DNA of 64,000 nt from Mycobacteroides salmoniphilum (GTDB lineage: Bacteria > Actinomycetota > Actinomycetes > Mycobacteriales > Mycobacteriaceae), in NCBI RefSeq assembly GCF_004924335.1, contig NZ_CP024633.1, positions 3,162,001 to 3,226,000 of the forward strand. The letters are read 5' to 3'. The position numbers were made by a program, and so were the translations under genes. Shown here piece after piece: positions 1 to 64,000 of this stretch. Within the stretch, counting starts at the first letter, position 1. Each line of letters opens with the position of its first letter. The notes under the pieces are model-generated. The model saw only the letters and a list, made by a program, of their open reading frames with translations, had not been told where the DNA came from and did not search any database.

Positions 1-620
1 CCCACCGCGGCGGCACACAGGTTCAACAGCGAGATCGCCGTCGGTACGTCGACCGGATGTACCGGTGAGAACATGCTGGTTCCGGACAGCCTGCCGTCCA
101 GCGCGGCGGGCAGGGACGGTTCATCGAGCTGCACCACCACGGGAACACCGAGCCTGCGAGACAGCGTGGCTTGATGCAGCGCCAGTCCCTCTGCCAAGGA
201 GGCCGCAAGGTCCCGCACCGCACCGGGATCGGTGATCGCGCGATGGCCGTTGGGAAGCTCCAATTGCGCGGCCAGCGTTATCGGCCCGGGGCCCTGTACT
301 TTCACCGCGCGTTCGCTATCCCGATGCCCGCCGCGCTCCCACTCCTCTTCGAGTGCATCCATGTCCTCGTCAAGAAATCCGCGTGCCCGTCGGACCACCG
401 CACCGGGCCGGGCGGTGGTCCGGTAGCCGGTGGGTACCACATCGACGGCGATATCGACCAGCAGTGCGGCGGCCCGTCCGATCAGATCGGCACCGACCCC
501 GCGCGCGGGCAGCTCCACGATATGGGGCAGCGGCAGCTCGGCCACCACGATCTCGGTCGCGGCACGCGCCTCTTGACCCGGCCAGGAGCCGACGCCAGTT
601 CCGTTCGCCCATACATTCAC
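1..620 (-). CDS. MetE/UROD-like protein, Rv3015c type (3' end outside window)
   Basis: A GTG-started frame (MNVWANGTGVGSWPG...) stays open from 620 down to the window edge, giving about 206 N-terminal residues. The opening GTGVGSWPG, followed by E-LPHIVELPARG and later VQLDEPSLPAAL, resembles the cobalamin-independent methionine synthase/uroporphyrinogen decarboxylase barrel family, and matches the Mtb Rv3015c type of short MetE-like protein rather than full-length MetE. The enzyme activity of this subgroup is not established to my knowledge. The catalytic zinc ligands would lie in the missing C-terminal part, so the call rests on the N-terminal half only. It lies 10 bp downstream of the purine permease start-to-stop unit on the same strand, so the two may be co-transcribed. 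Confidence 0.7.
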   Translation of the reverse strand, partial: MNVWANGTGVGSWPGQEARAATEIVVAELPLPHIVELPARGVGADLIGRAAALLVDIAVDVVPTGYRTTARPGAVVRRARGFLDEDMDALEEEWERGGHRDSERAVKVQGPGPITLAAQLELPNGHRAITDPGAVRDLAASLAEGLALHQATLSRRLGVPVVVQLDEPSLPAALDGRLSGTSMFSPVHPVDVPTAISLLNLCAAAV

Positions 621-630
621 ATGCTGAACG

Positions 631-2079
631 TTAGGTGATGAGCGACTCGATCGGTCCCTTGGCGAAATAGACGACAAACAATCCGGCCACCACGTACAGC
701 AGCGGATGCACAGCACGACGTCGAGTCCCGCGCTCCGCGGACACGACGGCGAGCACCACCCAGCTGATGAACCCGACACCGATGCCGTTGGCGATCGAAT
801 AGGTGAATGGCATGGTCACCACGGTCAGGAAGCAGGGCAGTGCGTAGTCGAACCGGGTGAGGTCGATGCTGCGGAGCTGGCCGATCATCATGGCACCGAC
901 CACCACCAGCGCCGGTGCCGCGGCCTCCAGCGGTACCACCGAATACAGCGGGGTGAAGAACATGGCCGCCAGAAACAGCAGCCCGGTGACCACATTGGCC
1001 AGCCCGGTCCTGGCGCCCTCCGCGATGCCCGAAGCGGACTCCACGAACACGGTGTTGGAGGACGAGGACGAGATACCACCAACAACCGCTCCCACGCCCT
1101 CCACCGACAGTGCCCGTCCGATACCCGGCAGGGTGCCGTGCTCGTCGGCCAGTCCGGCCTCTTTACCTAGACCGGTCATGGTTCCCATCGCGTCGAAGAA
1201 GTTTGAGAGCACCAACGCGAACACCAGGACCGTGGCCGACAGCACGCCCACCCGAGTGAACGCACCGAACACGTCCACCTGGCCGAGCAGACTCAGATCC
1301 GGGATGCCGCCCGCGGAGGACGGCCAATCGGGCACAGTGAGATTCCATCCCCTGGCATCGACGGGCTGCGCACCGCGTTCGGTCAACGCCTGCGCGATCA
1401 TGGAAATCCCCGTCATCACCACAATTCCGATGAGCAGTCCGCCACGAACCTTGCGCACCACCAGGATTCCCATCAGCAGCACACCCGCGGCGAAGATCAG
1501 GGTCGGGACGGTGGCCACCGAGTTGTCGATTCCCAAACCGACCGGCACCGTGGTGTTCGCAGCGTCAGGGATCCGCCGCACGAAACCCGCGTCCACGAAA
1601 CCGATGAACGCGATGAAGCACCCGATTCCCGCAGCGATCGCCGCCTTCAGCTCGTCGGGAATGGCATGAAATACCGCGGTCCGGAAACCCGAGATGCCCA
1701 GGGCCACAATGACGAGGCCGTCGACGATGACCAATCCCATGGCCTCGGGCCAGCTCATCTGCGACGCGAACGACACCGCGAGCAGACTGTTGATGCCCAG
1801 CCCCGCGGCAAGTGCAAACGGGTACTTGGCGATGACACCGAACAGGATCGACATCACTCCGGCGGCCAGGGCGGTGACCGCGGCTACCTGCCCCACCGGC
1901 AGCACGTGGCCCAGCACATCGGCGTTATGTGCGTGTCCCGGCTCCCCACCGATGATGAGCGGGTTGAGCACCACGATGTAGGCCATCGCGAAGAAGGTGA
2001 CGATCCCGCCGCGAACCTCCCGCCCCAACGTCGACTGCCGCTCGGAGATCCGGAAGTACCGGTCCAGGAGGCCATTCAT
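631..2079 (-). CDS. NCS2 (AzgA-type) purine/adenine-hypoxanthine permease
   Basis: The 482-residue product is a polytopic membrane protein. It opens with MNGLLDRYF and the conserved first-helix pattern FFAMAYIVVLNP, typical of the AzgA branch of NCS2 nucleobase:cation symporters (E. coli AzgA is about 450 residues). Further matches are LAAGLGINSLLAVSF and DAMGTMTGLGKEAGL, the latter resembling the substrate-binding segment, and SSSSNTVFVESASGIAEGARTGLANV. The frame is open for another 627 bp upstream but that extension is antisense to the desaturase gene, so I start at the ATG before the family's N-terminus. Likely imports adenine, guanine or hypoxanthine; the exact substrate is not readable from sequence. 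Divergent from the desaturase gene across a 168-bp spacer. Confidence 0.85.
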   Translation of the reverse strand: MNGLLDRYFRISERQSTLGREVRGGIVTFFAMAYIVVLNPLIIGGEPGHAHNADVLGHVLPVGQVAAVTALAAGVMSILFGVIAKYPFALAAGLGINSLLAVSFASQMSWPEAMGLVIVDGLVIVALGISGFRTAVFHAIPDELKAAIAAGIGCFIAFIGFVDAGFVRRIPDAANTTVPVGLGIDNSVATVPTLIFAAGVLLMGILVVRKVRGGLLIGIVVMTGISMIAQALTERGAQPVDARGWNLTVPDWPSSAGGIPDLSLLGQVDVFGAFTRVGVLSATVLVFALVLSNFFDAMGTMTGLGKEAGLADEHGTLPGIGRALSVEGVGAVVGGISSSSSNTVFVESASGIAEGARTGLANVVTGLLFLAAMFFTPLYSVVPLEAAAPALVVVGAMMIGQLRSIDLTRFDYALPCFLTVVTMPFTYSIANGIGVGFISWVVLAVVSAERGTRRRAVHPLLYVVAGLFVVYFAKGPIESLIT

Positions 2080-2163
2080 AGCCGTTGAAAGTACAGGCCC
2101 CGGTTGCCGGTCGCCCATCGGAATCAACCCGGGCGAGGGACTTTCCACCCCAGATCGAGGACC

Positions 2164-2221
2164 TTTGTCACTAGAGGCGCGTGCGGCCACCCGATCAAAT
2201 ATAAGTGTCACTTTTAGACAC
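2164..2221 (+). promoter_or_regulatory. Repeated GTCACT motifs upstream of the desaturase gene
   Basis: The 168-bp divergent spacer carries TTGTCACT at 2165-2172 and GTGTCACT at 2205-2212; the second also forms an inverted repeat GTGTC-N7-GACAC (2205-2221). This resembles a two-site operator for a dimeric repressor of fatty-acid genes. The regulator is unknown and no −10/−35 is assigned with confidence. Confidence 0.35.
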
Positions 2222-2247
2222 AGATAACTAACCCGAGGACCGCTTTC

Positions 2248-3234
2248 ATGCCGCAGAAGGAATTCACCGACCTCGAGCTCCTCCACGAACTCGAGCCCGT
2301 GGTCGAGGAGAACACCCACCGCCACCTCGGCGTGTTCAAAGAGTGGAGCCCGCATGACTACATCCCGTGGTCCGAGGGCAAGAACTACAAGGCATTGGGT
2401 GGGCAGGACTGGGATCCGGAGCAGTGCAAGCTCTCCGAGCTGGCCAAGGTCGCGATGATCACCAACCTGCTGACCGAGGACAACCTGCCCGCCTACCACC
2501 GCGAGATCGCGATGAACTTCACCATGGACGGGCCGTGGGGCACCTGGGTCAACCGGTGGACCGCCGAAGAGAACCGCCACAGCATTGCCATCCGCGACTA
2601 CCTCGTCGTCACCCGCGCGGTCGATCCGGTGGAACTCGAGAAGCTGCGCATGGAGCAGATGACCCGCGGCTTCTCCCCCGGTCAGAACCGCCAGGGCGGG
2701 GATCACATGTTCGCCGACAGCTTGTTCGACTCGGTGGTGTACGTGTCATTCCAGGAGCTGGCCACCCGTGTCTCGCACCGCAATACCGGCGTCGCGTGTG
2801 CCGAGCCCATCGCCCAGGAACTCCTCAAACACATCTCCAATGACGAGAACCTGCACATGATCTTCTACCGCAACATGGTCGAGGCCGGTCTCCAGATCGC
2901 GCCCAACCAGGCCGTGAAGTCAATCCACAAAGTTCTCGACAACTTCACGATGCCCGGATACACGATCCCCGGATTTCGCCGCAACGCCGTCACCATCGCC
3001 ACCGGCGGCGTCTACGACCCGCAGTCGCACCTTGCCGAAGTGGTCCTGCCCGTGCTGCGCAAGTGGCGCATCTTCGAGCGCGATGACATCACCGGCGAGG
3101 GCGAGTGGTATCGCGAAGACCTCGATCGCCTCATCACCGACCTCAAGAAGACCGCCACCGACTTCGAGGAAGTCAAGGCAAAGTACCTCGATCGCCAGGC
3201 CAGGCGCGCCGAGCGCAATGCCGCCAAGGTGTAG
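2248..3234 (+). CDS. Acyl-ACP desaturase, DesA1-like
   Basis: The 328-residue protein closely resembles mycobacterial DesA1 (Rv0824c), with shared stretches such as LLHELEPVVE, HDYIPWSEGKNY, ALGGQDWDP and TEDNLPAYHREIAM. These soluble ferritin-like diiron enzymes desaturate acyl-ACP chains and feed mycolic or unsaturated fatty acid synthesis. The diiron ligands are visible as TAEENRHSIA and DENLHMIF, plus a QELATRVSHRNTG helix. ATG at 2248 is preceded by GAGGAC about 9 nt upstream. Length is close to the family's 330–340 residues. It has its own promoter region, divergent from the purine permease. It could be a paralogue of the genome's main DesA1 rather than the orthologue. Confidence 0.88.
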   Translation: MPQKEFTDLELLHELEPVVEENTHRHLGVFKEWSPHDYIPWSEGKNYKALGGQDWDPEQCKLSELAKVAMITNLLTEDNLPAYHREIAMNFTMDGPWGTWVNRWTAEENRHSIAIRDYLVVTRAVDPVELEKLRMEQMTRGFSPGQNRQGGDHMFADSLFDSVVYVSFQELATRVSHRNTGVACAEPIAQELLKHISNDENLHMIFYRNMVEAGLQIAPNQAVKSIHKVLDNFTMPGYTIPGFRRNAVTIATGGVYDPQSHLAEVVLPVLRKWRIFERDDITGEGEWYREDLDRLITDLKKTATDFEEVKAKYLDRQARRAERNAAKV

Positions 3235-3326
3235 CCCTCCGTAACGCCGACGTGGGCAAACGGCGATATGCCGTTCAGTACCATGGTTCGGGGCCGCCTG
3301 CCGGCCAGCCGGGAGGAGAGGGACAC

Positions 3327-4178
3327 ATGCGCGCGTTCAGGACGCTCTCGACGGTGATCGGCATCGCCACGGTGTTCGCGGCGACAGTGGCCGGCGCCTC
3401 GATCGCGTCGGCCGAACCTGTCGCGGGTGCCCAGCTGGTTGCGATCGGGGATTCGTTCATGGCGGCGGGTTCGAATGCCGCGGGTATCACCGGCCCTGTC
3501 GGCACCGCCTGTAACCAGGCGACCGACAATGTCGCGCACCTGGTGGCCACCTCGTTCCCGCAGATGACATTCGCCGACTACTCCTGCGTGGGCGCACTCT
3601 CCACCGACGTCTACACGCCCTCCACGCGCGGCCCGCAGAACACGGGGCTGTCCCCCGCAACCAAGGTGGCGGTCGTATCCGTCGGTGGCAACGATGCCGG
3701 CTTTGAGCAGATCGCCACCGATTGTCTGTTCGCGTTGAGCTGCCCCCCGGAGAAGAAGGCGCAATTCAGTGCCAACGTGGCCTCGGTCGGCCCGAAACTG
3801 ACGGGTGCATACGCGGCCATACGCCAGGCCGCTCCGAACGCGCGCGTCTTCACGGTGGGCTACCTGCCGATCCTTCCCCCGGACGCCAAGGGGTGCCTGG
3901 TCGGCCTGATCAATACCCAAGAGACCATCACCTTCCTCAATGGTCTGCAGCGTCAGCTCAACGACACGATCATCACCGAATCCTCGAAGGCGGGGTTCAC
4001 CCCCGTCATTCCGGCGACCAGCAGCGACCACAGTGTGTGCGCAGCCGATTTTCAGCGCTACGTGTCGATGACGGGTACCGGCGCCGGCGATGAGGGAATT
4101 CCGATGCATCCGACGGCGCCGGGACGGCAGTACGTCGCCGAGCGGGTAGCCATCGCCATGCGCTCGGCAGGGGTCTAG
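3327..4178 (+). CDS. Secreted SGNH/GDSL-type esterase-lipase
   Basis: The 283-residue product has a signal peptide (MRAFRTLSTVIGIATVFAA..., cleavage likely after ASA around residue 29) and a mature SGNH hydrolase fold. Block I is VAIGDSFMAAG with the nucleophile Ser43, block III is SVGGNDAGF, and the catalytic His is in PMHPTAPG near the C-terminus. Six mature-domain cysteines suggest extracellular disulfides, as in Streptomyces SGNH lipases. The start at 3327 is chosen because GGGAGGAGAGG lies just upstream and the signal peptide follows directly; the frame is open further upstream but overlaps the desaturase. Probably hydrolyses esters of lipids or acylated glycans at the cell envelope; substrate unknown. 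Confidence 0.82.
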   Translation: MRAFRTLSTVIGIATVFAATVAGASIASAEPVAGAQLVAIGDSFMAAGSNAAGITGPVGTACNQATDNVAHLVATSFPQMTFADYSCVGALSTDVYTPSTRGPQNTGLSPATKVAVVSVGGNDAGFEQIATDCLFALSCPPEKKAQFSANVASVGPKLTGAYAAIRQAAPNARVFTVGYLPILPPDAKGCLVGLINTQETITFLNGLQRQLNDTIITESSKAGFTPVIPATSSDHSVCAADFQRYVSMTGTGAGDEGIPMHPTAPGRQYVAERVAIAMRSAGV

Positions 4179-4183
4179 CGGGC

Positions 4184-5254
4184 CTAGTCGCGCGTGATGA
4201 TGGCGCTGCCGAGCACCTCGTCACCCTCGGCATCGGGCTGATACAGCACCACCGTCTGCCCAGGCGCCACACCCCGCAGGGCGGTACGTAGCCGGACCTG
4301 AATCCGCGCGGCCGCCGGATCGACCACCGCGTCCACGACCGATCCGTGCGCGCGGACCTGCACCTGACACTCGATGGGTCCGGCCGGAACCCGACCGGAG
4401 GTCCACACCACCGGTTCTCCCCCGAACTCCCAAATCTCAAGGTCCTCAACGGTGCCCACCCGAACGGTGGAGGTCTCGGCGTCGATCGAGGTGACGTAGC
4501 GGGGACGGCCATCCGCCGCAGGACCGACCAGCCCGAGCCCCTTGCGCTGACCGATGGTGAACTCGTGCACCCCCGCATGGGTGGCCAGCACGCTGCCGTC
4601 GGAGTCCACGACGTTTCCGCGGCGCACGCCAATGCGTGCACCCAGGAACGCCTGGGTGTCTCCGGACGGGATGAAGCAGATGTCGTGGCTGTCGGGCTTA
4701 TTCGCGACGAGCAGACCGCGCTGCTCGGCCTCGGCCCGGATATCGGGCTTGGAACTGTCGCCGATCGGGAACAGCGCACGGCTCAGCTGCTGCGGTGTCA
4801 GCACCCCCAGTACGTAGGACTGGTCCTTGTCCTCGTCGACCGCACGGCGCAACCTGCCGTCCTGCAGCCGCGCATAGTGGCCGGTGGCGACGGCATCGAA
4901 GCCCAACGCGATGGCACGATCGGCCAGCGCCGCGAACTTGATCTTCTCGTTGCACTTCACACAGGGATTGGGAGTGCGCCCCTCGGCGTACGCCTCGACG
5001 AAGTCATCGATGACGTCTTCCTTGAAACGATCGGCGAAATCCCATACATAGAAAGGGATTCCAAGCATATCGGCGACCCGCCGGGCATCGGCGGCGTCCT
5101 CTTTCGAACAGCACCCCCGGGAGCCCGTGCGCAATGTGCCGGGTGCCGCCGACAGTGCCAGGTGCACACCGACCACATCGTGTCCGGCATCCACCATGCG
5201 CGCGGCCGCAACCGAGGAGTCCACTCCGCCACTCATGGCGGCAAGCACTCTCAT
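4184..5254 (-). CDS. mnmA: tRNA-specific 2-thiouridylase MnmA
   Basis: The 356-residue enzyme activates U34 of tRNA-Lys/Glu/Gln by adenylation and inserts sulfur relayed from a cysteine desulfurase. The PP-loop SGGVDSS is at residues 8-14, the catalytic nucleophile is Cys98 in TPNPCVKCN, and the persulfide-carrying second cysteine is Cys193 in [10 protein letters not shown]. The start at 5254 places the PP-loop at the usual N-terminal position. It overlaps the stop of the upstream cysteine desulfurase by ATGA, so sulfur donor and acceptor enzymes are translationally coupled. Mtb orthologue Rv3024c. Confidence 0.95.
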
Positions 5255-6474
5255 GACCGGCCGCCTGCGCTGGCGAGGGCGGCGGCCCGCGCACGCGGAA
5301 CGGCGAGCTGCAACGCCTCGACCGCACGCGCCACATCCGAGGCCACGGAGGTGTGGCCGAACGTGAATCGCAGCGATCCACGCGCCACGTCGGGGTCGAT
5401 ACCCATTTCGATGAGCACATGCGAGGGGCGTGCGACGCCTGCCGTGCACGCCGACCCGGTAGAACACTCGATGCCGTTGGCGTCCAACAACATCAGCAGG
5501 GAATCGCCCTCGCATCCGGCAAAGGTGAAGTGCGCATTTCCGGGCAATCTGCCGCTGCCGACCGCACCGTTGAGGACGGAACCCTCGATCCCGGTCAACA
5601 CCTGATCGATCAGCTCATCGCGCAGTGCTTTCATCGTGGCTACACCCTCGCACCGTTCCGCGACGGCATCCACGAGCGCGGTCGACATCGCCACGATGGC
5701 CGCGGTGTCGGGGGTTCCCGAACGGATATCACGTTCGTGGCCGCCGCCGTGGAGCAAGGGAACACAAGCGGTTTCACGTCGCAACAGCAGAGCGCCGACG
5801 CCCATGGGGCCGCCGAACTTGTGCGCGGCCACGCTCACCGCCGACAGGCCGCTGACGGCGAAATCGATATCGAGCTGGCCCACCGCTCCGATGGCATCGC
5901 TATGCATCGGAATATCGAATTCCGCGGCGATGGAAGCCAATTCACAGATGGGGTTGATAGTGCCGACCTCGTTGTTGGCCCACATCACCGTGATGAGGGC
6001 AACGTCGTCATGGTCGGTAAGGGCCGCGCGCAGTGCCGCGGGAGTGACGGTGCCGGCGCTGTCCACCGGCAGCCACGTCACCTCGGCGCCCTCGTGGTCG
6101 GCGAGCCACTGCACGGCATCGAGCACGGCATGGTGCTCAACGGCGCTGGCGATGACGCGCGTCCGGCGCGCGTCCGCGTCTCGGCGTGCCCAGTAGATGC
6201 CCTTGATGGCGAGGTTGTCACTCTCGGTGCCGCCTGCGGTGAAGATCACCTCCGACGGTCGGGCGCCCAGGGCCGCGGCGATCGACTCCCGCGATTCCTC
6301 CACCCGACGCCGCGCATCACGCCCGGATCCGTGCAATGACGCGGCGTTCCCGGTCCGTGCCATGACCGCTGCCATCGCCTCGATGGCAGCGGGGCGCATC
6401 GGGGTGGTGGCGGCGTGGTCCAGGTACACCGCGGATGAGCCATCCGGGCGAGCTGGGGTTCGAGCAGCAGACAT
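5251..6474 (-). CDS. iscS: Cysteine desulfurase (IscS/NifS family)
   Basis: A 407-residue class-V aminotransferase-fold enzyme that takes sulfur from L-cysteine as a protein-bound persulfide. Visible landmarks are [10 protein letters not shown] near the N-terminus, [17 protein letters not shown], the PLP-binding Lys219 in [12 protein letters not shown], and the sulfur-accepting Cys343 in [10 protein letters not shown]. The ATG at 6474 (MSAARTP) is the first start after which family similarity begins; upstream codons are low-complexity. It is the first gene of an ATGA-overlapping pair with mnmA, as in Mtb Rv3025c–Rv3024c, which suggests that it feeds tRNA thiolation as well as Fe–S assembly. 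Confidence 0.93.
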
Positions 6475-6520
6475 AACGCATCCAGGATAAGTCCCACCCC
6501 GGTGGGCTCGTGCAATCGCG

Positions 6521-7375
6521 TCAGGCTGCGATCGGCTCCGGGTGCTCCGGGTGGCTGTGGATCTGGGGGGTTCGGTCACCGGCCCGCACGGCGGCCTCAC
6601 AGCGGTTGGCCAGATCACGGCGGCTCTCACCGGGCAATTGCAGCCCCGCCACCTGGATATGCGCCACAGTCATCCGCGTCGCGGTGATCCGGCGGATAGA
6701 GGCCATCAGGGTGTCCTCGCCGACATAGGCCGGAACGGTCGACAGGTCGCCGCCCGGGTCGTGGTAGGTCAGCCGCAGCGGCTGTACCGGCCGCTGCGCG
6801 TCGATCGCGGCCTGAAACATAGCGGGGCGGAATGATCCGTACGCACGACCACACCAGGTGGTGCCCTCTGGGAATGCCACCACGGTCTGACCAGCCTGGA
6901 GCCGCGCCGCGACGGTGTCGACCACCCGCGGCAGGGTACGTAGGTTTCCCCGCTCGATCGGGATGACCCGCATCATCCGGGCGATGATGCCCAGACCTGG
7001 CCAATCGATCAGGTCCGCCCGGGCGACGAACGACCCCGGGAGCACCGCACCGATGGCGAAGACATCGACCCAGGACACATGACCCGCCACCACGAGGGAA
7101 CCCCGGATATCGCGGATCGGACCACCGGAGACCGAGATGCGTACGCCGAGGCAACGCAGCATCAACCGGCAGTAGCCGCGCTGCCAGCGCACCCGTCCGG
7201 GAATCGGTATCCCCAGCAGCGGCGCAAGGGTCAACAATGTGATCGCCATGCCGATCCGCGTCATGGTCCGCAGGGTTCGCGTCAGCCGCCCTGGCTCGTC
7301 GATGTGGGTGGCCCGCATGCAGCTGTCGTCACAGGTTGCCTTCGGCAGCCAGGCGTGCGCGAATTCGGGTGCCAT
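6521..7375 (-). CDS. PlsC-type 1-acyl-glycerol-phosphate acyltransferase, Rv3026c-like
   Basis: The 284-residue protein has a hydrophobic N-terminal segment around residues 42-58 ([17 protein letters not shown]) and the acyltransferase motifs HVSWVD (His99–Asp104, the HX4D catalytic pair) and FPEGTTW (about 169-174), which binds the glycerol phosphate acceptor. It probably acylates lysophosphatidate or a related lyso-lipid at the membrane. It directly follows the OlsB-like gene (2-bp gap), the same order as Mtb Rv3027c–Rv3026c; a paired N-acyltransferase plus O-acyltransferase is the arrangement used to make ornithine-type lipids in other bacteria, which makes aminolipid synthesis an inference worth keeping. 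Confidence 0.85.
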
Positions 7376-7377
7376 CG

Positions 7378-8253
7378 CTACTCCTGGCCAGCCGCCGCCG
7401 CACCGATTTCCGACGCCGCCCCGACGGACCTCAGCCGTTTGAGATAGCGCACGTCGGCTTCGTCCTTGTTGAGCAGTGCCATGAAGTCGGCCACGCCGAA
7501 GTCAGGATCGTGCGCGGGTTCGCCGAGAACCTTCGCGCCCAGCCGCAGATATCCACGCATCAGCGCGGGAACCTGCACCTTGGCGGGCGGAGCGATGTCA
7601 TCGAGACCCATCCCGTCGACAACGACCGGGTTGTAGGGGCGCACCGTGTACTCCGGCGCCGCGGCGTGCCGCTTCATGACGAAGTCGCGCACGGCACGCA
7701 CCTGACTGCCGGGCGCCTGTTCGGGGTTGTCTCGCATGGGAACCGATACGCATCCGGTGACGTAGGTGTAATCGCAGCGGTCCAGGTAGGCCAGAATTCC
7801 CGCCCACATCAGCAGCACCACCGCGCCATTGCGGTGATCGCCCCGTACCACCGCCCGACCCATTTCGACAAGCTGTGGACGCAGCGCATCAAGCCCACTG
7901 ATGTCGAATTCTGTTGCGCTGTAAAGTCCTCCAGCGGCAATGGCACCGGGCGGGGGCAACATCCGGTAGCAGCCCACCACATCACCCGAGGTATCCTCGC
8001 GCACCAGTAGGTGATCGCAGTGCTCGTCGAAGCGGTCGGCGTCGCGTCCCTCGAACGCTGCCGGGGTGCTCGCGAGCTGGAATCCCGGCTCGCTGCTGAA
8101 CACGTCGTATCGAAGCCGTTGCACGGCATCGATATCGGCGGGATCGTTCGACAGCAGCAGGGTGTACCGAGGACCTAGTGGAGCGTCCCCAGCCTCCCCC
8201 GCTACGTCTGAGATGGATTGATCTGCGGCGATGAGAACTGAAGCGGTACTCAT
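7378..8253 (-). CDS. OlsB-like GNAT N-acyltransferase, Rv3027c-like
   Basis: The 291-residue protein starts at an ATG (MSTASVLIAADQ...) and belongs to the GNAT-fold N-acyltransferases that include OlsB (ornithine-acyl-ACP N-acyltransferase) and autoinducer synthases. The recognisable segment runs RYTLLLSNDPADIDAVQRLRYDVFSSE, then DHLLVREDTSGDVVGCYRML, and the VEMGRAVVRGDHRNG stretch that forms the acyl-carrier site. A later conserved piece is PPLMRGYLRLGAK-like (VPALMRGYLRLGAKV). It sits immediately upstream of the PlsC-type gene, so the two are likely one operon. Substrate amino acid or amine not established. Confidence 0.8.
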   Translation of the reverse strand: MSTASVLIAADQSISDVAGEAGDAPLGPRYTLLLSNDPADIDAVQRLRYDVFSSEPGFQLASTPAAFEGRDADRFDEHCDHLLVREDTSGDVVGCYRMLPPPGAIAAGGLYSATEFDISGLDALRPQLVEMGRAVVRGDHRNGAVVLLMWAGILAYLDRCDYTYVTGCVSVPMRDNPEQAPGSQVRAVRDFVMKRHAAAPEYTVRPYNPVVVDGMGLDDIAPPAKVQVPALMRGYLRLGAKVLGEPAHDPDFGVADFMALLNKDEADVRYLKRLRSVGAASEIGAAAAGQE

Positions 8254-8397
8254 GACTGCGAGATTCGCGGAGTTATGCGGCGGAACGGCATCGGAAGCGT
8301 GTCGTGTCCATGCACGATCCGTTAATTGCAGCGTTCAGTACACCCAATGCATGCTTGCGTCAGTGAATCCCTAAGGCAAACACGGAGCTAACGGACG

Positions 8398-8799
8398 CTA
8401 CGCGGGCACTCGCGCATCGGCGCGCTGCCGAAGTTCCTCCTCCTCGACCAGCACTAACATCGGCGCACCGGGTGTGCACATCATGGTCACCACGAAGCGC
8501 AGCGCCGCGTCCGCACGGTTGTTGGCGTCCGAGTAATGGATGACATCACCGCCCGGCTCCCAGAACGCTTCACCGGCTTTGACCACCCGCGGTGCCTGTC
8601 CTTCGAGTTCGAAGAGCATCTCTCCCTCGACCACATATCCGAACGCCGGACCACCTGGATGACGATGCGGTGGCGTACCGGAACTGCCGGCCGGCCACTC
8701 GATCTCCACCGTCATCACGTGGGCATCGGACGGGATCACCGGCGGCGTCACGGTCTGCAGCACCGTAAGTGCACTCATCAGGTCGTCGTTCGCCATCAT
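8398..8799 (-). CDS. Small cupin-domain protein
   Basis: A single-domain cupin of 133 residues. Cupin motif 1 is TPPHRHPGGPAFGYVVEGEM (histidines and glutamate as metal ligands) and motif 2 is GEAFWEPGGDVIHYSDA. Such small cupins act as metal-dependent enzymes or as ligand sensors; the substrate cannot be told. The start overlaps the stop of the upstream SDR gene by ATGA, so both are one translationally coupled operon facing away from the LuxR-type regulator. Confidence 0.8.
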   Translation of the reverse strand: MMANDDLMSALTVLQTVTPPVIPSDAHVMTVEIEWPAGSSGTPPHRHPGGPAFGYVVEGEMLFELEGQAPRVVKAGEAFWEPGGDVIHYSDANNRADAALRFVVTMMCTPGAPMLVLVEEEELRQRADARVPA

Positions 8800-9539
8800 C
8801 GGCGGGCCATCCAGTCGGCGAATCGCGTTTGGGTCAGCACGCCGTCATCACCGGTGACCAGACTGAAGTCGTCCACGGGAGTCCCGAAGTAGGTGGCGGC
8901 GGAGTCGACCACCACCGGCTTGTCGTCGCCGCGCGCGTCAAGCACCGCCTGTGCCATCTCGGCGAACGAAAACTTCTCTGGCCCACCGATGTTGATGATG
9001 CCATTACGAGGCTCGGCCTCCGCGGCATGGGCCACCTGTGCGGACACATCATCGACGGCGATCAGCTGAATTCTCGCATCGGGTACGCGAACCTCATCTC
9101 CGACAACGAGCGTGTCGGTGATGGCCTCGGCGAATTCCTGGAACTGGGTGGCCCGCACGATCGTGTAGGGCAATCCGGATTCGGTAATGATGTTCTCCTG
9201 CGCCACTTTCGCCCTCATGTATCCGCTGTCCGGCAGACCATCCGCGCCGACGATGGAGAGCGCGACGTAGTGACCGACGCCCGTCTGGTTCGCCGCGTCA
9301 ACGAGATTGCGCGCCGAGGCGGTGAAGAAATCCATGACCGCCCCGTCCTCGAACGAGGGAGAATTGACAACATCGATAACCACATTCGATCCGGTGAGCG
9401 CGTTCACCAGCCCCTCGCCGGTCAACACATTCGCGCCAGAGCACAACGATGCCGCGACCACGTCATGACCATCGGCGGTGAGCAAAGAAACCACCCGGGA
9501 ACCGATTTGGCCGGTGGCACCAACAACTGTGATTTTCAT
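8796..9539 (-). CDS. NmrA/atypical-SDR NAD(P)-binding protein
   Basis: The 247-residue product starts MKITVVGATGQIGSRVV, a GxxGxxG Rossmann motif of the NmrA-like atypical short-chain dehydrogenases. Other family-like pieces are VGHYVALSIVGADGLPDSGYMRAKVAQENI (the catalytic Tyr-x3-Lys equivalent is GYMRAK) and YTIVRATQFQEFA. It probably acts as an NAD(P)H-dependent reductase or a redox sensor. Start chosen at ATG 9539, where the Rossmann motif begins; the frame is open 120 bp more upstream but lacks similarity. Coupled by ATGA to the cupin gene and divergent from the large LuxR-family regulator by 83 bp, which is a likely controller. Confidence 0.85.
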   Translation of the reverse strand: MKITVVGATGQIGSRVVSLLTADGHDVVAASLCSGANVLTGEGLVNALTGSNVVIDVVNSPSFEDGAVMDFFTASARNLVDAANQTGVGHYVALSIVGADGLPDSGYMRAKVAQENIITESGLPYTIVRATQFQEFAEAITDTLVVGDEVRVPDARIQLIAVDDVSAQVAHAAEAEPRNGIINIGGPEKFSFAEMAQAVLDARGDDKPVVVDSAATYFGTPVDDFSLVTGDDGVLTQTRFADWMARR

Positions 9540-9622
9540 TCTGCGATTACCTTTCTCGTCACCCATGCAACGTTCGCAGCTCGGCGCGGGATTCGAACCC
9601 TGGAAAGCACGTAGTCGTTGGG

Positions 9623-12463
9623 GTGAATCGGCAGCTCGGTAAACTTCCACCCTATTCATCGAATTCGGCGGAGCACTTGGTCAACAGTTACCCGGGATCG
9701 CGTTTGCGCGGTCGAGCGCCCGAGTGCGCGTCACTCGGGCGGCTCATCGCGGCCGCACGATCGGGCCCCAGTCAGATACTCGTCCTACGGGGTGAAGCCG
9801 GAATAGGCAAGACCGCGCTCCTCGGGTACGCACTCGAAGAAGCGCAAGGATTTCGCGTCGCGCGCACCGCAGGCGTCGAATCCGAGATGGAACTCGCGTT
9901 CGCCGGTTTACAACATTTCTGTGGGCCGCTGTCGAACCACCTCGAGGCATTGCCCAGTCCACAACGCGAGGCGCTCGACATCGCCTTCGGGATACGCAGC
10001 GGACCTGCGCCCGACCGGTTTCTGATCGGGCTTGCCGTGTTGAGTCTGCTGGCCGCGGCAGCCGAACATCAGCCCGTGCTGTGTGTGGTCGATGACGCCC
10101 AGTGGCTCGACCGAGTCTCGTTGCAGACACTGGCCTTTGCCACGCGGCGTTTGGCCAGTGAACCGGTCGCCGCGCTCTTCGCGGTGCGCGGTAGTTCCGA
10201 CGACGAGCTGACCGGACTGCCAGAGCTCACGGTGGGTGGCCTGCGGGCGGCCGACGCCGGCGCGCTGCTGGACTCCGCGATTCCGGGGCTCCTCGATGAT
10301 CGGGTTCGTGACCGCATCGTCGCCGAGACGCACGGCAATCCGCTGGCCCTGTTAGAACTCCCGCGGGATCTGACCACCGAGGAACTCGCGGGCGGATTCG
10401 GATGGCCCGACGGCGGTCGCCTGACCGGACATATCGAGCAAGCGTTCCTGCGGCGGGTCCGGCAGCTGCCCACCGAGACGCAGACGTTGCTCCTCACCGC
10501 GGCGACCGATCCGCTGGGCGATGCGGCGTTACTGGCGCGGGCGTCCGAACGGCTCGGAATCTCGATGGATGCGCTCGCACCCGCCGAGGGCGCCGATCTC
10601 ATCGAGTTGGGCACCCGGGTCCGCTTTCGCCATCCATTGGTGCGGTCCGCCATCTACAGAAGCGCAGAACCGTTGGAACGCAGAAGAATTCATGGCGCGC
10701 TGGCGGAGGCCACAGATCCGGTAACCGATCCGGATCGGCGAGCATGGCACCGCGCGCACGCCGCGGCGGGCACCAATGAGGCGATCGCCGCCGAACTTGA
10801 GCAGTCGGCCGACCGCGCACAGGCCAGGGGCGGCATCCTGGCGGCTGCGGCCTTTTTGCAACGGGCCACCGAGCTCACCTCGGATCCGGCACAACGCGGG
10901 TTACGGGCGCTGGCCGCGGCCCAGTCAAAACACGATGCGGCGGCCTACGACGCCGCCCGCGAACTGCTCGCCATCGCAGACATGGCTCCGCTGAATCCGC
11001 TGGCGCGGGCACGAGCAGCCCGCCTGCGCGCGAAGATCGCCTTCGCGGAAAGCCGGGTGGGCACGGATGGCTCCACGACGGTGTCCAGCGCCGCGATCGG
11101 CCTGCTGGAGGCCGCCAAGGACTTGGAGAACCTGGACGACGACCTGGCCCGGGAGACCTACCTGGACGCGGTGGGGGCGGCCATGTACGGCGGCCGGCTC
11201 TGTCCGCGCGGTGGCGCCGTCGAGGTGGCCGAACCCGCACGGCTGGCGCCGGCCGGGTCGCAGCCCCCACGGCCGACCGACCTTCTGCTCGATGGCCTGG
11301 CGATGCGAATCACCCATGGGGCCGCGGCAAGCGCCCAGACGCTGCGCGACGCCCTCGATCTGATCCGCCGTGAAGCCGACCGTCCCGGCAACACCAGCTG
11401 GATGTGGCAAGCGTTTCCCATTGCCCTCGAATCAGCCACACATGAGGTGTGGGACGACCAGATGTGGCATCACCTCGCAACCCGCGCGGTACAAATCGCC
11501 CGTGATATCGGTGCGCTGTCGGTTCTCCCCTCGGCACTGATCTACCGCGCTGGAGTGCATGTGCACGCCGGCGAACTTGATGCCGCGGCAGAGCTTGTCC
11601 AGGAGGCCGACGCCATCTCCGCGGCGACAGGTCACGCTCCGATCAGATATCACTCGTTGATCTTGGCGGCCTGGCGCGGTACGGAACCCGAGGCGATCCC
11701 ACTGATCGATGCCGCCATGCGCGACGGCGCGGCCAGGGGCGAGGGCCGACTGCTCGGCGCGATGGGTTACGCGGCCGGTGTGCTCAACAACGGCCTCGGC
11801 CGCTACGAGCTCGCGTTCCACGCGGCGCGAAGGGCTTGCGAGCACGAGGATCTCGGGTTGTACAGCTGGTGTCTTACCGAACTGATCGAGGCGGCCGTGC
11901 GCTGCGGCGAGCATGACACCGCCACGAAGGCACTCGACCAACTGGAGGAGCGGGCAGTGGCCGGCGACAGCGATTGGGCGAGGGGCATGGTCGCGCGCTC
12001 CCGGGCACTGCTCGCCGTCGACGACGACGCAGAGGCCTGTTACCGCGAGGCGATCGAACGGCTATCCAGCACAAGGATTTCCGTCCATCTGGCCCGGGCA
12101 CACCTCATCTACGGAGAGTGGCTACGCCGTTGCCATCGACGAGCCGACGCCCGCACCGTACTCGCAGTGGCACACGAAAGTTTCGCCGGTATGGGCGCCG
12201 AGGCCTTCGCCGGGAGGGCGCAGCGCGAGCTTCTCGCGACGGGCGCGAAAGTGCGGAAACGTTCCGCCAGTTCATCCGCCGCCTCTGCTCAAACACTGAC
12301 GGCTCAAGAGGCACAGATCGCCCGGATGGCCGGTCAGGGTCTGACCAATCAGGAAATCGCCGCCCAGCTGTTCATCAGCGCACACACCGTGGAATGGCAT
12401 CTGCGGAAGGTCTTCGCCAAGCGCGGCATCACCTCACGCAGGCAGCTGCGCAACGGCGTCTAA
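9623..12463 (+). CDS. LAL-family transcriptional regulator (AAA ATPase plus LuxR HTH)
   Basis: A 946-residue large ATP-binding LuxR regulator. The Walker A motif GEAGIGKTALL is at residues 57-67, a Walker B VLCVVDDAQWLD near 150-162, a long TPR-like helical middle region follows, and a LuxR helix-turn-helix (LTAQEAQIARMAGQGLTNQEI, then SAHTVEWHLRKVFAKRGI) closes the protein. The start is uncertain: GTG at 9623 gives the listed length, but family similarity begins near RGRAPECASLGRLI, so a TTG around 9703 is possible. Its 3' end overlaps the convergent membrane-protein gene by 4 bp. The divergent SDR/cupin pair is the obvious candidate target; the effector is unknown. Confidence 0.88.
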   Translation: MNRQLGKLPPYSSNSAEHLVNSYPGSRLRGRAPECASLGRLIAAARSGPSQILVLRGEAGIGKTALLGYALEEAQGFRVARTAGVESEMELAFAGLQHFCGPLSNHLEALPSPQREALDIAFGIRSGPAPDRFLIGLAVLSLLAAAAEHQPVLCVVDDAQWLDRVSLQTLAFATRRLASEPVAALFAVRGSSDDELTGLPELTVGGLRAADAGALLDSAIPGLLDDRVRDRIVAETHGNPLALLELPRDLTTEELAGGFGWPDGGRLTGHIEQAFLRRVRQLPTETQTLLLTAATDPLGDAALLARASERLGISMDALAPAEGADLIELGTRVRFRHPLVRSAIYRSAEPLERRRIHGALAEATDPVTDPDRRAWHRAHAAAGTNEAIAAELEQSADRAQARGGILAAAAFLQRATELTSDPAQRGLRALAAAQSKHDAAAYDAARELLAIADMAPLNPLARARAARLRAKIAFAESRVGTDGSTTVSSAAIGLLEAAKDLENLDDDLARETYLDAVGAAMYGGRLCPRGGAVEVAEPARLAPAGSQPPRPTDLLLDGLAMRITHGAAASAQTLRDALDLIRREADRPGNTSWMWQAFPIALESATHEVWDDQMWHHLATRAVQIARDIGALSVLPSALIYRAGVHVHAGELDAAAELVQEADAISAATGHAPIRYHSLILAAWRGTEPEAIPLIDAAMRDGAARGEGRLLGAMGYAAGVLNNGLGRYELAFHAARRACEHEDLGLYSWCLTELIEAAVRCGEHDTATKALDQLEERAVAGDSDWARGMVARSRALLAVDDDAEACYREAIERLSSTRISVHLARAHLIYGEWLRRCHRRADARTVLAVAHESFAGMGAEAFAGRAQRELLATGAKVRKRSASSSAASAQTLTAQEAQIARMAGQGLTNQEIAAQLFISAHTVEWHLRKVFAKRGITSRRQLRNGV

Positions 12464-13236
12464 GCCGGAACTCGCGACCGCAATTCGTTCACGATCTTCT
12501 GCAGGGTGTCCTCGGTCTCGGGCGGGCCGGTGAGCATGGCCACCGCCAGGGTGTCGCGCGATCCGCCGGAAGTCGATGCGAAGGCACATGTCATCGCGAT
12601 GCGAACCACGCGCATACCGTTTCCGAGGGTGCCCGTCATCCGCGCGTACGACGTGACATCGTCGATCGGCTTCCAGGATTGCGCGTCCACCGGCAGTTTC
12701 GCACGCACCTTGACCTGCGTGGATTGCGCGCAGCCGTCCGCACACCGACTCGACCCGATCCAGCCGGCCGCCCCGCCCTTGTTGGCCTCGTCCATACACG
12801 TGATGCGCTTATCCAGCGGTTTGTTCTCGGTGTGCATGCACCCCCACCCCGCGGGCAGGTTGAAATTGAACGCCACGTAGGTGGGCATCGAGATGGGCTG
12901 GAGTTTCTCGCCCGGCCCATATGTCGCGCCTCCGAGCGGCCCCTGTGACCCGTTCGGCGGAGGGATCACCCCTGGGGTCGAGCCGGGCGGCGTCGACGTC
13001 CGACTCTGCGTCACCGGGGATTCTCCCGGCGCCATGATCGCCATGCCCGCAATGCTGCGCTGCGAGCCAACGGTCACGACGGCGGCCACCAGCCCCACCA
13101 CCAGGATGCCCAGAAACGCCGAAAGGACTATCCAGGGCGCTCGACGCGGTGGTCGAGGCTCTGGATAGTCCAGTGGCGTACCGTCAGCCGCCCCTTGAGG
13201 TTGGATGTCGCCGGCGGGGCGGCTCCAGGGCTCCAT
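12460..13236 (-). CDS. Single-pass membrane protein of unknown function
   Basis: The 258-residue protein has a proline-rich cytoplasmic N-terminus (about residues 1-33), one transmembrane helix (WIVLSAFLGILVVGLVAAVVTV, about 35-56), a Thr/Pro/Ser/Gly-rich linker to about residue 115, and an extracytoplasmic domain with paired cysteines (WGCMHTENK, RITCMDE, SRCADGCAQST, AMTCAF). I do not recognise a named domain, but the layout matches many mycobacterial envelope proteins with a C-terminal sensor or lipoprotein-like domain. Downstream of etfB–etfA on the same strand but read after a gap of 8 bp upstream of nothing else; co-transcription with etfA is possible. Confidence 0.7.
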   Translation of the reverse strand: MEPWSRPAGDIQPQGAADGTPLDYPEPRPPRRAPWIVLSAFLGILVVGLVAAVVTVGSQRSIAGMAIMAPGESPVTQSRTSTPPGSTPGVIPPPNGSQGPLGGATYGPGEKLQPISMPTYVAFNFNLPAGWGCMHTENKPLDKRITCMDEANKGGAAGWIGSSRCADGCAQSTQVKVRAKLPVDAQSWKPIDDVTSYARMTGTLGNGMRVVRIAMTCAFASTSGGSRDTLAVAMLTGPPETEDTLQKIVNELRSRVPA

Positions 13237-13244
13237 GGGGTGGT

Positions 13245-14201
13245 TTAGCCCTTACGAGCCTTCACGGCCTCGGTGAGCTGCGGTGCGACGTTGAACAGGT
13301 CGCCCACCACACCGAAGTCGGCGATCTCGAAGATCGGGGCTTCCTCGTCCTTGTTGACCGCGACAATGGTCTTCGAGGTCTGCATCCCGGCGCGGTGCTG
13401 GATAGCACCCGAGATGCCCAGCGCGACGTACAGCTGCGGCGACACGGTCTTGCCGGTCTGGCCCACCTGGAACTGGCCCGGGTAGTAGCCGGAGTCGACC
13501 GCAGCACGCGAGGCACCGACAGCGGCACCCAGCGAATCGGCGAGCTCCTCGACCACGCTGAACTTGTCCGCACTACCGACACCACGACCGCCGGACACAA
13601 CGATGTTGGCCTCGGTGAGCTCCGGACGATCTCCACCGACCACAGGCTGGCGCGAGGTGACCTTGGTGGCGTTCTCGGCGGGCGCGGGCACCTCGACGGC
13701 TACCTGCTCACCCGCACCGGCGGCCGGTGCGGCCTCGACGGCACCCGGACGCACGGTGATGACCGGGGCGTCGCCGTTGGCCTGGGCCTCGACGGAGAAC
13801 GCGCCACCGAAGATCGAGTGCAGGGCCTTGCCGCCCTCGCGCACCTCGATGACATCGGTCAGCAGGCCCGAGCCCAGGCGTGCGGCCAGCCGACCGGCCA
13901 CCTCCTTGCCCTCGGTAGTCGCGGCGATCAGGATGCCGGCGGGGCTAGCGGTCTCGGCCAGGCTGGCCAGCAGGTCGACCTTGGGGGTCACCAGGTAGTT
14001 GTCGACGACGTCGGACTCGGCGACGTAGATCTTGGCGGCGCCGGCCTCCTTGAGACCGTCGATCAGCGGCGCGGCGGTGCCGGCCGGACCAGCCACCACG
14101 GCCGAGGGCTCACCCAGGACGCGGGCAGCGGTGATGAGCTCGGCGCTCACCTTCTTCAGTGCACCCTCTGAATGCTCAACGAGCACAAGTACTTCAGCCA
14201 T
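13245..14201 (-). CDS. etfA: Electron transfer flavoprotein alpha subunit
   Basis: The 318-residue protein matches the ETF alpha/FixB family: an N-terminal [13 protein letters not shown] strand and the C-terminal FAD-binding domain with [59 protein letters not shown] and [21 protein letters not shown] text (here [29 protein letters not shown]). With EtfB it carries electrons from acyl-CoA dehydrogenases to the respiratory chain. Located 47 bp after etfB on the same strand; Mtb order Rv3029c–Rv3028c is kept. Confidence 0.95.
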
Positions 14202-14248
14202 ATTGCGTATGCCTTCTCTTAATCAGGTTCTATTCGGAATGATCTGCT

Positions 14249-15040
14249 CTAGATAATCTTTTGCGCAACCAGGAACTCGGCGACCTTGGTGCCGCCCTCG
14301 CCCTCGTCGGTGATCTTCTCGCCCGCGGTCTTGGCGGCCTTGGGGGTCGAGGACAGCACGGTCGAACCAGCGTTCGCAACACCCACCTCGTCGGCCTCAA
14401 CCCCGATCTCAGCGAGGGTCAGTACGGCGACTTCCTTCTTCTTGGCGGCCATGATGCCCTTGAAGGAGGGGAAGCGCGGCTCGTTGATCTTCTCGGTGAC
14501 GCTGACGATGGCCGGCAGAGTCGCCTCGACCTCGAAGACGCCCTCATCTGTCTCGCGCTCGCCCTTGACGACGCCGCCCTCGACGGTCAGCTTGCGCAGG
14601 TGCGTCAGCTGCGGAAGACCCAGGTACTCGGCGATGATCGCGGGGATGGCCCCCGAACGGCCGTCGGTGGCCTCGTTACCGGCGATGACCAGCTCGACGC
14701 CCTCGACCTGCCCCAGCGCGCGGGCCAGTGCCCAGCCGGTCTGGATGGCATCGGACCCGTGCAGGCTCGGGTCCAGCAGATGAACTGCCTTGTCGGCACC
14801 CATGGACAGAGCCTTGCGGATGGCCTCGGCGGCCTTTTCCGGACCTGCCGAGACGACGGTCACGACCGAGTCGCCACCCTCGCGCTCCTTGATGAGCAGC
14901 GCTTCCTCGACGGCACGCTCGTTGATCTCGTCGAGTACCGCGTCGGCGGCTTCCCGGTCGAGCGTGAAGTCACCGTCGGTGAGCTTTCGCTCCGACCAGG
15001 TGTCTGGGACCTGCTTGATCAGGACCGCGATGTTCGTCAT
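14249..15040 (-). CDS. etfB: Electron transfer flavoprotein beta subunit
   Basis: The 263-residue ETF beta/FixA subunit starts MTNIAVLIKQVPDTWSE and carries the family signature region VEATLPAIVSVTEKINEPRFPSFKGIMAAKKK, as well as AGNEATDGRSGAIPAIIAEYLGLP. It binds AMP and docks on acyl-CoA dehydrogenases. First gene of the etfBA operon; transcription probably starts in the 237-bp divergent spacer shared with the methyltransferase gene. Confidence 0.95.
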   Translation of the reverse strand: MTNIAVLIKQVPDTWSERKLTDGDFTLDREAADAVLDEINERAVEEALLIKEREGGDSVVTVVSAGPEKAAEAIRKALSMGADKAVHLLDPSLHGSDAIQTGWALARALGQVEGVELVIAGNEATDGRSGAIPAIIAEYLGLPQLTHLRKLTVEGGVVKGERETDEGVFEVEATLPAIVSVTEKINEPRFPSFKGIMAAKKKEVAVLTLAEIGVEADEVGVANAGSTVLSSTPKAAKTAGEKITDEGEGGTKVAEFLVAQKII

Positions 15041-15124
15041 AAGTCTCCGATCGTCCTTCCTCTTCGCTGTCTGCTAGCTATTGCGTGGTAGTTCCGTGCG
15101 CGCCCGTACTACGCCAGTCGCACT

Positions 15125-15139
15125 GTCACGTTTCGTGAC
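15125..15139. promoter_or_regulatory. Inverted repeat in the etfBA / methyltransferase divergent spacer
   Basis: GTCACG-TTT-CGTGAC is a perfect 6-bp-arm inverted repeat 85 bp upstream of etfB. A second, smaller one (TTAC-N6-GTAA, 15157-15170) follows. Either may be an operator for a TetR-type regulator of lipid metabolism; no regulator is encoded next to it. Confidence 0.35.
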
Positions 15140-15277
15140 TAATCCGGCGAACAAAGTTACTCACGGGTAATATACGGAGTTCGCCCGTACACCATAACCG
15201 GTTCACTCCTGGTTTCCGGCCTGTGATCTGGGCCACCAGTATTAAGACACGGTGTTCACCCGATAGCCTGCCAAACG

Positions 15278-16099
15278 ATGAACTCGCACCTGACCGACCC
15301 GCACCCGGCTGACCCTCTTCGCGCAAGCGGCTCATCAGCCGATGACCCGGACGCCCTGGCGCTGACCGGGGAGCGGACCGTGCCCGGGATCGCCGAGGAG
15401 AACTACTGGTTCCGCCGCCACGAAGTGGTGTACGAGCGGCTCAGCAGACTCTGTGCGGACCGCAAGGTGTTGGAGGCAGGCAGCGGTGAGGGCTACGGCG
15501 CCAACATGCTGGCCGGAGTGGCCGAGCACGTCATCGGCCTGGACTACGACGAGTCCGCGATCGCGCATGTGAAGGCCCGCTATCCCCGCGTGGACATGCG
15601 CGCCGGAAACCTGGCAGACCTGCCGCTCGCCGACGGCGCTGTGGATGTTGTGGTGAACTTCCAGGTCATCGAGCACCTATGGGATCAAGGCCAGTTCATC
15701 CGTGAGTGCGCGCGTGTACTCAGCCCCGGTGGCTCGCTGCTGATCAGCACCCCGAATCGCATCACCTTCTCCCCTGGGCGCGATACCCCGCTGAATCCGT
15801 TCCACACCCGTGAGCTGAATGCCGCCGAGCTCACCGAGCTCCTTGTAGAGAACGGCTTTTCGGTGCAGTCGATGAATGGCGTGTTTCACGGACCACGACT
15901 TCGCGAGCTCGACGCCAAGTACGGCGGCTCGATCATCGACGCGCAGATCGAGCGCGCGGTCGCCGGCGCGCCGTGGCCGCAGGATCTGCTCGCCGACATC
16001 ACAGGTTTGACCACCGAGGATTTCGAAATTGTCGACGCGGGGGAACGCGACATTGACCAGAGTCTGGATCTGGTTTCCATAGCGGTGATAGACCGGTGA
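15278..16099 (+). CDS. SAM-dependent methyltransferase, Rv3030-like (methylglucose lipopolysaccharide locus)
   Basis: A 273-residue class I methyltransferase. The SAM motif I is VLEAGSGEGYGANML, motif II/III is VIGLDYDESAI, and VVVNFQVIEHLWDQGQFIRECARVLSPGGSLLISTPN covers the downstream conserved strands. In Mtb the orthologue Rv3030 is the first gene of the Rv3030–Rv3032 cluster for 6-O-methylglucose lipopolysaccharide, a cytosolic polysaccharide that binds long-chain acyl-CoA, and is thought to methylate the sugar. The next gene starts 4 bp after its stop, so these genes form an operon. Confidence 0.88.
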   Translation: MNSHLTDPHPADPLRASGSSADDPDALALTGERTVPGIAEENYWFRRHEVVYERLSRLCADRKVLEAGSGEGYGANMLAGVAEHVIGLDYDESAIAHVKARYPRVDMRAGNLADLPLADGAVDVVVNFQVIEHLWDQGQFIRECARVLSPGGSLLISTPNRITFSPGRDTPLNPFHTRELNAAELTELLVENGFSVQSMNGVFHGPRLRELDAKYGGSIIDAQIERAVAGAPWPQDLLADITGLTTEDFEIVDAGERDIDQSLDLVSIAVIDR

Positions 16100-16103
16100 T
16101 CGC

Positions 16104-17657
16104 GTGACGGAGAAGGTTCCTGGGCTATTCACGCTGGTGCTGCACACGCACCTGCCGTGGCTTGCCAATCACGGTCGCTGGCCGGTCGGCGAGGAATGGC
16201 TATACCAATCCTGGTCGGCCTCGTATCTGCCGTTGTTCAAGGTGCTGCGGACACTGGCAGCTGAGGGCCGGGAGAGCCTGATCACCCTCGGTATCACCCC
16301 AGTGGTAGCCGCGCAGCTCGACGACCCACACTGCCTGACCGGGCTGCACAGCTGGCTGGCCAACTGGCAGTTGCGCGCCTTCGAGGCGGCCACCATCACC
16401 AGCACCGACGCGGAGCCTGGCACTGCTTCGAACCCGGAGATGTTGCGGGCCTTTGGCGTTCGCGAATACCGCAGCGCCACGGACGCCCTTGACGAATTCG
16501 ACCGGTGCTGGCGCCACGGTGGCAGCGGCCAGCTGCGCGGCCTCATCGATGCGAAAGCCATTGAACTGCTGGGCGGCCCGCTCGCACATCCGTTCCAGCC
16601 GCTGCTGCACCCCCGGCTGCGCGAATTCGCGCTGCGCGAGGGGTTGGCCGATGCCGCACAGCGTTTCGGCCATGCACCCTCCGGCATCTGGGCACCCGAA
16701 TGCGCCTACGCCCCGGGCATGGAGGAGGGCTACGCGGCCGCCGGGGTCAACCACTTCATGGTGGATGGTCCGTCCCTTCAGGGTGATACCTCACTGGGCC
16801 GCCCCGTGGGCGACTCCGATGTGGTCGCGTTCGGCCGCGATCTGACGGTGAGTTACCGCGTGTGGTCACCCAAGTCCGGATATCCCGGCCATGCCGCGTA
16901 CCGCGACTTCCACACCTACGACCACGACACCGGCCTCAAGCCCGCCCGGGTCACCGGACGCAACGTGGCTCCGGAAGCCAAGGCGCCGTATGACCCTGAG
17001 CGTGCGGATGCCGCGATTGACGTCCACGTCCGCGACTTCGTGGACACCGTGCGCCAGCGCCTCATCGCCGAGTCCGGCCGCATCGGGCGGCCCGCGCATG
17101 TCATCGCCGCCTTCGACACCGAACTGTTCGGCCATTGGTGGTACGAGGGGCCGATGTGGCTCGAACGTGTGCTGCGTGCCCTGCCCGAAGCCGGTATCCA
17201 TGTAGGCACCCTGGAGCAGGCCCGTGAACGGGGCTACGTGGGCAAGCCCTTCGACTTACCTGCCAGCTCATGGGGTTCGGGTAAGGACTGGCATGTGTGG
17301 AACGGCGAGAAGGTGGCCGACCTCGTGCAGCTGAACAACGAGGTGGTCGACACCGCACTCACCGCAGTAGACAAGGCCCTGAGTGAACAACCCGCGCCGC
17401 ATACCCGGAATCGGGTCGCCGATCAGATCCTGCGCGAGGCACTGCTGACGGTGTCCAGCGACTGGCCGTTCATGGTCAGTAAGGATTCGGCCGCCGATTA
17501 CGCGCGTTACCGCGCGCATCTGCACGCACACGCCACCCGTGAGATTGCCGACGCGCTGGCCGGCGGACGGCACGATGCGGCAATCCGGCTGGCGGACGGT
17601 TGGAACCGCGCGGACGGGCTGTTCGGCGCGCTTGATGCGCGGAGGCTGCCACGATGA
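16104..17657 (+). CDS. Glycoside hydrolase family 57 alpha-glucan branching enzyme, Rv3031-like
   Basis: The 517-residue GH57 protein starts at GTG and opens with FTLVLHTHLPWLANHGRWPVGEEWLY. The family's catalytic nucleophile is Glu199 in IWAPECAYAPG and the acid/base is Asp338 in AAFDTELFGHWW; an MVDG/PSLQGD segment and the C-terminal helical domain (LTVSSDWPFMVSKDSAADYARYR) are also present. Its Mtb counterpart Rv3031 is assigned to branching or trimming of the methylglucose lipopolysaccharide glucan. The last codons overlap a micro-ORF by ATGA, which in turn overlaps the glycosyltransferase start. Confidence 0.92.
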   Translation: MTEKVPGLFTLVLHTHLPWLANHGRWPVGEEWLYQSWSASYLPLFKVLRTLAAEGRESLITLGITPVVAAQLDDPHCLTGLHSWLANWQLRAFEAATITSTDAEPGTASNPEMLRAFGVREYRSATDALDEFDRCWRHGGSGQLRGLIDAKAIELLGGPLAHPFQPLLHPRLREFALREGLADAAQRFGHAPSGIWAPECAYAPGMEEGYAAAGVNHFMVDGPSLQGDTSLGRPVGDSDVVAFGRDLTVSYRVWSPKSGYPGHAAYRDFHTYDHDTGLKPARVTGRNVAPEAKAPYDPERADAAIDVHVRDFVDTVRQRLIAESGRIGRPAHVIAAFDTELFGHWWYEGPMWLERVLRALPEAGIHVGTLEQARERGYVGKPFDLPASSWGSGKDWHVWNGEKVADLVQLNNEVVDTALTAVDKALSEQPAPHTRNRVADQILREALLTVSSDWPFMVSKDSAADYARYRAHLHAHATREIADALAGGRHDAAIRLADGWNRADGLFGALDARRLPR

Positions 17658-17712
17658 ACACGATCTTCGCCCGCTCATCAATGAACACGGTCTTCGCCCG
17701 AGAGGCTCATCA
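17654..17712 (+). repeat. Imperfect tandem duplication, two units of 27 and 32 bp
   Basis: Unit 1 is 17654-17680 and unit 2 is 17681-17712. They agree in 19 of the first 20 bases, differ by a 5-bp insertion (AGAGG) in unit 2, and both end CTCATCA immediately followed by ATGA. The duplication sits exactly in the spacer between the GH57 stop and the glycosyltransferase start. Confidence 0.8.
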
Positions 17713-17716
17713 ATGA
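17654..17716 (+). CDS. 20-codon micro-ORF coupling the GH57 and glycosyltransferase genes; internal duplication
   Basis: ATG at 17654 overlaps the GH57 stop (ATGA) and the frame reads MNTIFARSSMNTVFAREAHQ before a TGA (17714-17716) that overlaps the glycosyltransferase ATG at 17713 (again ATGA). The DNA is an imperfect tandem duplication: ATGAACACG[A/G]TCTTCGCCCG appears at 17654-17673 and 17681-17700, each copy followed by CTCATCA and then ATGA. The second copy has a 5-bp insert before CTCATCA. Translation of a short relay peptide would let ribosomes terminating on GH57 re-initiate on the glycosyltransferase. It may equally be only a duplicated start region; the peptide itself need not have a function. 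Confidence 0.5.
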   Translation: MNTIFARSSMNTVFAREAHQ

Positions 17717-18957
17717 GAATCCTGATGGTCTCGTGGGAGTACCCACCCGTGGTTATCGGCGGGTTAGGCCGGCATGTACATCACCTGTCGACCGAGCTGG
17801 CCGCTGCCGGGCATGAGGTGGTGGTGCTCACCCGTCGCCCGTCAGGCACGGACCCGGCGAGCCACCCGACATCCGACGAGATTTCTGAAGGTGTCCGGGT
17901 GGTCGCGGCTGCCGAGGATCCACACGATTTCGACTTCGGCACCGACATGATGGCCTGGACGCTGGCCATGGGGCATGCGATGGTCCGCGCCGGACTGGCC
18001 TTGGGCTTCAAAGGGTCCGGCGATTGGCGCCCCGACGTGGTCCATGCGCACGACTGGCTGGTGGCCCACCCGGCGATCACCCTGGCCGAGCACTTCGACG
18101 TGCCGCTGGTGTCGACGCTGCACGCCACCGAGGCAGGCCGACACGGCGGCTGGGTATCCGGACGCATCAGCCGGCAGGTGCATTCGGTGGAATGGTGGTT
18201 GGCCCGCGAATCGGACTCGCTGATCACGTGCTCGGCCTCGATGCTCGATGAGGTAACTCAGCTGTTCGGGCCGGAACTGCCGCAGGTTCACGTCATCCGC
18301 AACGGAATCGATGTCACCCGTTGGGTGTTCGCTCCCCGACTGCCCTCTGATGGGTCCGCGCCGGTGCTGCTTTTCGTCGGACGGCTCGAGTACGAGAAGG
18401 GCATCCACGACGCCATCGCGGCGCTGCCGAAAATTCGCCGCTCGCACCCGGGAACGGTGTTGGCGGTCGCGGGTGATGGCACGCAGCAGGATTGGCTCCT
18501 CGAACAGGCGCGCAAGCACAAGGTCGTCAAGTCCGTTCAGTTCCTGGGCAACCTGGACCACGAGGGTCTGTTGCAGTGGCTGCATCGCGCGGACGCCATC
18601 TTGTTGCCCAGCCATTACGAGCCGTTCGGCATCGTGGCGCTGGAGGCCGCGGCCGCGGGTACTCCCCTAGTGACCTCGACCGTCGGCGGGCTGGGCGAAG
18701 CAGTCATCGACGGCGAGACCGGATTGTCCTTCACCCCACGCGATGTGGCAGGCATCGCGGATGCGGTCAAACGCACCCTCGATGACCCGGCCGCTGCCGC
18801 CGAGCGGGCCGTGGCGGCACGGGCCCGGCTCACCGCGGACTTCGACTGGGCCACCGTCGCCGACGAAACAGCGCAGGTGTACTTGGCCGCCAAACGCCGC
18901 GAACGGGAGCCGTTGGGCCGCAGCGTTATCGTCGAGCGTCCGCTGCCGGACCGCTAA
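17713..18957 (+). CDS. GT4 alpha-1,4-glucosyltransferase, Rv3032-like
   Basis: The 414-residue product is a GT-B fold, family 4 glycosyltransferase with the same length as Mtb Rv3032. It begins MRILMVSWEYPPVVIGGLGRHVHHL, binds nucleotide sugar around FVGRLEYEKGIHDAI, and carries the EX7E element in LPSHYEPFGIVALEAAAAGTPLV. Rv3032 elongates the glucan of methylglucose lipopolysaccharide and contributes to capsular glucan and glycogen. Start fixed at ATG 17713 because the family N-terminus begins there and ATGA couples it to the upstream micro-ORF; upstream in-frame codons overlap GH57. Third cistron of the operon. Confidence 0.93.
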   Translation: MRILMVSWEYPPVVIGGLGRHVHHLSTELAAAGHEVVVLTRRPSGTDPASHPTSDEISEGVRVVAAAEDPHDFDFGTDMMAWTLAMGHAMVRAGLALGFKGSGDWRPDVVHAHDWLVAHPAITLAEHFDVPLVSTLHATEAGRHGGWVSGRISRQVHSVEWWLARESDSLITCSASMLDEVTQLFGPELPQVHVIRNGIDVTRWVFAPRLPSDGSAPVLLFVGRLEYEKGIHDAIAALPKIRRSHPGTVLAVAGDGTQQDWLLEQARKHKVVKSVQFLGNLDHEGLLQWLHRADAILLPSHYEPFGIVALEAAAAGTPLVTSTVGGLGEAVIDGETGLSFTPRDVAGIADAVKRTLDDPAAAAERAVAARARLTADFDWATVADETAQVYLAAKRREREPLGRSVIVERPLPDR

Positions 18958-19048
18958 CCTCGATTCCGCGAGCAGACAACTGTTGCACGCAAAATCCCGA
19001 GATACCTGCGCGATACATGTCTGTTCGGCGAGAGAAGGGACTCACACC

Positions 19049-22000
19049 ATGACCGATGCCGCGGCCCTGGCGGCGAAGCTGGTCGAGTCCGACCCCCAGT
19101 TTCAGGCGGCCATTCCCGACCCTGAGGTGATGGATTCCCTGCTGGTGCCCGGACTGCGGTTGTCGCAGGTACTGCACGCTCTCCTGACCGGCTACGCCAA
19201 CCGGCCCGTCATGGGTTTCCGATCCCGCGAATCGGTCGTCGACCCCGCCACCGGCCGCACGGTCGATCGGCTGCTCCCCGCCTTCGAGACGATCACCTAC
19301 GGCGAGCTCCGCGAGAACATCTCGGCCATTCTCGCCGAATGGCAGCACGGCCCGAACGCCATGGGTGCCGACGACTTCGTTGCCACCATCGGCTTCTCCA
19401 GCCCCGACTACGTCACCCTTGACCTTGCCACGCTCATGAACGGGTCGGTATCGATTCCTCTGCAACACAACGCATCAGCGGCCCAGCTGCGCATGATGCT
19501 GGAGGAAACAAGTCCGCGGCTGGTGGCGGCGAGCGCGGACAGTCTCGATCTCGCGGTGGAGGCAGCACTGGGGCTTACAGATCTGCGGCGGGTGGTGGTA
19601 TTCGACTACCGGCCTGACACTGATGATCATCGCGAAAAGCTCGCCGCGGCAAGGAGCCGCCTACAGGAAGCCGGCATGAAGGTCGTCGTCGAGTCACTCG
19701 CGGACGTCATCGCGAAGGGACGGCAACTGCCCGAGCCCGTGCTCTACACGGCCGGCGACGATCAGCGCACGGCACTGATCATGTACACCTCGGGCAGTAC
19801 CGGCGCACCCAAAGGCGCGACGTTCACCGAGTGGACGGTGACCCGTTTCTGGTCCTCGGGTGCGGCACCCAACCGGGACACCCCCATCATCAACGTCAAC
19901 TTCCTGCCGCTCAACCACCTCGCCGGTCGAGTTGGGCTCCTCACCGCCTTCATTCCCGGCGGCACATGCTATTTCGTTCCGGAGAGCGATCTATCCACAC
20001 TCTTCGAGGACTGGCAGCTAGTGCGCCCCACCCACATGGGCGTGGTACCGCGAGTGGTCGACATGCTCTTCCAGCACTACCAAACCCGTGTCGACGCACT
20101 CATCGCCGAGGGAGCCAACGCCACCTCTGCCGACCGCACGGCCAAAACCGAACTGCGCGAGGATGTTCTCGGTGGGCGTGTGGTCGCGGGCATGCTCGCC
20201 ACGGCGCCGCTGTCCCCCGAAATGAAGACGTTCCTGGAATCCTCCCTCAACTTCCACCTACTCGATCTGTATGGCTTGACTGAGGTGGGCGGCGTGTTCC
20301 GGGATGGCAAAATCTCCCGTCCGCCGGTACTCGACTACAAACTCGTCGACGTCCCCGAGCTGGGGTACTACACCACCGATAAGCCCTATCCGCGTGGCGA
20401 ATTGCTGGTCAAGAGTGCCACCGCGACACCCGGGTACTACAAACGTCCCGATGTCACTGCCGAGGTGTTCGACGCCGACGGTTATTACCGAACCGGCGAT
20501 GTCATGGCGGAGATCGCGCCCGACGAGCTCGTGTACGTAGACAGGCGCAACAACGTCATCAAGCTCGCCCAGGGTGAGTTCGTCGCGGTGGCGAACCTTG
20601 AGACGGTGTACGTCGGCGCACCGCTGGTTCGCCAGATCTTCGTCTACGGCAACAGTGAACGCGCGTACCTGTTGGCAGTCATCGTGCCCACCGAAGAGAC
20701 ACTGCAGCGTTACACCAATTCGCCCATCGACATGAAGAACTCAATCCGGGAGTCGCTACAGCGGACCGCCCGCGCCAACCATCTGCACTCGTACGAACTT
20801 CCGGCCGACTTCATCATCGAAACCACCCCGTTCACGATCGAGAGCGGCATGCTCGCGGCGGTGGGTAAGCCGATACGCCCCAAGATGATCGAGCACTACG
20901 GCAGTCGACTTGAACAGCTATATGCCGACCTCGCCGAGGCCCGCGTCCAAGAGCTACGCCTGCTACGCGATACCGCACAGCAGCGACCGATCATCGAGAC
21001 CGTCACCGAGGCCGCCCAGGCACTGCTCGGCATGTCCTCGGACGCGGTGCGTCCCGACCACCATTTCATCGATCTCGGCGGAGACTCGCTGTCGGCGTTG
21101 ACCTTTTCCAACCTGCTGCGCGATTTGTTCGACGTCGACGTGCCGGTCGGTGTGATCACCGGTCCCGCGGCCGATCTGCGTAAGCTCGCCGCCTATATCG
21201 AGACCGCCCGCGAGAGCAACGTGGCCACCGCGACCAGTGTGCACGGACCGGACGCGGCCGTCATCAACGCGGATCAGCTCACTCTCGACAAATTCATCGA
21301 CGCCGAGACGCTCGGCAATGCCTCCACACTTCCCGCCCCCTCCAGCGCCGTGCACACGGTTCTCCTCACCGGGGCCAACGGGTATCTCGGCAGATTCCTC
21401 TGCCTGGAGTGGCTGCAGCGGTTGGCACAGTCCGATGGACAACTGATCTGTCTGGTTCGCGGCGATGACAACGACGACGCCCTCGCCCGTCTTGAGGCTG
21501 CATACGGCGACACCGATCAGACACTGCTCGACGAATTCCGCGCGCTGGCTCGGCGACATCTGCGGGTAGTCGCCGCCGATATCGCGCAGCCCCGCCTCGG
21601 GTTAGATGACGCGACCTGGGAGCAATTGGCTCGCGAGGTCGACAAGATCGTCCATCCGGCCGCACTGGTGAACCACGTGCTCCCCTACAGCCAGCTGTTC
21701 GGTCCCAATGTCTTTGGCACAGCAGAGGTTATCCGCTTGGCATTGACGACGAGAATGAAGCCGGTGACCTACCTGTCAACGATGGCAGTCGCCATGGCGG
21801 TGCCCAATTTCGACGAGGACGGCGATATCCGCACGGTGAGCCCGACTCGCCATATCGGCGCGGGTTACGCCAACGGCTATGCCAATAGCAAGTGGGCCGG
21901 CGAGGTGCTACTGCGGGAGGCGCACGATCTATGCGGCCTACCGGCCAGCGTCTTCCGCTCCGACATGATCCTCACCCACCGTCTGTACAGCGGTCAGCTC

Positions 22001-22546
22001 AACGTCACCGATGCCTTTACCCGCATGCTGCTGAGCCTCGTTCTCACCGGAATCGCACCGCGCAGCTTCTACCAAGGCGGCTCCGACGGAGACCGTCCGC
22101 GAGCGCATTACGAAGGGCTGCCGGTGGATTTCGTCACCGAGGCGATCACCACCCTGGGGCTGGCCAACTCCGAGGGATTCCGCTCGTACGACGTCATGAA
22201 CCCGCACGACGACGGCATATCCGTAGACACCTTCGTCGACTGGCTTATCGAAGACGGTCACACCATCGACATCATCGACGACTATGACGAATGGCTGTCC
22301 CGCTTCGAGACGGCGCTACGGGGCCTGCCGGACGAACTGCGGCGCAGCTCGGTGCTTCCCCTCCTGGACGCCTATCGCGCGCCGGGCCACCCGCGGCGTG
22401 GTGCCGATACCCCTACCGACATGTTCCGGAAGGCAGTGCAGGACTACAAGATCGGGAGCGACGGGGACAGCGCCGACATTCCACATATCGACCGCGCGCT
22501 CATCTCCAAGTACATATCGGATCTGCGCGCGCACGGGTTGCTGTAA
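19049..22546 (+). CDS. car: Carboxylic acid reductase (adenylation–PCP–thioester reductase), FadD9-type
   Basis: A full-length 1165-residue CAR. The adenylation domain (about 1-650) has YTSGSTGAPKGATFTE, DLYGLTEVGGV and YRTGDVMAE; the carrier domain has the phosphopantetheine site Ser680 in DLGGDSLSAL; the reductase domain has the NADPH motif VLLTGANGYLGRFL (771-784) and the catalytic YANSKWAGEVLL Tyr/Lys pair. It reduces free carboxylic acids to aldehydes using ATP and NADPH and needs a phosphopantetheinyl transferase, which is not in this window. ATG 19049 follows AGAGAAGGGA. Stands alone, 91 bp after the glycosyltransferase gene, where Mtb has no such gene to my knowledge. Natural substrate unknown; the enzyme family takes aromatic and fatty acids. 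Confidence 0.95.
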   Translation: MTDAAALAAKLVESDPQFQAAIPDPEVMDSLLVPGLRLSQVLHALLTGYANRPVMGFRSRESVVDPATGRTVDRLLPAFETITYGELRENISAILAEWQHGPNAMGADDFVATIGFSSPDYVTLDLATLMNGSVSIPLQHNASAAQLRMMLEETSPRLVAASADSLDLAVEAALGLTDLRRVVVFDYRPDTDDHREKLAAARSRLQEAGMKVVVESLADVIAKGRQLPEPVLYTAGDDQRTALIMYTSGSTGAPKGATFTEWTVTRFWSSGAAPNRDTPIINVNFLPLNHLAGRVGLLTAFIPGGTCYFVPESDLSTLFEDWQLVRPTHMGVVPRVVDMLFQHYQTRVDALIAEGANATSADRTAKTELREDVLGGRVVAGMLATAPLSPEMKTFLESSLNFHLLDLYGLTEVGGVFRDGKISRPPVLDYKLVDVPELGYYTTDKPYPRGELLVKSATATPGYYKRPDVTAEVFDADGYYRTGDVMAEIAPDELVYVDRRNNVIKLAQGEFVAVANLETVYVGAPLVRQIFVYGNSERAYLLAVIVPTEETLQRYTNSPIDMKNSIRESLQRTARANHLHSYELPADFIIETTPFTIESGMLAAVGKPIRPKMIEHYGSRLEQLYADLAEARVQELRLLRDTAQQRPIIETVTEAAQALLGMSSDAVRPDHHFIDLGGDSLSALTFSNLLRDLFDVDVPVGVITGPAADLRKLAAYIETARESNVATATSVHGPDAAVINADQLTLDKFIDAETLGNASTLPAPSSAVHTVLLTGANGYLGRFLCLEWLQRLAQSDGQLICLVRGDDNDDALARLEAAYGDTDQTLLDEFRALARRHLRVVAADIAQPRLGLDDATWEQLAREVDKIVHPAALVNHVLPYSQLFGPNVFGTAEVIRLALTTRMKPVTYLSTMAVAMAVPNFDEDGDIRTVSPTRHIGAGYANGYANSKWAGEVLLREAHDLCGLPASVFRSDMILTHRLYSGQLNVTDAFTRMLLSLVLTGIAPRSFYQGGSDGDRPRAHYEGLPVDFVTEAITTLGLANSEGFRSYDVMNPHDDGISVDTFVDWLIEDGHTIDIIDDYDEWLSRFETALRGLPDELRRSSVLPLLDAYRAPGHPRRGADTPTDMFRKAVQDYKIGSDGDSADIPHIDRALISKYISDLRAHGLL

Positions 22547-22583
22547 ACGCGTCCGCGCGAAGATCAGCTGAACGCCGAGCGCT

Positions 22584-22826
22584 TCAGATTCCGACGATTC
22601 CGGTGAAGTTCCCGTCAACCTTGGCCAACGTGCGCTCACCACTACCGTCGAGGTTGACTGCACGAATCTCGCCTGCCATATCGCTGACGTAGGCGCCTGA
22701 CTGTCTCTGGGCGGGGATCTGGGCGCGGTTCAACGTATTTCCCAACGGGGGAGCTCCACGGTCGGTCCAGTAGATCACTCCGCCGTCAAGGTCCAGTTCG
22801 ATGTCAATCGGCTCGGGCAGCCGCAT
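22584..22826 (-). pseudogene. Remnant of a YWTD beta-propeller (LDL-receptor-repeat-like) protein
   Basis: An 80-codon frame contains LDGGVIYWTDRGAPPLGNTLNRA and GEIRAVNLDGSGERTL, two blades of a YWTD-type propeller, but a functional propeller needs about six blades and roughly 300 residues. The 5' part is missing, and the two blade pieces are joined by a short segment (IPAQRQSGAYVSDMA) that suggests an internal deletion. It lies exactly at the left edge of the accessory island, consistent with truncation when the island inserted. A genuine short gene is possible but less likely. Confidence 0.65.
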
Positions 22827-22850
22827 CGTGATGAAGAGCCACCAACCACA

Positions 22851-23561
22851 TCAGATATAACAGCTGTTCAAGATCAGAGCGTAGGCCTTGGACCAAGAAT
22901 CCAGAAGCTGCGCCAGACGAGCCGCCCATTCCGCGGTGGCTGGCTTCGTGAGGTCCTGACTGCGGCGTTCGGTGTACAGCGTGCTCATCGCGATTACCGC
23001 GTTTTTGAACACTTCAAACTTGTTCTTCTCGCGAGCATTCTCGAGGTTCACGCTAGCGCTCACCGCCAAGCTGACGATGCTATTGAACAACCGAAGATCG
23101 CTGTCGACAACCAATTCCCCCGATTCCTTCGTGGGAAAAGGATCCGAGACGGCAGCGATCCTGATCGCCAATGCGTCGATTCTCCCGGACGCCGATCGAA
23201 TGATCTGGCAATCCTGCGGCGAAGCCGGCTCATCGGGTCGAGTGTCAGCCGGTGCCGGCGACGCACCAGGATCATCAACTGGCGCCGGCGATACAGGCGC
23301 CCGTAGCTGCCCCGGAGCATCTTCAGCGCGTGGCGTTGCCGCGCCTCCCGGAGGAGACAGTCCGGGACCAGGGTCCGGTAGAGGATCGATCGGCGGATCA
23401 GCCAACCGGCCAGACACGTCGCGGAGGGTTGGAGACGACGCTTTGGCCACGTTGCCTCCAACCCCTGCCTGAACACCGCCTAAGGCAAGACAGACCACAC
23501 ACACCACCATGCAACGGACGGTGTGGGCCAATATCTGACTCAACCGGCCTCCGTGCCGCAT
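22851..23561 (-). CDS. Exported protein with Pro-rich linker and helical C-terminal domain, unknown function
   Basis: The 236-residue product has a signal peptide (hydrophobic MVVCVVCLALGGVQA, about residues 18-32), a Pro/Ala/Asp-rich linker (about 53-116), and a C-terminal domain that looks all-helical (about 117-236) with two cysteines, Cys118 in QDCQII and Cys234 in LNSCYI, positioned to clamp its ends by a disulfide. I recognise no family. Third gene of the set led by the MspA-type porin: it starts one base after the stop of the upstream Pro-rich protein gene, with no strong ribosome site of its own, so its translation is probably coupled. Confidence 0.75.
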   Translation of the reverse strand: MRHGGRLSQILAHTVRCMVVCVVCLALGGVQAGVGGNVAKASSPTLRDVSGRLADPPIDPLPDPGPGLSPPGGAATPRAEDAPGQLRAPVSPAPVDDPGASPAPADTRPDEPASPQDCQIIRSASGRIDALAIRIAAVSDPFPTKESGELVVDSDLRLFNSIVSLAVSASVNLENAREKNKFEVFKNAVIAMSTLYTERRSQDLTKPATAEWAARLAQLLDSWSKAYALILNSCYI

Positions 23562-23562
23562 A

Positions 23563-23976
23563 TTAGTTGCCCGGGAGCTTTAACGGCGGTCCCTGAATGT
23601 GATTCGCGGGGAAGTCCGGGACAGGAAGACCTGTCATGTATCCGGGAAGAATTGCATTCGTCCCCGGACGATATCCGCTTGACCCCGTGCTGATTTCGCT
23701 GGCCAGCGGACCCAAACCACCGGGCACGTACCCCGGCACGATGCCGGGCTGCGGCGAGCTAACGCCTGGAGCCTGTCCCCCCGCATATGGGCTCATCTCG
23801 CCATAAATCGCCGCCCCAGGCGCGCTGGAACTGTGCGGATTGAGATACGGATTGGGCGCTGGTGCCGGTGCAGGCGCTGGTATTGGGTCCGCGTGAGCGA
23901 GCGCCGAACCAACACCTAATCCAACCAAGCTCACCGACATAACCGCGAACGCCGACCTCACTACTAGCTTGTGCAT
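23563..23976 (-). CDS. Small exported Pro/Gly-rich protein, unknown function
   Basis: A 137-residue protein with a clear signal peptide (LVVRSAFAVMSVSLVGLGVGSALAHA, likely cleaved near residue 29) and a low-complexity mature chain rich in Pro, Gly, Ser and Tyr, beginning with an APAPAPAPNP repeat. No cysteine and no recognisable domain; such chains are usually disordered and span or decorate the cell wall. ATG is preceded by AGGAG at a good distance (reverse strand, just above 23976). It lies 57 bp after the MspA-type porin gene and 1 bp before the helical exported protein gene. Confidence 0.75.
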   Translation of the reverse strand: MHKLVVRSAFAVMSVSLVGLGVGSALAHADPIPAPAPAPAPNPYLNPHSSSAPGAAIYGEMSPYAGGQAPGVSSPQPGIVPGYVPGGLGPLASEISTGSSGYRPGTNAILPGYMTGLPVPDFPANHIQGPPLKLPGN

Positions 23977-24033
23977 AGTGCTCCTAATCGCTTTACAGGA
24001 ATTGAACTTCTGGCGACCAAAGTCTTGCCCACA

Positions 24034-24732
24034 CTAGATCTGAATGGGCTCGCCATAAGTTGCCAACGAGGAGTGCGTGAAATCGGTCGTGATACTCAGC
24101 AGCGTGAAAGACCGAACCGTAACCGGGCCTCCGCATGCGTCGATCTTGATATGCATGTTCCGCACCCGCAACCGCGCCTCACTGCCTCTGAGAGCCATGC
24201 TGTCCATGGGAATCGCGACAATTCCGCCGGGCCGCAATGTGAACTGCAACCCTCCATTGATGCCTGCACCCGCGCCCACTGCGCCGAAGCCCGCACCAAA
24301 CGGCCCCGGCCCACCGAAGATCCCGCCAACTCCACCGCCCACGCCAGCACCTACGCTGCCACCCAAAGTGATGCCCTGACTTAGATCGATCTGGCATCCC
24401 ATCTGGTAGCCGATGGTCAGCGATGCTGAGGTCACAGGGTTGCTTCCCTGACCGTTGATCTTTCCAACGCCCGTGAACTGCACGAACGCTTCCCTCGAAA
24501 ATGCCGTCGCAGCCAGATTCGGAACTGGGTTAACTTCCTCGTCGAGCGTGTCTACTTCAATGCCCCAGCCATCTTCGGTCCGATCAAGCAAATTTGAGTC
24601 AGGCAGACCTTGCGCATTCGCAGTCACAGCGCTCGTGGCGAGCATCGCCAATACAGCGAAGAGACCCGAGACCACCCGGATAACCGCGCGCGCCGACCCC
24701 CGTCGCCGAGTTGAAATCTTTAGCGGATTCAT
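24034..24732 (-). CDS. MspA-family porin-like protein with Gly-rich insert and cysteine pair
   Basis: The 232-residue product has a signal peptide ending near SAVTANA (residue 40). Its mature part follows the MspA plan: an N-terminal strand region (AFSREAFVQFTGVGKI), the LTIGYQMG element that matches LGYQIG of MspA, and the family C-terminus SLATYGEP (MspA ends TTYGEPWNMN). Differences are a long glycine-rich stretch at 124-161 in the pore-forming middle region and two cysteines, Cys113 and Cys200, absent from MspA. MspA proteins are octameric outer-membrane channels for small hydrophilic solutes. Start 24732 is supported by GGAAAGGTG upstream on the reverse strand. First gene of a three-gene exported-protein unit, divergent from a LysR regulator. 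Confidence 0.82.
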   Translation of the reverse strand: MNPLKISTRRRGSARAVIRVVSGLFAVLAMLATSAVTANAQGLPDSNLLDRTEDGWGIEVDTLDEEVNPVPNLAATAFSREAFVQFTGVGKINGQGSNPVTSASLTIGYQMGCQIDLSQGITLGGSVGAGVGGGVGGIFGGPGPFGAGFGAVGAGAGINGGLQFTLRPGGIVAIPMDSMALRGSEARLRVRNMHIKIDACGGPVTVRSFTLLSITTDFTHSSLATYGEPIQI

Positions 24733-25256
24733 CGTCACCTTTCCGAAATTCTCGACTAGAAAAACTCTTCGCATAACCGAATAAATGGCAACTAAAAATG
24801 AGAACATGATCGTTGCCCACCTAGCAGCATCTGCAAGATATCTGCGGCGTGCAGTATTACTTCTTGCACCTTGCGGTTCACCTGTAAGGCAACTGGCGAG
24901 GACAGTATCTAGCGAATAAAGCAACCGCAAACTAATGGCATGTGACAAGGATCATAGATACTCTATTTATCATTGAATCGAGCTAGTTAAAAAGCAGCAT
25001 TTTTAGAGGTCAATGACGTTTTTGATCGATCACCACGCAGCAACAGACCCAGTAAGATGACTATTGCTTTCTGAGCAATAACTATTGCTCAGCAAACAAC
25101 AGTGATTCTGATTCAGTTCGGAAATGCCAAGCAGTCGCTGGATCATGCCCGACGCTCCAATATTGACGCATGTAATCAATCGATCCGTGCCCTCATCGAT
25201 ACTCGCGGACGCGCCCGCAAAATTTGTTCATCCCTTACTTGGATATAATCGGGAAC
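24733..25256. other. AT-rich non-coding spacer between the porin unit and the LysR gene
   Basis: About 520 bp without a convincing gene. It is visibly AT-richer than the surrounding sequence (runs such as TCTATTTATCATTGAATC and GTTAAAAAGCAGCATTTTTAG). The only clear structure is the palindromic array at 25062-25092. An open frame continues from the porin start up to 24948 but shows no coding character and would bury the porin signal peptide. The promoter of the porin unit and that of the LysR gene must both lie here; I cannot place their −10 elements with confidence. Confidence 0.6.
25062..25092. promoter_or_regulatory. Three-half-site palindromic operator (probable LysR binding site)
   Basis: TATTGCT (25062-25068), AGCAATA (25074-25080) and TATTGCT (25083-25089) form two overlapping inverted repeats: one with a 5-bp spacer and one with a 2-bp spacer, the latter extended by CTG/CAG on its outside to 10-bp arms (25071-25092). 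The ATT-N-AAT symmetry fits LysR-type operators. It lies 165 bp before the LysR start and 340 bp before the porin start. Alternative: an RNA hairpin, less likely because no U-tract follows. Confidence 0.6.
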
Positions 25257-26189
25257 GTGGATGTAAGAGGCCTCGAGATACACGACTTGCGTTGCTTCGT
25301 CGCGGTGGCAGCGAGGCTAAACTTCACTCGTGCTGCGGCCGACCTTCATATGTCCGTTCCCCCGCTTAGCCGGCGGATCCGCGCCATGGAAGGGACACTC
25401 AAAACAAAGCTATTTATTCGCGATACGCGCCGGGTAGTTCTCACTCCCTCAGGCGTCAACCTACTCCCGCTCGCCGAGAAGATACTCCACCAATTCGATA
25501 CCTTGCCGGATGCTGTGTCACCTGATCTCGCCTCTGGCAGTCAAACAATTAGCTACGGCGTACCGCCCTGGCTCCACCCAGAACTGTCCTCCAAGCTCGA
25601 GCGCCTGGAGGAGCTCTACGCCGAGCGCCTGACGCTGATCAAGCGGCGGCGAAGAAGCCAGGAAGCCATCAGTGCGATAGTGCGGAAAGACTTGGTGTTC
25701 GGCTTCGCGCGGTCAGCACCAACCAACACCACATTGAGCAGCGTCGTTGTTCGGCAAGAGAGTGTAGGAGCAGTGCTATCGAGAGCTGAGTACGGAGCGC
25801 GTAGCTCAATCTCCCTCGAAGAACTCATCAAGCTCGACTACGTCACCGATCGGCGTGACAGCGACACCGAATACCGACGACAGGTCGATGGACTGCTAAG
25901 GGCCACTAGCCTTCTCAAGCGATCACGACACAACCCCGCCGATCATTCTTCAGCCGCTGAAGCCATCAGCACCGGCAGAGCATTCGCGATAGCACCTATC
26001 TCGGAGGGCGCCAGAGAGACCTCTGACCTCTACCACTCTGCAGAGACGGTGTGCCTGCCTGTAGACGGTCTCGACTTCGTCCTGCCAACCTGTCTGGTGT
26101 GGAGCACAGAGCTGGCTCAGAACGACAGAAATTCGCGGGACGTGATCGACACGGCTGTAGGTTTGTGCCAAGGGGGCGCCCCCCTTTGA
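25257..26189 (+). CDS. LysR-family transcriptional regulator
   Basis: A 310-residue LysR protein. The N-terminal winged HTH reads LEIHDLRCFVAVAARLNFTRAAADLHMSVPPLSRRIRAMEGTLKTKLFIRDTRRVVLTPSG, which is the standard LysR pattern; the remainder is a periplasmic-binding-like effector domain (YGVPPWLHPELSS..., GRAFAIAPISEGARETS). GTG 25257 is preferred over a TTG 33 bp upstream because it places the HTH at the usual distance from the N-terminus and follows GGGAA. Codon use is less GC-biased than in the flanking core genes. Divergent from the porin unit with a palindromic array between, so it is the likely regulator of that unit. Confidence 0.85.
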   Translation: MDVRGLEIHDLRCFVAVAARLNFTRAAADLHMSVPPLSRRIRAMEGTLKTKLFIRDTRRVVLTPSGVNLLPLAEKILHQFDTLPDAVSPDLASGSQTISYGVPPWLHPELSSKLERLEELYAERLTLIKRRRRSQEAISAIVRKDLVFGFARSAPTNTTLSSVVVRQESVGAVLSRAEYGARSSISLEELIKLDYVTDRRDSDTEYRRQVDGLLRATSLLKRSRHNPADHSSAAEAISTGRAFAIAPISEGARETSDLYHSAETVCLPVDGLDFVLPTCLVWSTELAQNDRNSRDVIDTAVGLCQGGAPL

Positions 26190-26230
26190 TTCGACGTAGC
26201 CGGGCTAGCTCGGACCTGACGAACTGAGAA

Positions 26231-27067
26231 TCAGTGCACGTGGTCGGCGATCTGCCCCTGCTCACCAAACAACACGGCATTCCACGTCGCGATGAGTTCG
26301 GTGTTGTCCACGTCGTCGGGGTGAAAGTCTTTGCGGCTGTAAGACACTAGCCGCCTAAACACCTCGCGCGAGAAGAAAGGCGAGCGGAACAATCGGATGG
26401 CGCTGCGAAAGGAGATCCTGGGGTTGTAGAAGTCCCGGTCCCGAAACAACGATATGAACGACGCACACGCGGCAAGCGTGAAGAATCCACATGTGGTGAA
26501 CCACATGACAAATACCCGCATGCGGTTGGTGCCGCCGACGGCCTGGTAGACATCGAAGGCCACCGTACGATGCTCGGATTCCTCCAACGCGTGCCACAGC
26601 AGCATGGATCGCACCTCACCCTGCCCCAACATCTGTTGGGCGCGTTCGTCGGTCAGGAGCGTCTCGGCCAGGATCGCGGTGTAATGCTCCAGCGCCGCGG
26701 TCATCGCGAGGCAGTACTTCGCCGAGGAGTAGCGCGTGCGCGCTTCCAGCCCCCGGCGCGTCGCTCGATCGATGAACGCGGTCGGATAGCCCATTTCCTG
26801 CAGGCGCTCGTTGAGCTCGCGGTGCTCACGGCTGTGTGTCGCCTCCTGGCCGATGAACCCGGCCACCTGCTTCTTGAGCTCAGGATCGGTGATCTGGTCG
26901 GCGACCGCGCGCACCGAGCGGATCATGAACGCCTCGCCCTCGGGGAAAGCCCCCGAGAGCACCGACACCACGTGACTCATCCCCAAGTCGTCCTGCACGT
27001 AGTGACGCCGCATGGAACCAGCCGGATAGCGAAACTTGATCCGCCTGGTCTTGATTTCCCGTTCCAC
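26231..27067 (-). CDS. PF10118-type predicted metal-dependent hydrolase (paralogue 1)
   Basis: The 278-residue protein starts VEREIKTRRIKFRYPAGSMRRHYVQDD (GTG start behind GAGGTGATC). Its helical core has E/H-rich segments IGQEATHSREHRELNERLQEMGYP, TAALEHYTAILAETLL and WHALEESEHRTVAFDVYQAVGG, which resemble a ferritin-like dimetal centre (ExxH patterns) of the PF10118 'metal-dependent hydrolase' family. No substrate is known. The start chosen avoids overlap with the upstream paralogue. Both copies are the same length and closely similar, so they are a recent tandem duplication or a conserved pair. Confidence 0.8.
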   Translation of the reverse strand: MEREIKTRRIKFRYPAGSMRRHYVQDDLGMSHVVSVLSGAFPEGEAFMIRSVRAVADQITDPELKKQVAGFIGQEATHSREHRELNERLQEMGYPTAFIDRATRRGLEARTRYSSAKYCLAMTAALEHYTAILAETLLTDERAQQMLGQGEVRSMLLWHALEESEHRTVAFDVYQAVGGTNRMRVFVMWFTTCGFFTLAACASFISLFRDRDFYNPRISFRSAIRLFRSPFFSREVFRRLVSYSRKDFHPDDVDNTELIATWNAVLFGEQGQIADHVH

Positions 27068-27134
27068 GATCACCTCACCCGCTGTCCGTCTCCCCACCAG
27101 TATCACCAGCGTGCCGACGCGCGTGAGCCCGGCC

Positions 27135-27971
27135 CTAGTGCAGGTGTCCGGCCAGCTGCCCGTTCTCCCCGAAAAGTTCGGCATGCCATTTCTCGATGAG
27201 TTCGGTGTTGTCGGAATCGTTGGGGTGGAATCCCGGACGGTTGTACTCACCGATGCGGCGTCGCACCTCGCGGCTCAGGAACGGCAAGTGCCGTAACGCC
27301 ACAATGCTTTTCACCAGCCGGATGGGGTTGTAGGCGGCCTTGTCACGCAGCAGCGAGATCACCGTCTCAAAGAATGTGGTGTAGATGAACGCGATGGTGG
27401 TGCGCCGCATCACCCAGATGCGCAGCCGCTCACTACCACCGACCGCTCGGTAGACGTCGAACGTGACGCAACGGTGCTCGGCCTCCTCGAAGGCATGCCA
27501 CAGCAGCATGGAACGCACCTCGCCCTCGCCGAGCATGTCCAGGGCACGTTGATCGGTCAGCAGGGTCTCCGCGAGAACCGCGGTGTAATGCTCCAACGCG
27601 GCCGTGACGGCCAACGTGTAGATCGGCGGGTAGTTCCGGGTCTGGAAGTTGAATATCCGGCGAGCCAACCGTTCCACGAACGCAGTGGGATATCCCATTT
27701 CCTGCAGGCGCTCGTTGAGTTCACGATGCTCACGCCCGTGGGTCATCTCCTGGCCGATGAACCCGGACACCTGCTTCTTGAGTTCGGGATCGGTGATCTG
27801 GTCCGAGTAGCGCCGAACCGACCGGATGAAGAACTCCTCACCCTCAGGAAACACCGCCGACAGCATCGCCATCATGTGGCTCGACACCAGGTCACCCTGC
27901 ACAAAATGGCGATCCAGCGAACCCGGCTGGTAGCGAAACTTGATACGGCGGGTCTTGATCGGCCTGTCCAT
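27135..27971 (-). CDS. PF10118-type predicted metal-dependent hydrolase (paralogue 2)
   Basis: Also 278 residues, starting MDRPIKTRRIKFRYQPGSLDRHFVQGD. It repeats the same metal-site segments as its neighbour: IGQEMTHGREHRELNERLQEMGYP, TAALEHYTAVLAETLL and WHAFEEAEHRCVTFDVYRAVGG. A moderately hydrophobic segment (RRTTIAFIYTTFFETVISLL) near residue 195 could associate with membrane. Located 67 bp upstream of paralogue 1 in the same direction, so the two are probably one operon. ATG 27971 fits because the divergent ArsR promoter lies just above it. Confidence 0.8.
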   Translation of the reverse strand: MDRPIKTRRIKFRYQPGSLDRHFVQGDLVSSHMMAMLSAVFPEGEEFFIRSVRRYSDQITDPELKKQVSGFIGQEMTHGREHRELNERLQEMGYPTAFVERLARRIFNFQTRNYPPIYTLAVTAALEHYTAVLAETLLTDQRALDMLGEGEVRSMLLWHAFEEAEHRCVTFDVYRAVGGSERLRIWVMRRTTIAFIYTTFFETVISLLRDKAAYNPIRLVKSIVALRHLPFLSREVRRRIGEYNRPGFHPNDSDNTELIEKWHAELFGENGQLAGHLH

Positions 27972-28067
27972 ACTCAGCTTCCCACTACCCCGCAATGACT
28001 GATTTCGGTCGGCATCGCCAACGGGCTCAGGGTACCGCAGTTCGCTGAGATTCCGATGACCCAGGCC

Positions 28068-28095
28068 TTGACATATACCTATATCGGTATATGTT
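28068..28095 (+). promoter_or_regulatory. ArsR-gene promoter overlapped by an inverted-repeat operator
   Basis: TTGACA (28068-28073) and TATGTT (28090-28095) are 16 bp apart and fit −35/−10 elements. CATATACC (28072-28079) and GGTATATG (28086-28093) form an inverted repeat that covers both, so a bound dimer would block the promoter. The predicted start of transcription is about 7 bp after the −10, at the ATG (28102) itself, giving a leaderless mRNA. Confidence 0.65.
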
Positions 28096-28101
28096 TCATT
28101 C

Positions 28102-28440
28102 ATGGCGCGCACCCCCACCACCGCTGACGCGTTCAACGCGATCGCCGAGGCGGGCCGCCGTGACCTGCTCAGCGCCATCGGCGCCGGTGAGGTCACCGTG
28201 AACGAACTGGTGACGCGGACCCGGATGGGTCAACCGCAGGTGTCCAAGCATCTGGGCGTGCTCCGTGCTGTGGATCTGGTGCGGGTGCGCTCACACGGAC
28301 GACAACGCTTCTATCGCGTCAACGGTGCGGCCCTGCGGCCCGTCCATGACTGGGTGGGCGCGTTCGAACGCACCTGGAACCAGCGCCTCGACCGACTCGA
28401 CGATCTACTCACCGAACTCAAGAAAGAGGAAATGGAATGA
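28102..28440 (+). CDS. ArsR-family winged-helix repressor
   Basis: A 112-residue single-domain ArsR/SmtB-type regulator: FNAIAEAGRRDLLSAIGAGEVTVNELVTRTRMGQPQVSKHLGVLRAVDLVRVRSHGRQRFYRVNG holds the winged helix, with the recognition helix MGQPQVSKHLGVL. There is no CxC metal-binding motif, so it is likely not a metal sensor but one of the ArsR regulators that pair with a SRPBCC protein. It overlaps the downstream SRPBCC gene by ATGA. An inverted repeat over its own promoter predicts negative autoregulation. Confidence 0.9.
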   Translation: MARTPTTADAFNAIAEAGRRDLLSAIGAGEVTVNELVTRTRMGQPQVSKHLGVLRAVDLVRVRSHGRQRFYRVNGAALRPVHDWVGAFERTWNQRLDRLDDLLTELKKEEME

Positions 28441-28937
28441 CCGTTAGCAACCGTTATGGCAGCGCCACCGTCCAACTTCCCTCGGACACAACAATTCTCA
28501 TCACCCGATCGTTCGACGCGCCCGCCGCGCTGGTCTTCCGGACACTCACCGAACCCGAGCTGGTCAAGCGCTGGTGGGGATTCGAGACCGCACAATGGCA
28601 GGTCTGCGAGATCGATCTGCGGGTCGGCGGCACGTGGCGGTACGTGGTCAGCCAACCGTGCGAGTCCGAGCCCGACATGAAGGTCGCCTTCCATGGCGAG
28701 TACCGCGAGATCGACGCACCGCACCGGCTGGTCAGCACCGAGGTGTTCGAAGGTGTGCCCGACGGCGAGGCGCTCGTCTCCACCACCCTGGATGAGGCCG
28801 ATGGCGTGACGACTATGCGGGTGCTGGTGCAGCACAGCTGCAAGGAGCACCGCGACGGGCACATCAACTCCGGCATGGAGGGTGGCATGCAGGTCAGTTA
28901 CAACCGCATCGAGGACCTGCTGCGCGACCTGGGGTGA
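28437..28937 (+). CDS. SRPBCC (AHSA1-type) ligand-binding protein
   Basis: The 166-residue product has the START/AHSA1-like helix-grip signature: DTTILITRSFDAPAALVFRTLTEPELVKRWWGFETAQWQVCEIDLRVGGTWRYV and a C-terminal MEGGMQVSYNRIEDLL helix. These proteins bind hydrophobic ligands in a central cavity. Translation is coupled to the ArsR gene by an ATGA overlap; ArsR–SRPBCC pairs are common in actinobacteria and the SRPBCC protein may be the target, partner or ligand sink of the regulator. Confidence 0.88.
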   Translation: MTVSNRYGSATVQLPSDTTILITRSFDAPAALVFRTLTEPELVKRWWGFETAQWQVCEIDLRVGGTWRYVVSQPCESEPDMKVAFHGEYREIDAPHRLVSTEVFEGVPDGEALVSTTLDEADGVTTMRVLVQHSCKEHRDGHINSGMEGGMQVSYNRIEDLLRDLG

Positions 28938-28970
28938 AATAGGGCGCCCACCGCGTGTGTTGCAGCGACC

Positions 28971-29417
28971 GTGAGCAACCACTTCACCTCCGAGTACATC
29001 GCCACCAACCCGCAGTGGGTCGACGAGCAGATCGAGATCTACGAATCCAGCGGCGGGGCCGAAGGCACCACATTCGACGGCATCCCCGTCGTGGTGCTGT
29101 ACACCGTCGGGGCGAAATCGGGACAGATCCGCAAGGCGCCACTCATGCGCGTCGAGCGCGCGGGCATATACCTGGCGGTCGGCTCAATCGGTGGAGCCCC
29201 GAAGAACCCGGCCTGGGTCGCCAACCTGCGGGCCAATCCGGTGATCGAACTGCGCGACGGCGAGAACGTGCAGACCGTACGCGCCGACGAGGTCACCGAC
29301 GAGGCCGAGCGTGACACATGGTGGGACCGTGCCGTGGCGGCCTTCCCTCCCTACGCGGAGTACACGACACGCACCGCGCGGGTCTTTCCACTGTTCACCC
29401 TCACTCCGGTGAGCTAG
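28971..29417 (+). CDS. Deazaflavin (F420)-dependent nitroreductase-family protein
   Basis: A 148-residue member of the Ddn/Rv3547-related FDOR family. GIPVVVLYTVGAKSGQIRKAPLMRVERAGIYLAVGSIGGAPKNPAWVANLRANPVIEL follows the family pattern (G-x-K/RSG-x-x-R, then PxWxxNLxAxP), which binds the F420 tail. GTG start at 28971. The role is F420H2-dependent reduction of an unknown compound. Its 3' end overlaps the convergent acetyltransferase gene by 17 bp. A second member of the family lies at 43758. Confidence 0.9.
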   Translation: MSNHFTSEYIATNPQWVDEQIEIYESSGGAEGTTFDGIPVVVLYTVGAKSGQIRKAPLMRVERAGIYLAVGSIGGAPKNPAWVANLRANPVIELRDGENVQTVRADEVTDEAERDTWWDRAVAAFPPYAEYTTRTARVFPLFTLTPVS

Positions 29418-30150
29418 CGGCCGCCTTCTTGCGTTCAATATCGGCCAGCGCCTCGGCAAGTTGCGCACGCTGCGCGGCCGAGGCGTCCCAGGCCACCTTC
29501 CGGTTCTTGACGACCCTGGCCGGCGCCCCGACGGCGATCGAATAGTCCGGGATCACACCCTTGACCACGGCGTGGGCACCGAGCACGCAGCCGCGGCCAA
29601 CGATCGTGTCCCGAAGGACCGTCACCTTGGTGGCGATCCAGGTGTCCGGCCCGATGCGCACCGGAGATTTAGCGATGCCCTGGTCCTTGATCGGGTAGGT
29701 GATGTCGTCCATGCGATGGTCGAAATCACACACGTAGCACCAGTCGGCCATGAGGGCGGAGTCGCCGAACTCGATGTCGATGTAGGCGTTGACGACGTTG
29801 TCCTTACCGAACACCACCTTGTCGCCCAGACGTAGGGACCCCTCATGGGCACGCAGCGAGTTTCCGTCGCCGATATGCACCCATCTGCCGATCTCCATCC
29901 GGGCCAGCTCGGGTGTGCAGTGAATCTCGACGTTCTTGCCGAGGAACAGCATGCCGCGCGTGACGATGTGCGGGTTGGAAAGCTTGAACTTGAGCAGGCG
30001 CCAGTACCGCACCAGGTACCACGGCGTGTATGCCTTGTTCGCGATCACCCATCGCAATGAGGCCTTGGTCAGGAATTTAGCCTGTGCTGGGTCGCGTAGG
30101 CGCTGTCCGCGCCACCGCTTGTGCAGGGGAGCGCCCCACATCGTCGTCAT
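29401..30150 (-). CDS. Hexapeptide-repeat acyltransferase, Rv3034c-like
   Basis: The 249-residue protein has an N-terminal helical part (MTTMWGAPLHKRWRGQRLRDPAQAKFLTKASLRWVI) and a left-handed beta-helix built from hexapeptide repeats (about 80-220), ending with PDTWIATKVTVLRDTIVGRGCVLGAHAVVKGVIPDYSIAVGAPARVVKN, a typical LbH acetyltransferase closing segment. It probably acetylates a sugar or polysaccharide. Start fixed at ATG 30150, the last in-frame ATG before family similarity. Mtb order next to Rv3035 is kept, divergent from it with 85 bp between. Confidence 0.85.
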   Translation of the reverse strand: MTTMWGAPLHKRWRGQRLRDPAQAKFLTKASLRWVIANKAYTPWYLVRYWRLLKFKLSNPHIVTRGMLFLGKNVEIHCTPELARMEIGRWVHIGDGNSLRAHEGSLRLGDKVVFGKDNVVNAYIDIEFGDSALMADWCYVCDFDHRMDDITYPIKDQGIAKSPVRIGPDTWIATKVTVLRDTIVGRGCVLGAHAVVKGVIPDYSIAVGAPARVVKNRKVAWDASAAQRAQLAEALADIERKKAAASSPE

Positions 30151-30235
30151 GGCCGCACAGCCTACGGGACGGGGCAGGACGCGCACGCTACCCTGCGATG
30201 GGCCGGACCGCCCCCTATGGAAGGAGTGCCTCACC

Positions 30236-31528
30236 GTGCTTTCCCGGGCACGAGTACTCGCGAGCATTGCTTTCGCGACACTCCTCACCGTCACCGGATG
30301 TTCCGGGGATGATTCCTGGATCAACATCAAGGCGGCGCCCGGCTGGTCCGCCACCTACGCCGATGCGCACAACAGCAGCTACACGCCCACCGAGGGCGCT
30401 CGCGAGCTGACCCTGGAGTGGAGCCGGAACACCAAGGGCCAGATACGCAGTGCCGCGGCCATCGGTATCGACAACTTCGTCGCCGTCAGCGCCGACACCC
30501 AGTCCGGTTGCACGCTCATGGAGTGGGAGAACGATAAGGCTGCCCGCCAGCGCTGGTGTACCCGGATGGTCACCGGAAGCCCGTGGTCAGGACCGCTCTC
30601 CGACGGCTACAACAACATTTACATGGGTCAGCCCGGCGCCGTGGTGTCGTTCCCGCCCACCCAGTGGATTCGGTGGCGCAAGCCCGTCATCGGCGCACCG
30701 ACCACGCCCAAGATCGTCGAGCCCGGACGGCTTCTCGTTGTCACGCACCTCGGCCAGATACTGATCTTCGACGCCCAGCGCGGCGAGGTCGTGGGTACCC
30801 CCATGGATCTGCTCGAAGGGGTCGACCCTGCCGATCCACGACGCGGCCTGGATGATTGCGAGGCGGCGAGGCCCCAATGCCCGATATCCGCCTCCCCCGC
30901 CTACGATCCGGAGACCGGCACGATTGTCACCACGCTGTGGCAGCCGGGCAAACCGGTACCGGTGCTGCTGGGAATCACCTACGACGCCGACGGCAAGATC
31001 ACTTTGAAACACAAGTGGGCCAACAAGATCATCGATGAAGGCGTGATCGGCTCCCCCGTGATGTCCCACGATGGCGAGACGGTCTACATCAACGACCGCA
31101 AGGGTTCGCTACACGCGATGCACACGTTCGATGGCAGCCAGAAATGGTCGGTGCCCTTGGGATTCAACGCCACGACGCCACCCTCTGTTGCACCGGACGG
31201 GACCATCATCGCCGGAACCGGCGACAAGGCCACCCTGGTGGGGATCAAGGACTCCGGCACCAAGGGTGAAATCGCCTGGCGTCGCGATGATCTCGCTCCG
31301 CTCTCGACATCGAGTCAGGCCGCAGGAAACGTGGGCTATGCCGTTGTTAGAGACGGAGACAAGGGGCTGGCTCTGGTGGTGTTCAACACCCCGGACGGAG
31401 CCACCATCAACCGGTACCCGCTGCCCGATGCCACAGGCTTCCCGGTCGGCATCTCGATCGGACCCGATCAGCGGGTGATCGTCACGTTGAGCGAGGGTCT
31501 GGTGTACGGGTTCCGCCCGGGGACCTAG
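30236..31528 (+). CDS. Lipoprotein with PQQ-like beta-propeller, Rv3035-like
   Basis: The 430-residue product starts at GTG (GGAAGGAG lies about 10 nt upstream) with a lipoprotein signal, FATLLTVTGCSGD, where VTGC is the lipobox. The mature chain shows PQQ-type propeller blades (SPAYDPETGTIVTTLWQPG, GSPVMSHDGETVYINDRKGSLHAMHTFDGSQKWSVPL, PSVAPDGTIIAGTGDKATLVGIKD). Such proteins scaffold complexes on the outer face of the membrane. Function of Rv3035 is unknown. Its last 47 bp overlap the convergent methyltransferase gene. Confidence 0.85.
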   Translation: MLSRARVLASIAFATLLTVTGCSGDDSWINIKAAPGWSATYADAHNSSYTPTEGARELTLEWSRNTKGQIRSAAAIGIDNFVAVSADTQSGCTLMEWENDKAARQRWCTRMVTGSPWSGPLSDGYNNIYMGQPGAVVSFPPTQWIRWRKPVIGAPTTPKIVEPGRLLVVTHLGQILIFDAQRGEVVGTPMDLLEGVDPADPRRGLDDCEAARPQCPISASPAYDPETGTIVTTLWQPGKPVPVLLGITYDADGKITLKHKWANKIIDEGVIGSPVMSHDGETVYINDRKGSLHAMHTFDGSQKWSVPLGFNATTPPSVAPDGTIIAGTGDKATLVGIKDSGTKGEIAWRRDDLAPLSTSSQAAGNVGYAVVRDGDKGLALVVFNTPDGATINRYPLPDATGFPVGISIGPDQRVIVTLSEGLVYGFRPGT

Positions 31529-32675
31529 CCTCACAAACGAATGCTGTTGCACCACTACCTACCCGGGTGATGACGACCGATAGCGCCACACCGCCGCGCA
31601 ACTTCAGCCGGGTGCGCAGCACCGCCGGGTCGAGATCGACCCCGCGCACGGTGATCTCCACGGACCCACAATCGCGAGCGGCGAGCGCCTGACGCAGCCG
31701 CTTCTCGCTGTACGCGAGCACATCGAGCACCCGATAGCCCTGCACACCGGCAGGCACCGAATCCCCCGACAGGTAGGCGATACGGGGATCCAACTGCCAC
31801 AACCCATGCCGCGCAGCGTATTGCCGCACCAGACCGGCGCGCACGACTGCGCCGTCGGGGTCGATGATCCACTCGCCCGCGTCGGCGACCGCACAGTCAT
31901 CGGGGTCGGCATCGGTCAGCTGATAGCCGGCACCGGCCGTGGTGAGCACGGTGGCGCGCCGGTGTGCCCGAGCCAACCCCACCGACCACAGACATGCCTC
32001 GCGGACGCCCCCGTCGAGCGACACAACCTCGACCTCACCGGCAAACCCGGTCTGTTCCCGCAGATCGGTGAAGTCCAGTCCCGGAGCGCATTTGACGACC
32101 AGATCGCGATCGGCGTATGTGCGCAGCACCGCGTCCAGGGGCGGTGAGTAGGCCGACGGATCGAACCGTCGGCGCCCGCCGGCGCGGCGCCCCGGATCGG
32201 CGATCACCACCTCGGCACGGCTGGATGGTGCCAGCGCATCCGCCCGACACACCAGAACCTGGTTGCCGATGTTGTGGCGCGCCATTGCCGTTCGCACCGG
32301 ATCGAGATCGCTGCCGATGACCGTGGCGGCAACGCCGTCGAGGGCCGCGAGCTCGGTCCCCACCGAGCACGTCACATCATGAACCACCCGCCCGGTCAAT
32401 CGCCCGGCCCGGTGTCGCGCCACCGCGGCGGGCGTCGCCTGCTGTAGCGCGTCATCGGTGAACAGCCAGTCACGCACATCGCCCAGCTTGGCCATCGCCT
32501 TACGGCGCAGCTGCACGGTCTGCGCCAAGACAGCGGCGCGGTCGCCGAATTCGGTGCGCAGGGCCGTCGTATCGGCCACCAGAGTGCCCGTCGCGAAGGT
32601 GTACGCGGAGGCCCGCGCCAGGTCCGCACTGCCCGCCTCCGACGACAGATATGCGACGTCGGGAAGCTCGAACAC
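31482..32675 (-). CDS. THUMP-like-domain SAM methyltransferase, Rv3037c-like
   Basis: A 397-residue protein, GTG start, with a central class I methyltransferase fold (VVHDVTCSVGTELAALDG, VIGSDLDPVRTAMARHN, ADALAPSSRAEVVIADPGRRAGGRRRFDPSAYSPPL) and a C-terminal THUMP-like extension. The DPGRR element is characteristic of this family. Mtb Rv3037c occupies the same position; its substrate has been discussed in connection with methylated polysaccharides but I cannot confirm it. Its C-terminus reads 47 bp into the convergent lipoprotein gene, so the last ~15 residues may be accretion. Gene lies 18 bp after the Rv3038c-like gene. Confidence 0.82.
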   Translation of the reverse strand: MFELPDVAYLSSEAGSADLARASAYTFATGTLVADTTALRTEFGDRAAVLAQTVQLRRKAMAKLGDVRDWLFTDDALQQATPAAVARHRAGRLTGRVVHDVTCSVGTELAALDGVAATVIGSDLDPVRTAMARHNIGNQVLVCRADALAPSSRAEVVIADPGRRAGGRRRFDPSAYSPPLDAVLRTYADRDLVVKCAPGLDFTDLREQTGFAGEVEVVSLDGGVREACLWSVGLARAHRRATVLTTAGAGYQLTDADPDDCAVADAGEWIIDPDGAVVRAGLVRQYAARHGLWQLDPRIAYLSGDSVPAGVQGYRVLDVLAYSEKRLRQALAARDCGSVEITVRGVDLDPAVLRTRLKLRGGVALSVVITRVGSGATAFVCEARSPGGTRTPDPRST

Positions 32676-32693
32676 CGGCAGGAATTCGAGGGA

Positions 32694-33659
32694 TTACGAG
32701 GACTTGAGCCCGGTGATCATCACGTTGTAGTACCAGCCCTTCGGCACCACATGACGCCACACGTTCTCGTCGACCCAGCTGAGCGCCTTCCAACCACCGA
32801 ACGCGAACTTCGCCCAGCCCCAGCCCAACTTGCCCGGCGGCACCGTCGACTCGAACGTGCGCACCGGCCAGCCCAGCATGGCGGCGGTGAATTCCTCGCT
32901 GGCCGTCCGCACCGCAACGGCACCGGCGTTGGTGGCCATCTTCTCGAGGTCGGCAGGATCAAACGTGTGCAGGTCAACGACCCATTCCAGGGCCGCGGCA
33001 CGCGAATTCTCGTCGAGTTCCTCCTGCGGACGCCGCCAGCTCTCCAATCCCGGCAGCTTCATCGCCTGGACCGTGGCCTTCCACGTCAGATTCGCGAGCG
33101 CGCGCGCGTACAGGTTCCCGACCGTGGTGGGCTCGCCGGCGAAGATGAACCGTCCACCGGGCTTGAGCACCCGCAGCACCTCACGCAGCGACAGCTCGAC
33201 ATCGGGAATGTGGTGCAACACGGCATGGCCCACCACCAGATCGAAGGTGTTGTCGTCGTAAGGAATCCGCTCGGCATCGGCGACCCGGCCGTCGACGTCC
33301 AGGCCCAGCTCCTTGCCGGTGCGGGTGGCGACCTTGACCATGCCTGGCGACAGGTCGGTGACCGAACCACGGCGCGCGACGCCCGACTGCATCAGGTTCA
33401 GCAGGAAGAAACCGGTGCCACACCCGAGCTCCAGGGCACGGTCATACGGCAGCTCGCGCTGGTCCTCGGCGGGCACGATGGCGTCGAACCGTCCGCGGGC
33501 GTAATCGATGCAGCGCTGGTCGTACGAGATGGACCACTTCTCGTCGTAGGTCTCCGCTTCCCAGTCGTGATAGAGGATCTGGGCGAGTTTGTTGTCCTCA
33601 AAAGCGGCAGCGACCTGCTCCGCAGTGGCCTTGGTCGTCGGCTCGGAAATCTCCGTCAT
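32694..33659 (-). CDS. SAM-dependent methyltransferase, Rv3038c-like
   Basis: The 321-residue protein has the SAM motif ALELGCGTGFFLLNLMQSG, VTDLSPGMVKVATR, and the post-motif DNTFDLVVGHAVLHHIPDVELSLREVLRVLKPGGRFIFAGEP, a UbiE/type-11 methyltransferase. A ~110-residue C-terminal extension may bind the substrate. Substrate unknown. Upstream of the Rv3037c-like gene and downstream of the enoyl-CoA hydratase gene in one run of same-strand genes, as in Mtb Rv3041c–Rv3037c. Confidence 0.87.
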   Translation of the reverse strand: MTEISEPTTKATAEQVAAAFEDNKLAQILYHDWEAETYDEKWSISYDQRCIDYARGRFDAIVPAEDQRELPYDRALELGCGTGFFLLNLMQSGVARRGSVTDLSPGMVKVATRTGKELGLDVDGRVADAERIPYDDNTFDLVVGHAVLHHIPDVELSLREVLRVLKPGGRFIFAGEPTTVGNLYARALANLTWKATVQAMKLPGLESWRRPQEELDENSRAAALEWVVDLHTFDPADLEKMATNAGAVAVRTASEEFTAAMLGWPVRTFESTVPPGKLGWGWAKFAFGGWKALSWVDENVWRHVVPKGWYYNVMITGLKSS

Positions 33660-33680
33660 GGCCGTCAGCCTAACGCCTGG

Positions 33681-34475
33681 TTAGGCTCCCCTGAACCGGG
33701 CCGTCCCCGGGCCGATCTCCAGCTGAGCGGCCACCCCGTCCGCACGATCCTGTGTCGCGAACACCTGGCAAAACAGCTCGCGTTCCCTGTCCAGTCCCCC
33801 GGCCAGCGGACTGTCGAAGCCGTGGTCGATTGCGGCCTTGGCGGCGGCGAGCGCCAGGGGTGGCCCGTCGACAAAGCGCCGGGCCCAGGCCGCGGCCTCG
33901 GTGTAGACATCGTCGGGTGCCACCATCTGATCCAGAAGCCCCATCCGCAGGGCCTCCTTGGCGGCGACCAGTCGGCCGCTGAACACCATTTCCTTGGCCC
34001 GACTCAAACCCACAACGCGCGCCAGACGCACCGTCCCGCCACCGCCCGGGATCATGCCCGCCAGGATCTCTGGCGAACCCACCTTGGCGTTGTCCCCCGC
34101 GATCCGCCAATCGGCAGCCAGCGCCAACTCCAGACCACTGCCCAACGCGTATCCCGTGATCGCGGCGATCGTGGGTTTGGCCAGCTCTGCCACCGCGGTC
34201 AGCGCGGCCTGGCGGTCACCGGCGCTGCGCGACATCTCATCAGGGGTCAACTCCGATAGTTCAGCCAAATCATCACCAGTGCAAAAGATTTCGTGCCCGC
34301 CGTAGACGATGACGACGCGGATGTCCGCGCGCGCGTTTGCCTCGGCGGCGGCGAGGGCCAGCTCGCGGTACATCTGGCGGGTGAGGGCGTTGGTGGGCGG
34401 ACGCGACAGCGCGATGGTGCCAATGCCGGGATGCTCGGGCGCGGTACGTACCGAGACGAATTCGGGTTCGGTCAT
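33681..34475 (-). CDS. echA17: Enoyl-CoA hydratase/isomerase, EchA17-like
   Basis: A 264-residue crotonase-fold protein. IRVVIVYGGHEIFCTGDDLAELSEL forms the CoA/oxyanion segment, ALGSGLELALAADWRIAGDNAKVGSPEILAGMIPGGGGTVRLARVVG is the crotonase signature; the two catalytic Glu positions of classical hydratases correspond to GLELAL and SPEILAGM here, so hydratase or isomerase activity is plausible. It acts in beta-oxidation. The start ATG (34475) overlaps the stop of the Nudix gene (ATGA). Orthologue Rv3039c by order. Confidence 0.9.
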   Translation of the reverse strand: MTEPEFVSVRTAPEHPGIGTIALSRPPTNALTRQMYRELALAAAEANARADIRVVIVYGGHEIFCTGDDLAELSELTPDEMSRSAGDRQAALTAVAELAKPTIAAITGYALGSGLELALAADWRIAGDNAKVGSPEILAGMIPGGGGTVRLARVVGLSRAKEMVFSGRLVAAKEALRMGLLDQMVAPDDVYTEAAAWARRFVDGPPLALAAAKAAIDHGFDSPLAGGLDRERELFCQVFATQDRADGVAAQLEIGPGTARFRGA

Positions 34476-35305
34476 GACAGCTCCGGCCCGGCCACCTCGG
34501 GGATCTCCACGGCGCCCTGCCGGGCGGCCTCGTAGCGGTCCACATCGTCGAATTGGACGAACCATCGACCGTCCTGCTCCGTCAGGATCGGCATGATCGG
34601 AGCGATCTGTCGCGCCGATGCCAGCACCTCCGAGACCGTCGCTCCGGACGAGGACACGGCGTCGAGCTGCGACCAGGTGGGAGGAAGCAGGAAGCTGCGT
34701 CGCTCGGTAAAGGCCGATATCGCGGCCTCGGGAGTCTGCCAACCCGAGGCGACGGCCTCCGTGTTATCGCCGTCGGCGTCCTGCCCCGACGGCAACGCCG
34801 CGACGAAGAAGAACGTGTCGTACCGACGCGGCTCTGCCTCCGGTGTGATCCAGTTGGCCCACGGTCGTAGCAGGTCTGCCCGCAGAAAAAGCCCCTCACG
34901 CTGCAGGAACTCTCCGAAGGACAGCGTCTTGTCGGAGAGGTCGTGACGTGCCTGACGATAAACGGCCGCGTCCCCCACGATCTCGGCCTCCGAGGTGCCC
35001 GCGAACAGCACTCCACACTCTTCGAAGGTCTCGCGAGCGGCGGCACACACCAATGCCGACGCCAGCTCGGGCGACACACCGAACCGCTGCGCCCACCAGT
35101 CGACATCCGGGCCCACCCATGGCAGGTCGGCGCGCAGGTCGCGGGAGTCCACGCCGCCACCCGGAAACACCGTCATCCCGCCGGCAAAGGCCATGGCGTT
35201 ATCGCGGCGCATCAGAAACGCCTCGACGCCGACAGCGCCGTCGCGGATGAGTACGACGGTGGCCGCGGGTTTCGGCTGCGCTGGATCGCTGGGGGTAGGT
35301 GTCAT
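34472..35305 (-). CDS. Nudix hydrolase with an interrupted Nudix box, Rv3040c-like (NUDT19/CoA-diphosphatase type)
   Basis: The 277-residue protein has FAGGMTVFPGGGVDSRD (residues 40-55) and, only 36 residues later, RETFEECGVLF (91-101), i.e. the two halves of the Nudix box with a ~25-30 residue insertion between them. That split box is typical of NUDT19-like coenzyme A diphosphatases. It would hydrolyse CoA or acyl-CoA to 4'-phosphopantetheine and 3',5'-ADP. Coupled by ATGA to the enoyl-CoA hydratase gene, which fits an acyl-CoA role. Confidence 0.83.
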   Translation of the reverse strand: MTPTPSDPAQPKPAATVVLIRDGAVGVEAFLMRRDNAMAFAGGMTVFPGGGVDSRDLRADLPWVGPDVDWWAQRFGVSPELASALVCAAARETFEECGVLFAGTSEAEIVGDAAVYRQARHDLSDKTLSFGEFLQREGLFLRADLLRPWANWITPEAEPRRYDTFFFVAALPSGQDADGDNTEAVASGWQTPEAAISAFTERRSFLLPPTWSQLDAVSSSGATVSEVLASARQIAPIMPILTEQDGRWFVQFDDVDRYEAARQGAVEIPEVAGPELS

Positions 35306-35332
35306 CGACGAGGGCTCCTTAAACTTTGCGCG

Positions 35333-36175
35333 CTACTGCGCCCGGTGGGCTGCCCGGGCCCGGGCACGTCGCGCGAAGTAGCGCCCGTCGATCATCTCAA
35401 CCACGATCGACTGGCCGAACGCGCGGGACAGGTTCTCGCTGGTCATCACGTCCGCCAGCAGGCCCTGAGCGACAACCTCTCCCTCGGACAGCAACAAGGC
35501 GTGGCTGAAACCGGGCGGGATCTCCTCGACGTGGTGGGTCACCAAAACCATCGCGGGCGCATCCGGATCGGCGGCAAGCTCACCCAGCCGCGCCACAAGT
35601 TCCTCACGCCCGCCCAGATCCAGCCCGGCGGCCGGCTCGTCGAGGAGCAGCAGCTCGGGATCGGTCATCAGTGCACGAGCGATGAGCACCCGTTTGCGCT
35701 CACCCTCGGATAGCGTCCCGTACGTGCGATCGGCCAGATGCTCGGCGCCAAGGGTCTCCAGCATGTCCACCGCGCGCGCGGTATCGATCTCCTCGTACTC
35801 CTCGCGCCACCGCCCCAGCACCGCGTATCCGGCGGAAACCACCAGATCACGGACCACTTCGTTATCCGGTATCCGCTGCGCCAGCGCGGCCGAACTCAGG
35901 CCGATCCGTGCCTTGAGCTCCGAGACATCGACACGGCCCAACCGCTCGCCCAGGATGGCCGCGTGACCCGAGGTGGGGTGCTCCATGGCGGCCGCGATCC
36001 GCAGCAATGACGTCTTCCCGGCTCCGTTGGGACCGACGACCACCCACCGCTCGTCGAGCTCGACCGACCAGGTGACCGGGCCCACCAACACCTTGCGATT
36101 GCGGCGCAAGAGGACATCGCGGAAATCGAGCAGAAGGTCCGGATCAATTTCGGCCACGGGGCCATCGTGCCGCAT
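35333..36175 (-). CDS. ABC transporter ATP-binding protein, Rv3041c-like
   Basis: A stand-alone ABC ATPase of about 280 residues. Walker A VVGPNGAGKTSLLRI, signature LSEGERKRVLIARALM, Walker B LLLLDEPAAGLD and the switch His in VTHHVEEI are all present. No permease gene is adjacent, so its membrane partner or a soluble role is unknown. Start is either ATG 36175 (MRHDGPVAEIDPDLL) or GTG 36157; neither has a clear ribosome site. Last upstream gene of the Rv3041c–Rv3037c-like run. Confidence 0.85.
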   Translation of the reverse strand: MRHDGPVAEIDPDLLLDFRDVLLRRNRKVLVGPVTWSVELDERWVVVGPNGAGKTSLLRIAAAMEHPTSGHAAILGERLGRVDVSELKARIGLSSAALAQRIPDNEVVRDLVVSAGYAVLGRWREEYEEIDTARAVDMLETLGAEHLADRTYGTLSEGERKRVLIARALMTDPELLLLDEPAAGLDLGGREELVARLGELAADPDAPAMVLVTHHVEEIPPGFSHALLLSEGEVVAQGLLADVMTSENLSRAFGQSIVVEMIDGRYFARRARARAAHRAQ

Positions 36176-36295
36176 CGAGCGCGGCGAGCGGCGAGCGGGA
36201 GCCATCTCGCGAACCGTCCAGACCATGCGTCCGAGCCGCCATCGCGTATCCTCGTGCATACGTCAGCAAGCTCGGAAGGAATTCTAGGCAACGAT

Positions 36296-37042
36296 ATGAC
36301 AAACGATCTTGATCCGGATCCCTACCTGGACACGGTGCACAATATCGGGCTTGCTAACCATCGACTCATCTCTCAGCTCGATGCCGAAGCGAGTCGAATC
36401 CAGCAACGCGCAGCTCATGGCGAGGATCGTTCATGGGTATGGGATGACCTCAAGGCGTGGCGTCGCCGGGTCGACGCCTTCCAGTCTCAGCTGCGCCGTG
36501 ACACGACGGCACTCGGACGCTTGATCGACGCCAACCGGCGAATCCAAGGATCAGATAGTGTGGAAGATAGTCGCACATCAAAACTTGATTCCTCGGCCGA
36601 TAGCAACCGCAGCACCCTCTACCCGTTCAAAGATCCCCGAGCGCAAGAGGAATTCGTCGCCAGACTTAACCGAGTGTTCGCGGTGCTGCACACGCCCGGC
36701 CGCGGGCCGTATTCCAACAGCGAATTCCTAGTGTTCATGCGGACCGGGGGTACCGTAGTCTCCGCACCTTATCTGTCACAGTTGCGGAACGGGCAGCGCG
36801 GACGGCCTTCCCTGCAGGCACTGGAGAGTATCGCCCATGCCTTTCGCATCGATGTCCGTTACTTCACCGATAGTGGCTACGCGGACGAGTTGGACGCGGA
36901 TTTGACCACACTCGAGCTCGCCCAGGACCCAGCGGTCATCGAGCTGACATCCACACTGATCGACCTTCCGGAAGCCCTTTGCGAGCAGTTCCTGATCGAC
37001 GCCGAGTCGTTCGACCAACGCAATCAGGCCGGGACGTCCTGA
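36296..37042 (+). CDS. EspR-like DNA-binding protein with N-terminal extension
   Basis: A 248-residue protein whose residues 119-235 align by eye with the nucleoid-associated regulator EspR (Rv3849): FVARLNRVFAVLHTPGRGPYS, then VVSAPYLSQLRNGQRGRPS as recognition helix region, FRIDVRYFTD, and the C-terminal dimerisation helices. EspR itself starts at that domain; here about 118 residues precede it, mostly predicted helix (LANHRLISQLDAEASRIQQ, DDLKAWRRRVDAFQSQLRRD), a possible coiled coil, then a polar linker. EspR loops DNA and activates espACD and other envelope genes. ATG 36296 chosen because upstream codons overlap the ABC gene promoter. Convergent overlap of 19 bp with the next gene. Paralogue, not EspR itself. 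Confidence 0.75.
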   Translation: MTNDLDPDPYLDTVHNIGLANHRLISQLDAEASRIQQRAAHGEDRSWVWDDLKAWRRRVDAFQSQLRRDTTALGRLIDANRRIQGSDSVEDSRTSKLDSSADSNRSTLYPFKDPRAQEEFVARLNRVFAVLHTPGRGPYSNSEFLVFMRTGGTVVSAPYLSQLRNGQRGRPSLQALESIAHAFRIDVRYFTDSGYADELDADLTTLELAQDPAVIELTSTLIDLPEALCEQFLIDAESFDQRNQAGTS

Positions 37043-37713
37043 GGTGATTCCGCCGCCACGACAGACGCGGAGTTGTCGCGCTGCGTGCTCAACACCGCAC
37101 CCCAGCCACTGACGGCCAGCAGTCGCCGGGGCATCAGCCATAGCACCACCTGAATGAGGGGTCCGATCCCCAGCGCGTAGAGCAGGGTCCCCACGCCCAC
37201 GTTCCCGCCGAGCAGCCAACCCGTCGCCACCACGATGACCTCGATGGTGGTCCTGATCAGCCGCACCGATCGGCCGGTGCGATGCACCAGTCCAGTTGTC
37301 AGTCCATCACGAGGACCCGGCCCCAGCCCCGCGCCGACGTACAGCACCGTCGCAATCGCGTTCAGCAATACGCCGCCGACCAAAAACCCCACCCGCGCGG
37401 CCATCGCCGACGGCGCGGGCAGCCAGGCCAGCGTGGAATCGACGGCAACGGCGATGACGACGATGTTCGCGATCGTCCCCACACCCGGCCTGTTACGCAA
37501 GGGAATCCACGCGAGAAGTACGACGACACCGGTCACCGCCGAGGCCAGTCCGATGCTCATCCCGGTACGCATGGAGAGCCCTTGATGGAACACGTCCCAC
37601 GGGTCCAATCCGAGCCCCGCGCGCACCATGAGCGCCATCGAGAACCCGTACAGGTACAGACCCACCAGCAGGGCAGTGCCGCGCGCACTCCAACCAATCC
37701 ATTTCCCGGTCAC
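37024..37713 (-). CDS. YczE-type integral membrane protein
   Basis: A 229-residue polytopic protein, five or more helices, with GTALLVGLYLYGFSMALMVRAGLGLDPWDVFHQGLSMRTGMSIG and VLYVGAGLGPGPRDGLTTGLV, the repeated G-L-G-P-x-D-x-x-x-x-G-L pattern of the YczE/YitT-like family. Function in the family is unknown; it is widely found next to a MocR regulator, as here. A TTG at 37749 is in frame but would place the operator half-sites inside the coding region, so GTG 37713 is preferred. The C-terminus overlaps the EspR-like gene by 19 bp. Confidence 0.8.
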   Translation of the reverse strand: MTGKWIGWSARGTALLVGLYLYGFSMALMVRAGLGLDPWDVFHQGLSMRTGMSIGLASAVTGVVVLLAWIPLRNRPGVGTIANIVVIAVAVDSTLAWLPAPSAMAARVGFLVGGVLLNAIATVLYVGAGLGPGPRDGLTTGLVHRTGRSVRLIRTTIEVIVVATGWLLGGNVGVGTLLYALGIGPLIQVVLWLMPRRLLAVSGWGAVLSTQRDNSASVVAAESPQDVPA

Positions 37714-37731
37714 CCTTCGAGTTTCTCGGCC

Positions 37732-37773
37732 AACTGGCTTGTCTTTCAATAGCCAGTTGAGTCACACTGGCTT
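37732..37773. promoter_or_regulatory. MocR-type operator: three AACTGGCT half-sites
   Basis: AACTGGCTT (37732-37740), its inverse AGCCAGTT (37751-37758) and CACTGGCTT (37765-37773) lie between the divergent YczE and MocR genes. Two direct copies plus one inverted copy fit the direct-plus-inverted site organisation described for MocR regulators. The third copy ends 2 bp before the MocR ATG. Confidence 0.6.
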
Positions 37774-37775
37774 TT

Positions 37776-39224
37776 ATGTCTGATCGCGTCGTCCTTGCCG
37801 ACACCCTGGCCCGTCACCTCGGCCAATGGCGCACCGCGGGCTCTGCGGGCCCCGCGTACGGAGCGCTGGCGGACGCTATCCGGCTACTCGTCATCGACGG
37901 GCGGCTACCCCTTGGCGCCCGCATCCCCAGCGAACGAGCATTGGCGAGTGCCCTGCATGTCAGCCGCACCACTGTGACCGCCGCGTACGCGGAACTGCGC
38001 GAGAACGGATACCTGCGCGGCCGCCAGGGAGCGCGCAGCACCACTGCTCTGCCCGGCCCCGACCGATCACATTCGGCCACAACGGGATTGGCGAGCGCGA
38101 TGATCGACCTGCAAAATGCCGCCACCGCCGCACCGGCCGCCGCGGTACTGGAGGCGTATCAGCTGGCCCTGATCAAACTGCCGACCCACCTTCGGGGAAT
38201 CGGTCATGAACTGGTGGGCATTCCGGAGCTGCGCCCCCGCATCGCCGAGCACTTCTCTCGGCGCGGCCTGCCCACCGCAGAGGACCAGATCATGGTGACG
38301 TGCGGCGCCCAGCAGGCCATCGCGCTACTCCTCGGCGCTTTCGTGGAGCCCGGCGACAGAGTCCTGGTGGAGCAGCCGAGTTACCACGGTGCGCTCGATG
38401 CGATCACCCAACGTGGTGCACGCCCTGTTCCGGTACCGATGCACACCCACGAAGGCGAGTCGGGCTGGGATATGACCGGCATGGAGACCACCATCCGTCA
38501 AACGGCTCCAAACCTGGCCTACCTGGTGCTGGACAATCACAACCCCACCGGCCTCACCATGCCACTTGCACAACGAAAAATATTGGCGGACATCATCTCT
38601 CAGACTAGAACCCGCACGATCGTCGACGAGTCACTCGTTGGATCCTGGCATGTGGCACCCACGCCCGCGCCGATGGCCTCGCTGGTGGCGCGTCCCGATC
38701 TGGTGGTCACCATCGGGTCCATGTCGAAATCGTTCTGGGGCGGCATGCGCGTCGGCTGGATTCGCGCCGACCGCACCACCATCGCCCGGCTCGCCGCGGT
38801 GCGCGCGGCCATGGACACCGGAACACCGATCCTCGAACAGCTGGCCGCCGCCGAGCTGCTGGAACGTGCGGACGAGGTGGAAGCCACGCAGCGAGAGACC
38901 CTTCGCGCACGGCGCGCCCTGGTGGTGGCCGAGCTGCACCGGCGACTCCCCGATTGGGAGCTACAGGAAGCCGAAGGCGGACTGTGCATCTGGGCCCGGC
39001 TACCCGCTCCGATGAGTACCGCGCTCGCGGCCGCCGCCGCGCGCCTCGGGGTCCGCATTGCTGCCGGCCCACGGTTCGGGGTCGGCGGTTCACTGGAACG
39101 TTTTGTGCGGGTTCCCTTCACTCAGCACGACGATCAGTTGTTACGCGGTGTGGAGCTACTTGCCCAGGCCTGGCACACCGTGACCGGTGCTGCACCGCTT
39201 GCCGATTCGGCGATGGTGGGCTGA
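37776..39224 (+). CDS. MocR-family regulator (GntR HTH fused to class I aminotransferase)
   Basis: The 482-residue protein joins an N-terminal GntR winged helix (YGALADAIRLLVIDGRLPLGARIPSERALASALHVSRTTVTAAYAELRENGYL, about 28-82) to a fold-type I aminotransferase domain (about 120-470). The PLP lysine is in TIGSMSKSFWGGMRVGWIR, and LDNHNPTGL and DNHNPT-type contacts are present. Such regulators sense PLP-amino acid adducts. Probably controls itself and the divergent YczE gene. The ATG follows the −10 region closely, so the mRNA may be leaderless. Stop lies 12 bp from the convergent serB. Confidence 0.92.
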   Translation: MSDRVVLADTLARHLGQWRTAGSAGPAYGALADAIRLLVIDGRLPLGARIPSERALASALHVSRTTVTAAYAELRENGYLRGRQGARSTTALPGPDRSHSATTGLASAMIDLQNAATAAPAAAVLEAYQLALIKLPTHLRGIGHELVGIPELRPRIAEHFSRRGLPTAEDQIMVTCGAQQAIALLLGAFVEPGDRVLVEQPSYHGALDAITQRGARPVPVPMHTHEGESGWDMTGMETTIRQTAPNLAYLVLDNHNPTGLTMPLAQRKILADIISQTRTRTIVDESLVGSWHVAPTPAPMASLVARPDLVVTIGSMSKSFWGGMRVGWIRADRTTIARLAAVRAAMDTGTPILEQLAAAELLERADEVEATQRETLRARRALVVAELHRRLPDWELQEAEGGLCIWARLPAPMSTALAAAAARLGVRIAAGPRFGVGGSLERFVRVPFTQHDDQLLRGVELLAQAWHTVTGAAPLADSAMVG

Positions 39225-39236
39225 CCCGCACGCCTC

Positions 39237-42257
<3,021 letters not shown>

Positions 42258-42389
42258 CTAGCCCGCGCCACCCCCGATCGTGGAGCGGGTCCTACAGAGA
42301 GTCGTACTTGGGGTTGACTAGCATCCGCGCGGCCGTGGTCGAAGCGTCCTACCCGTGTGTTCGCGACCCCGCGCGGTAAGTTCAACCGG

Positions 42390-43430
42390 GTGCAGACAGC
42401 GAGGTTCTGGGGCGCTGCCGTGATGTCGGCAGCACTGGTGACGGCGACGGTATCCGGCTGTACCGAGAAACCCACCCATGAGACCCCGAGCACCCTGGCC
42501 ACCAGCACCACGAAGATCGCCGGCGCGGGTGTGCTGGGCAATGCGCGCAAGCCCGACGAGTCCTGCGCCAAGGATCCGGCGGCCCTCGACTCGGCCGCAC
42601 CGCGCGAGGTGCGGCACGCCCAAGGCGAGACCGAGGTACCCGAGGACGCCAAACGCATCGTGGTCCTGGACGCCGGCGCCATCGACACACTGTGTGCGCT
42701 GGGCCTGCAGGATCGCATCGTCGGAGTCGCACTGGCGGACCGCGCGACCTCTCCCCCGTCGTACCTGGGCACGACCGTCCACGACCTGCCGTCAATCGGT
42801 CCGATGGCATCTCCGGACTTGGCCAAGATCGGTGCGGCCAAACCCGATCTCATCCTGAGCTCCAACGGCGAGCAGAATTCCTACCTCGACCTGAGCGCTA
42901 TCGCTCCCACCGTGATCGTGTCCGGACATGATCTGGCCGAGCACGTCCGGCTGGTGGGTAAGGCGACCAGACGGACCGCCGAGACCGACAAGCTGTGGTC
43001 GGGTTTTGTCGACGCCGCCAAGAAGGTGGGCCGCGAGAACGACGCCACCCATTTCCAGGTCTCGATCGTTCAGTTCACCGACCAGACGGTACGGGTGTAC
43101 GGCGCCAATAACTTCCCGGCGTCGGTGCTTGCCACTGTGGGACTGGATCGTCCTGCCACCCAACGGTTTACCGACACCCCGTTCGTCGAGATCGACACCG
43201 ACGACTTCTCGGCCGCCGAGGGCGACATCGTCTACGTCTCGTTCACCAGCCCGTCGGCCAAGGATCGCGCCGCCCGGATTTTCGGCACCAAGCCATGGAT
43301 GGCACTCGGCGCCACACGCGATCACCGGGTGTTCGCGGTCAACAACGAGGTCTGGCAGACCGGGGAGGGAATTGTCGCGGCACGCGGGATCCTCGACGAC
43401 TTGCAGTGGGTCAACGCACCCATCAACTAG
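42390..43430 (+). CDS. fecB: FecB-like substrate-binding lipoprotein
   Basis: A 346-residue class III periplasmic binding protein, very close in text to Mtb FecB (Rv3044): NARKPDESCA, PSYLGTTVHDLP, DATHFQVSIVQFT, VRVYGANNFPASVL and the C-terminus QTGEGIVAARGILDDLQWVNAPIN. The lipobox is VSGC after MQTARFWGAAVMSAALVTAT, which makes GTG 42390 the better start than the GTG 33 bp upstream. FecB-type proteins bind iron-siderophore or heme-related ligands and have been linked to envelope integrity. No permease gene is adjacent. Same position relative to ctaD as in Mtb. Confidence 0.92.
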   Translation: MQTARFWGAAVMSAALVTATVSGCTEKPTHETPSTLATSTTKIAGAGVLGNARKPDESCAKDPAALDSAAPREVRHAQGETEVPEDAKRIVVLDAGAIDTLCALGLQDRIVGVALADRATSPPSYLGTTVHDLPSIGPMASPDLAKIGAAKPDLILSSNGEQNSYLDLSAIAPTVIVSGHDLAEHVRLVGKATRRTAETDKLWSGFVDAAKKVGRENDATHFQVSIVQFTDQTVRVYGANNFPASVLATVGLDRPATQRFTDTPFVEIDTDDFSAAEGDIVYVSFTSPSAKDRAARIFGTKPWMALGATRDHRVFAVNNEVWQTGEGIVAARGILDDLQWVNAPIN

Positions 43431-43482
43431 ATCCCCTGGTCGCTCCGCTCACACCCACCGCGCCACGCGTTACGCTCCCGGC

Positions 43483-43761
43483 ATGTACCACGTACTGCAG
43501 CTGACCTATACCCAACCGCTCGACGTCGTCGACGGCGTCCGCCCCGCGCACCTGGAGTGGCTCGACGGTGAGATCGCGGCGGGCAATCTGCTGATCAGCG
43601 GCCGCAACGAGGCGGGCACCGGCGGCGTGCTGGTCACCGGCGACATCAGCGCACAGGACGCCGAGGCCCTGATCGCCGCCGATCCGTACACCACGGCCGG
43701 GGTTGCCGAGTACACCCGGCTTGGGTTCAACGCGGGACGCAAAGCTGAGATAATCCCGTGA
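43483..43761 (+). CDS. YCII-domain small protein
   Basis: The 92-residue product follows the YciI fold pattern: MYHVLQLTYTQPLDVVDGVRPAHLEWLDGEIAAGNLLISGRNEAGTGGVL and DAEALIAADPYTTAGVAEYTRLGFNA (the His-Asp dyad of the family is RPAHLEWLD and DPYTTA). Family members are dimeric alpha/beta barrels of varied or unknown function. ATG 43483 is used because the frame upstream belongs to antisense codons of fecB. Its stop overlaps the next gene's start (GTGA). Confidence 0.85.
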   Translation: MYHVLQLTYTQPLDVVDGVRPAHLEWLDGEIAAGNLLISGRNEAGTGGVLVTGDISAQDAEALIAADPYTTAGVAEYTRLGFNAGRKAEIIP

Positions 43762-44270
43762 GCAACAAGGGTTTTCCCGAAAATCGCTGGGGCAATCCCG
43801 ATAGCGCGCTGTCCCGGGTCGCAGCCAAGTTCGCGGCCACCAAACCGGGTTCGTGGACCATCCGGAAGCTGACCCCGCTGGACCGGGCCGTCATGGAGCG
43901 CACCGGCAGCCGGTACACCGTGCTGGGCCCCTTGGGGTTGTCGACGCTGCTGCTCACCACGACAGGCCGCAAGTCTGGCCAGCCTCGGGTCTCTCCCCTG
44001 CTGTATCTCCACGATGGCGATCGGATCGCATTGGTGGGCAGCAATTTCGGCCAGGAGAAACACCCGGCGTGGACCGCCAACCTGCTCGCCGATCCGCATG
44101 CCAAGGTGACCTTGGCCGGCCAGACCATCGATGTGGTCGCGACCCTCGCGCAGGGCGCCGAGCGCGACGACTATTACCGGCGCTTCGAGGCAATGCTCGA
44201 GGTCTACTCCGCCTACAAGGGCCGCACCGGACGCGAGATCAGGGTCTTCATCCTGGAGCGTGTCACCTAA
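43758..44270 (+). CDS. Deazaflavin (F420)-dependent nitroreductase-family protein 2
   Basis: A 170-residue FDOR-type protein with LTTTGRKSGQPRVSPLLYLHDGDRIALVGSNFGQEKHPAWTANLLADPHAKV, the same G-R/KSG-x-x-R and PAWxxNLxAxP core as the protein at 28971. An N-terminal extension of about 55 residues precedes it. GTG start overlaps the YCII gene stop, so the two are a coupled pair. Substrate unknown; F420H2 use is inferred from the family. Confidence 0.88.
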   Translation: MSNKGFPENRWGNPDSALSRVAAKFAATKPGSWTIRKLTPLDRAVMERTGSRYTVLGPLGLSTLLLTTTGRKSGQPRVSPLLYLHDGDRIALVGSNFGQEKHPAWTANLLADPHAKVTLAGQTIDVVATLAQGAERDDYYRRFEAMLEVYSAYKGRTGREIRVFILERVT

Positions 44271-44405
44271 AGCTATCCGTAACGGACAGTACCCGTACCT
44301 TCAGTACCGGTTCTGATCAGGGACTTTATGATCAATTTGCCGCAAAGGTCCCCATTTTGGCTCCAATTGGGCTAACGTTCCCCGCAGTCTGCGGAAGGAT
44401 GGAAC

Positions 44406-44879
44406 GTGATCCAGGAACGCATCGACATTGCTGTCGCCGCTAGGCCCGAGACCGTCCTCGAGGTGCTCAAGGACGTGGAGTCGGTCGATGGTTGGCTGCG
44501 GCCACATCTGCCCACGTGGCCACCGGTTACCAGCACTATGACCGTCGTCGAATCATTTGATGACGGCTCGCCACGGCTGGTACGAACGGTGAGTACCACG
44601 CTCGGAATCTCGGATGATTCCCTGACCGAGTACGAGTGGTACCCCGACGGCTGCCGGCTCACCCTGCTGGAAAGCAAAACCCTCCGCCATAACATCAGCC
44701 GATTCACCGTAATCCCCGACGACCCCGAATCCCGCCTGACCGCCGATATTTCCCTGGATCTGAAGATCCGACTGCCCGGCCTATTGGAGCGCCAGCTCAA
44801 GAAGACCCAGGTGGGATTTGTCCGCAGCTTCCAGCGGGCGCTTGCCGCCGAATCGGCCCGGCGCGAACTGAGTTCGTAG
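44406..44879 (+). CDS. SRPBCC/polyketide-cyclase-like protein
   Basis: The 157-residue protein looks like a single START-type ligand-binding domain: IQERIDIAVAARPETVLEVLKDVESVDGWLRPHLPTWP at the N-terminus and a long C-terminal helix (KTQVGFVRSFQRALAAESARREL). GTG start is preceded by GGAAGGA at 10 nt. It belongs to the group of mycobacterial proteins annotated 'cyclase/dehydrase' or toxin-like SRPBCC; ligand unknown. Runs convergently into the SRPBCC gene at 44890 with a 10-bp gap. Confidence 0.78.
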   Translation: MIQERIDIAVAARPETVLEVLKDVESVDGWLRPHLPTWPPVTSTMTVVESFDDGSPRLVRTVSTTLGISDDSLTEYEWYPDGCRLTLLESKTLRHNISRFTVIPDDPESRLTADISLDLKIRLPGLLERQLKKTQVGFVRSFQRALAAESARRELSS

Positions 44880-44889
44880 CAATCTGGGT

Positions 44890-45306
44890 TCAGTGCGAAC
44901 CCACGCCGACGGTACGTCGCTTCACCGAACGCAGGAGATGATTGGTCACCAACACGTGGCCGCGCGTTCCGATGACCAGCGCACGGTAGATCCGGCCGCG
45001 TAGCCCAGGAAAATCCGCATACGTCTGCGCGCGCAGCTGAGTGCCACCGTCGCGGGTCTCGTCGAGTTCGAACACCAGCTCGTAGCGCGAAAAACGGTGT
45101 TTCCCGGCCAGACTCAGCCGTTGTTCGGCGTCGACACCGTCGACAGCGAAGCCCGCACGCGGACTGGTGCCCAACACGGTGCCGAGTGGGTTGCGTTCGG
45201 CGGATCGCAACACGGCGTCAACGTAGTGCCGCAGGCTCTCCCACACCCGGTCACGCGGCGCGTCGATACGGATCGCATGCTCGTCAATATAGGATAGATG
45301 TTCCAT
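44890..45306 (-). CDS. SRPBCC-like protein (polyketide cyclase/DUF2867-type), 138 aa
   Basis: The protein opens MEHLSYIDEHAIRIDAPRDRVWESLRHYVDAVL, the typical first strand and helix of the SRPBCC fold, and closes with SRYELVFELDETRDGGTQLRAQTYADFPGLRGRIYRALVIGTRGHVLVTNHLL, the grip and C-terminal helix. Ligand or substrate unknown. The start overlaps the possible upstream start of the TetR gene on the other strand; both promoters must be inside about 40 bp, so one regulator site could govern both. It may be the target of that TetR protein. Confidence 0.72.
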   Translation of the reverse strand: MEHLSYIDEHAIRIDAPRDRVWESLRHYVDAVLRSAERNPLGTVLGTSPRAGFAVDGVDAEQRLSLAGKHRFSRYELVFELDETRDGGTQLRAQTYADFPGLRGRIYRALVIGTRGHVLVTNHLLRSVKRRTVGVGSH

Positions 45307-45342
45307 ATCTCAGGTGTATCAGAATTAGGACGAATATTCCAG

Positions 45343-45915
45343 ATGGCCCCCGAGCGCAAGCACACCAGCGATGCCATCCTCGACGCAGTGCGATCGCTGC
45401 TGCTCGACGGCGGCCCCCGGGCCGCAACCATCGCGGCCATCTCGAGCGTCTCCGGCGCCCCGGCCGGAACCCTGAATCATCGCTTCGGTAACCGCGAGGC
45501 CATCATGTCGGCGACATGGCTGCGTGCGGTGAAACACTTCCACGAGCACGCGTTCAGCGCGCTCCATTCCTCCGCAGAACCTGTTGACATTGCTGTGGCG
45601 CTCGCACTTTCGGTACCAGCGTTTGCGCGCGCCCATCCCGATGACGCCCGGCTGCTGCTCTCCTTACGTAGCGCCGACGTCCTTGGAGCCGACGCGGCGG
45701 CGACCCTGCACACGATGAACGAACCGTTGTTCACCGCCATGCGGGATCTGACGCGGGCCATCTATCGCCGTACCGACGCGCGATGCCGCGACCGGCTCAT
45801 GCGCGCCGTGGTCGACTTGCCGTACGCCGCGGTCCGCCGCCACATGCCCGGCCTGCCCGGGTGGCTCGAAGAAGATCTAGCGGAGGCTGTGCGCACATTG
45901 TTGGCATCACGGTGA
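45343..45915 (+). CDS. TetR-family transcriptional regulator
   Basis: A 190-residue TetR protein with an N-terminal HTH (SDAILDAVRSLLLDGGPRAATIAAISSVSGAPAGTLNHRFGNREAIMSATWLRA) and an all-helical ligand domain. ATG 45343 is chosen over an in-frame ATG at 45298 because the latter overlaps the divergent SRPBCC start and the short segment GAATATTC (45332-45339) would lie inside the coding region. Likely represses the divergent SRPBCC gene, the coupled downstream transporter, or both. GTGA overlap with the EamA gene. Confidence 0.85.
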   Translation: MAPERKHTSDAILDAVRSLLLDGGPRAATIAAISSVSGAPAGTLNHRFGNREAIMSATWLRAVKHFHEHAFSALHSSAEPVDIAVALALSVPAFARAHPDDARLLLSLRSADVLGADAAATLHTMNEPLFTAMRDLTRAIYRRTDARCRDRLMRAVVDLPYAAVRRHMPGLPGWLEEDLAEAVRTLLASR

Positions 45916-46784
45916 CCGAACCCGAGCGCCACCGGCTCGCCGCGCCCGCCCTCATGCTTGTCAGCGGTACCTCGCTGTACATCGGTGCGGCCGCCGGAGT
46001 CAGCCTGTTCCGGTGGCTCGACCCGGCCAGCGTGGCCTGGCTGCGGATATGCGGTGCGGCGCTGGTGTTTCTCGCCATCGCCCGCCCCGGACGTGCGGCC
46101 TGGCAAGGCCGGGGACTGTGGTGGGCAGGCGGCTTTGGGCTGGTCACCGCCCTGATGAACATGTCGTTCTACCTGGCGATCGACCGGCTGCCGCTGGGCA
46201 CCGCGGTGGCGATCGAATTCCTGGGACCGATCGGTGTCGCGGCCATCGGATCGAGATCGCTCCGCGAAGGATTCTCGGTCCTGGCCGCTCTCGTCGGCGT
46301 CATCCTGATCGCCGACGTGCAGCTCTCTGCCGAACCCGCAGGCATGGCATTCGCGCTGCTCGCGGCGCTGTTCTGGGCCGGATATATCGTTCTCGGAAAA
46401 CACGTTGCGTTGCAGGGCAATCCGGCAGACTCACTGGCTGTCGGATTCACCGTCGCCATGATCGCGACCGCACCGGTCTTGGCTTTCGGCATCGCCGGCG
46501 CTCATCACGAGATACCCGTCGGCCATGTCCTGGTGCTGGGACTGCTGATGGGCGTGCTCTCCAATGTCATCCCCTACGGGCTTGACCAGGTGATCCTGCG
46601 ACGAGCCGGGCGGAGCCACTTCGCAGTGCTCCTAGCCCTTCTTCCGGTCTCCGCAACCGTGATCGGCGTGCTCGTCATGCACCAGATTCCCAGCACACCA
46701 GAGCTCTTCGGCATCCTCGCGATCGTGATCGCGGTCGCTTCACGCCGAAACCGCGACCCGAATGGCACACCGACCGCATTGTGA
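45912..46784 (+). CDS. EamA/RhtA-type amino acid or metabolite exporter
   Basis: The 290-residue protein contains ten predicted membrane helices in two EamA repeats, e.g. LAAPALMLVSGTSLYIGAAAGVSLFR, FGLVTALMNMSFYLAIDRLPLGTAVAIEFLGPIGVAAIGS and LALLPVSATVIGVLVMHQIPS; the pattern resembles RhtA (threonine/homoserine exporter). GTG start overlaps the TetR stop (GTGA), so regulator and exporter are one operon, the usual layout for a ligand-induced efflux system. Substrate unknown. Confidence 0.88.
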   Translation: MTEPERHRLAAPALMLVSGTSLYIGAAAGVSLFRWLDPASVAWLRICGAALVFLAIARPGRAAWQGRGLWWAGGFGLVTALMNMSFYLAIDRLPLGTAVAIEFLGPIGVAAIGSRSLREGFSVLAALVGVILIADVQLSAEPAGMAFALLAALFWAGYIVLGKHVALQGNPADSLAVGFTVAMIATAPVLAFGIAGAHHEIPVGHVLVLGLLMGVLSNVIPYGLDQVILRRAGRSHFAVLLALLPVSATVIGVLVMHQIPSTPELFGILAIVIAVASRRNRDPNGTPTAL

Positions 46785-46915
46785 TCCCCCTGCCGGCGGC
46801 ACCGCACAAGACTCTCGCAACCTCGCCGCTCTTAGCGCTTGCCAGGACGTGCTCAGGGGAGGCCCGTACACTCCGCGGACAACTGGATAGTGACGGACTC
46901 GGAAGGCATTGATCG

Positions 46916-48787
46916 ATGAAGACTGCGACCGACTGGGGCACCGAGGTATGGCGATCGCTGGTATGGATCGGCTGGGTGTTGCCGGTAACCATCGCGGCTT
47001 TTCTTACCGTCGCATTCTTGATTGTTCGGTTCACGCAGTGGGGTCGGCAATTCTGGCGCATCACCGGCCAGTACTTCACCACGCGCGAGGGGCGGGTGGG
47101 CTGGGCCCTGTTGGCACTGGTGCTGCTCTCGGTAGTCGTCAACGTCCGCCTGTCGGTGGTGTTCACCTACTACTACAACGACATGTCGGCATCGATTCAG
47201 TACATCGTCCAGGCGCTGGCGCGCGATGGCCAGGGCATGCCGGAGGCCAAGGCATTCTTCTGGCTGAACATCCGACGGTTCTGCCTGTTGGCGGGTATCA
47301 ACATCGCAGTGGTGGTCACCGACCTGTATCTGTTGCAGGCGTTCATCATTCGGTGGCGCGTGTGGCTCACCGACCGCATCACCACCGACTGGCTCTCGAA
47401 GCGCGCCTTCTACCGGTCACGTTTCATCGACAACACCATCGACAACCCAGATCAGCGAATTCAGGCTGATATCAACAACTTTGTCGCCATGTCGAGCGCG
47501 CCGGAGCAGCTGCAGAGTTCCTCGCTCCACCTGGCATTCGGTGCCGTGAACGCATGCATCTCACTGCCCTCGTTCACCATCATCCTGTGGAATCTGTCGG
47601 GTCCGCTGAACATTTTCGGATATGAAATGCCCAGAGCTCTGGTGTTTCTCACCTACATCTACGTGATCGTGACAACCTTGATCGCCTTCCGGATCGGGCG
47701 CCCACTGATCCGCAGATACTTCCTCAACGAACGCCTCAACGCCATGTTCCGTTACGCACTGGTGCGCCTGCGCGACACCTCAGAAAGCGTGGCCTTCTAT
47801 CGCGGCGAGAAGGCCGAGGCCAAGCAGCTCAAGGGCCGCTTCGATGGAATCATCGACAACTTCTGGCAGCTGGTCTATCGGAGCATGGGCTTCACGGGCT
47901 GGAACTTCGCGGTGTCGCAAACCGCGGCGGTCTTCAATTCCGTTCTGCAGGTTCCGCGGCTGATCGCGGGGCAGATTACCTATGGCGATGTAAGCCAAAG
48001 CGCCAGCGCCGCCGGCCAGCTGCAAACCTCCCTGTCCTTCTTCCGGAATGCCTACGACAACTTCGCCGCCTACCGCGCCACCGTCATGCGTCTGGACGGC
48101 CTGCTACAGGCCAACGCGCAGTCACGCGAGCTGCCGATGCTCGAGCCCGGCGATCAGGCGGACGGTGTCACGCTGCACAACATCTACGTCCGTAAGCCCA
48201 ACGGCGACACTCTGATCGACGACCTCAACCTCAGCCTCACCGCGGGGGACGCACTGCTGATCAAGGGACGGTCGGGGGGTGGCAAGACCACCCTGCTGCG
48301 CTCGCTGGCGGGACTGTGGCCGTACACCGATGGCGACTGGACCCGACCCGGCGGCGAACACGAGACATTGTTCCTGTCGCAGATGCCCTACCTCCCGCTG
48401 GGCGATCTGCGCGCCGCCGTGAGTTACCCGGCACCGCCGGACACCTTTACCGACGAGGAATTGCGCAACACCCTCGACAAGGTGGCACTTGGTCATTTGT
48501 CCGACCGGCTCGACGAAGAGTCCGACTGGATCAAGGTGCTCTCCCCCGGCGAGCAGCAGCGCGTCGCGTTCGCGCGGATACTGCTTCTCAAACCCAAGGC
48601 CATCTTCATGGATGAGTCGACGTCCTCACTCGATGAGGGGCTGGAATTCGCGCTCTACCGGCTCCTGCGCACCGAAGTCCCCGACTGCACACTCGTCAGC
48701 GTCGGCCATCGCAGCACGATCGATCAGCACCACGACCAGAAGCTGCAGCTGGAGGCCGATGGACGGTGGTCGCTGTCCCCCGTCTAA
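46916..48787 (+). CDS. BacA/Rv1819c-type ABC transporter (fused permease and ATPase)
   Basis: The 623-residue protein aligns by eye over its full length with Mtb Rv1819c: PWGRQFWRIT/WGRQFWRITGQYF near the start, then FIDNTIDNPDQRIQ, WNLSGPLNIFG, NERLNAMFRYALVRLRDTSESVAFYRGEKAE in the membrane domain, and ATPase motifs KGRSGGGKTTLLRSLAGLWPY, LSPGEQQRVAFARILL, IFMDESTSSLDEG. In Mtb this protein imports cobalamin and antimicrobial peptides such as bleomycin. Full-length. ATG 46916 follows GGAAGGC at a weak distance. Single gene with its own 131-bp upstream spacer. Confidence 0.93.
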   Translation: MKTATDWGTEVWRSLVWIGWVLPVTIAAFLTVAFLIVRFTQWGRQFWRITGQYFTTREGRVGWALLALVLLSVVVNVRLSVVFTYYYNDMSASIQYIVQALARDGQGMPEAKAFFWLNIRRFCLLAGINIAVVVTDLYLLQAFIIRWRVWLTDRITTDWLSKRAFYRSRFIDNTIDNPDQRIQADINNFVAMSSAPEQLQSSSLHLAFGAVNACISLPSFTIILWNLSGPLNIFGYEMPRALVFLTYIYVIVTTLIAFRIGRPLIRRYFLNERLNAMFRYALVRLRDTSESVAFYRGEKAEAKQLKGRFDGIIDNFWQLVYRSMGFTGWNFAVSQTAAVFNSVLQVPRLIAGQITYGDVSQSASAAGQLQTSLSFFRNAYDNFAAYRATVMRLDGLLQANAQSRELPMLEPGDQADGVTLHNIYVRKPNGDTLIDDLNLSLTAGDALLIKGRSGGGKTTLLRSLAGLWPYTDGDWTRPGGEHETLFLSQMPYLPLGDLRAAVSYPAPPDTFTDEELRNTLDKVALGHLSDRLDEESDWIKVLSPGEQQRVAFARILLLKPKAIFMDESTSSLDEGLEFALYRLLRTEVPDCTLVSVGHRSTIDQHHDQKLQLEADGRWSLSPV

Positions 48788-48857
48788 GCGCGCGCCATGT
48801 GCGGGGCGAGTAGTCTGAGATCGGTAGCTTCGTTAACTATCGCAAAAGGACGCATAT

Positions 48858-49901
48858 ATGGTCACCGTCTCTGCCTACGCCGCGACATCCGGCAAGGAAC
48901 CGCTGGTCCCCATCACGATCGAGCGCCGTGAGCTCGGTCCGCACGACGTCTTCATCGACATCAAGTTCGCCGGCATCTGCCACTCCGACATCCACACCGT
49001 CCGCGACGAATGGGGACGTGCCAACTACCCGATCGTGCCCGGCCACGAGATCGCCGGCGTCATCAGCGCGGTCGGTTCGGAAGTCACCAAATTCAAGCCA
49101 GGCGATCATGCGGGTGTCGGCTGCATGGTCGAGTCGTGCCGCACCTGTCCGCAGTGCCTGGCCGGGCTGCAGCAGTACTGCAGTGGCGGCGGCATGGTCG
49201 GCACCTACGGCGCCAAGGACCGCGACGGAACCCAGACGCAGGGCGGATACAGCCAGGCCGTCGTCGTCAATGAGGACTTCGTGCTGCGCATCCCCGACAG
49301 CCTGCCGTTGGACAAGGCAGCACCGCTGCTGTGCGCGGGCATCACCACCTATTCACCGCTACGGCACTGGGGTGCCGGTCCGGGCAAGCGCGTTGCGGTC
49401 ATCGGACTCGGCGGACTTGGGCACATGGCCGTCAAGCTGGGCGCCGCGATGGGCGCCGAGATCACGGTGCTGAGCCAGTCGCTGAAGAAGCTCGAAGACG
49501 GACTGAGCCTGGGTGCCAGCCACTACTACGCCACCTCGGACCCGGACACCTTCAAGAATCTGCGCTACGGCTTCGACCTCATCCTCAACACCGTCTCCGC
49601 CAATCTCGACATGGGCAAGTACCTCGGTCTGCTCAATGTGGACGGGACACTGGTCGAGCTCGGCGCACCGGAGAACCCCATCGAGGTTCCGGCCTTCCCG
49701 CTGCTCTTCGGCCGCCGTAGCCTGTCCGGTTCTGGCATCGGCGGTATTCCGGAAACCCAAGAGATGCTTGACTTCTGCGCCGAGCACAACATCGGCTCCG
49801 AGATCGAGGTCATTGATGCCAACTACATCAACGAGGCGTACGAGCGGGTGATCGCGAGCGATGTGCGGTACCGGTTCGTCATCGACACCGCCACTTTGTA
49901 A
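48858..49901 (+). CDS. adhC: NADP-dependent zinc alcohol dehydrogenase AdhC
   Basis: A 347-residue medium-chain dehydrogenase of the cinnamyl-alcohol/AdhC type. Catalytic zinc ligands are Cys41 (AGICHSDIH), His63 with Glu64 (VPGHEIAGV); structural zinc cysteines are 94, 97, 100 and 108. The cofactor motif is [17 protein letters not shown]. It reduces aldehydes to alcohols, so it could work with the carboxylic acid reductase, although they are 26 kb apart. Orthologue of Rv3045; a short AAAAGGA precedes ATG 48858. Confidence 0.94.
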
Positions 49902-49957
49902 GTTTCATCCCGAGTACAACCGGTGACTGATGTCGTCGGGGTGCCGATGCTGAGGGG

Positions 49958-51409
49958 ATGACCCGCGTCATCCGTTTCAACGCGTTCGATATGAATTGCG
50001 TTGCGCACCAATCCCCCGGCTTATGGCGGCACCCCGACGACCAGTCCTGGCGGTACAAGGATCTGTCCTACTGGACAAATCTGGCCAAGCTCCTCGAACG
50101 TGGCCGCTTCGACGGACTGTTCATCGCCGATGTGCTTGGTACCTATGACATCTATGACGCCAGCGACGAGGCGGCCATCCGCCAGGCCGCACAGATTCCG
50201 GTCGCCGATCCCCTGCTCTTGGTCTCGGCGATGGCGCTGGTCACTGAACACCTCGGCTTCGGGGTCACCACGGGCACCGGATTCGAACACCCATATCCGT
50301 TCGCGCGCAGGCTATCCACACTCGATCACCTGACCGGAGGCCGAGTCGGATGGAACGTCGTCACCGGGTACCTGCCTGCCGCGGCACGCAACATGGGACA
50401 AACTGACCAGCCGGCACACGATGCCCGGTACGACCACGCCGACGAGTACCTGGAGGTGCTCTACAAGCTGTGGGAAGGATCCTGGGAGGATGACGCCGTC
50501 GTCCGCGATGCCGCCCGCGGGGTCTTCACCGATCCCGACAAGGTGCACCACATCGGCCATGCGGGAACGCATTTCACCGTTCCCGGCGTCCATCTCGTCG
50601 AACCGTCGCCGCAGCGGACTCCGGTGATCTATCAAGCGGGATCCTCGCCGCGCGGGGTGCGCTTCGCCGCGGAGAACGCCGAGGCTGTCTTCACCGCGGC
50701 CCCCACCAAAGACCTGTTGCGCCAGACGGTCACCACCATCCGCCGCGAGCTGGAACTCGCCGGACGCGATCCTTACTCCGCCAAAATCTTCAACCTCACC
50801 ACCGTGGTCACCGGCGAGAATTCCGACGCGGCGCACGCCAAGCACCGCGAGCTGCTGAGCTATGGCAGTGCCGAGGGCGCACTGGTCTTCATGTCCGGCT
50901 GGATGGGCGTCGACCTGGCCCGCTACGGCCTGGACGAACCGATCGGAAATGTGGACTCCAACGCGATCCTGTCGGCGGTCGCGGCGTTTCAGGCCGCCAC
51001 CGACGACGGTCGGGAATGGAAGGTACGCGATATCGCCGAGTGGGGCGAGATCGGCGGTATGGGACCCCTTGTCGTCGGCTCCGGCACCGAGGTGGCCGAC
51101 ACCCTGCAGGAGTGGGTGGAGGAAACCGATGTCGATGGCTTCAACCTGGCCTACGCGATCACTCCGGGCACCTTCGAGGACTTCATCGAGCATGTCGTCC
51201 CGGTATTGACCGAACGCGGCGCATACCAAAATGACTACACCCCAGGAACATTGCGCCACAAGCTGCTGGGCAATGGCGACCGGTTGCCCGAGGAGCACCG
51301 GGGCGCCAGGTACCGGATCGGCGGACCACTCTCGACCATCATCGATCGACCATCCACCGTGCCGTCATCATCGGGGTCCACCGCACCGGCCCCTACCCGG
51401 GGGCGATAG
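49958..51409 (+). CDS. FMN-dependent NtaA/SnaA/DszA-type monooxygenase
   Basis: The 483-residue bacterial-luciferase-family protein matches the NtaA/SnaA/SoxA group: HPDDQSWRYKDLSYWTNLAKLLERGRFDGLFIADVLGTYD, ATRRLSTLDHLTGGRVGWNVVTGYLP (here FARRLSTLDH), RYDHADEYLEVLYKLWEGSWEDDAV and TPVIYQAGSSPRG. These are two-component enzymes that need a separate NADH:FMN reductase, not seen in this window. Substrates in the family include nitrilotriacetate, pristinamycin and dibenzothiophene sulfone. Single gene 56 bp after adhC, not in the Mtb locus. Confidence 0.92.
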   Translation: MTRVIRFNAFDMNCVAHQSPGLWRHPDDQSWRYKDLSYWTNLAKLLERGRFDGLFIADVLGTYDIYDASDEAAIRQAAQIPVADPLLLVSAMALVTEHLGFGVTTGTGFEHPYPFARRLSTLDHLTGGRVGWNVVTGYLPAAARNMGQTDQPAHDARYDHADEYLEVLYKLWEGSWEDDAVVRDAARGVFTDPDKVHHIGHAGTHFTVPGVHLVEPSPQRTPVIYQAGSSPRGVRFAAENAEAVFTAAPTKDLLRQTVTTIRRELELAGRDPYSAKIFNLTTVVTGENSDAAHAKHRELLSYGSAEGALVFMSGWMGVDLARYGLDEPIGNVDSNAILSAVAAFQAATDDGREWKVRDIAEWGEIGGMGPLVVGSGTEVADTLQEWVEETDVDGFNLAYAITPGTFEDFIEHVVPVLTERGAYQNDYTPGTLRHKLLGNGDRLPEEHRGARYRIGGPLSTIIDRPSTVPSSSGSTAPAPTRGR

Positions 51410-51418
51410 ATTGCGTCC

Positions 51419-51943
51419 ATGGACAACCGGGGCGTCAGAGCCCTGCTGATCACAGGTGTTGCGGCGCTGTACCTGACGCCTCTCGGCGCCTGCCGCGCCT
51501 CCGCCGAGCCGCCACCGGATTTCCCTGACCTGAGCGCGCTCCCTACCGTCGATTCCCGGCAGTACTTCAGCGTCAAGGTCTATCGTTTCGTGACACCCGA
51601 TGGCGTCGTGTGCGAAAGCGCCGGGTGGAACCCGTACTTCCAGTGGACCTGCGCTGGACCGAAAGGCAGCGGGTCGGCCCAATTGGACCTGGGAGCCTAC
51701 GCACGGACCAACGGCGTACCCGCGACGGTGGGCGAATCGCAGGGCACCACCGAGATGTCCGGCATTCCGGTGCTACCCAGCCAACACCAGGTGCGGATAG
51801 CCGCACCCGTGCACAAGAACGACGGCAGCCAGACCACATTGGTGTGCGCCACCCCGGCGCCCAAGACCACAGCGTGTGTGGTCGATGATGTCCGCGGTAG
51901 GCACGGATTTGTGCTGAGCCCAGAACGCAACTGGGCGTTCTAG
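51419..51943 (+). CDS. Secreted protein of unknown function
   Basis: The 174-residue product has a signal peptide (ALLITGVAALYLTPLGACRASA, cleavage near residue 29) and a cysteine-containing mature domain (GVVCESAGWNPYFQWTCAGP; TLVCATPAPKTTACVVDDVRGRHGFVLSPE) with two likely disulfides. Similar small exported proteins with a C-terminal GRHGFVLSPE-type end are frequent in mycobacteria; I know no function. It starts 9 bp after the monooxygenase stop and ends directly against the convergent DUF3349 gene. Confidence 0.78.
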   Translation: MDNRGVRALLITGVAALYLTPLGACRASAEPPPDFPDLSALPTVDSRQYFSVKVYRFVTPDGVVCESAGWNPYFQWTCAGPKGSGSAQLDLGAYARTNGVPATVGESQGTTEMSGIPVLPSQHQVRIAAPVHKNDGSQTTLVCATPAPKTTACVVDDVRGRHGFVLSPERNWAF

Positions 51944-52273
51944 TTACGCGTTGAGTGCGGTGGCGTCCACACCGGCCAGGGGCCACCCACCAGCGGCCAG
52001 GCGTGAGGCAACACGTGAAATGTCTTGAGCGGTCGGCTCATCCTTGGTGACATCCGAGATGAACTTCTCGATCTCGTCCTTGCTCACCACACCGTCCAGC
52101 TGTGCAACCGACGCGGGGTCGGTCAGCTTGGCGACCACTTCCTTGACCTGCTCTTCGGTCAGCGTGCGGCGCAACAGCGCCAACAGCGGGAACCGATCCG
52201 TGGGAGGTACCCCTTCTGGGTATCCGGCGGACAGCCAGGACAGGATCGAACCGATAATCGATGTGCTCGTCAC
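51944..52273 (-). CDS. DUF3349 protein, Rv3046c-like
   Basis: A 109-residue helical protein of the DUF3349 family: PEGVPPTDRFPLLALLRRTLTEEQVKEVVAKLTDPASVAQLDGVVSKDEIEKFISDVTKDEPTAQDISRVASRLAAGGWPLAG. Mtb has several (Rv3046c, Rv0543c) of unknown function, some small and saposin-like in fold. GTG start. It follows nrdF in the same direction beyond a strong terminator, so it is probably transcribed on its own. Position matches Mtb Rv3046c. Confidence 0.85.
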   Translation of the reverse strand: MTSTSIIGSILSWLSAGYPEGVPPTDRFPLLALLRRTLTEEQVKEVVAKLTDPASVAQLDGVVSKDEIEKFISDVTKDEPTAQDISRVASRLAAGGWPLAGVDATALNA

Positions 52274-52372
52274 GGTAATAGTGTCCCCGCAGCAGGTTCA
52301 CAGCGCGAGGTGACATCAGTACAGTTCACCGGCCGTTCATGTGTGAATCCGCCACTACCCGCGACCTGACAG

Positions 52373-52408
52373 GAAAGCCCCCGAACACTTGGCGTGTCGG
52401 GGGCTTTC
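52373..52408 (-). terminator. Stem-loop terminator downstream of nrdF
   Basis: GAAAGCCCCCGA pairs with CGGGGGCTTTC, with further ACAC/GTGT pairing and one bulged A, around a TTGG loop. On the reverse strand the hairpin ends 23 bp after the nrdF stop; G+C stem with short T-run on the exit side. Confidence 0.75.
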
Positions 52409-52430
52409 ATGTTTAGCGACGTCGAGAAAC

Positions 52431-53510
<1,080 letters not shown>

Positions 53511-53555
53511 TTAAGCGTGTCGAGCCCAATCGCAAGAATCTCTAGTGACGCAAAC

Positions 53556-53568
53556 TTGACACGTGTAA
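53556..53568 (+). promoter_or_regulatory. Possible operator TTGACACGTGTAA before the SDR gene
   Basis: The palindrome ACACGTGT (53559-53566) sits in TTGACACGTGTAA, 11 bp before the SDR ATG. TTGACA could also serve as a −35, but the spacing to the ATG leaves no room for a −10, so an operator for a TetR-type regulator is the better reading. Confidence 0.35.
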
Positions 53569-53579
53569 AGTCCGTGGTC

Positions 53580-54446
53580 ATGGGCTCATCCAGGGACAAG
53601 ATCTACGGGAAAACGATCGCCATCACCGGTGCCGCACGCGGGATCGGATATGCCACCGCCACCGCGCTGCTGCGCCGGGGCGCCCGGGTGGTGATCGGCG
53701 ACCGTGATGTTGAGGCGCTCGGAGCAGCGGTCGAGGGCCTCAAGGAAGAAGGAAACGTCGACGCCCATCCCGTGGACGTGACCGACCCCGCCTCGTTCAA
53801 GCGTTTTCTGGAGGCTGCCGGCGCCGCCGGACCGGTCGATGTGCTCGTCAACAATGCGGGCGTCATGCCGATCGGGCCGTTCCTGTCCACGAGCGACGGC
53901 GCAATCAGGTCGATGCTGGAGGTCAACCTGTACGGCGTCATCAATGGGTGTCGTCTGGCGCTTCCCGAGATGGTGGCACGCCGCGGCGGTCAGATCGTCA
54001 ACATCGCATCCGTGGCCGGCCTCATGGCGGCACCCGGTATGGCCGTGTACAACGCTTCCAAGTTCGGCGTTGTCGGCCTGTCCCGCGCGCTGAGCGACGA
54101 GTTCGAGCCGCAAGGGGTCCAGGTCAGCGCTGTACTACCGACCTTCACCAACACCGAACTGATCGCGGGCACTGATTCGACCGGCGCGCAGAAACCCGTC
54201 GAACCCGAAGACATCGCGGCGGCCGTGGTGCGGATCATCGAAAAGCCGCGCGTCCAGGTCACTGTCCCGAAGCCACTCGGCGCGGTGACCACAATCGTCA
54301 ATTCGCTGCCCACCAAGGTCCGCCGATTCATGAGCAAGAAGACCGGAACCGACCGCGTGTTCCTCGAGATCGACACGAAAGCACGCAGTGCGTACGAGAA
54401 CCGTGCGGGTTCGAGCCTGGGTGTGACCAAACCCGAGGGCGAATAG
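53580..54446 (+). CDS. Short-chain dehydrogenase, Rv3057c-like
   Basis: The 288-residue classical SDR has GKTIAITGAARGIGYATA (cofactor), NNAGVMPIG, the Ser of NIASVAGL and the catalytic Tyr/Lys in MAVYNASKFGVVGL. The D-residue after beta-2 (VIGDRDVEAL) suggests NAD+ rather than NADP+. A C-terminal tail of about 60 residues extends beyond the minimal domain. ATG 53580 is chosen because earlier in-frame codons would cover the palindromic sequence. Resembles the SDR Rv3057c of Mtb; substrate unknown. Confidence 0.87.
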   Translation: MGSSRDKIYGKTIAITGAARGIGYATATALLRRGARVVIGDRDVEALGAAVEGLKEEGNVDAHPVDVTDPASFKRFLEAAGAAGPVDVLVNNAGVMPIGPFLSTSDGAIRSMLEVNLYGVINGCRLALPEMVARRGGQIVNIASVAGLMAAPGMAVYNASKFGVVGLSRALSDEFEPQGVQVSAVLPTFTNTELIAGTDSTGAQKPVEPEDIAAAVVRIIEKPRVQVTVPKPLGAVTTIVNSLPTKVRRFMSKKTGTDRVFLEIDTKARSAYENRAGSSLGVTKPEGE

Positions 54447-54475
54447 ACGCACTCGCGGCCCTTACTATTTGATAC

Positions 54476-55669
54476 GTGACCGAGAAGCACTACGACATTG
54501 CGGTAGTCGGCGGGGGCCCGGCCGGGTCATCCGCGGCCTGGCAGGCCGCTCGCACGGGCGCCAGCGTGGTTCTCGTCGATAAGGCCGAGTTCCCGCGGGA
54601 TAAGCCATGCGGCGACGGGCTGACCGCCCGCGCGGTGAGCTACCTGCAGAAGATGGGCCTGGCCCATGAGGTCGCCCAGTTCCACCGGGTCGATGGTGTG
54701 CGCGTCGACAGCGGCAGTGTCTGGGAGCTCACCTTCCCCCAGCGTCCCGGGATGCCCAATCACGGGCATGTGGTGCGCCGGCCCGAGCTGGACACGCTGC
54801 TGCTCAAGCACGCCGAGTCCGCGGGCGTCGAAGTGCGCCAGTCCACCGAGGCGGTGGGCCCGATCGGCGATGGCAATCTGGTCAAGGGCATTGAGGTCAA
54901 GACCGCGAATGGATCTCGCGAGACCATCTCGGCCGACGCGGTGATCGTGGCCGACGGCGCCTACTCCCCCATCAAGCGCGCGATGAACCTCGACTCGGAG
55001 GTCAAGGGGTACACCGCGATTGCGATCCGCGCCGAGATGGAAGCCAACCGCGAAGACTCGAACATGCTCGACATCGACCTGCGGTTGCACCATAAGAATG
55101 ACGCGCTGATCGGATACGGCTGGGTATTCCCGCTCGGTGCCGGGCGGATCAATATCGGCATCGGGTACGTCAACAGCTACAAGAAGTGGCAGGACGTCAA
55201 CGCGGCGCAGGTGCTGGACACTTACATGAAGAAGCTGCCCCGGGAGTGGGAGCTGCCCGATCTGGCCGAGCTGCGCAAGAACAAGGGCGTGCGGGCCTGG
55301 CGCCTCCCGATGGGATTCACCGCATGGCCGCCCTGGCGCCCCGGCGTGCTGTTCGCCGGTGACGCGCTGGGCGCGGGCAAGCCGGTCAGTGGTGCCGGCA
55401 TCTCGAAGGCACTCGAATCCGGTTTGGCGGCAGGTGAATGCGCGGTGGCGGCGTTGCAGAACGCCGGTCCGCAAGACTTCACCAACTACCAGCAGCGGAT
55501 GAATGACGCCTGGGGCCGGGAGTACCAGCGGGGACGGATCATGCACCGGGCGTTGGGCAATCCGTGGCTGTGCGACAAGGGCATCAAGCTGATGGACAAC
55601 TCGATGTTCCGCGACAATCTGCTGAAGGTCTTGTACAAGCGGGCCCAGGGCCCCGGCCACAAGCACTGA
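54476..55669 (+). CDS. Geranylgeranyl reductase-family flavoprotein
   Basis: A 397-residue FAD-dependent reductase. The N-terminal Rossmann motif is DIAVVGGGPAGSSAAWQAAR, the family's CGDGLTARAVSYLQKMGL follows, and GYGWVFPLGAGRINIGIGYVNS and GVLFAGDALGAGKPVSGAGISKALESGLAAG are the substrate and FAD segments. Members reduce isoprenoid double bonds in menaquinone, polyprenols or archaeal-type lipids; MenJ (Rv0561c) is the related Mtb enzyme for menaquinone. Whether this is MenJ or a paralogue cannot be settled. GTG start, 29 bp after the SDR stop; co-transcription is likely. Confidence 0.85.
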   Translation: MTEKHYDIAVVGGGPAGSSAAWQAARTGASVVLVDKAEFPRDKPCGDGLTARAVSYLQKMGLAHEVAQFHRVDGVRVDSGSVWELTFPQRPGMPNHGHVVRRPELDTLLLKHAESAGVEVRQSTEAVGPIGDGNLVKGIEVKTANGSRETISADAVIVADGAYSPIKRAMNLDSEVKGYTAIAIRAEMEANREDSNMLDIDLRLHHKNDALIGYGWVFPLGAGRINIGIGYVNSYKKWQDVNAAQVLDTYMKKLPREWELPDLAELRKNKGVRAWRLPMGFTAWPPWRPGVLFAGDALGAGKPVSGAGISKALESGLAAGECAVAALQNAGPQDFTNYQQRMNDAWGREYQRGRIMHRALGNPWLCDKGIKLMDNSMFRDNLLKVLYKRAQGPGHKH

Positions 55670-55675
55670 TCTGCC

Positions 55676-56344
55676 GTGTGGTCGATCCGGCGGCGCGAGA
55701 TGATACTCGCCACCGGACTGTCAAGTGTGGCAGGTTTTCTCGACGCGATCGGGTTCGTACATCTGGGCGGGTACTTCCTGTCCTTCATGAGCGGTAACAC
55801 GACCAGGATGGCCGCCTCGACGGCCGCACAACAGTGGGAATCCGCCTACAAGGCAGCCGGTTTGATCGCCATGTTCTTCATCGGCGTGATGATCGGCGCC
55901 ATCGCGTCACGCGTCAGCGGCGATCACGAGCGGGTCGCCGTGCTGGCGGTCGCCTCGACAACCGTGGCCGCGGCGGCGATCACACAGGAATTCGGAGCGG
56001 GTGTCGCGGCGCTGCTCCTCACGGCGCTGGCCATGGGTGCGATGAACTCGGTTTTCCAGCGCTCCGGCGAGGTCCAGGTTGGCCTCACCTACATCACCGG
56101 CACCGTCGTGAAGGCCGGACAGCGGCTCGTCGACGCGTTCTTCGGCGGACCCCGATGGGTGTGGCTGCGCTACATCACGCTGTGGGCGGGCCTGACCGCC
56201 GGCGCCGTGTCGGGCGCCGCGACCTACCACCGCATCGGGCTCGATGCGCTGTGGATCGGATGGGCACTCCTGCTCATCGCCACGGCCACCACGTGGCTGG
56301 TACGCCGATCGAGCCCCGCCCGGCCGGTACTAGATCCGGATTAG
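55676..56344 (+). CDS. DUF1275 (YoaK) membrane protein
   Basis: The 222-residue protein has six predicted helices and the DUF1275 start pattern SSVAGFLDAIGFVHLGGYFLSFMSGNTTRMAAS, where GFVHLGGYF and MSGNT are family signatures. Function unknown, suspected transporter or permease component. GTG start, 6 bp after the flavoprotein gene, so probably the third gene of the same operon. Its 3' end overlaps the convergent MDMPI-type gene by 15 bp. Confidence 0.88.
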   Translation: MWSIRRREMILATGLSSVAGFLDAIGFVHLGGYFLSFMSGNTTRMAASTAAQQWESAYKAAGLIAMFFIGVMIGAIASRVSGDHERVAVLAVASTTVAAAAITQEFGAGVAALLLTALAMGAMNSVFQRSGEVQVGLTYITGTVVKAGQRLVDAFFGGPRWVWLRYITLWAGLTAGAVSGAATYHRIGLDALWIGWALLLIATATTWLVRRSSPARPVLDPD

Positions 56345-57067
56345 ATCCAGCACCTGCTCCACGCGGGCGCCATCTCCGTCGACTGCCAGGCGTGACAACG
56401 GAACCCGGTGCCACAGCGCAAGCAGCAGATCGGACGTGGACGCCGTGATCGTGGCGTCCGGTACGGCGTCTTCGTCCACGATGCCAATGGCATCGGCATC
56501 CACACGCAGCAGCCACGAACCGTCCGCGTCGCTGGCGGTCAAGAGGATTCGTGCTCCCCGAAGGCCTTCCGGGGTCCCGCCTTCACGTCCGATACGGCGG
56601 GGCGTGAACAGCTCCGACCACTCGCCGATGCCGTCAGCCGCCAGGGCAGCGTCGATGGGTTCGGCGTCCCATCCGCGATAGGCGTGCTCAATGTCCCAGC
56701 GGTGCACCGCCACCTCGTTTGCCTGCCTGCGATACCAGAACCGCACCGGCCGCTCACCGAAGGGCGATTTCGTCGGCGCATCAAGGTCTTTCGACGTCAA
56801 AGCGGCGACGAGATTGTCCGCACGGTCGGCGTACCAACCGATGACGGCCTCCCCTGTCGGGGCGTCCGGGTCGACGTCGGTGTATGGAATCTTTTGACCG
56901 ACAATGACTCCCACTGCCCAGTGGTGCACTCCCCCGAGATGGGCAACGACGTCGCGCGCCGTCCATCCCGGACAGGACGGTGCCTTATGGTCCAGGTACT
57001 CGGACGACGTCGCCGCGACCGCCGATATCCCGTTACGCAGCGCTTCCAGCCACTGTTCAGGCGTCAC
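56330..57067 (-). CDS. Maleylpyruvate isomerase-family (DinB/MDMPI-type) enzyme, possibly mycothiol-dependent
   Basis: The 245-residue protein follows the TIGR03083/MDMPI_N layout: APSCPGWTARDVVAHLGGVHHWAVGV at the N-terminus (the first metal-His is VAHLGG; HH in GVHHW is adjacent) and VRFWYRRQANEVAVHRWDIEHA with two further histidines, a DinB-like four-helix metal site, then a C-terminal lid domain. Several such enzymes use mycothiol. Substrate unknown. ATG 57067; the small upstream spacer to 57227 has no recognisable motif. Confidence 0.85.
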   Translation of the reverse strand: MTPEQWLEALRNGISAVAATSSEYLDHKAPSCPGWTARDVVAHLGGVHHWAVGVIVGQKIPYTDVDPDAPTGEAVIGWYADRADNLVAALTSKDLDAPTKSPFGERPVRFWYRRQANEVAVHRWDIEHAYRGWDAEPIDAALAADGIGEWSELFTPRRIGREGGTPEGLRGARILLTASDADGSWLLRVDADAIGIVDEDAVPDATITASTSDLLLALWHRVPLSRLAVDGDGARVEQVLDLIRI

Positions 57068-57227
57068 GCGCCCATTAGATCACTGACGAGTCTGAATCTC
57101 GCGCCGGTTTCGGGACGATAAGCGTCGCGAGACTCAGACTCGGCGCTGCGGCTATCCACGAGCCCACCGCCAACGCCGAGATTCCCGCCCCCTCCCACCC
57201 CGAAAGAGCCGACACCAGGACGCGGCG

Positions 57228-57941
57228 TCAGCGCCGCCCGCGCTTGGCCGGGGTCGTCTTGCTGGCGCGCTTGCCCGCTGCCGCTCGGGCGGCCTGCTTC
57301 GCGATGGTCTTCTCCCGTGCGGTGCGCTTCTGCGCGGGCGGATCCTGCCCTCGCGATGACCCGGGTTTGCGACCCCGCACAATGCCGATGAACTCCTCGA
57401 CCAGGTCCGTCTGCGGCCCTTCCGGAAAAGCGAGTGCCACCGGGCAGGCGGGCGCGTCGGCGATCGGCCGGTACGTGAGGTCCTTGCGGTGATACAGCCG
57501 CGCCAGTGACTGCGGAACGATGAGCGCGCCGATTCCTGCGGCGACGAGTTCTATTGCTTCCTCGGTGGTTTCGGGCCGGTGATCGACCGGGTTACCGGGA
57601 GCACCGGCCCAGGCAATGACGTCATCGAGTGGGAGCAGCATCGGCTCACCGTCGAGGTCTGCGGCGGTGATCGTGTCGAAGGCACTGAGAACGTGATCGG
57701 TCGGCGCCACGATCACCGTTGCCTCGTCGTAGAGGGGAATGATGGCCAGCCCCGAGGTGTCGGCCGGCGGCCGCAGCAGCGCCACATCGACGGTCCCCTC
57801 CCGCACCGCAGCGGGCGCGTCGGCTGCCGCAACGACGCGCAACTGCAGCGGGACCTCGGGGTGACGCTGCGCCCAGACCCGAGCCCACTTCGCGGGCGTC
57901 CCGCCGGGGACGTACCCGAGGGTGAGGGAGCGCGAGGTCAC
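57228..57941 (-). CDS. LysR effector-domain protein without HTH, with basic C-terminal tail
   Basis: The 237-residue product consists of a LysR-type ligand-binding domain (SLTLGYVPGGTPAKWARVWAQRHPEVPLQL, VALLRPPADTSGLAIIPLYDE, AAGIGALIVPQSLARLYH) but lacks the N-terminal helix-turn-helix; the GTG start follows a 28-bp spacer to the divergent gene, leaving no room for one. The last ~35 residues are a Lys/Arg/Ala tail (KRTAREKTIAKQAARA, then GKRASKTTPAKRGRR), reminiscent of histone-H1-like tails, which could bind DNA or RNA. Divergent from a DUF5997 gene; such pairing is common in mycobacteria. Confidence 0.8.
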   Translation of the reverse strand: MTSRSLTLGYVPGGTPAKWARVWAQRHPEVPLQLRVVAAADAPAAVREGTVDVALLRPPADTSGLAIIPLYDEATVIVAPTDHVLSAFDTITAADLDGEPMLLPLDDVIAWAGAPGNPVDHRPETTEEAIELVAAGIGALIVPQSLARLYHRKDLTYRPIADAPACPVALAFPEGPQTDLVEEFIGIVRGRKPGSSRGQDPPAQKRTAREKTIAKQAARAAAGKRASKTTPAKRGRR

Positions 57942-57969
57942 TGCCTCAGGCTACCGATAGGCTGGTCCT

Positions 57970-58350
57970 ATGAGCAGGCCGAACGCGCAGTCCATGAAAC
58001 CCGCTACCGCGGCGAAAAAGCTGGACGTGTACCTGCAAGCGACACCCGCGGAGTTCCAGGAGAACCCGATTACCCGTGCCGAGCTCGCGGCCCTGCAGGC
58101 GGACCCGCCGCAGTGGCTCAAGGACCTCCGCAAGAACGGACCGCACCCGAAGAACCTTGTGGCAGCCAAGCTGGGCGTCTCGATCTCCGGTCTCTCGCGC
58201 GGCGGCGTCGAGGGTGCGCTCACCACCGAGCAGATCAACCAGTTGCTCGAGGAGAAGCCAGAGTGGCTGGTCGCGGAACGCGAGAGCTATCAGAACGTGC
58301 TGCGTGAAGAGCGACGCCTGAAGGCCCAGCATGCGGAGAAGGCTCGCTAG
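57970..58350 (+). CDS. DUF5997 protein
   Basis: A 126-residue, charged, mostly helical protein: MKPATAAKKLDVYLQATPAEFQENPITRAELAALQADPPQWLKDLRKNGPHPKNLVAAKLGVSISGLSRGGVEGALTTEQINQLL. The segment KNLVAAKLGVSISGLSRGG resembles a small DNA-binding helix-turn-helix with a following wing, so a regulatory role with the divergent LysR-effector protein is possible (inference). ATG 57970, 28 bp from the divergent start. No function is known to me. Confidence 0.75.
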   Translation: MSRPNAQSMKPATAAKKLDVYLQATPAEFQENPITRAELAALQADPPQWLKDLRKNGPHPKNLVAAKLGVSISGLSRGGVEGALTTEQINQLLEEKPEWLVAERESYQNVLREERRLKAQHAEKAR

Positions 58351-58396
58351 AACCGCGAGAACTGAGCCCATACGCAGTACCGCAGTGCACGGCCCC

Positions 58397-59104
58397 CTAC
58401 TGGTTCAGCGCCAGTTGCGCGATGACTGGGCCTGTTGGCGTGGTCGAACCTCGGCCGTTCTCGACAGTGAATGCCAGTGCGGTGGAGTCGTTGAGACGAG
58501 GTATGACCGCCGTAGTCGAGGGTGAGACTGCCTGAGCATCCATCGTTCCCGCGGACTGCGGCCCGCGGTCGCCGATCAGCCACATTTGGTAAACGGTGCC
58601 GGGTTGTGGTGGTGCGACATTGTTCATCACCAACACTGCGGTGTTCTTCTGCCGCGAGTAGACGACGGTCGCGGTACCACCGGTGGGAATGGCGCCAGTA
58701 ACGGTCCGCACGTCGGTTGCGGTGAAGACTTGCTGCGCACTCGGAGGCGGAGGCCACAGGATGGTGCCGATTCCGGCGGCGGCCAACCCGATAGCGGTGG
58801 CGGCCGCCACGGCAACCACGGGCGCCCGCCAGCGGTTGATATCTGTTGTTCTGGAAACTCTTTCGGCGTCCCGGGCCACTATCTTGAGTAGTCGTGGGCG
58901 AAGCCGGGCCGGGGGTTCGACCGCGGTGCTTGCCGCCAAGGCCGCCATGGTTTCCCGTGTGGCACGCACTTCCTCGGTAAAGGAGAGCGTTTGTTCGGTC
59001 GCGCCCGTCGACAGCCAGTGGTCGATCTGATCTCGTTCATCGTCGGGCAACGCGTGCAATGCGTAGGGGGCGGCGGCGGTGACGAGGTCGTTGGGTTCGG
59101 TCAT
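58397..59104 (-). CDS. rskA: Anti-sigma-K factor RskA
   Basis: The 235-residue membrane anti-sigma factor matches Mtb RskA (Rv0444c). The N-terminal sigma-binding part contains APYALHALPDDERDQIDHWL and EEVRATRETMAAL; a single helix (APVVAVAAATAIGLAAAGIGTILW) follows and the extracytoplasmic domain contains FTATDVRTVTG, TATVVYSRQKNTAVLVMNNVAPPQPGTVYQMWLIG. It holds SigK inactive until regulated intramembrane proteolysis. ATG 59104 overlaps the sigK stop (ATGA); an upstream ATG 15 bp earlier is possible but lies inside sigK. Confidence 0.95.
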   Translation of the reverse strand: MTEPNDLVTAAAPYALHALPDDERDQIDHWLSTGATEQTLSFTEEVRATRETMAALAASTAVEPPARLRPRLLKIVARDAERVSRTTDINRWRAPVVAVAAATAIGLAAAGIGTILWPPPPSAQQVFTATDVRTVTGAIPTGGTATVVYSRQKNTAVLVMNNVAPPQPGTVYQMWLIGDRGPQSAGTMDAQAVSPSTTAVIPRLNDSTALAFTVENGRGSTTPTGPVIAQLALNQ

Positions 59105-59682
59105 GGTGTCCCCAGGCATCGGCGCAGCGCCTTGATTGCGTCACGCATCCGAGATTTGATGGTTGCCAGATTCGCGGCAAGCCGTTGCGAGACTTGGTTA
59201 TAAGTCAAACCGTCGTAGTAGGCCAGATGCAGGCATTGACGTTGGGTATCCGTCAGCGTTTCGAGGCATACGGTGACTTGCCGCTGCTCTTCGTTGCGAA
59301 TCACCGATTCAGTGACCTCGTCGACAGCTCTCTCGATCGTGGCGGCGCCATAGCGTGACTCGCGGTCGGCCGCAGATTGCTCTGAGCGCACGCGGTCGAT
59401 GGCGCGACGATGAGCCAAGGTCATGATCCAGGCAAGGGGCGAGCCGGCGGTCGGGTCATAGCTTTGGGCCGAACGCCAGATCTGTAGGTAGATCTCTTGC
59501 GTTGTCTCCTCGCTGTAGCCGGGGTCGCGTAATACCCGCAACACCAGACCGTAGACGCGTGCGCGGGTGTGATCGTAGAGAGCGGCAAACGCCTCGGTAT
59601 CGCGGTCGGCGACGCGGCGCAAAAGGACATCCAGGTCGCCGGTCACGCCCGTGAGCCTAAACGCATCGCGGAGAATGTTCAT
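59101..59682 (-). CDS. sigK: ECF sigma factor SigK
   Basis: A 193-residue ECF sigma factor corresponding to Mtb SigK (Rv0445c). Region 2 includes RVYGLVLRVLRDPGYSEETTQEIYLQIWRSAQSYDP and AHRRAIDRVRSEQ, and region 4 includes ETLTDTQRQCLHLAYYDGLTYNQVSQRLAANLATIKSRMRDAI. Mtb SigK drives mpt70/mpt83 and its own operon through −35 CCATCC and −10 CCGAAT. Fifth gene of the operon headed by the FAD-oxidoreductase gene; coupled by ATGA on both sides. Confidence 0.96.
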   Translation of the reverse strand: MNILRDAFRLTGVTGDLDVLLRRVADRDTEAFAALYDHTRARVYGLVLRVLRDPGYSEETTQEIYLQIWRSAQSYDPTAGSPLAWIMTLAHRRAIDRVRSEQSAADRESRYGAATIERAVDEVTESVIRNEEQRQVTVCLETLTDTQRQCLHLAYYDGLTYNQVSQRLAANLATIKSRMRDAIKALRRCLGTP

Positions 59683-60464
59683 GATGATCCGCGTTTCGGG
59701 CGACGCGGCACGAAAAACGACACCCGCCGTTGGTAGTCAGTGAATCCGGGCCGCCCGGCCATTGCCTTCTCGGTGCGGCGACCGCCGGTGGCGTAGACCA
59801 GGAAGTAGGTCATCAGCACGGGGTACGGCACTGTTGCCAACGATTGCCAACCGGTGATGGTGACCAACCACAGCCCCCACCACACGCAGGCATCGCCGAA
59901 ATAGTTCGGGTGCCGAGTCCACGCCCATAGGCCCTGGTCCATGATCTTGCCCTTGTTGGCAGAGTCCTGCTTGAAACGGCGCAGCTGATAGTCGCCCGCC
60001 GCTTCGAAAAGCATTCCGAGCAGCCATAACCCGATACCGGCGGCCAAGACGGGGCGCAGCGACTCGGGGGTGGGCCCTTCGACTGCTGAGCGTTGAATGG
60101 GTAGGGATACCAGCCAGGTGGCGGCGGCCTGGATGGCGAAGATCTTGCGTAGTACATGGGGCACAGAGAAGTCGCCGCCGAGCAGGTCACGATACCGTGG
60201 GTCTTCACCTTTCCCAGCCGATTTCACCAGCATGTGCCAGGACAGCCGGGCTCCCCATACCCCAATCAGCACCAGCAACAGAATGCGCCGCCAAAGGTCA
60301 CCGCCGCCGAGCGCGGTGCAGACCGCGGCGACGGCGATGAACCCAATACCCCAAGCGACGTCGACCACGTTGTAGCGCCCAATGCGGTAGCCGATAAGGA
60401 AAGTAACACCGTGCACAACTGCCACGGCACCCAGCGAGCACGCCATCACGATCAGAAAGTTCAT
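59679..60464 (-). CDS. DUF1295 (steroid 5-alpha-reductase-like) membrane protein, Rv0446c-like
   Basis: The 261-residue protein has several helices and the DUF1295 C-terminal signature AGDYQLRRFKQDSANKGKIMDQGLWAWTRHPNYFGDACVWWGLWL, where HPNYFGD binds the nicotinamide cofactor in relatives. It may reduce or isomerise a lipid double bond at the membrane. The ATG 60464 overlaps the ufaA1 stop (ATGA), and its own stop overlaps sigK start, so it is translationally linked to both. Mtb order kept. Confidence 0.9.
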   Translation of the reverse strand: MNFLIVMACSLGAVAVVHGVTFLIGYRIGRYNVVDVAWGIGFIAVAAVCTALGGGDLWRRILLLVLIGVWGARLSWHMLVKSAGKGEDPRYRDLLGGDFSVPHVLRKIFAIQAAATWLVSLPIQRSAVEGPTPESLRPVLAAGIGLWLLGMLFEAAGDYQLRRFKQDSANKGKIMDQGLWAWTRHPNYFGDACVWWGLWLVTITGWQSLATVPYPVLMTYFLVYATGGRRTEKAMAGRPGFTDYQRRVSFFVPRRPKRGSS

Positions 60465-61735
60465 TGTTGGCCTCGCTGGAAAATCCATTGGTGGACATCG
60501 AGATACCCGGAACGAAATCCAGCTTCCGAGTAGGCCAAGTAGAGCTCCCACATGCGGTAGAACGCGTCGTCGAAGCCCAACGCCGACACGGCCTCGCGCT
60601 GAGCCGCGAGCTGCTGGCCCCATAACCGCAGCGTTTCGGCGTAGTGGGGTCGCAGGGACATTGTCTCGATGGTCCGCAGGTGCGTGGCATCAGTGGTCGT
60701 TTCGGTGATTGCCCGCACCGAGGGAAGCAGACCGCCGGGGAAAATGTACTTCTGTATCCAGGTGTGGGTGTTGCGACTGGCCAGCATCCGCTCATGGGGC
60801 ATGGTGATGGCTTGAAGGGCCAGCCGGCCGCCCGGCCTCAGCAATCGGTCGATGGTTTGGAAGTACGTTGTCCAGAAATCGAATCCAACCGCTTCGATCA
60901 TCTCTACCGACACGATGGCGTCGTATTGTCCCTGCACGTCTCGATAGTCGCGCAGCTCTATCTGCACTCGGTCGGACAGCCCGGCAGCTTGTACCCGCTG
61001 CTGCGCCAGTTTCTGTTGCTCGCTCGATAAGGTGACCGACCGTACATGCGCTCCGCGAGCGGCTGCCGACAAGCACACCTGCCCCCAGCCCGTACCGATC
61101 TCGAGAACCCGGGTGCCGAGGCCTACCTGTGCGTGGTCCAGCAGGCGGTCGATCTTGTGACGCTGGGCATCCGCCAGTATCTCCGCTGAGCCCGGGATGT
61201 GGTCGAACAGTGCGCACGAGTAGGTCATCGTCTCGTCCAGGAACAGGGCGAAGAACTCATTCGACAGGTCGTAGTGATGCGCAACATTGCGTTGGGCCTG
61301 CGTTGGCTCGTTACGCTGGGTCCGAGGGACACTCGGCACCGCGATACGTCGGAAGCGCTGCAGCACAGCAGGAACCAGCTCCCCCATCGACGCTGCCCAC
61401 TGGGTGAGAAAGTCGCCCAGATCGTCGCAGTCCCAGTCTCCAGCCATGTATGCCTCACCGAACCCGATCAAGCCGTAGCGGCCCAGGCGTCGTGCCAGCG
61501 CCGCGGGCCGCCGGATCCTCATGGTGGGCAGGGACGCATCTGCTGCGCCCACAACGGATCCATCGGGGTACATCAATCGCACCGGGAGCCGCGCGGCCGC
61601 ACGACGCAGCAGCTTGTCGGCTACCACCGCTCGTGCCGCCGTCAGCGGCCCAGAGGGAACCGGCGTGATATCCGGCCCGCGGTGCGCTCTGATATCGCGC
61701 ACATCGGTTGTGGCGCTGTCGAGATGCCCGTTCAC
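60461..61735 (-). CDS. ufaA1: UfaA1-like SAM-dependent fatty-acyl methyltransferase (CFA-synthase family)
   Basis: A 424-residue cyclopropane-fatty-acid-synthase-family enzyme with a long N-terminal region, then RNVAHHYDLSNEFFALFLDETMTYSCALF, the SAM site VLEIGTGWGQVCLSAAARG, and VSVEMIEAVGFDFWTTYFQTIDRLLRPGG and IQKYIFPGGLLPS. Mtb UfaA1 (Rv0447c) has been linked to tuberculostearic-acid-type C10 methylation. GTG 61735 fits because it overlaps the DUF1365 stop (GTGA) and precedes the family N-terminus; the longer open frame reads through that gene. Confidence 0.9.
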   Translation of the reverse strand: MNGHLDSATTDVRDIRAHRGPDITPVPSGPLTAARAVVADKLLRRAAARLPVRLMYPDGSVVGAADASLPTMRIRRPAALARRLGRYGLIGFGEAYMAGDWDCDDLGDFLTQWAASMGELVPAVLQRFRRIAVPSVPRTQRNEPTQAQRNVAHHYDLSNEFFALFLDETMTYSCALFDHIPGSAEILADAQRHKIDRLLDHAQVGLGTRVLEIGTGWGQVCLSAAARGAHVRSVTLSSEQQKLAQQRVQAAGLSDRVQIELRDYRDVQGQYDAIVSVEMIEAVGFDFWTTYFQTIDRLLRPGGRLALQAITMPHERMLASRNTHTWIQKYIFPGGLLPSVRAITETTTDATHLRTIETMSLRPHYAETLRLWGQQLAAQREAVSALGFDDAFYRMWELYLAYSEAGFRSGYLDVHQWIFQRGQQ

Positions 61736-62469
61736 GCTGCCCTCGCCCTCTCGTGTGTGGGTGTGCGCTCCACCACCGGTAGCCCTTTCAGCCACAGCCT
61801 GATCCCTTCTATACGGATGGCCAGCGCACCCATCAGCGGCGCCAAGGGCGCAACGGCCTGCAACCACAACAGTTCACCGACCCGGGCCCGGCGCCGGGTG
61901 CCGCGGACCGCGGCGAAGAACGGCCGCTGGCCGCTGCGCTGCAGCGAGATACTGATATTCAACGTCTTGCCGGGGCGGGCAGCACGAACTCGATATCGCC
62001 CGTCGACGCCGTTGAAAGGAGACACGTAAAGCTGTTTGTCCACTTCAGAATCGGCAGTCGGCGGCAGCAGATATGCGTGTCGCCCGCCGTAGGTGTTGTG
62101 GACCTCGGCGATTATGTGCGCAAGATTGCCATCGCGGTCGTGGCACCAGTACAGACTCAGCGGGTTGAAGACATGCCCCAACACCCGTGCCTGTAACAGC
62201 GCGGTGATCGTACCGCCGCCCAGGTCTACCCCGTGCGAGGCTAAGAATCGGTCCACACGCTGGCGCAGCGTGTCATCGTCATCGCCCCGGAAATGGTCCC
62301 GTGCTTGGAAACTGGCGAAGGCACCCAGGCCGAGAGGCAGGCGCGGCGGCTTGTCGATATCGATGTACCAGCAGTAGCCGCGATAGGTGAACCGGTGCGT
62401 CACCGGCGAACGCCGCACATGCAAGATCCGGGTGCGGTACAGGCAGGGAACCATCGTCGCCGAATTCAT
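61732..62469 (-). CDS. DUF1365 protein, Rv0448c-like
   Basis: The 245-residue protein has the DUF1365 signature at its N-terminus, PCLYRTRILHVRRSPVTHRFTYRGYCWYIDIDKPPRLPLGLGAFASF, and VLGHVFNPLSLYWCHDRDGNLAHIIAEVHNTYGGRHAYLLPP. Members occur beside CFA-type methyltransferases and FAD oxidoreductases in fatty-acid modification loci; the biochemical role is not established. Starts ATG 62469 overlapping the FAD-oxidoreductase stop, ends overlapping the ufaA1 start. Confidence 0.9.
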   Translation of the reverse strand: MNSATMVPCLYRTRILHVRRSPVTHRFTYRGYCWYIDIDKPPRLPLGLGAFASFQARDHFRGDDDDTLRQRVDRFLASHGVDLGGGTITALLQARVLGHVFNPLSLYWCHDRDGNLAHIIAEVHNTYGGRHAYLLPPTADSEVDKQLYVSPFNGVDGRYRVRAARPGKTLNISISLQRSGQRPFFAAVRGTRRRARVGELLWLQAVAPLAPLMGALAIRIEGIRLWLKGLPVVERTPTHERARAA

Positions 62470-63785
62470 CGTGCTCCCACCCGGTGCTCGCGCCTACCGG
62501 CCGCACCGGCCGGCCAGTCCCGGCCCAGTGCTTGTGCTGCGCGTAGGCCCGAGGCCGCGCCGTCCTCATGGAATCCCCACCCGTGGTACGCACCGGCGAA
62601 CGCGATGCGGCCGTCGTTGAGACTTGGCAGTCTGCGTTGGGCGGCAACAGATTGCGACGTGTAGACCGGGTGACGGTAGGTCATTTCGGCAAGCAGCGCC
62701 CCGGCGTCTACCAGGTGTTCACCGCCCAGGGTGACCAGAAACCTGTGCGGGCCAGGCAATCTCATCAACCGGGTGATGTCATACGTCACCACGACGCCGT
62801 GGGTGCCACCCATGCTCAGGTAGTTCCACGACGCACGGGCATGTGCATGGCGCGGCAGCAGCGACTCATCGGTGTGTAGTTGCGCGGAATTGCTCACGTA
62901 TCCCATGGCTCCCAGGACCGCACGCTCGGCAGCGGTCGACTGCGCCAGCAGGTCCAGTGCCTGATCGGGATGCGTCGCGATCACGGCGGCATCGAAAACC
63001 GTCGGCGGGTGTCCCGCAGCCGTTACCGCTACGCCCTCGGGGATCCGCTCGATCTGGGTGACCGGGGCATCGGTGAACGCCTCGTGCAGACCGCGCACCA
63101 CAGCGTCGACATACGTGTGCGAGCCCCCTGTGACTGTTTTCCACTGCGGCGACCCGAACACCGACAGCATGCCGTGATGGTCCAGGAATCTGAACAAGTA
63201 CTGCGCGGGGTACGCCATGGCCTGCCCGGGCGGGCAGGACCACACGGCGGCCACCAGTGGTGTCAGGAAGCGGTCAAGGAAGAACTGCGAGAAACCGGAC
63301 TGCTGAACAAAATCCCCGAGACTCAGGGCTTTGTCGTCTGCGTCGGGGTCAGCGAGCAGTCGGCGCGCGCGGCGGTGAAACCGCTTGATCTCTGCCAGCA
63401 TCCACAGATAGCGAGGACTCGCTGCGGCGGGTGAGGCGAAAAGGCCGCGCACACCCCGTGCACCGGCGTACTCCAGGCCAATGCAGTCGTCGCGTACCGA
63501 CATCGACATATCCGTGTCGGCCGTCTCGATACCGAGTTCGTCGAACAATCGGCACAGTGTGGGGTAGGTCCGGTCGTTGTGCACCAAGAACGCGGTGTCG
63601 ACCGCGGTCAGTGCACCTTGGCCGGCATCGACGAACTGCGTATGAGCGTGGCCCCCGAACCGCCCATCGGCCTCGTACAAAGTGACCCGGTCGTAGGCAG
63701 AAAGCACGTACGCTGCGGTCAGTCCGGCCACGCCACTCCCGATGACGGCGATGGACCGTGTGCCGGGGCCAGATATTGCACTCAC
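62466..63785 (-). CDS. FAD-dependent amine-oxidase-like oxidoreductase, Rv0449c-like
   Basis: The 439-residue flavoprotein begins SIAVIGSGVAGLTAAYVLSAYDRVTLYEADGRFGGHA, the dinucleotide-binding motif and Arg/Gly loop of the NAD(P)/FAD amine-oxidase/phytoene-dehydrogenase superfamily. Later LRAAQALGRDWPAG is the closing FAD segment. In related clusters such enzymes desaturate or reduce the methyl-branched fatty acid made by the CFA-type partner. First gene of the operon, start at GTG 63785: a perfect SigK promoter lies just above, putting the likely transcription start within about 0-2 bp of this codon (a leaderless mRNA). Mtb orthologue Rv0449c. Confidence 0.88.
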   Translation of the reverse strand: MSAISGPGTRSIAVIGSGVAGLTAAYVLSAYDRVTLYEADGRFGGHAHTQFVDAGQGALTAVDTAFLVHNDRTYPTLCRLFDELGIETADTDMSMSVRDDCIGLEYAGARGVRGLFASPAAASPRYLWMLAEIKRFHRRARRLLADPDADDKALSLGDFVQQSGFSQFFLDRFLTPLVAAVWSCPPGQAMAYPAQYLFRFLDHHGMLSVFGSPQWKTVTGGSHTYVDAVVRGLHEAFTDAPVTQIERIPEGVAVTAAGHPPTVFDAAVIATHPDQALDLLAQSTAAERAVLGAMGYVSNSAQLHTDESLLPRHAHARASWNYLSMGGTHGVVVTYDITRLMRLPGPHRFLVTLGGEHLVDAGALLAEMTYRHPVYTSQSVAAQRRLPSLNDGRIAFAGAYHGWGFHEDGAASGLRAAQALGRDWPAGAAGRREHRVGAR

Positions 63786-63792
63786 ACCCCGT

Positions 63793-63819
63793 ATTCGGAG
63801 TAAACCGGCCCACGGATGG
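63793..63819 (-). promoter_or_regulatory. SigK promoter of the sigK operon
   Basis: On the reverse strand CCATCC (63819-63814) and CCGAAT (63798-63793) are 15 bp apart, identical to the Mtb SigK −35 and −10 elements. The predicted start point, about 7 bp after the −10, is at the GTG of the first gene, so SigK would autoregulate its own operon from a leaderless message. Confidence 0.85.
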
Positions 63820-63875
63820 GTATTGCCTGTTATCAGGCGGCGTCCGGCACGGGCCCGGCTTTTTACACAACAGAC

Positions 63876-63902
63876 CCATCCGGATGACGTTCGGCACCGA
63901 AT
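63876..63902 (+). promoter_or_regulatory. Second SigK promoter, divergent, reading rightward
   Basis: CCATCC (63876-63881) and CCGAAT (63897-63902) are again exactly 15 bp apart, on the forward strand. It lies 57 bp from the other SigK promoter and fires away from it, toward a gene starting near 63923. Two perfect copies back to back make chance very unlikely. Confidence 0.85.
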
Positions 63903-63922
63903 GACAACAGAGCTGCGCACAC

Positions 63923-64000
63923 ATGCCCCCCGAAGTACGGCCGCCCCCGTACACCGCAGAGAAAAGACCGCCAGGTCGACGTCCCCGTACCGCCTATGAA
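63923..64000 (+). CDS. Start of a gene downstream of the second SigK promoter (truncated by window)
   Basis: From ATG 63923 the frame is open to the end of the window (26 codons: MPPEVRPPPYTAEKRPPGRR...). The N-terminus is Pro- and Arg-rich, like the cytoplasmic start of some mycobacterial membrane or secreted-protein precursors, and there is no signal peptide in the visible part. It lies 21 bp after a perfect SigK −10, the right distance for a SigK target. Other frames ending at 63999 are weaker. Identity cannot be told from 26 residues. Confidence 0.45.
   Translation, partial: MPPEVRPPPYTAEKRPPGRRPRTAYE

Follow-up and report, generated by a model that had tools for sequence, protein, structure and literature searches.

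A predicted bidirectional SigK promoter between the sigK operon and a methyltransferase gene in Mycobacteroides salmoniphilum

Introduction

Which genes does SigK control in Mycobacteroides salmoniphilum besides its own operon? The question is raised by one end of a 64,000-nucleotide stretch of this genome (the whole stretch that was analyzed, referred to as the window), where two SigK-type promoter sites face outward. Major antigens of the tuberculosis complex belong to the SigK regulon, and the signal to which SigK responds is of interest; the excerpt of PMC9861118 used here calls the activating stimuli obscure. In M. tuberculosis and M. bovis, the regulon of SigK and its anti-sigma factor RskA comprises the sigK locus and mpt83-dipZ-mpt70, and orthologous SigK and RskA are encoded in the window. 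In the excerpted text of PMC10540498, SigK control is confined to two loci, and none of the rightward genes described below is named. An additional M. tuberculosis target, sigC, has been reported (PMC4821874, excerpt), so that SigK targets outside mpt70/mpt83 are not wholly new.

A sequence-only reading of the window had proposed that SigK controls both its own operon and a rightward gene at 63923, which would be a target outside the mpt70/mpt83 set. We consider it very probable that the intergenic region is a bidirectional SigK promoter, with a leaderless mRNA to the left, a leader of ~105 nt to the right, and a regulon that amounts to one locus of about ten genes. This estimate covers the promoter and its genes and is separate from any purpose in stress. 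A compact predicted regulon with recognizable lipid, heme-binding and photorepair genes, and with no fasciclin gene, would be well suited to a search for the signal, and the locus also offers two precisely defined promoters whose start sites can be predicted.

Results and Discussion

Two opposed SigK-type sites

CCATCC and CCGAAT are the SigK consensus hexamers of M. tuberculosis. A pattern search found two exact copies of CCATCC-N15-CCGAAT that point outward, one on the minus strand (63793-63819; -35 hexamer CCATCC at 63814-63819, -10 hexamer CCGAAT at 63793-63798) and one on the plus strand (63876-63902; -35 hexamer at 63876-63881, -10 hexamer at 63897-63902). Both are intergenic. The search of the window and of the genome bears out the two perfect opposed copies that the sequence-only reading had seen. 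The sites are separated by 56 bases (63820-63875), the reported 57 being the value by subtraction, and their "identical 15-bp spacers" are identical in length (15) but differ in sequence. The 56-bp stretch is common to both outward promoters.

In the complete genome (4,776,697 bases), these two are the only exact sites, and the reversed-pattern control gave 0. The chance expectation for the window is 0.03, and none of 100 shuffles contained two sites. A chance origin of the pair, or its descent as a relic of shared coding sequence, is extremely improbable given these shuffles, the intergenic position of both sites, and hexamers that stay constant among relatives while the flanking bases vary (see below). 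A megablast comparison of window positions 55000-64000 with phage records gave no match. The string CCATCC is absent from PMC7509140; the assignment of the hexamers to SigK has indirect backing because the motif precedes orthologs of reported SigK targets in other genomes (see below).

A search that tolerates up to one mismatch gives 42 sites genome-wide, of which 40 are inexact. We examined 39 of these 40 (one, at 4629462, was left out), and 34 of the 39 fall within genes as called by our own codon-usage model. The remaining five are unconvincing as promoters, three having no called same-strand gene downstream. Rejected as promoters were the site in L106, with a gene 256 nt away, and the site in L098, which is 2-3 nt ahead of a lipB-like gene and inside an operon. 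The best candidate left is one of the 34 intragenic sites (L230), which is also 53 nt upstream of a plus-strand gene. No further convincing SigK target was thus found among 39 of the 40 one-mismatch sites.

The sigK operon

Six minus-strand genes follow the left site. The first (62466-63785) encodes an FAD-dependent amine-oxidase-like protein (Pfam Amino_oxidase, 94 bits), which we take to be Rv0449c-like by its position. It is followed by genes for a DUF1365 protein (61732-62469; Pfam PF07103, 213 bits), a cyclopropane-fatty-acid-synthase-like protein (60461-61735, start codon approximate; Pfam CMAS, 321 bits) and a DUF1295 protein (59679-60464, start codon approximate; Pfam PF06966, 233 bits). 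The NCBIfam CFA synthase models match the product of 60461-61735, but under their cut-offs; it is presumably UfaA1-like. Next is sigK (59101-59682), an ECF sigma factor gene (NCBIfam SigK model NF007228, 294 bits with a cut-off of 226). SigK residues 13-191 align to the solved SigK chain 4nqw_A (E 3e-75). The gene for the cognate anti-SigK factor, rskA (58397-59119; Pfam RskA_N and RskA_C), is directly downstream, and the two reading frames overlap.

The operon of M. tuberculosis and M. bovis is alike, with genes for two uncharacterized proteins ahead of UfaA1 and for a further one between UfaA1 and SigK-RskA, and it is autoregulated via a promoter before the first gene, as is predicted here (PMC7509140, PMC10540498, both from excerpts). 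No second sigK copy was found in this genome, the next match to SigK being only 30% identical. In the excerpt of PMC6418233, one sigK copy is given for M. salmoniphilum and M. chelonae, two for salmoniphilum-like strains and zero for M. abscessus ATCC 19977. M. smegmatis, too, is reported to have no sigK (PMC4596819, excerpt).

The GTG start codon of the first gene, at 63785, is 7 nt after the left -10 hexamer. Among 80 retained sigK loci, 47 have an FAD or DUF1365 gene as lead gene on the sigK strand, and near the start of this gene, 44 of the 47 carry a site with no more than one mismatch. An in-frame start codon is found exactly 7 nt past the -10 hexamer in 42 of the 44 (39 GTG, 3 ATG), which makes a leaderless sigK-operon mRNA a conserved prediction. 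The left site looks like a functional SigK promoter, conserved ahead of the sigK operon. Leftward transcription by RNA polymerase with SigK would begin on the GTG of the first gene, about 7 nt past the left -10 hexamer, and the leaderless mRNA would cover the six-gene operon including sigK and rskA, which amounts to autoregulation.

The rightward genes

The rightward gene does not start at 63923, since the ATG found there is in a frame unrelated to the downstream protein. A start at 63996 would open a longer reading frame, and was rejected because its ATG is not conserved among nine orthologs. The ATG at 64014 is conserved in all nine, with a GAAAG or GGAAG stretch ahead of it, and is preferred since it alone is conserved. 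Extending the sequence past 64000 thus identified the gene as that of a methyltransferase which starts at 64014, 14 nt outside the window (L003:11014-11907 on the plus strand, where the start corresponds to window position 64014). Rightward transcription is predicted to start near 63909-63910, which would give a leader of ~105 nt; the predicted 5' leader occupies 63903-64000 on the plus strand up to the window edge. The proposal that SigK controls its own operon and a rightward gene is partly supported, in that both sites look like functional promoters, with the position of the gene revised.

The protein belongs to the cyclopropane mycolic acid synthase family (NF040660, 507 bits with a cut-off of 390; Pfam CMAS, 399 bits). 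Its best solved relative is CmaA1 of M. tuberculosis (1kp9; residues 6-288, 492 bits), and it aligns with MmaA2 (1tpy) over residues 7-289 (459 bits). CmaA1 and MmaA2 are mycolic acid cyclopropane synthases; the methyltransferase is assigned to the family by sequence, and a role in mycolic acid modification is predicted. Two further methyltransferase paralogs are encoded in this genome (67% and 56% identity).

Downstream on the same strand are genes for a SOUL heme-binding protein (L003:11930-12565), a TIGR01777 oxidoreductase (L003:12629-13987) and a photolyase (L003:13984-15351), followed by a convergent TspO gene. The four genes are separated by gaps of 22 and 63 nt and then by a 4-nt overlap, and from this spacing they likely form one operon, read as a single rightward transcript; the 22- and 63-nt gaps make internal promoters possible. 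A search for fasciclin genes gave 0 matches in this genome, and the control search was positive in 4 of 14 genomes. In contrast to M. tuberculosis and M. bovis, fasciclin is absent, and the second arm consists of the methyltransferase, SOUL, reductase and photolyase genes, which have their intergenic region in common with the sigK promoter. With the fasciclin family absent and the right site predicting a different target, a SigK target outside the mpt70/mpt83 set, as the sequence-only reading had expected, is upheld as a prediction.

Conservation among Mycobacteroides relatives

We searched 396 genomes of the genus, listing matches with E of at most 1e-150 and scoring at most six candidates per genome. 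Among the matches listed, methyltransferase orthologs with at least 88% identity occur in nine genomes, this one included. All nine have the FAD gene in divergent orientation and an exact right site. The left site is a perfect match in eight genomes and differs by a single mismatch in the remaining one, so that neither motif is lost in these close relatives. In the nine-genome alignment, 23 of 24 hexamer columns are invariant (left 11/12, right 12/12), versus 43 of the 197 columns that make up the spacers, the gap and the leader (Fisher p 7e-13, a nominal value because the nine genomes are related). The 56-bp gap, with 10 of 56 columns invariant, shows no further strongly conserved operator-like block in this alignment. 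By identical coordinates, four of the nine correspond to L005, L006, L008 and L009, so that the nine-genome set overlaps the set of 80 sigK loci. A tenth genome (L004) also has the methyltransferase gene and both exact sites. The loci of six methyltransferase homologs with 75-78% identity contain neither an exact nor a one-mismatch site.

Two relatives are instructive. G044 (L007, labeled chelonae) lacks the methyltransferase gene genome-wide (best match 55%); its left site is present, its right site is missing, and two other sites of the form CC[AG]TCC are intragenic. Site and gene are thus absent together. In G077 (L343), the methyltransferase gene and both sites are present, and a genome search gives no match to SOUL or photolyase, which points to the methyltransferase rather than the photolyase as the constant target. 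In this genome, a TspO gene is directly convergent with the methyltransferase gene.

In these relatives of M. chelonae, opposed copies of the SigK promoter in one stretch suggest that SigK probably activates its own operon and the neighboring one, and if the two sites drive both operons, the SigK regulon of this lineage is probably one locus of about ten genes that does without mpt70/mpt83. An alternative would be that only the left site works, the right one being used by another sigma factor, or bound by SigK and silent. We regard this as unlikely. It could draw on the difference between the two spacer sequences and on the frequency of one-mismatch motif matches within genes, but the right hexamers are invariant in 9/9 genomes, G044 lacks site and gene together, and there is no exact copy in the genome beyond this pair.

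The motif as a mark of SigK in other genomes

In 24 relatives of the genus, 69 exact sites were found in 22 genomes, and the reversed pattern gave no hits. We examined 70 sites, these 69 and one from G026. Twenty-five precede the sigK locus (13, one of them counted through a gene called across the site), fasciclin genes like mpt70/mpt83 (11) or a DipZ-like gene (1), and about 37 are within called genes or ahead of unrelated genes. Fasciclin and DipZ assignments were made by eye, from the starts of the proteins; Pfam agreed for the single fasciclin that was checked, and the DipZ start scored under the Pfam cut-off. The sigK locus and genes of the fasciclin and DipZ types are published SigK targets (PMC10540498, PMC9861118, both from excerpts).

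In searches with the form CC[AG]TCC, the reversed-pattern control was not always zero, which includes the survey of L004, L007 and the M. kansasii complex; a survey of 98 genomes with this form was excluded from the counts. In five genomes, which we take to be the M. kansasii complex, this form gave 29 sites. The recognizable downstream genes among the 22 sites that were read are the sigK operon, fasciclin or RslA-like genes, and no crt or photolyase gene follows a site among these 22 of 29.

A site near the sigK operon that points away from it is also found in other mycobacteria (L026, L029, L030, L032, L042 and L073), and in L030, L032 and L073, a second site faces the sigK operon. The opposed gene in these six is, by eye, an mpt83/mpt70-like fasciclin, whereas in M. 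salmoniphilum it encodes the methyltransferase. In excerpts of the literature on SigK in chelonae/abscessus and on mycobacterial photolyase, we found no description of a SigK-driven methyltransferase.

What is the regulon for?

More tentatively, the two operons may share a purpose, namely membrane-lipid and DNA repair or protection after photo-oxidative or other membrane oxidative stress, and light or oxidative damage may be the trigger of SigK. In its strongest form, SigK-RskA would be a mycobacterial photo-oxidative switch (light, tetrapyrrole, singlet oxygen), with both operons as one response and with mpt70/mpt83 as later or alternative outputs. Such a response would remodel unsaturated lipids, handle photosensitizing porphyrins and repair DNA. 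We find a switch of this kind rather doubtful.

The Rhodobacter RpoE-ChrR regulon may be comparable, with an ECF sigma/anti-sigma pair, cyclopropane-fatty-acid-synthase genes and a photolyase. At the locus described here, photolyase and cyclopropane-fatty-acid-synthase genes stand behind SigK-type sites as predicted operon members, and 0 of 30 photolyase loci have a nearby site. According to the excerpt of PMC7074977, RpoE and ChrR of R. capsulatus are induced by photo-oxidative stress; they have 34% and 25% identity to SigK and RskA of M. tuberculosis, and 24% and 13% to RpoE and ChrR of R. sphaeroides. Unlike Rhodobacter ChrR, the RskA protein has RskA_N and RskA_C and no other Pfam domain hit. 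In Nesterenkonia, RskA drops after UV (PMC8965627, excerpt).

Light responses are described in the excerpted text of PMC9861118. In M. kansasii, light raises the SigK-target orthologs mpk83 (6-fold) and mpk70 (3-fold), as well as carotenoid and photolyase-tspO-mmpL genes. Only 14 genes responded to light; the excerpted table contains no sigK-operon gene, and dipZ, which has a putative SigK site, was unresponsive.

The genomic evidence is divided in a similar way. An exact site up to about 120 nt upstream of the SOUL gene is found in 3 of 40 non-Mycobacteroides genomes (G020, G021 and G069), with a chance expectation of 0.003 (300-nt stretches); the 40 comprise 18 relatives with a SOUL gene, their coordinates compared by eye, and 22 genomes from the photolyase-locus set. 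In G020, the site falls within a gene on the minus strand that is itself weakly called. M. kyorinense (L028) has a SOUL-photolyase pair or operon behind a one-mismatch site, at a distance of about 7.5 kb from sigK, and also a methyltransferase-like gene after rskA. In G012, TspO is downstream of a site. Among the best 30 photolyase loci by score, none has a site within 800 nt of the photolyase, and a general link between SigK and photolyase is thus unsupported; the test is blind to operon members because our own gene, fourth in its operon, counts among the 30. Two genomes are outside these 30 loci. G011 (L191) has a fasciclin gene with a SigK site, and the next gene called behind it is photolyase; G003 (L214) has a site about 0.77 kb upstream of photolyase. 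In L161 and L207, crtE-crtB-like genes have a SigK-type site 73 nt ahead of their called start. Because this site overlaps the 3' end of the preceding coding gene, crtE-crtB was given less weight as a SigK target, and the crtE sites in these two genomes may be a coincidence.

The SigK promoter claim is shared by a plainer explanation, in which both arms are SigK-dependent and the right arm is an ordinary operon for cell-envelope lipids. The SOUL, reductase and photolyase genes would be passengers or have promoters of their own, with no photo-oxidative meaning. We give this close to an even chance. G077, with both sites and the methyltransferase but neither SOUL nor photolyase, agrees with it, and so do the photolyase genes elsewhere (0/30 with sites), the methyltransferase-like genes that adjoin sigK in L028 and L075 as well, and the M. 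kansasii light table without sigK-operon genes. It does not account for the direct SOUL sites in three other genomes, far above chance, for the SOUL-photolyase pair behind a one-mismatch site in L028, or for the light response of mpk83 and mpk70. We put forward the photo-oxidative reading as a conjecture because of the M. kansasii table, the unresponsive dipZ, the 0/30 photolyase loci, the minority of SOUL genes with sites, the crtE overlaps and G077.

A side observation concerns G002, where a fasciclin-like gene has a SigK site ahead of it. About 2.5 kb downstream of this site, photolyase matches are found in separate pieces, one with a stop codon (C1:1398241-1399337).

Further arrangements of SigK-type sites

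In seven loci (L181, L196, L204, L234, L259, L266 and L267), a SigK-type site is positioned between a sigma-factor gene and a zf-HC2 anti-sigma gene. These anti-sigma genes are RslA-like, named by eye, and the site is 19-85 nt before the called start. Via these loci, SigK could raise the anti-sigma factor of another sigma factor.

In M. septicum (L075), a methyltransferase gene of the same family (70% identity) is directly upstream of sigK, and a divergent one-mismatch site is ahead of a different gene cluster. Outside mycobacteria, L078 (Rhodococcus) has divergent one-mismatch sites in the stretch that separates the sigK operon from a gene for a secreted lipocalin-like protein, identified by eye.
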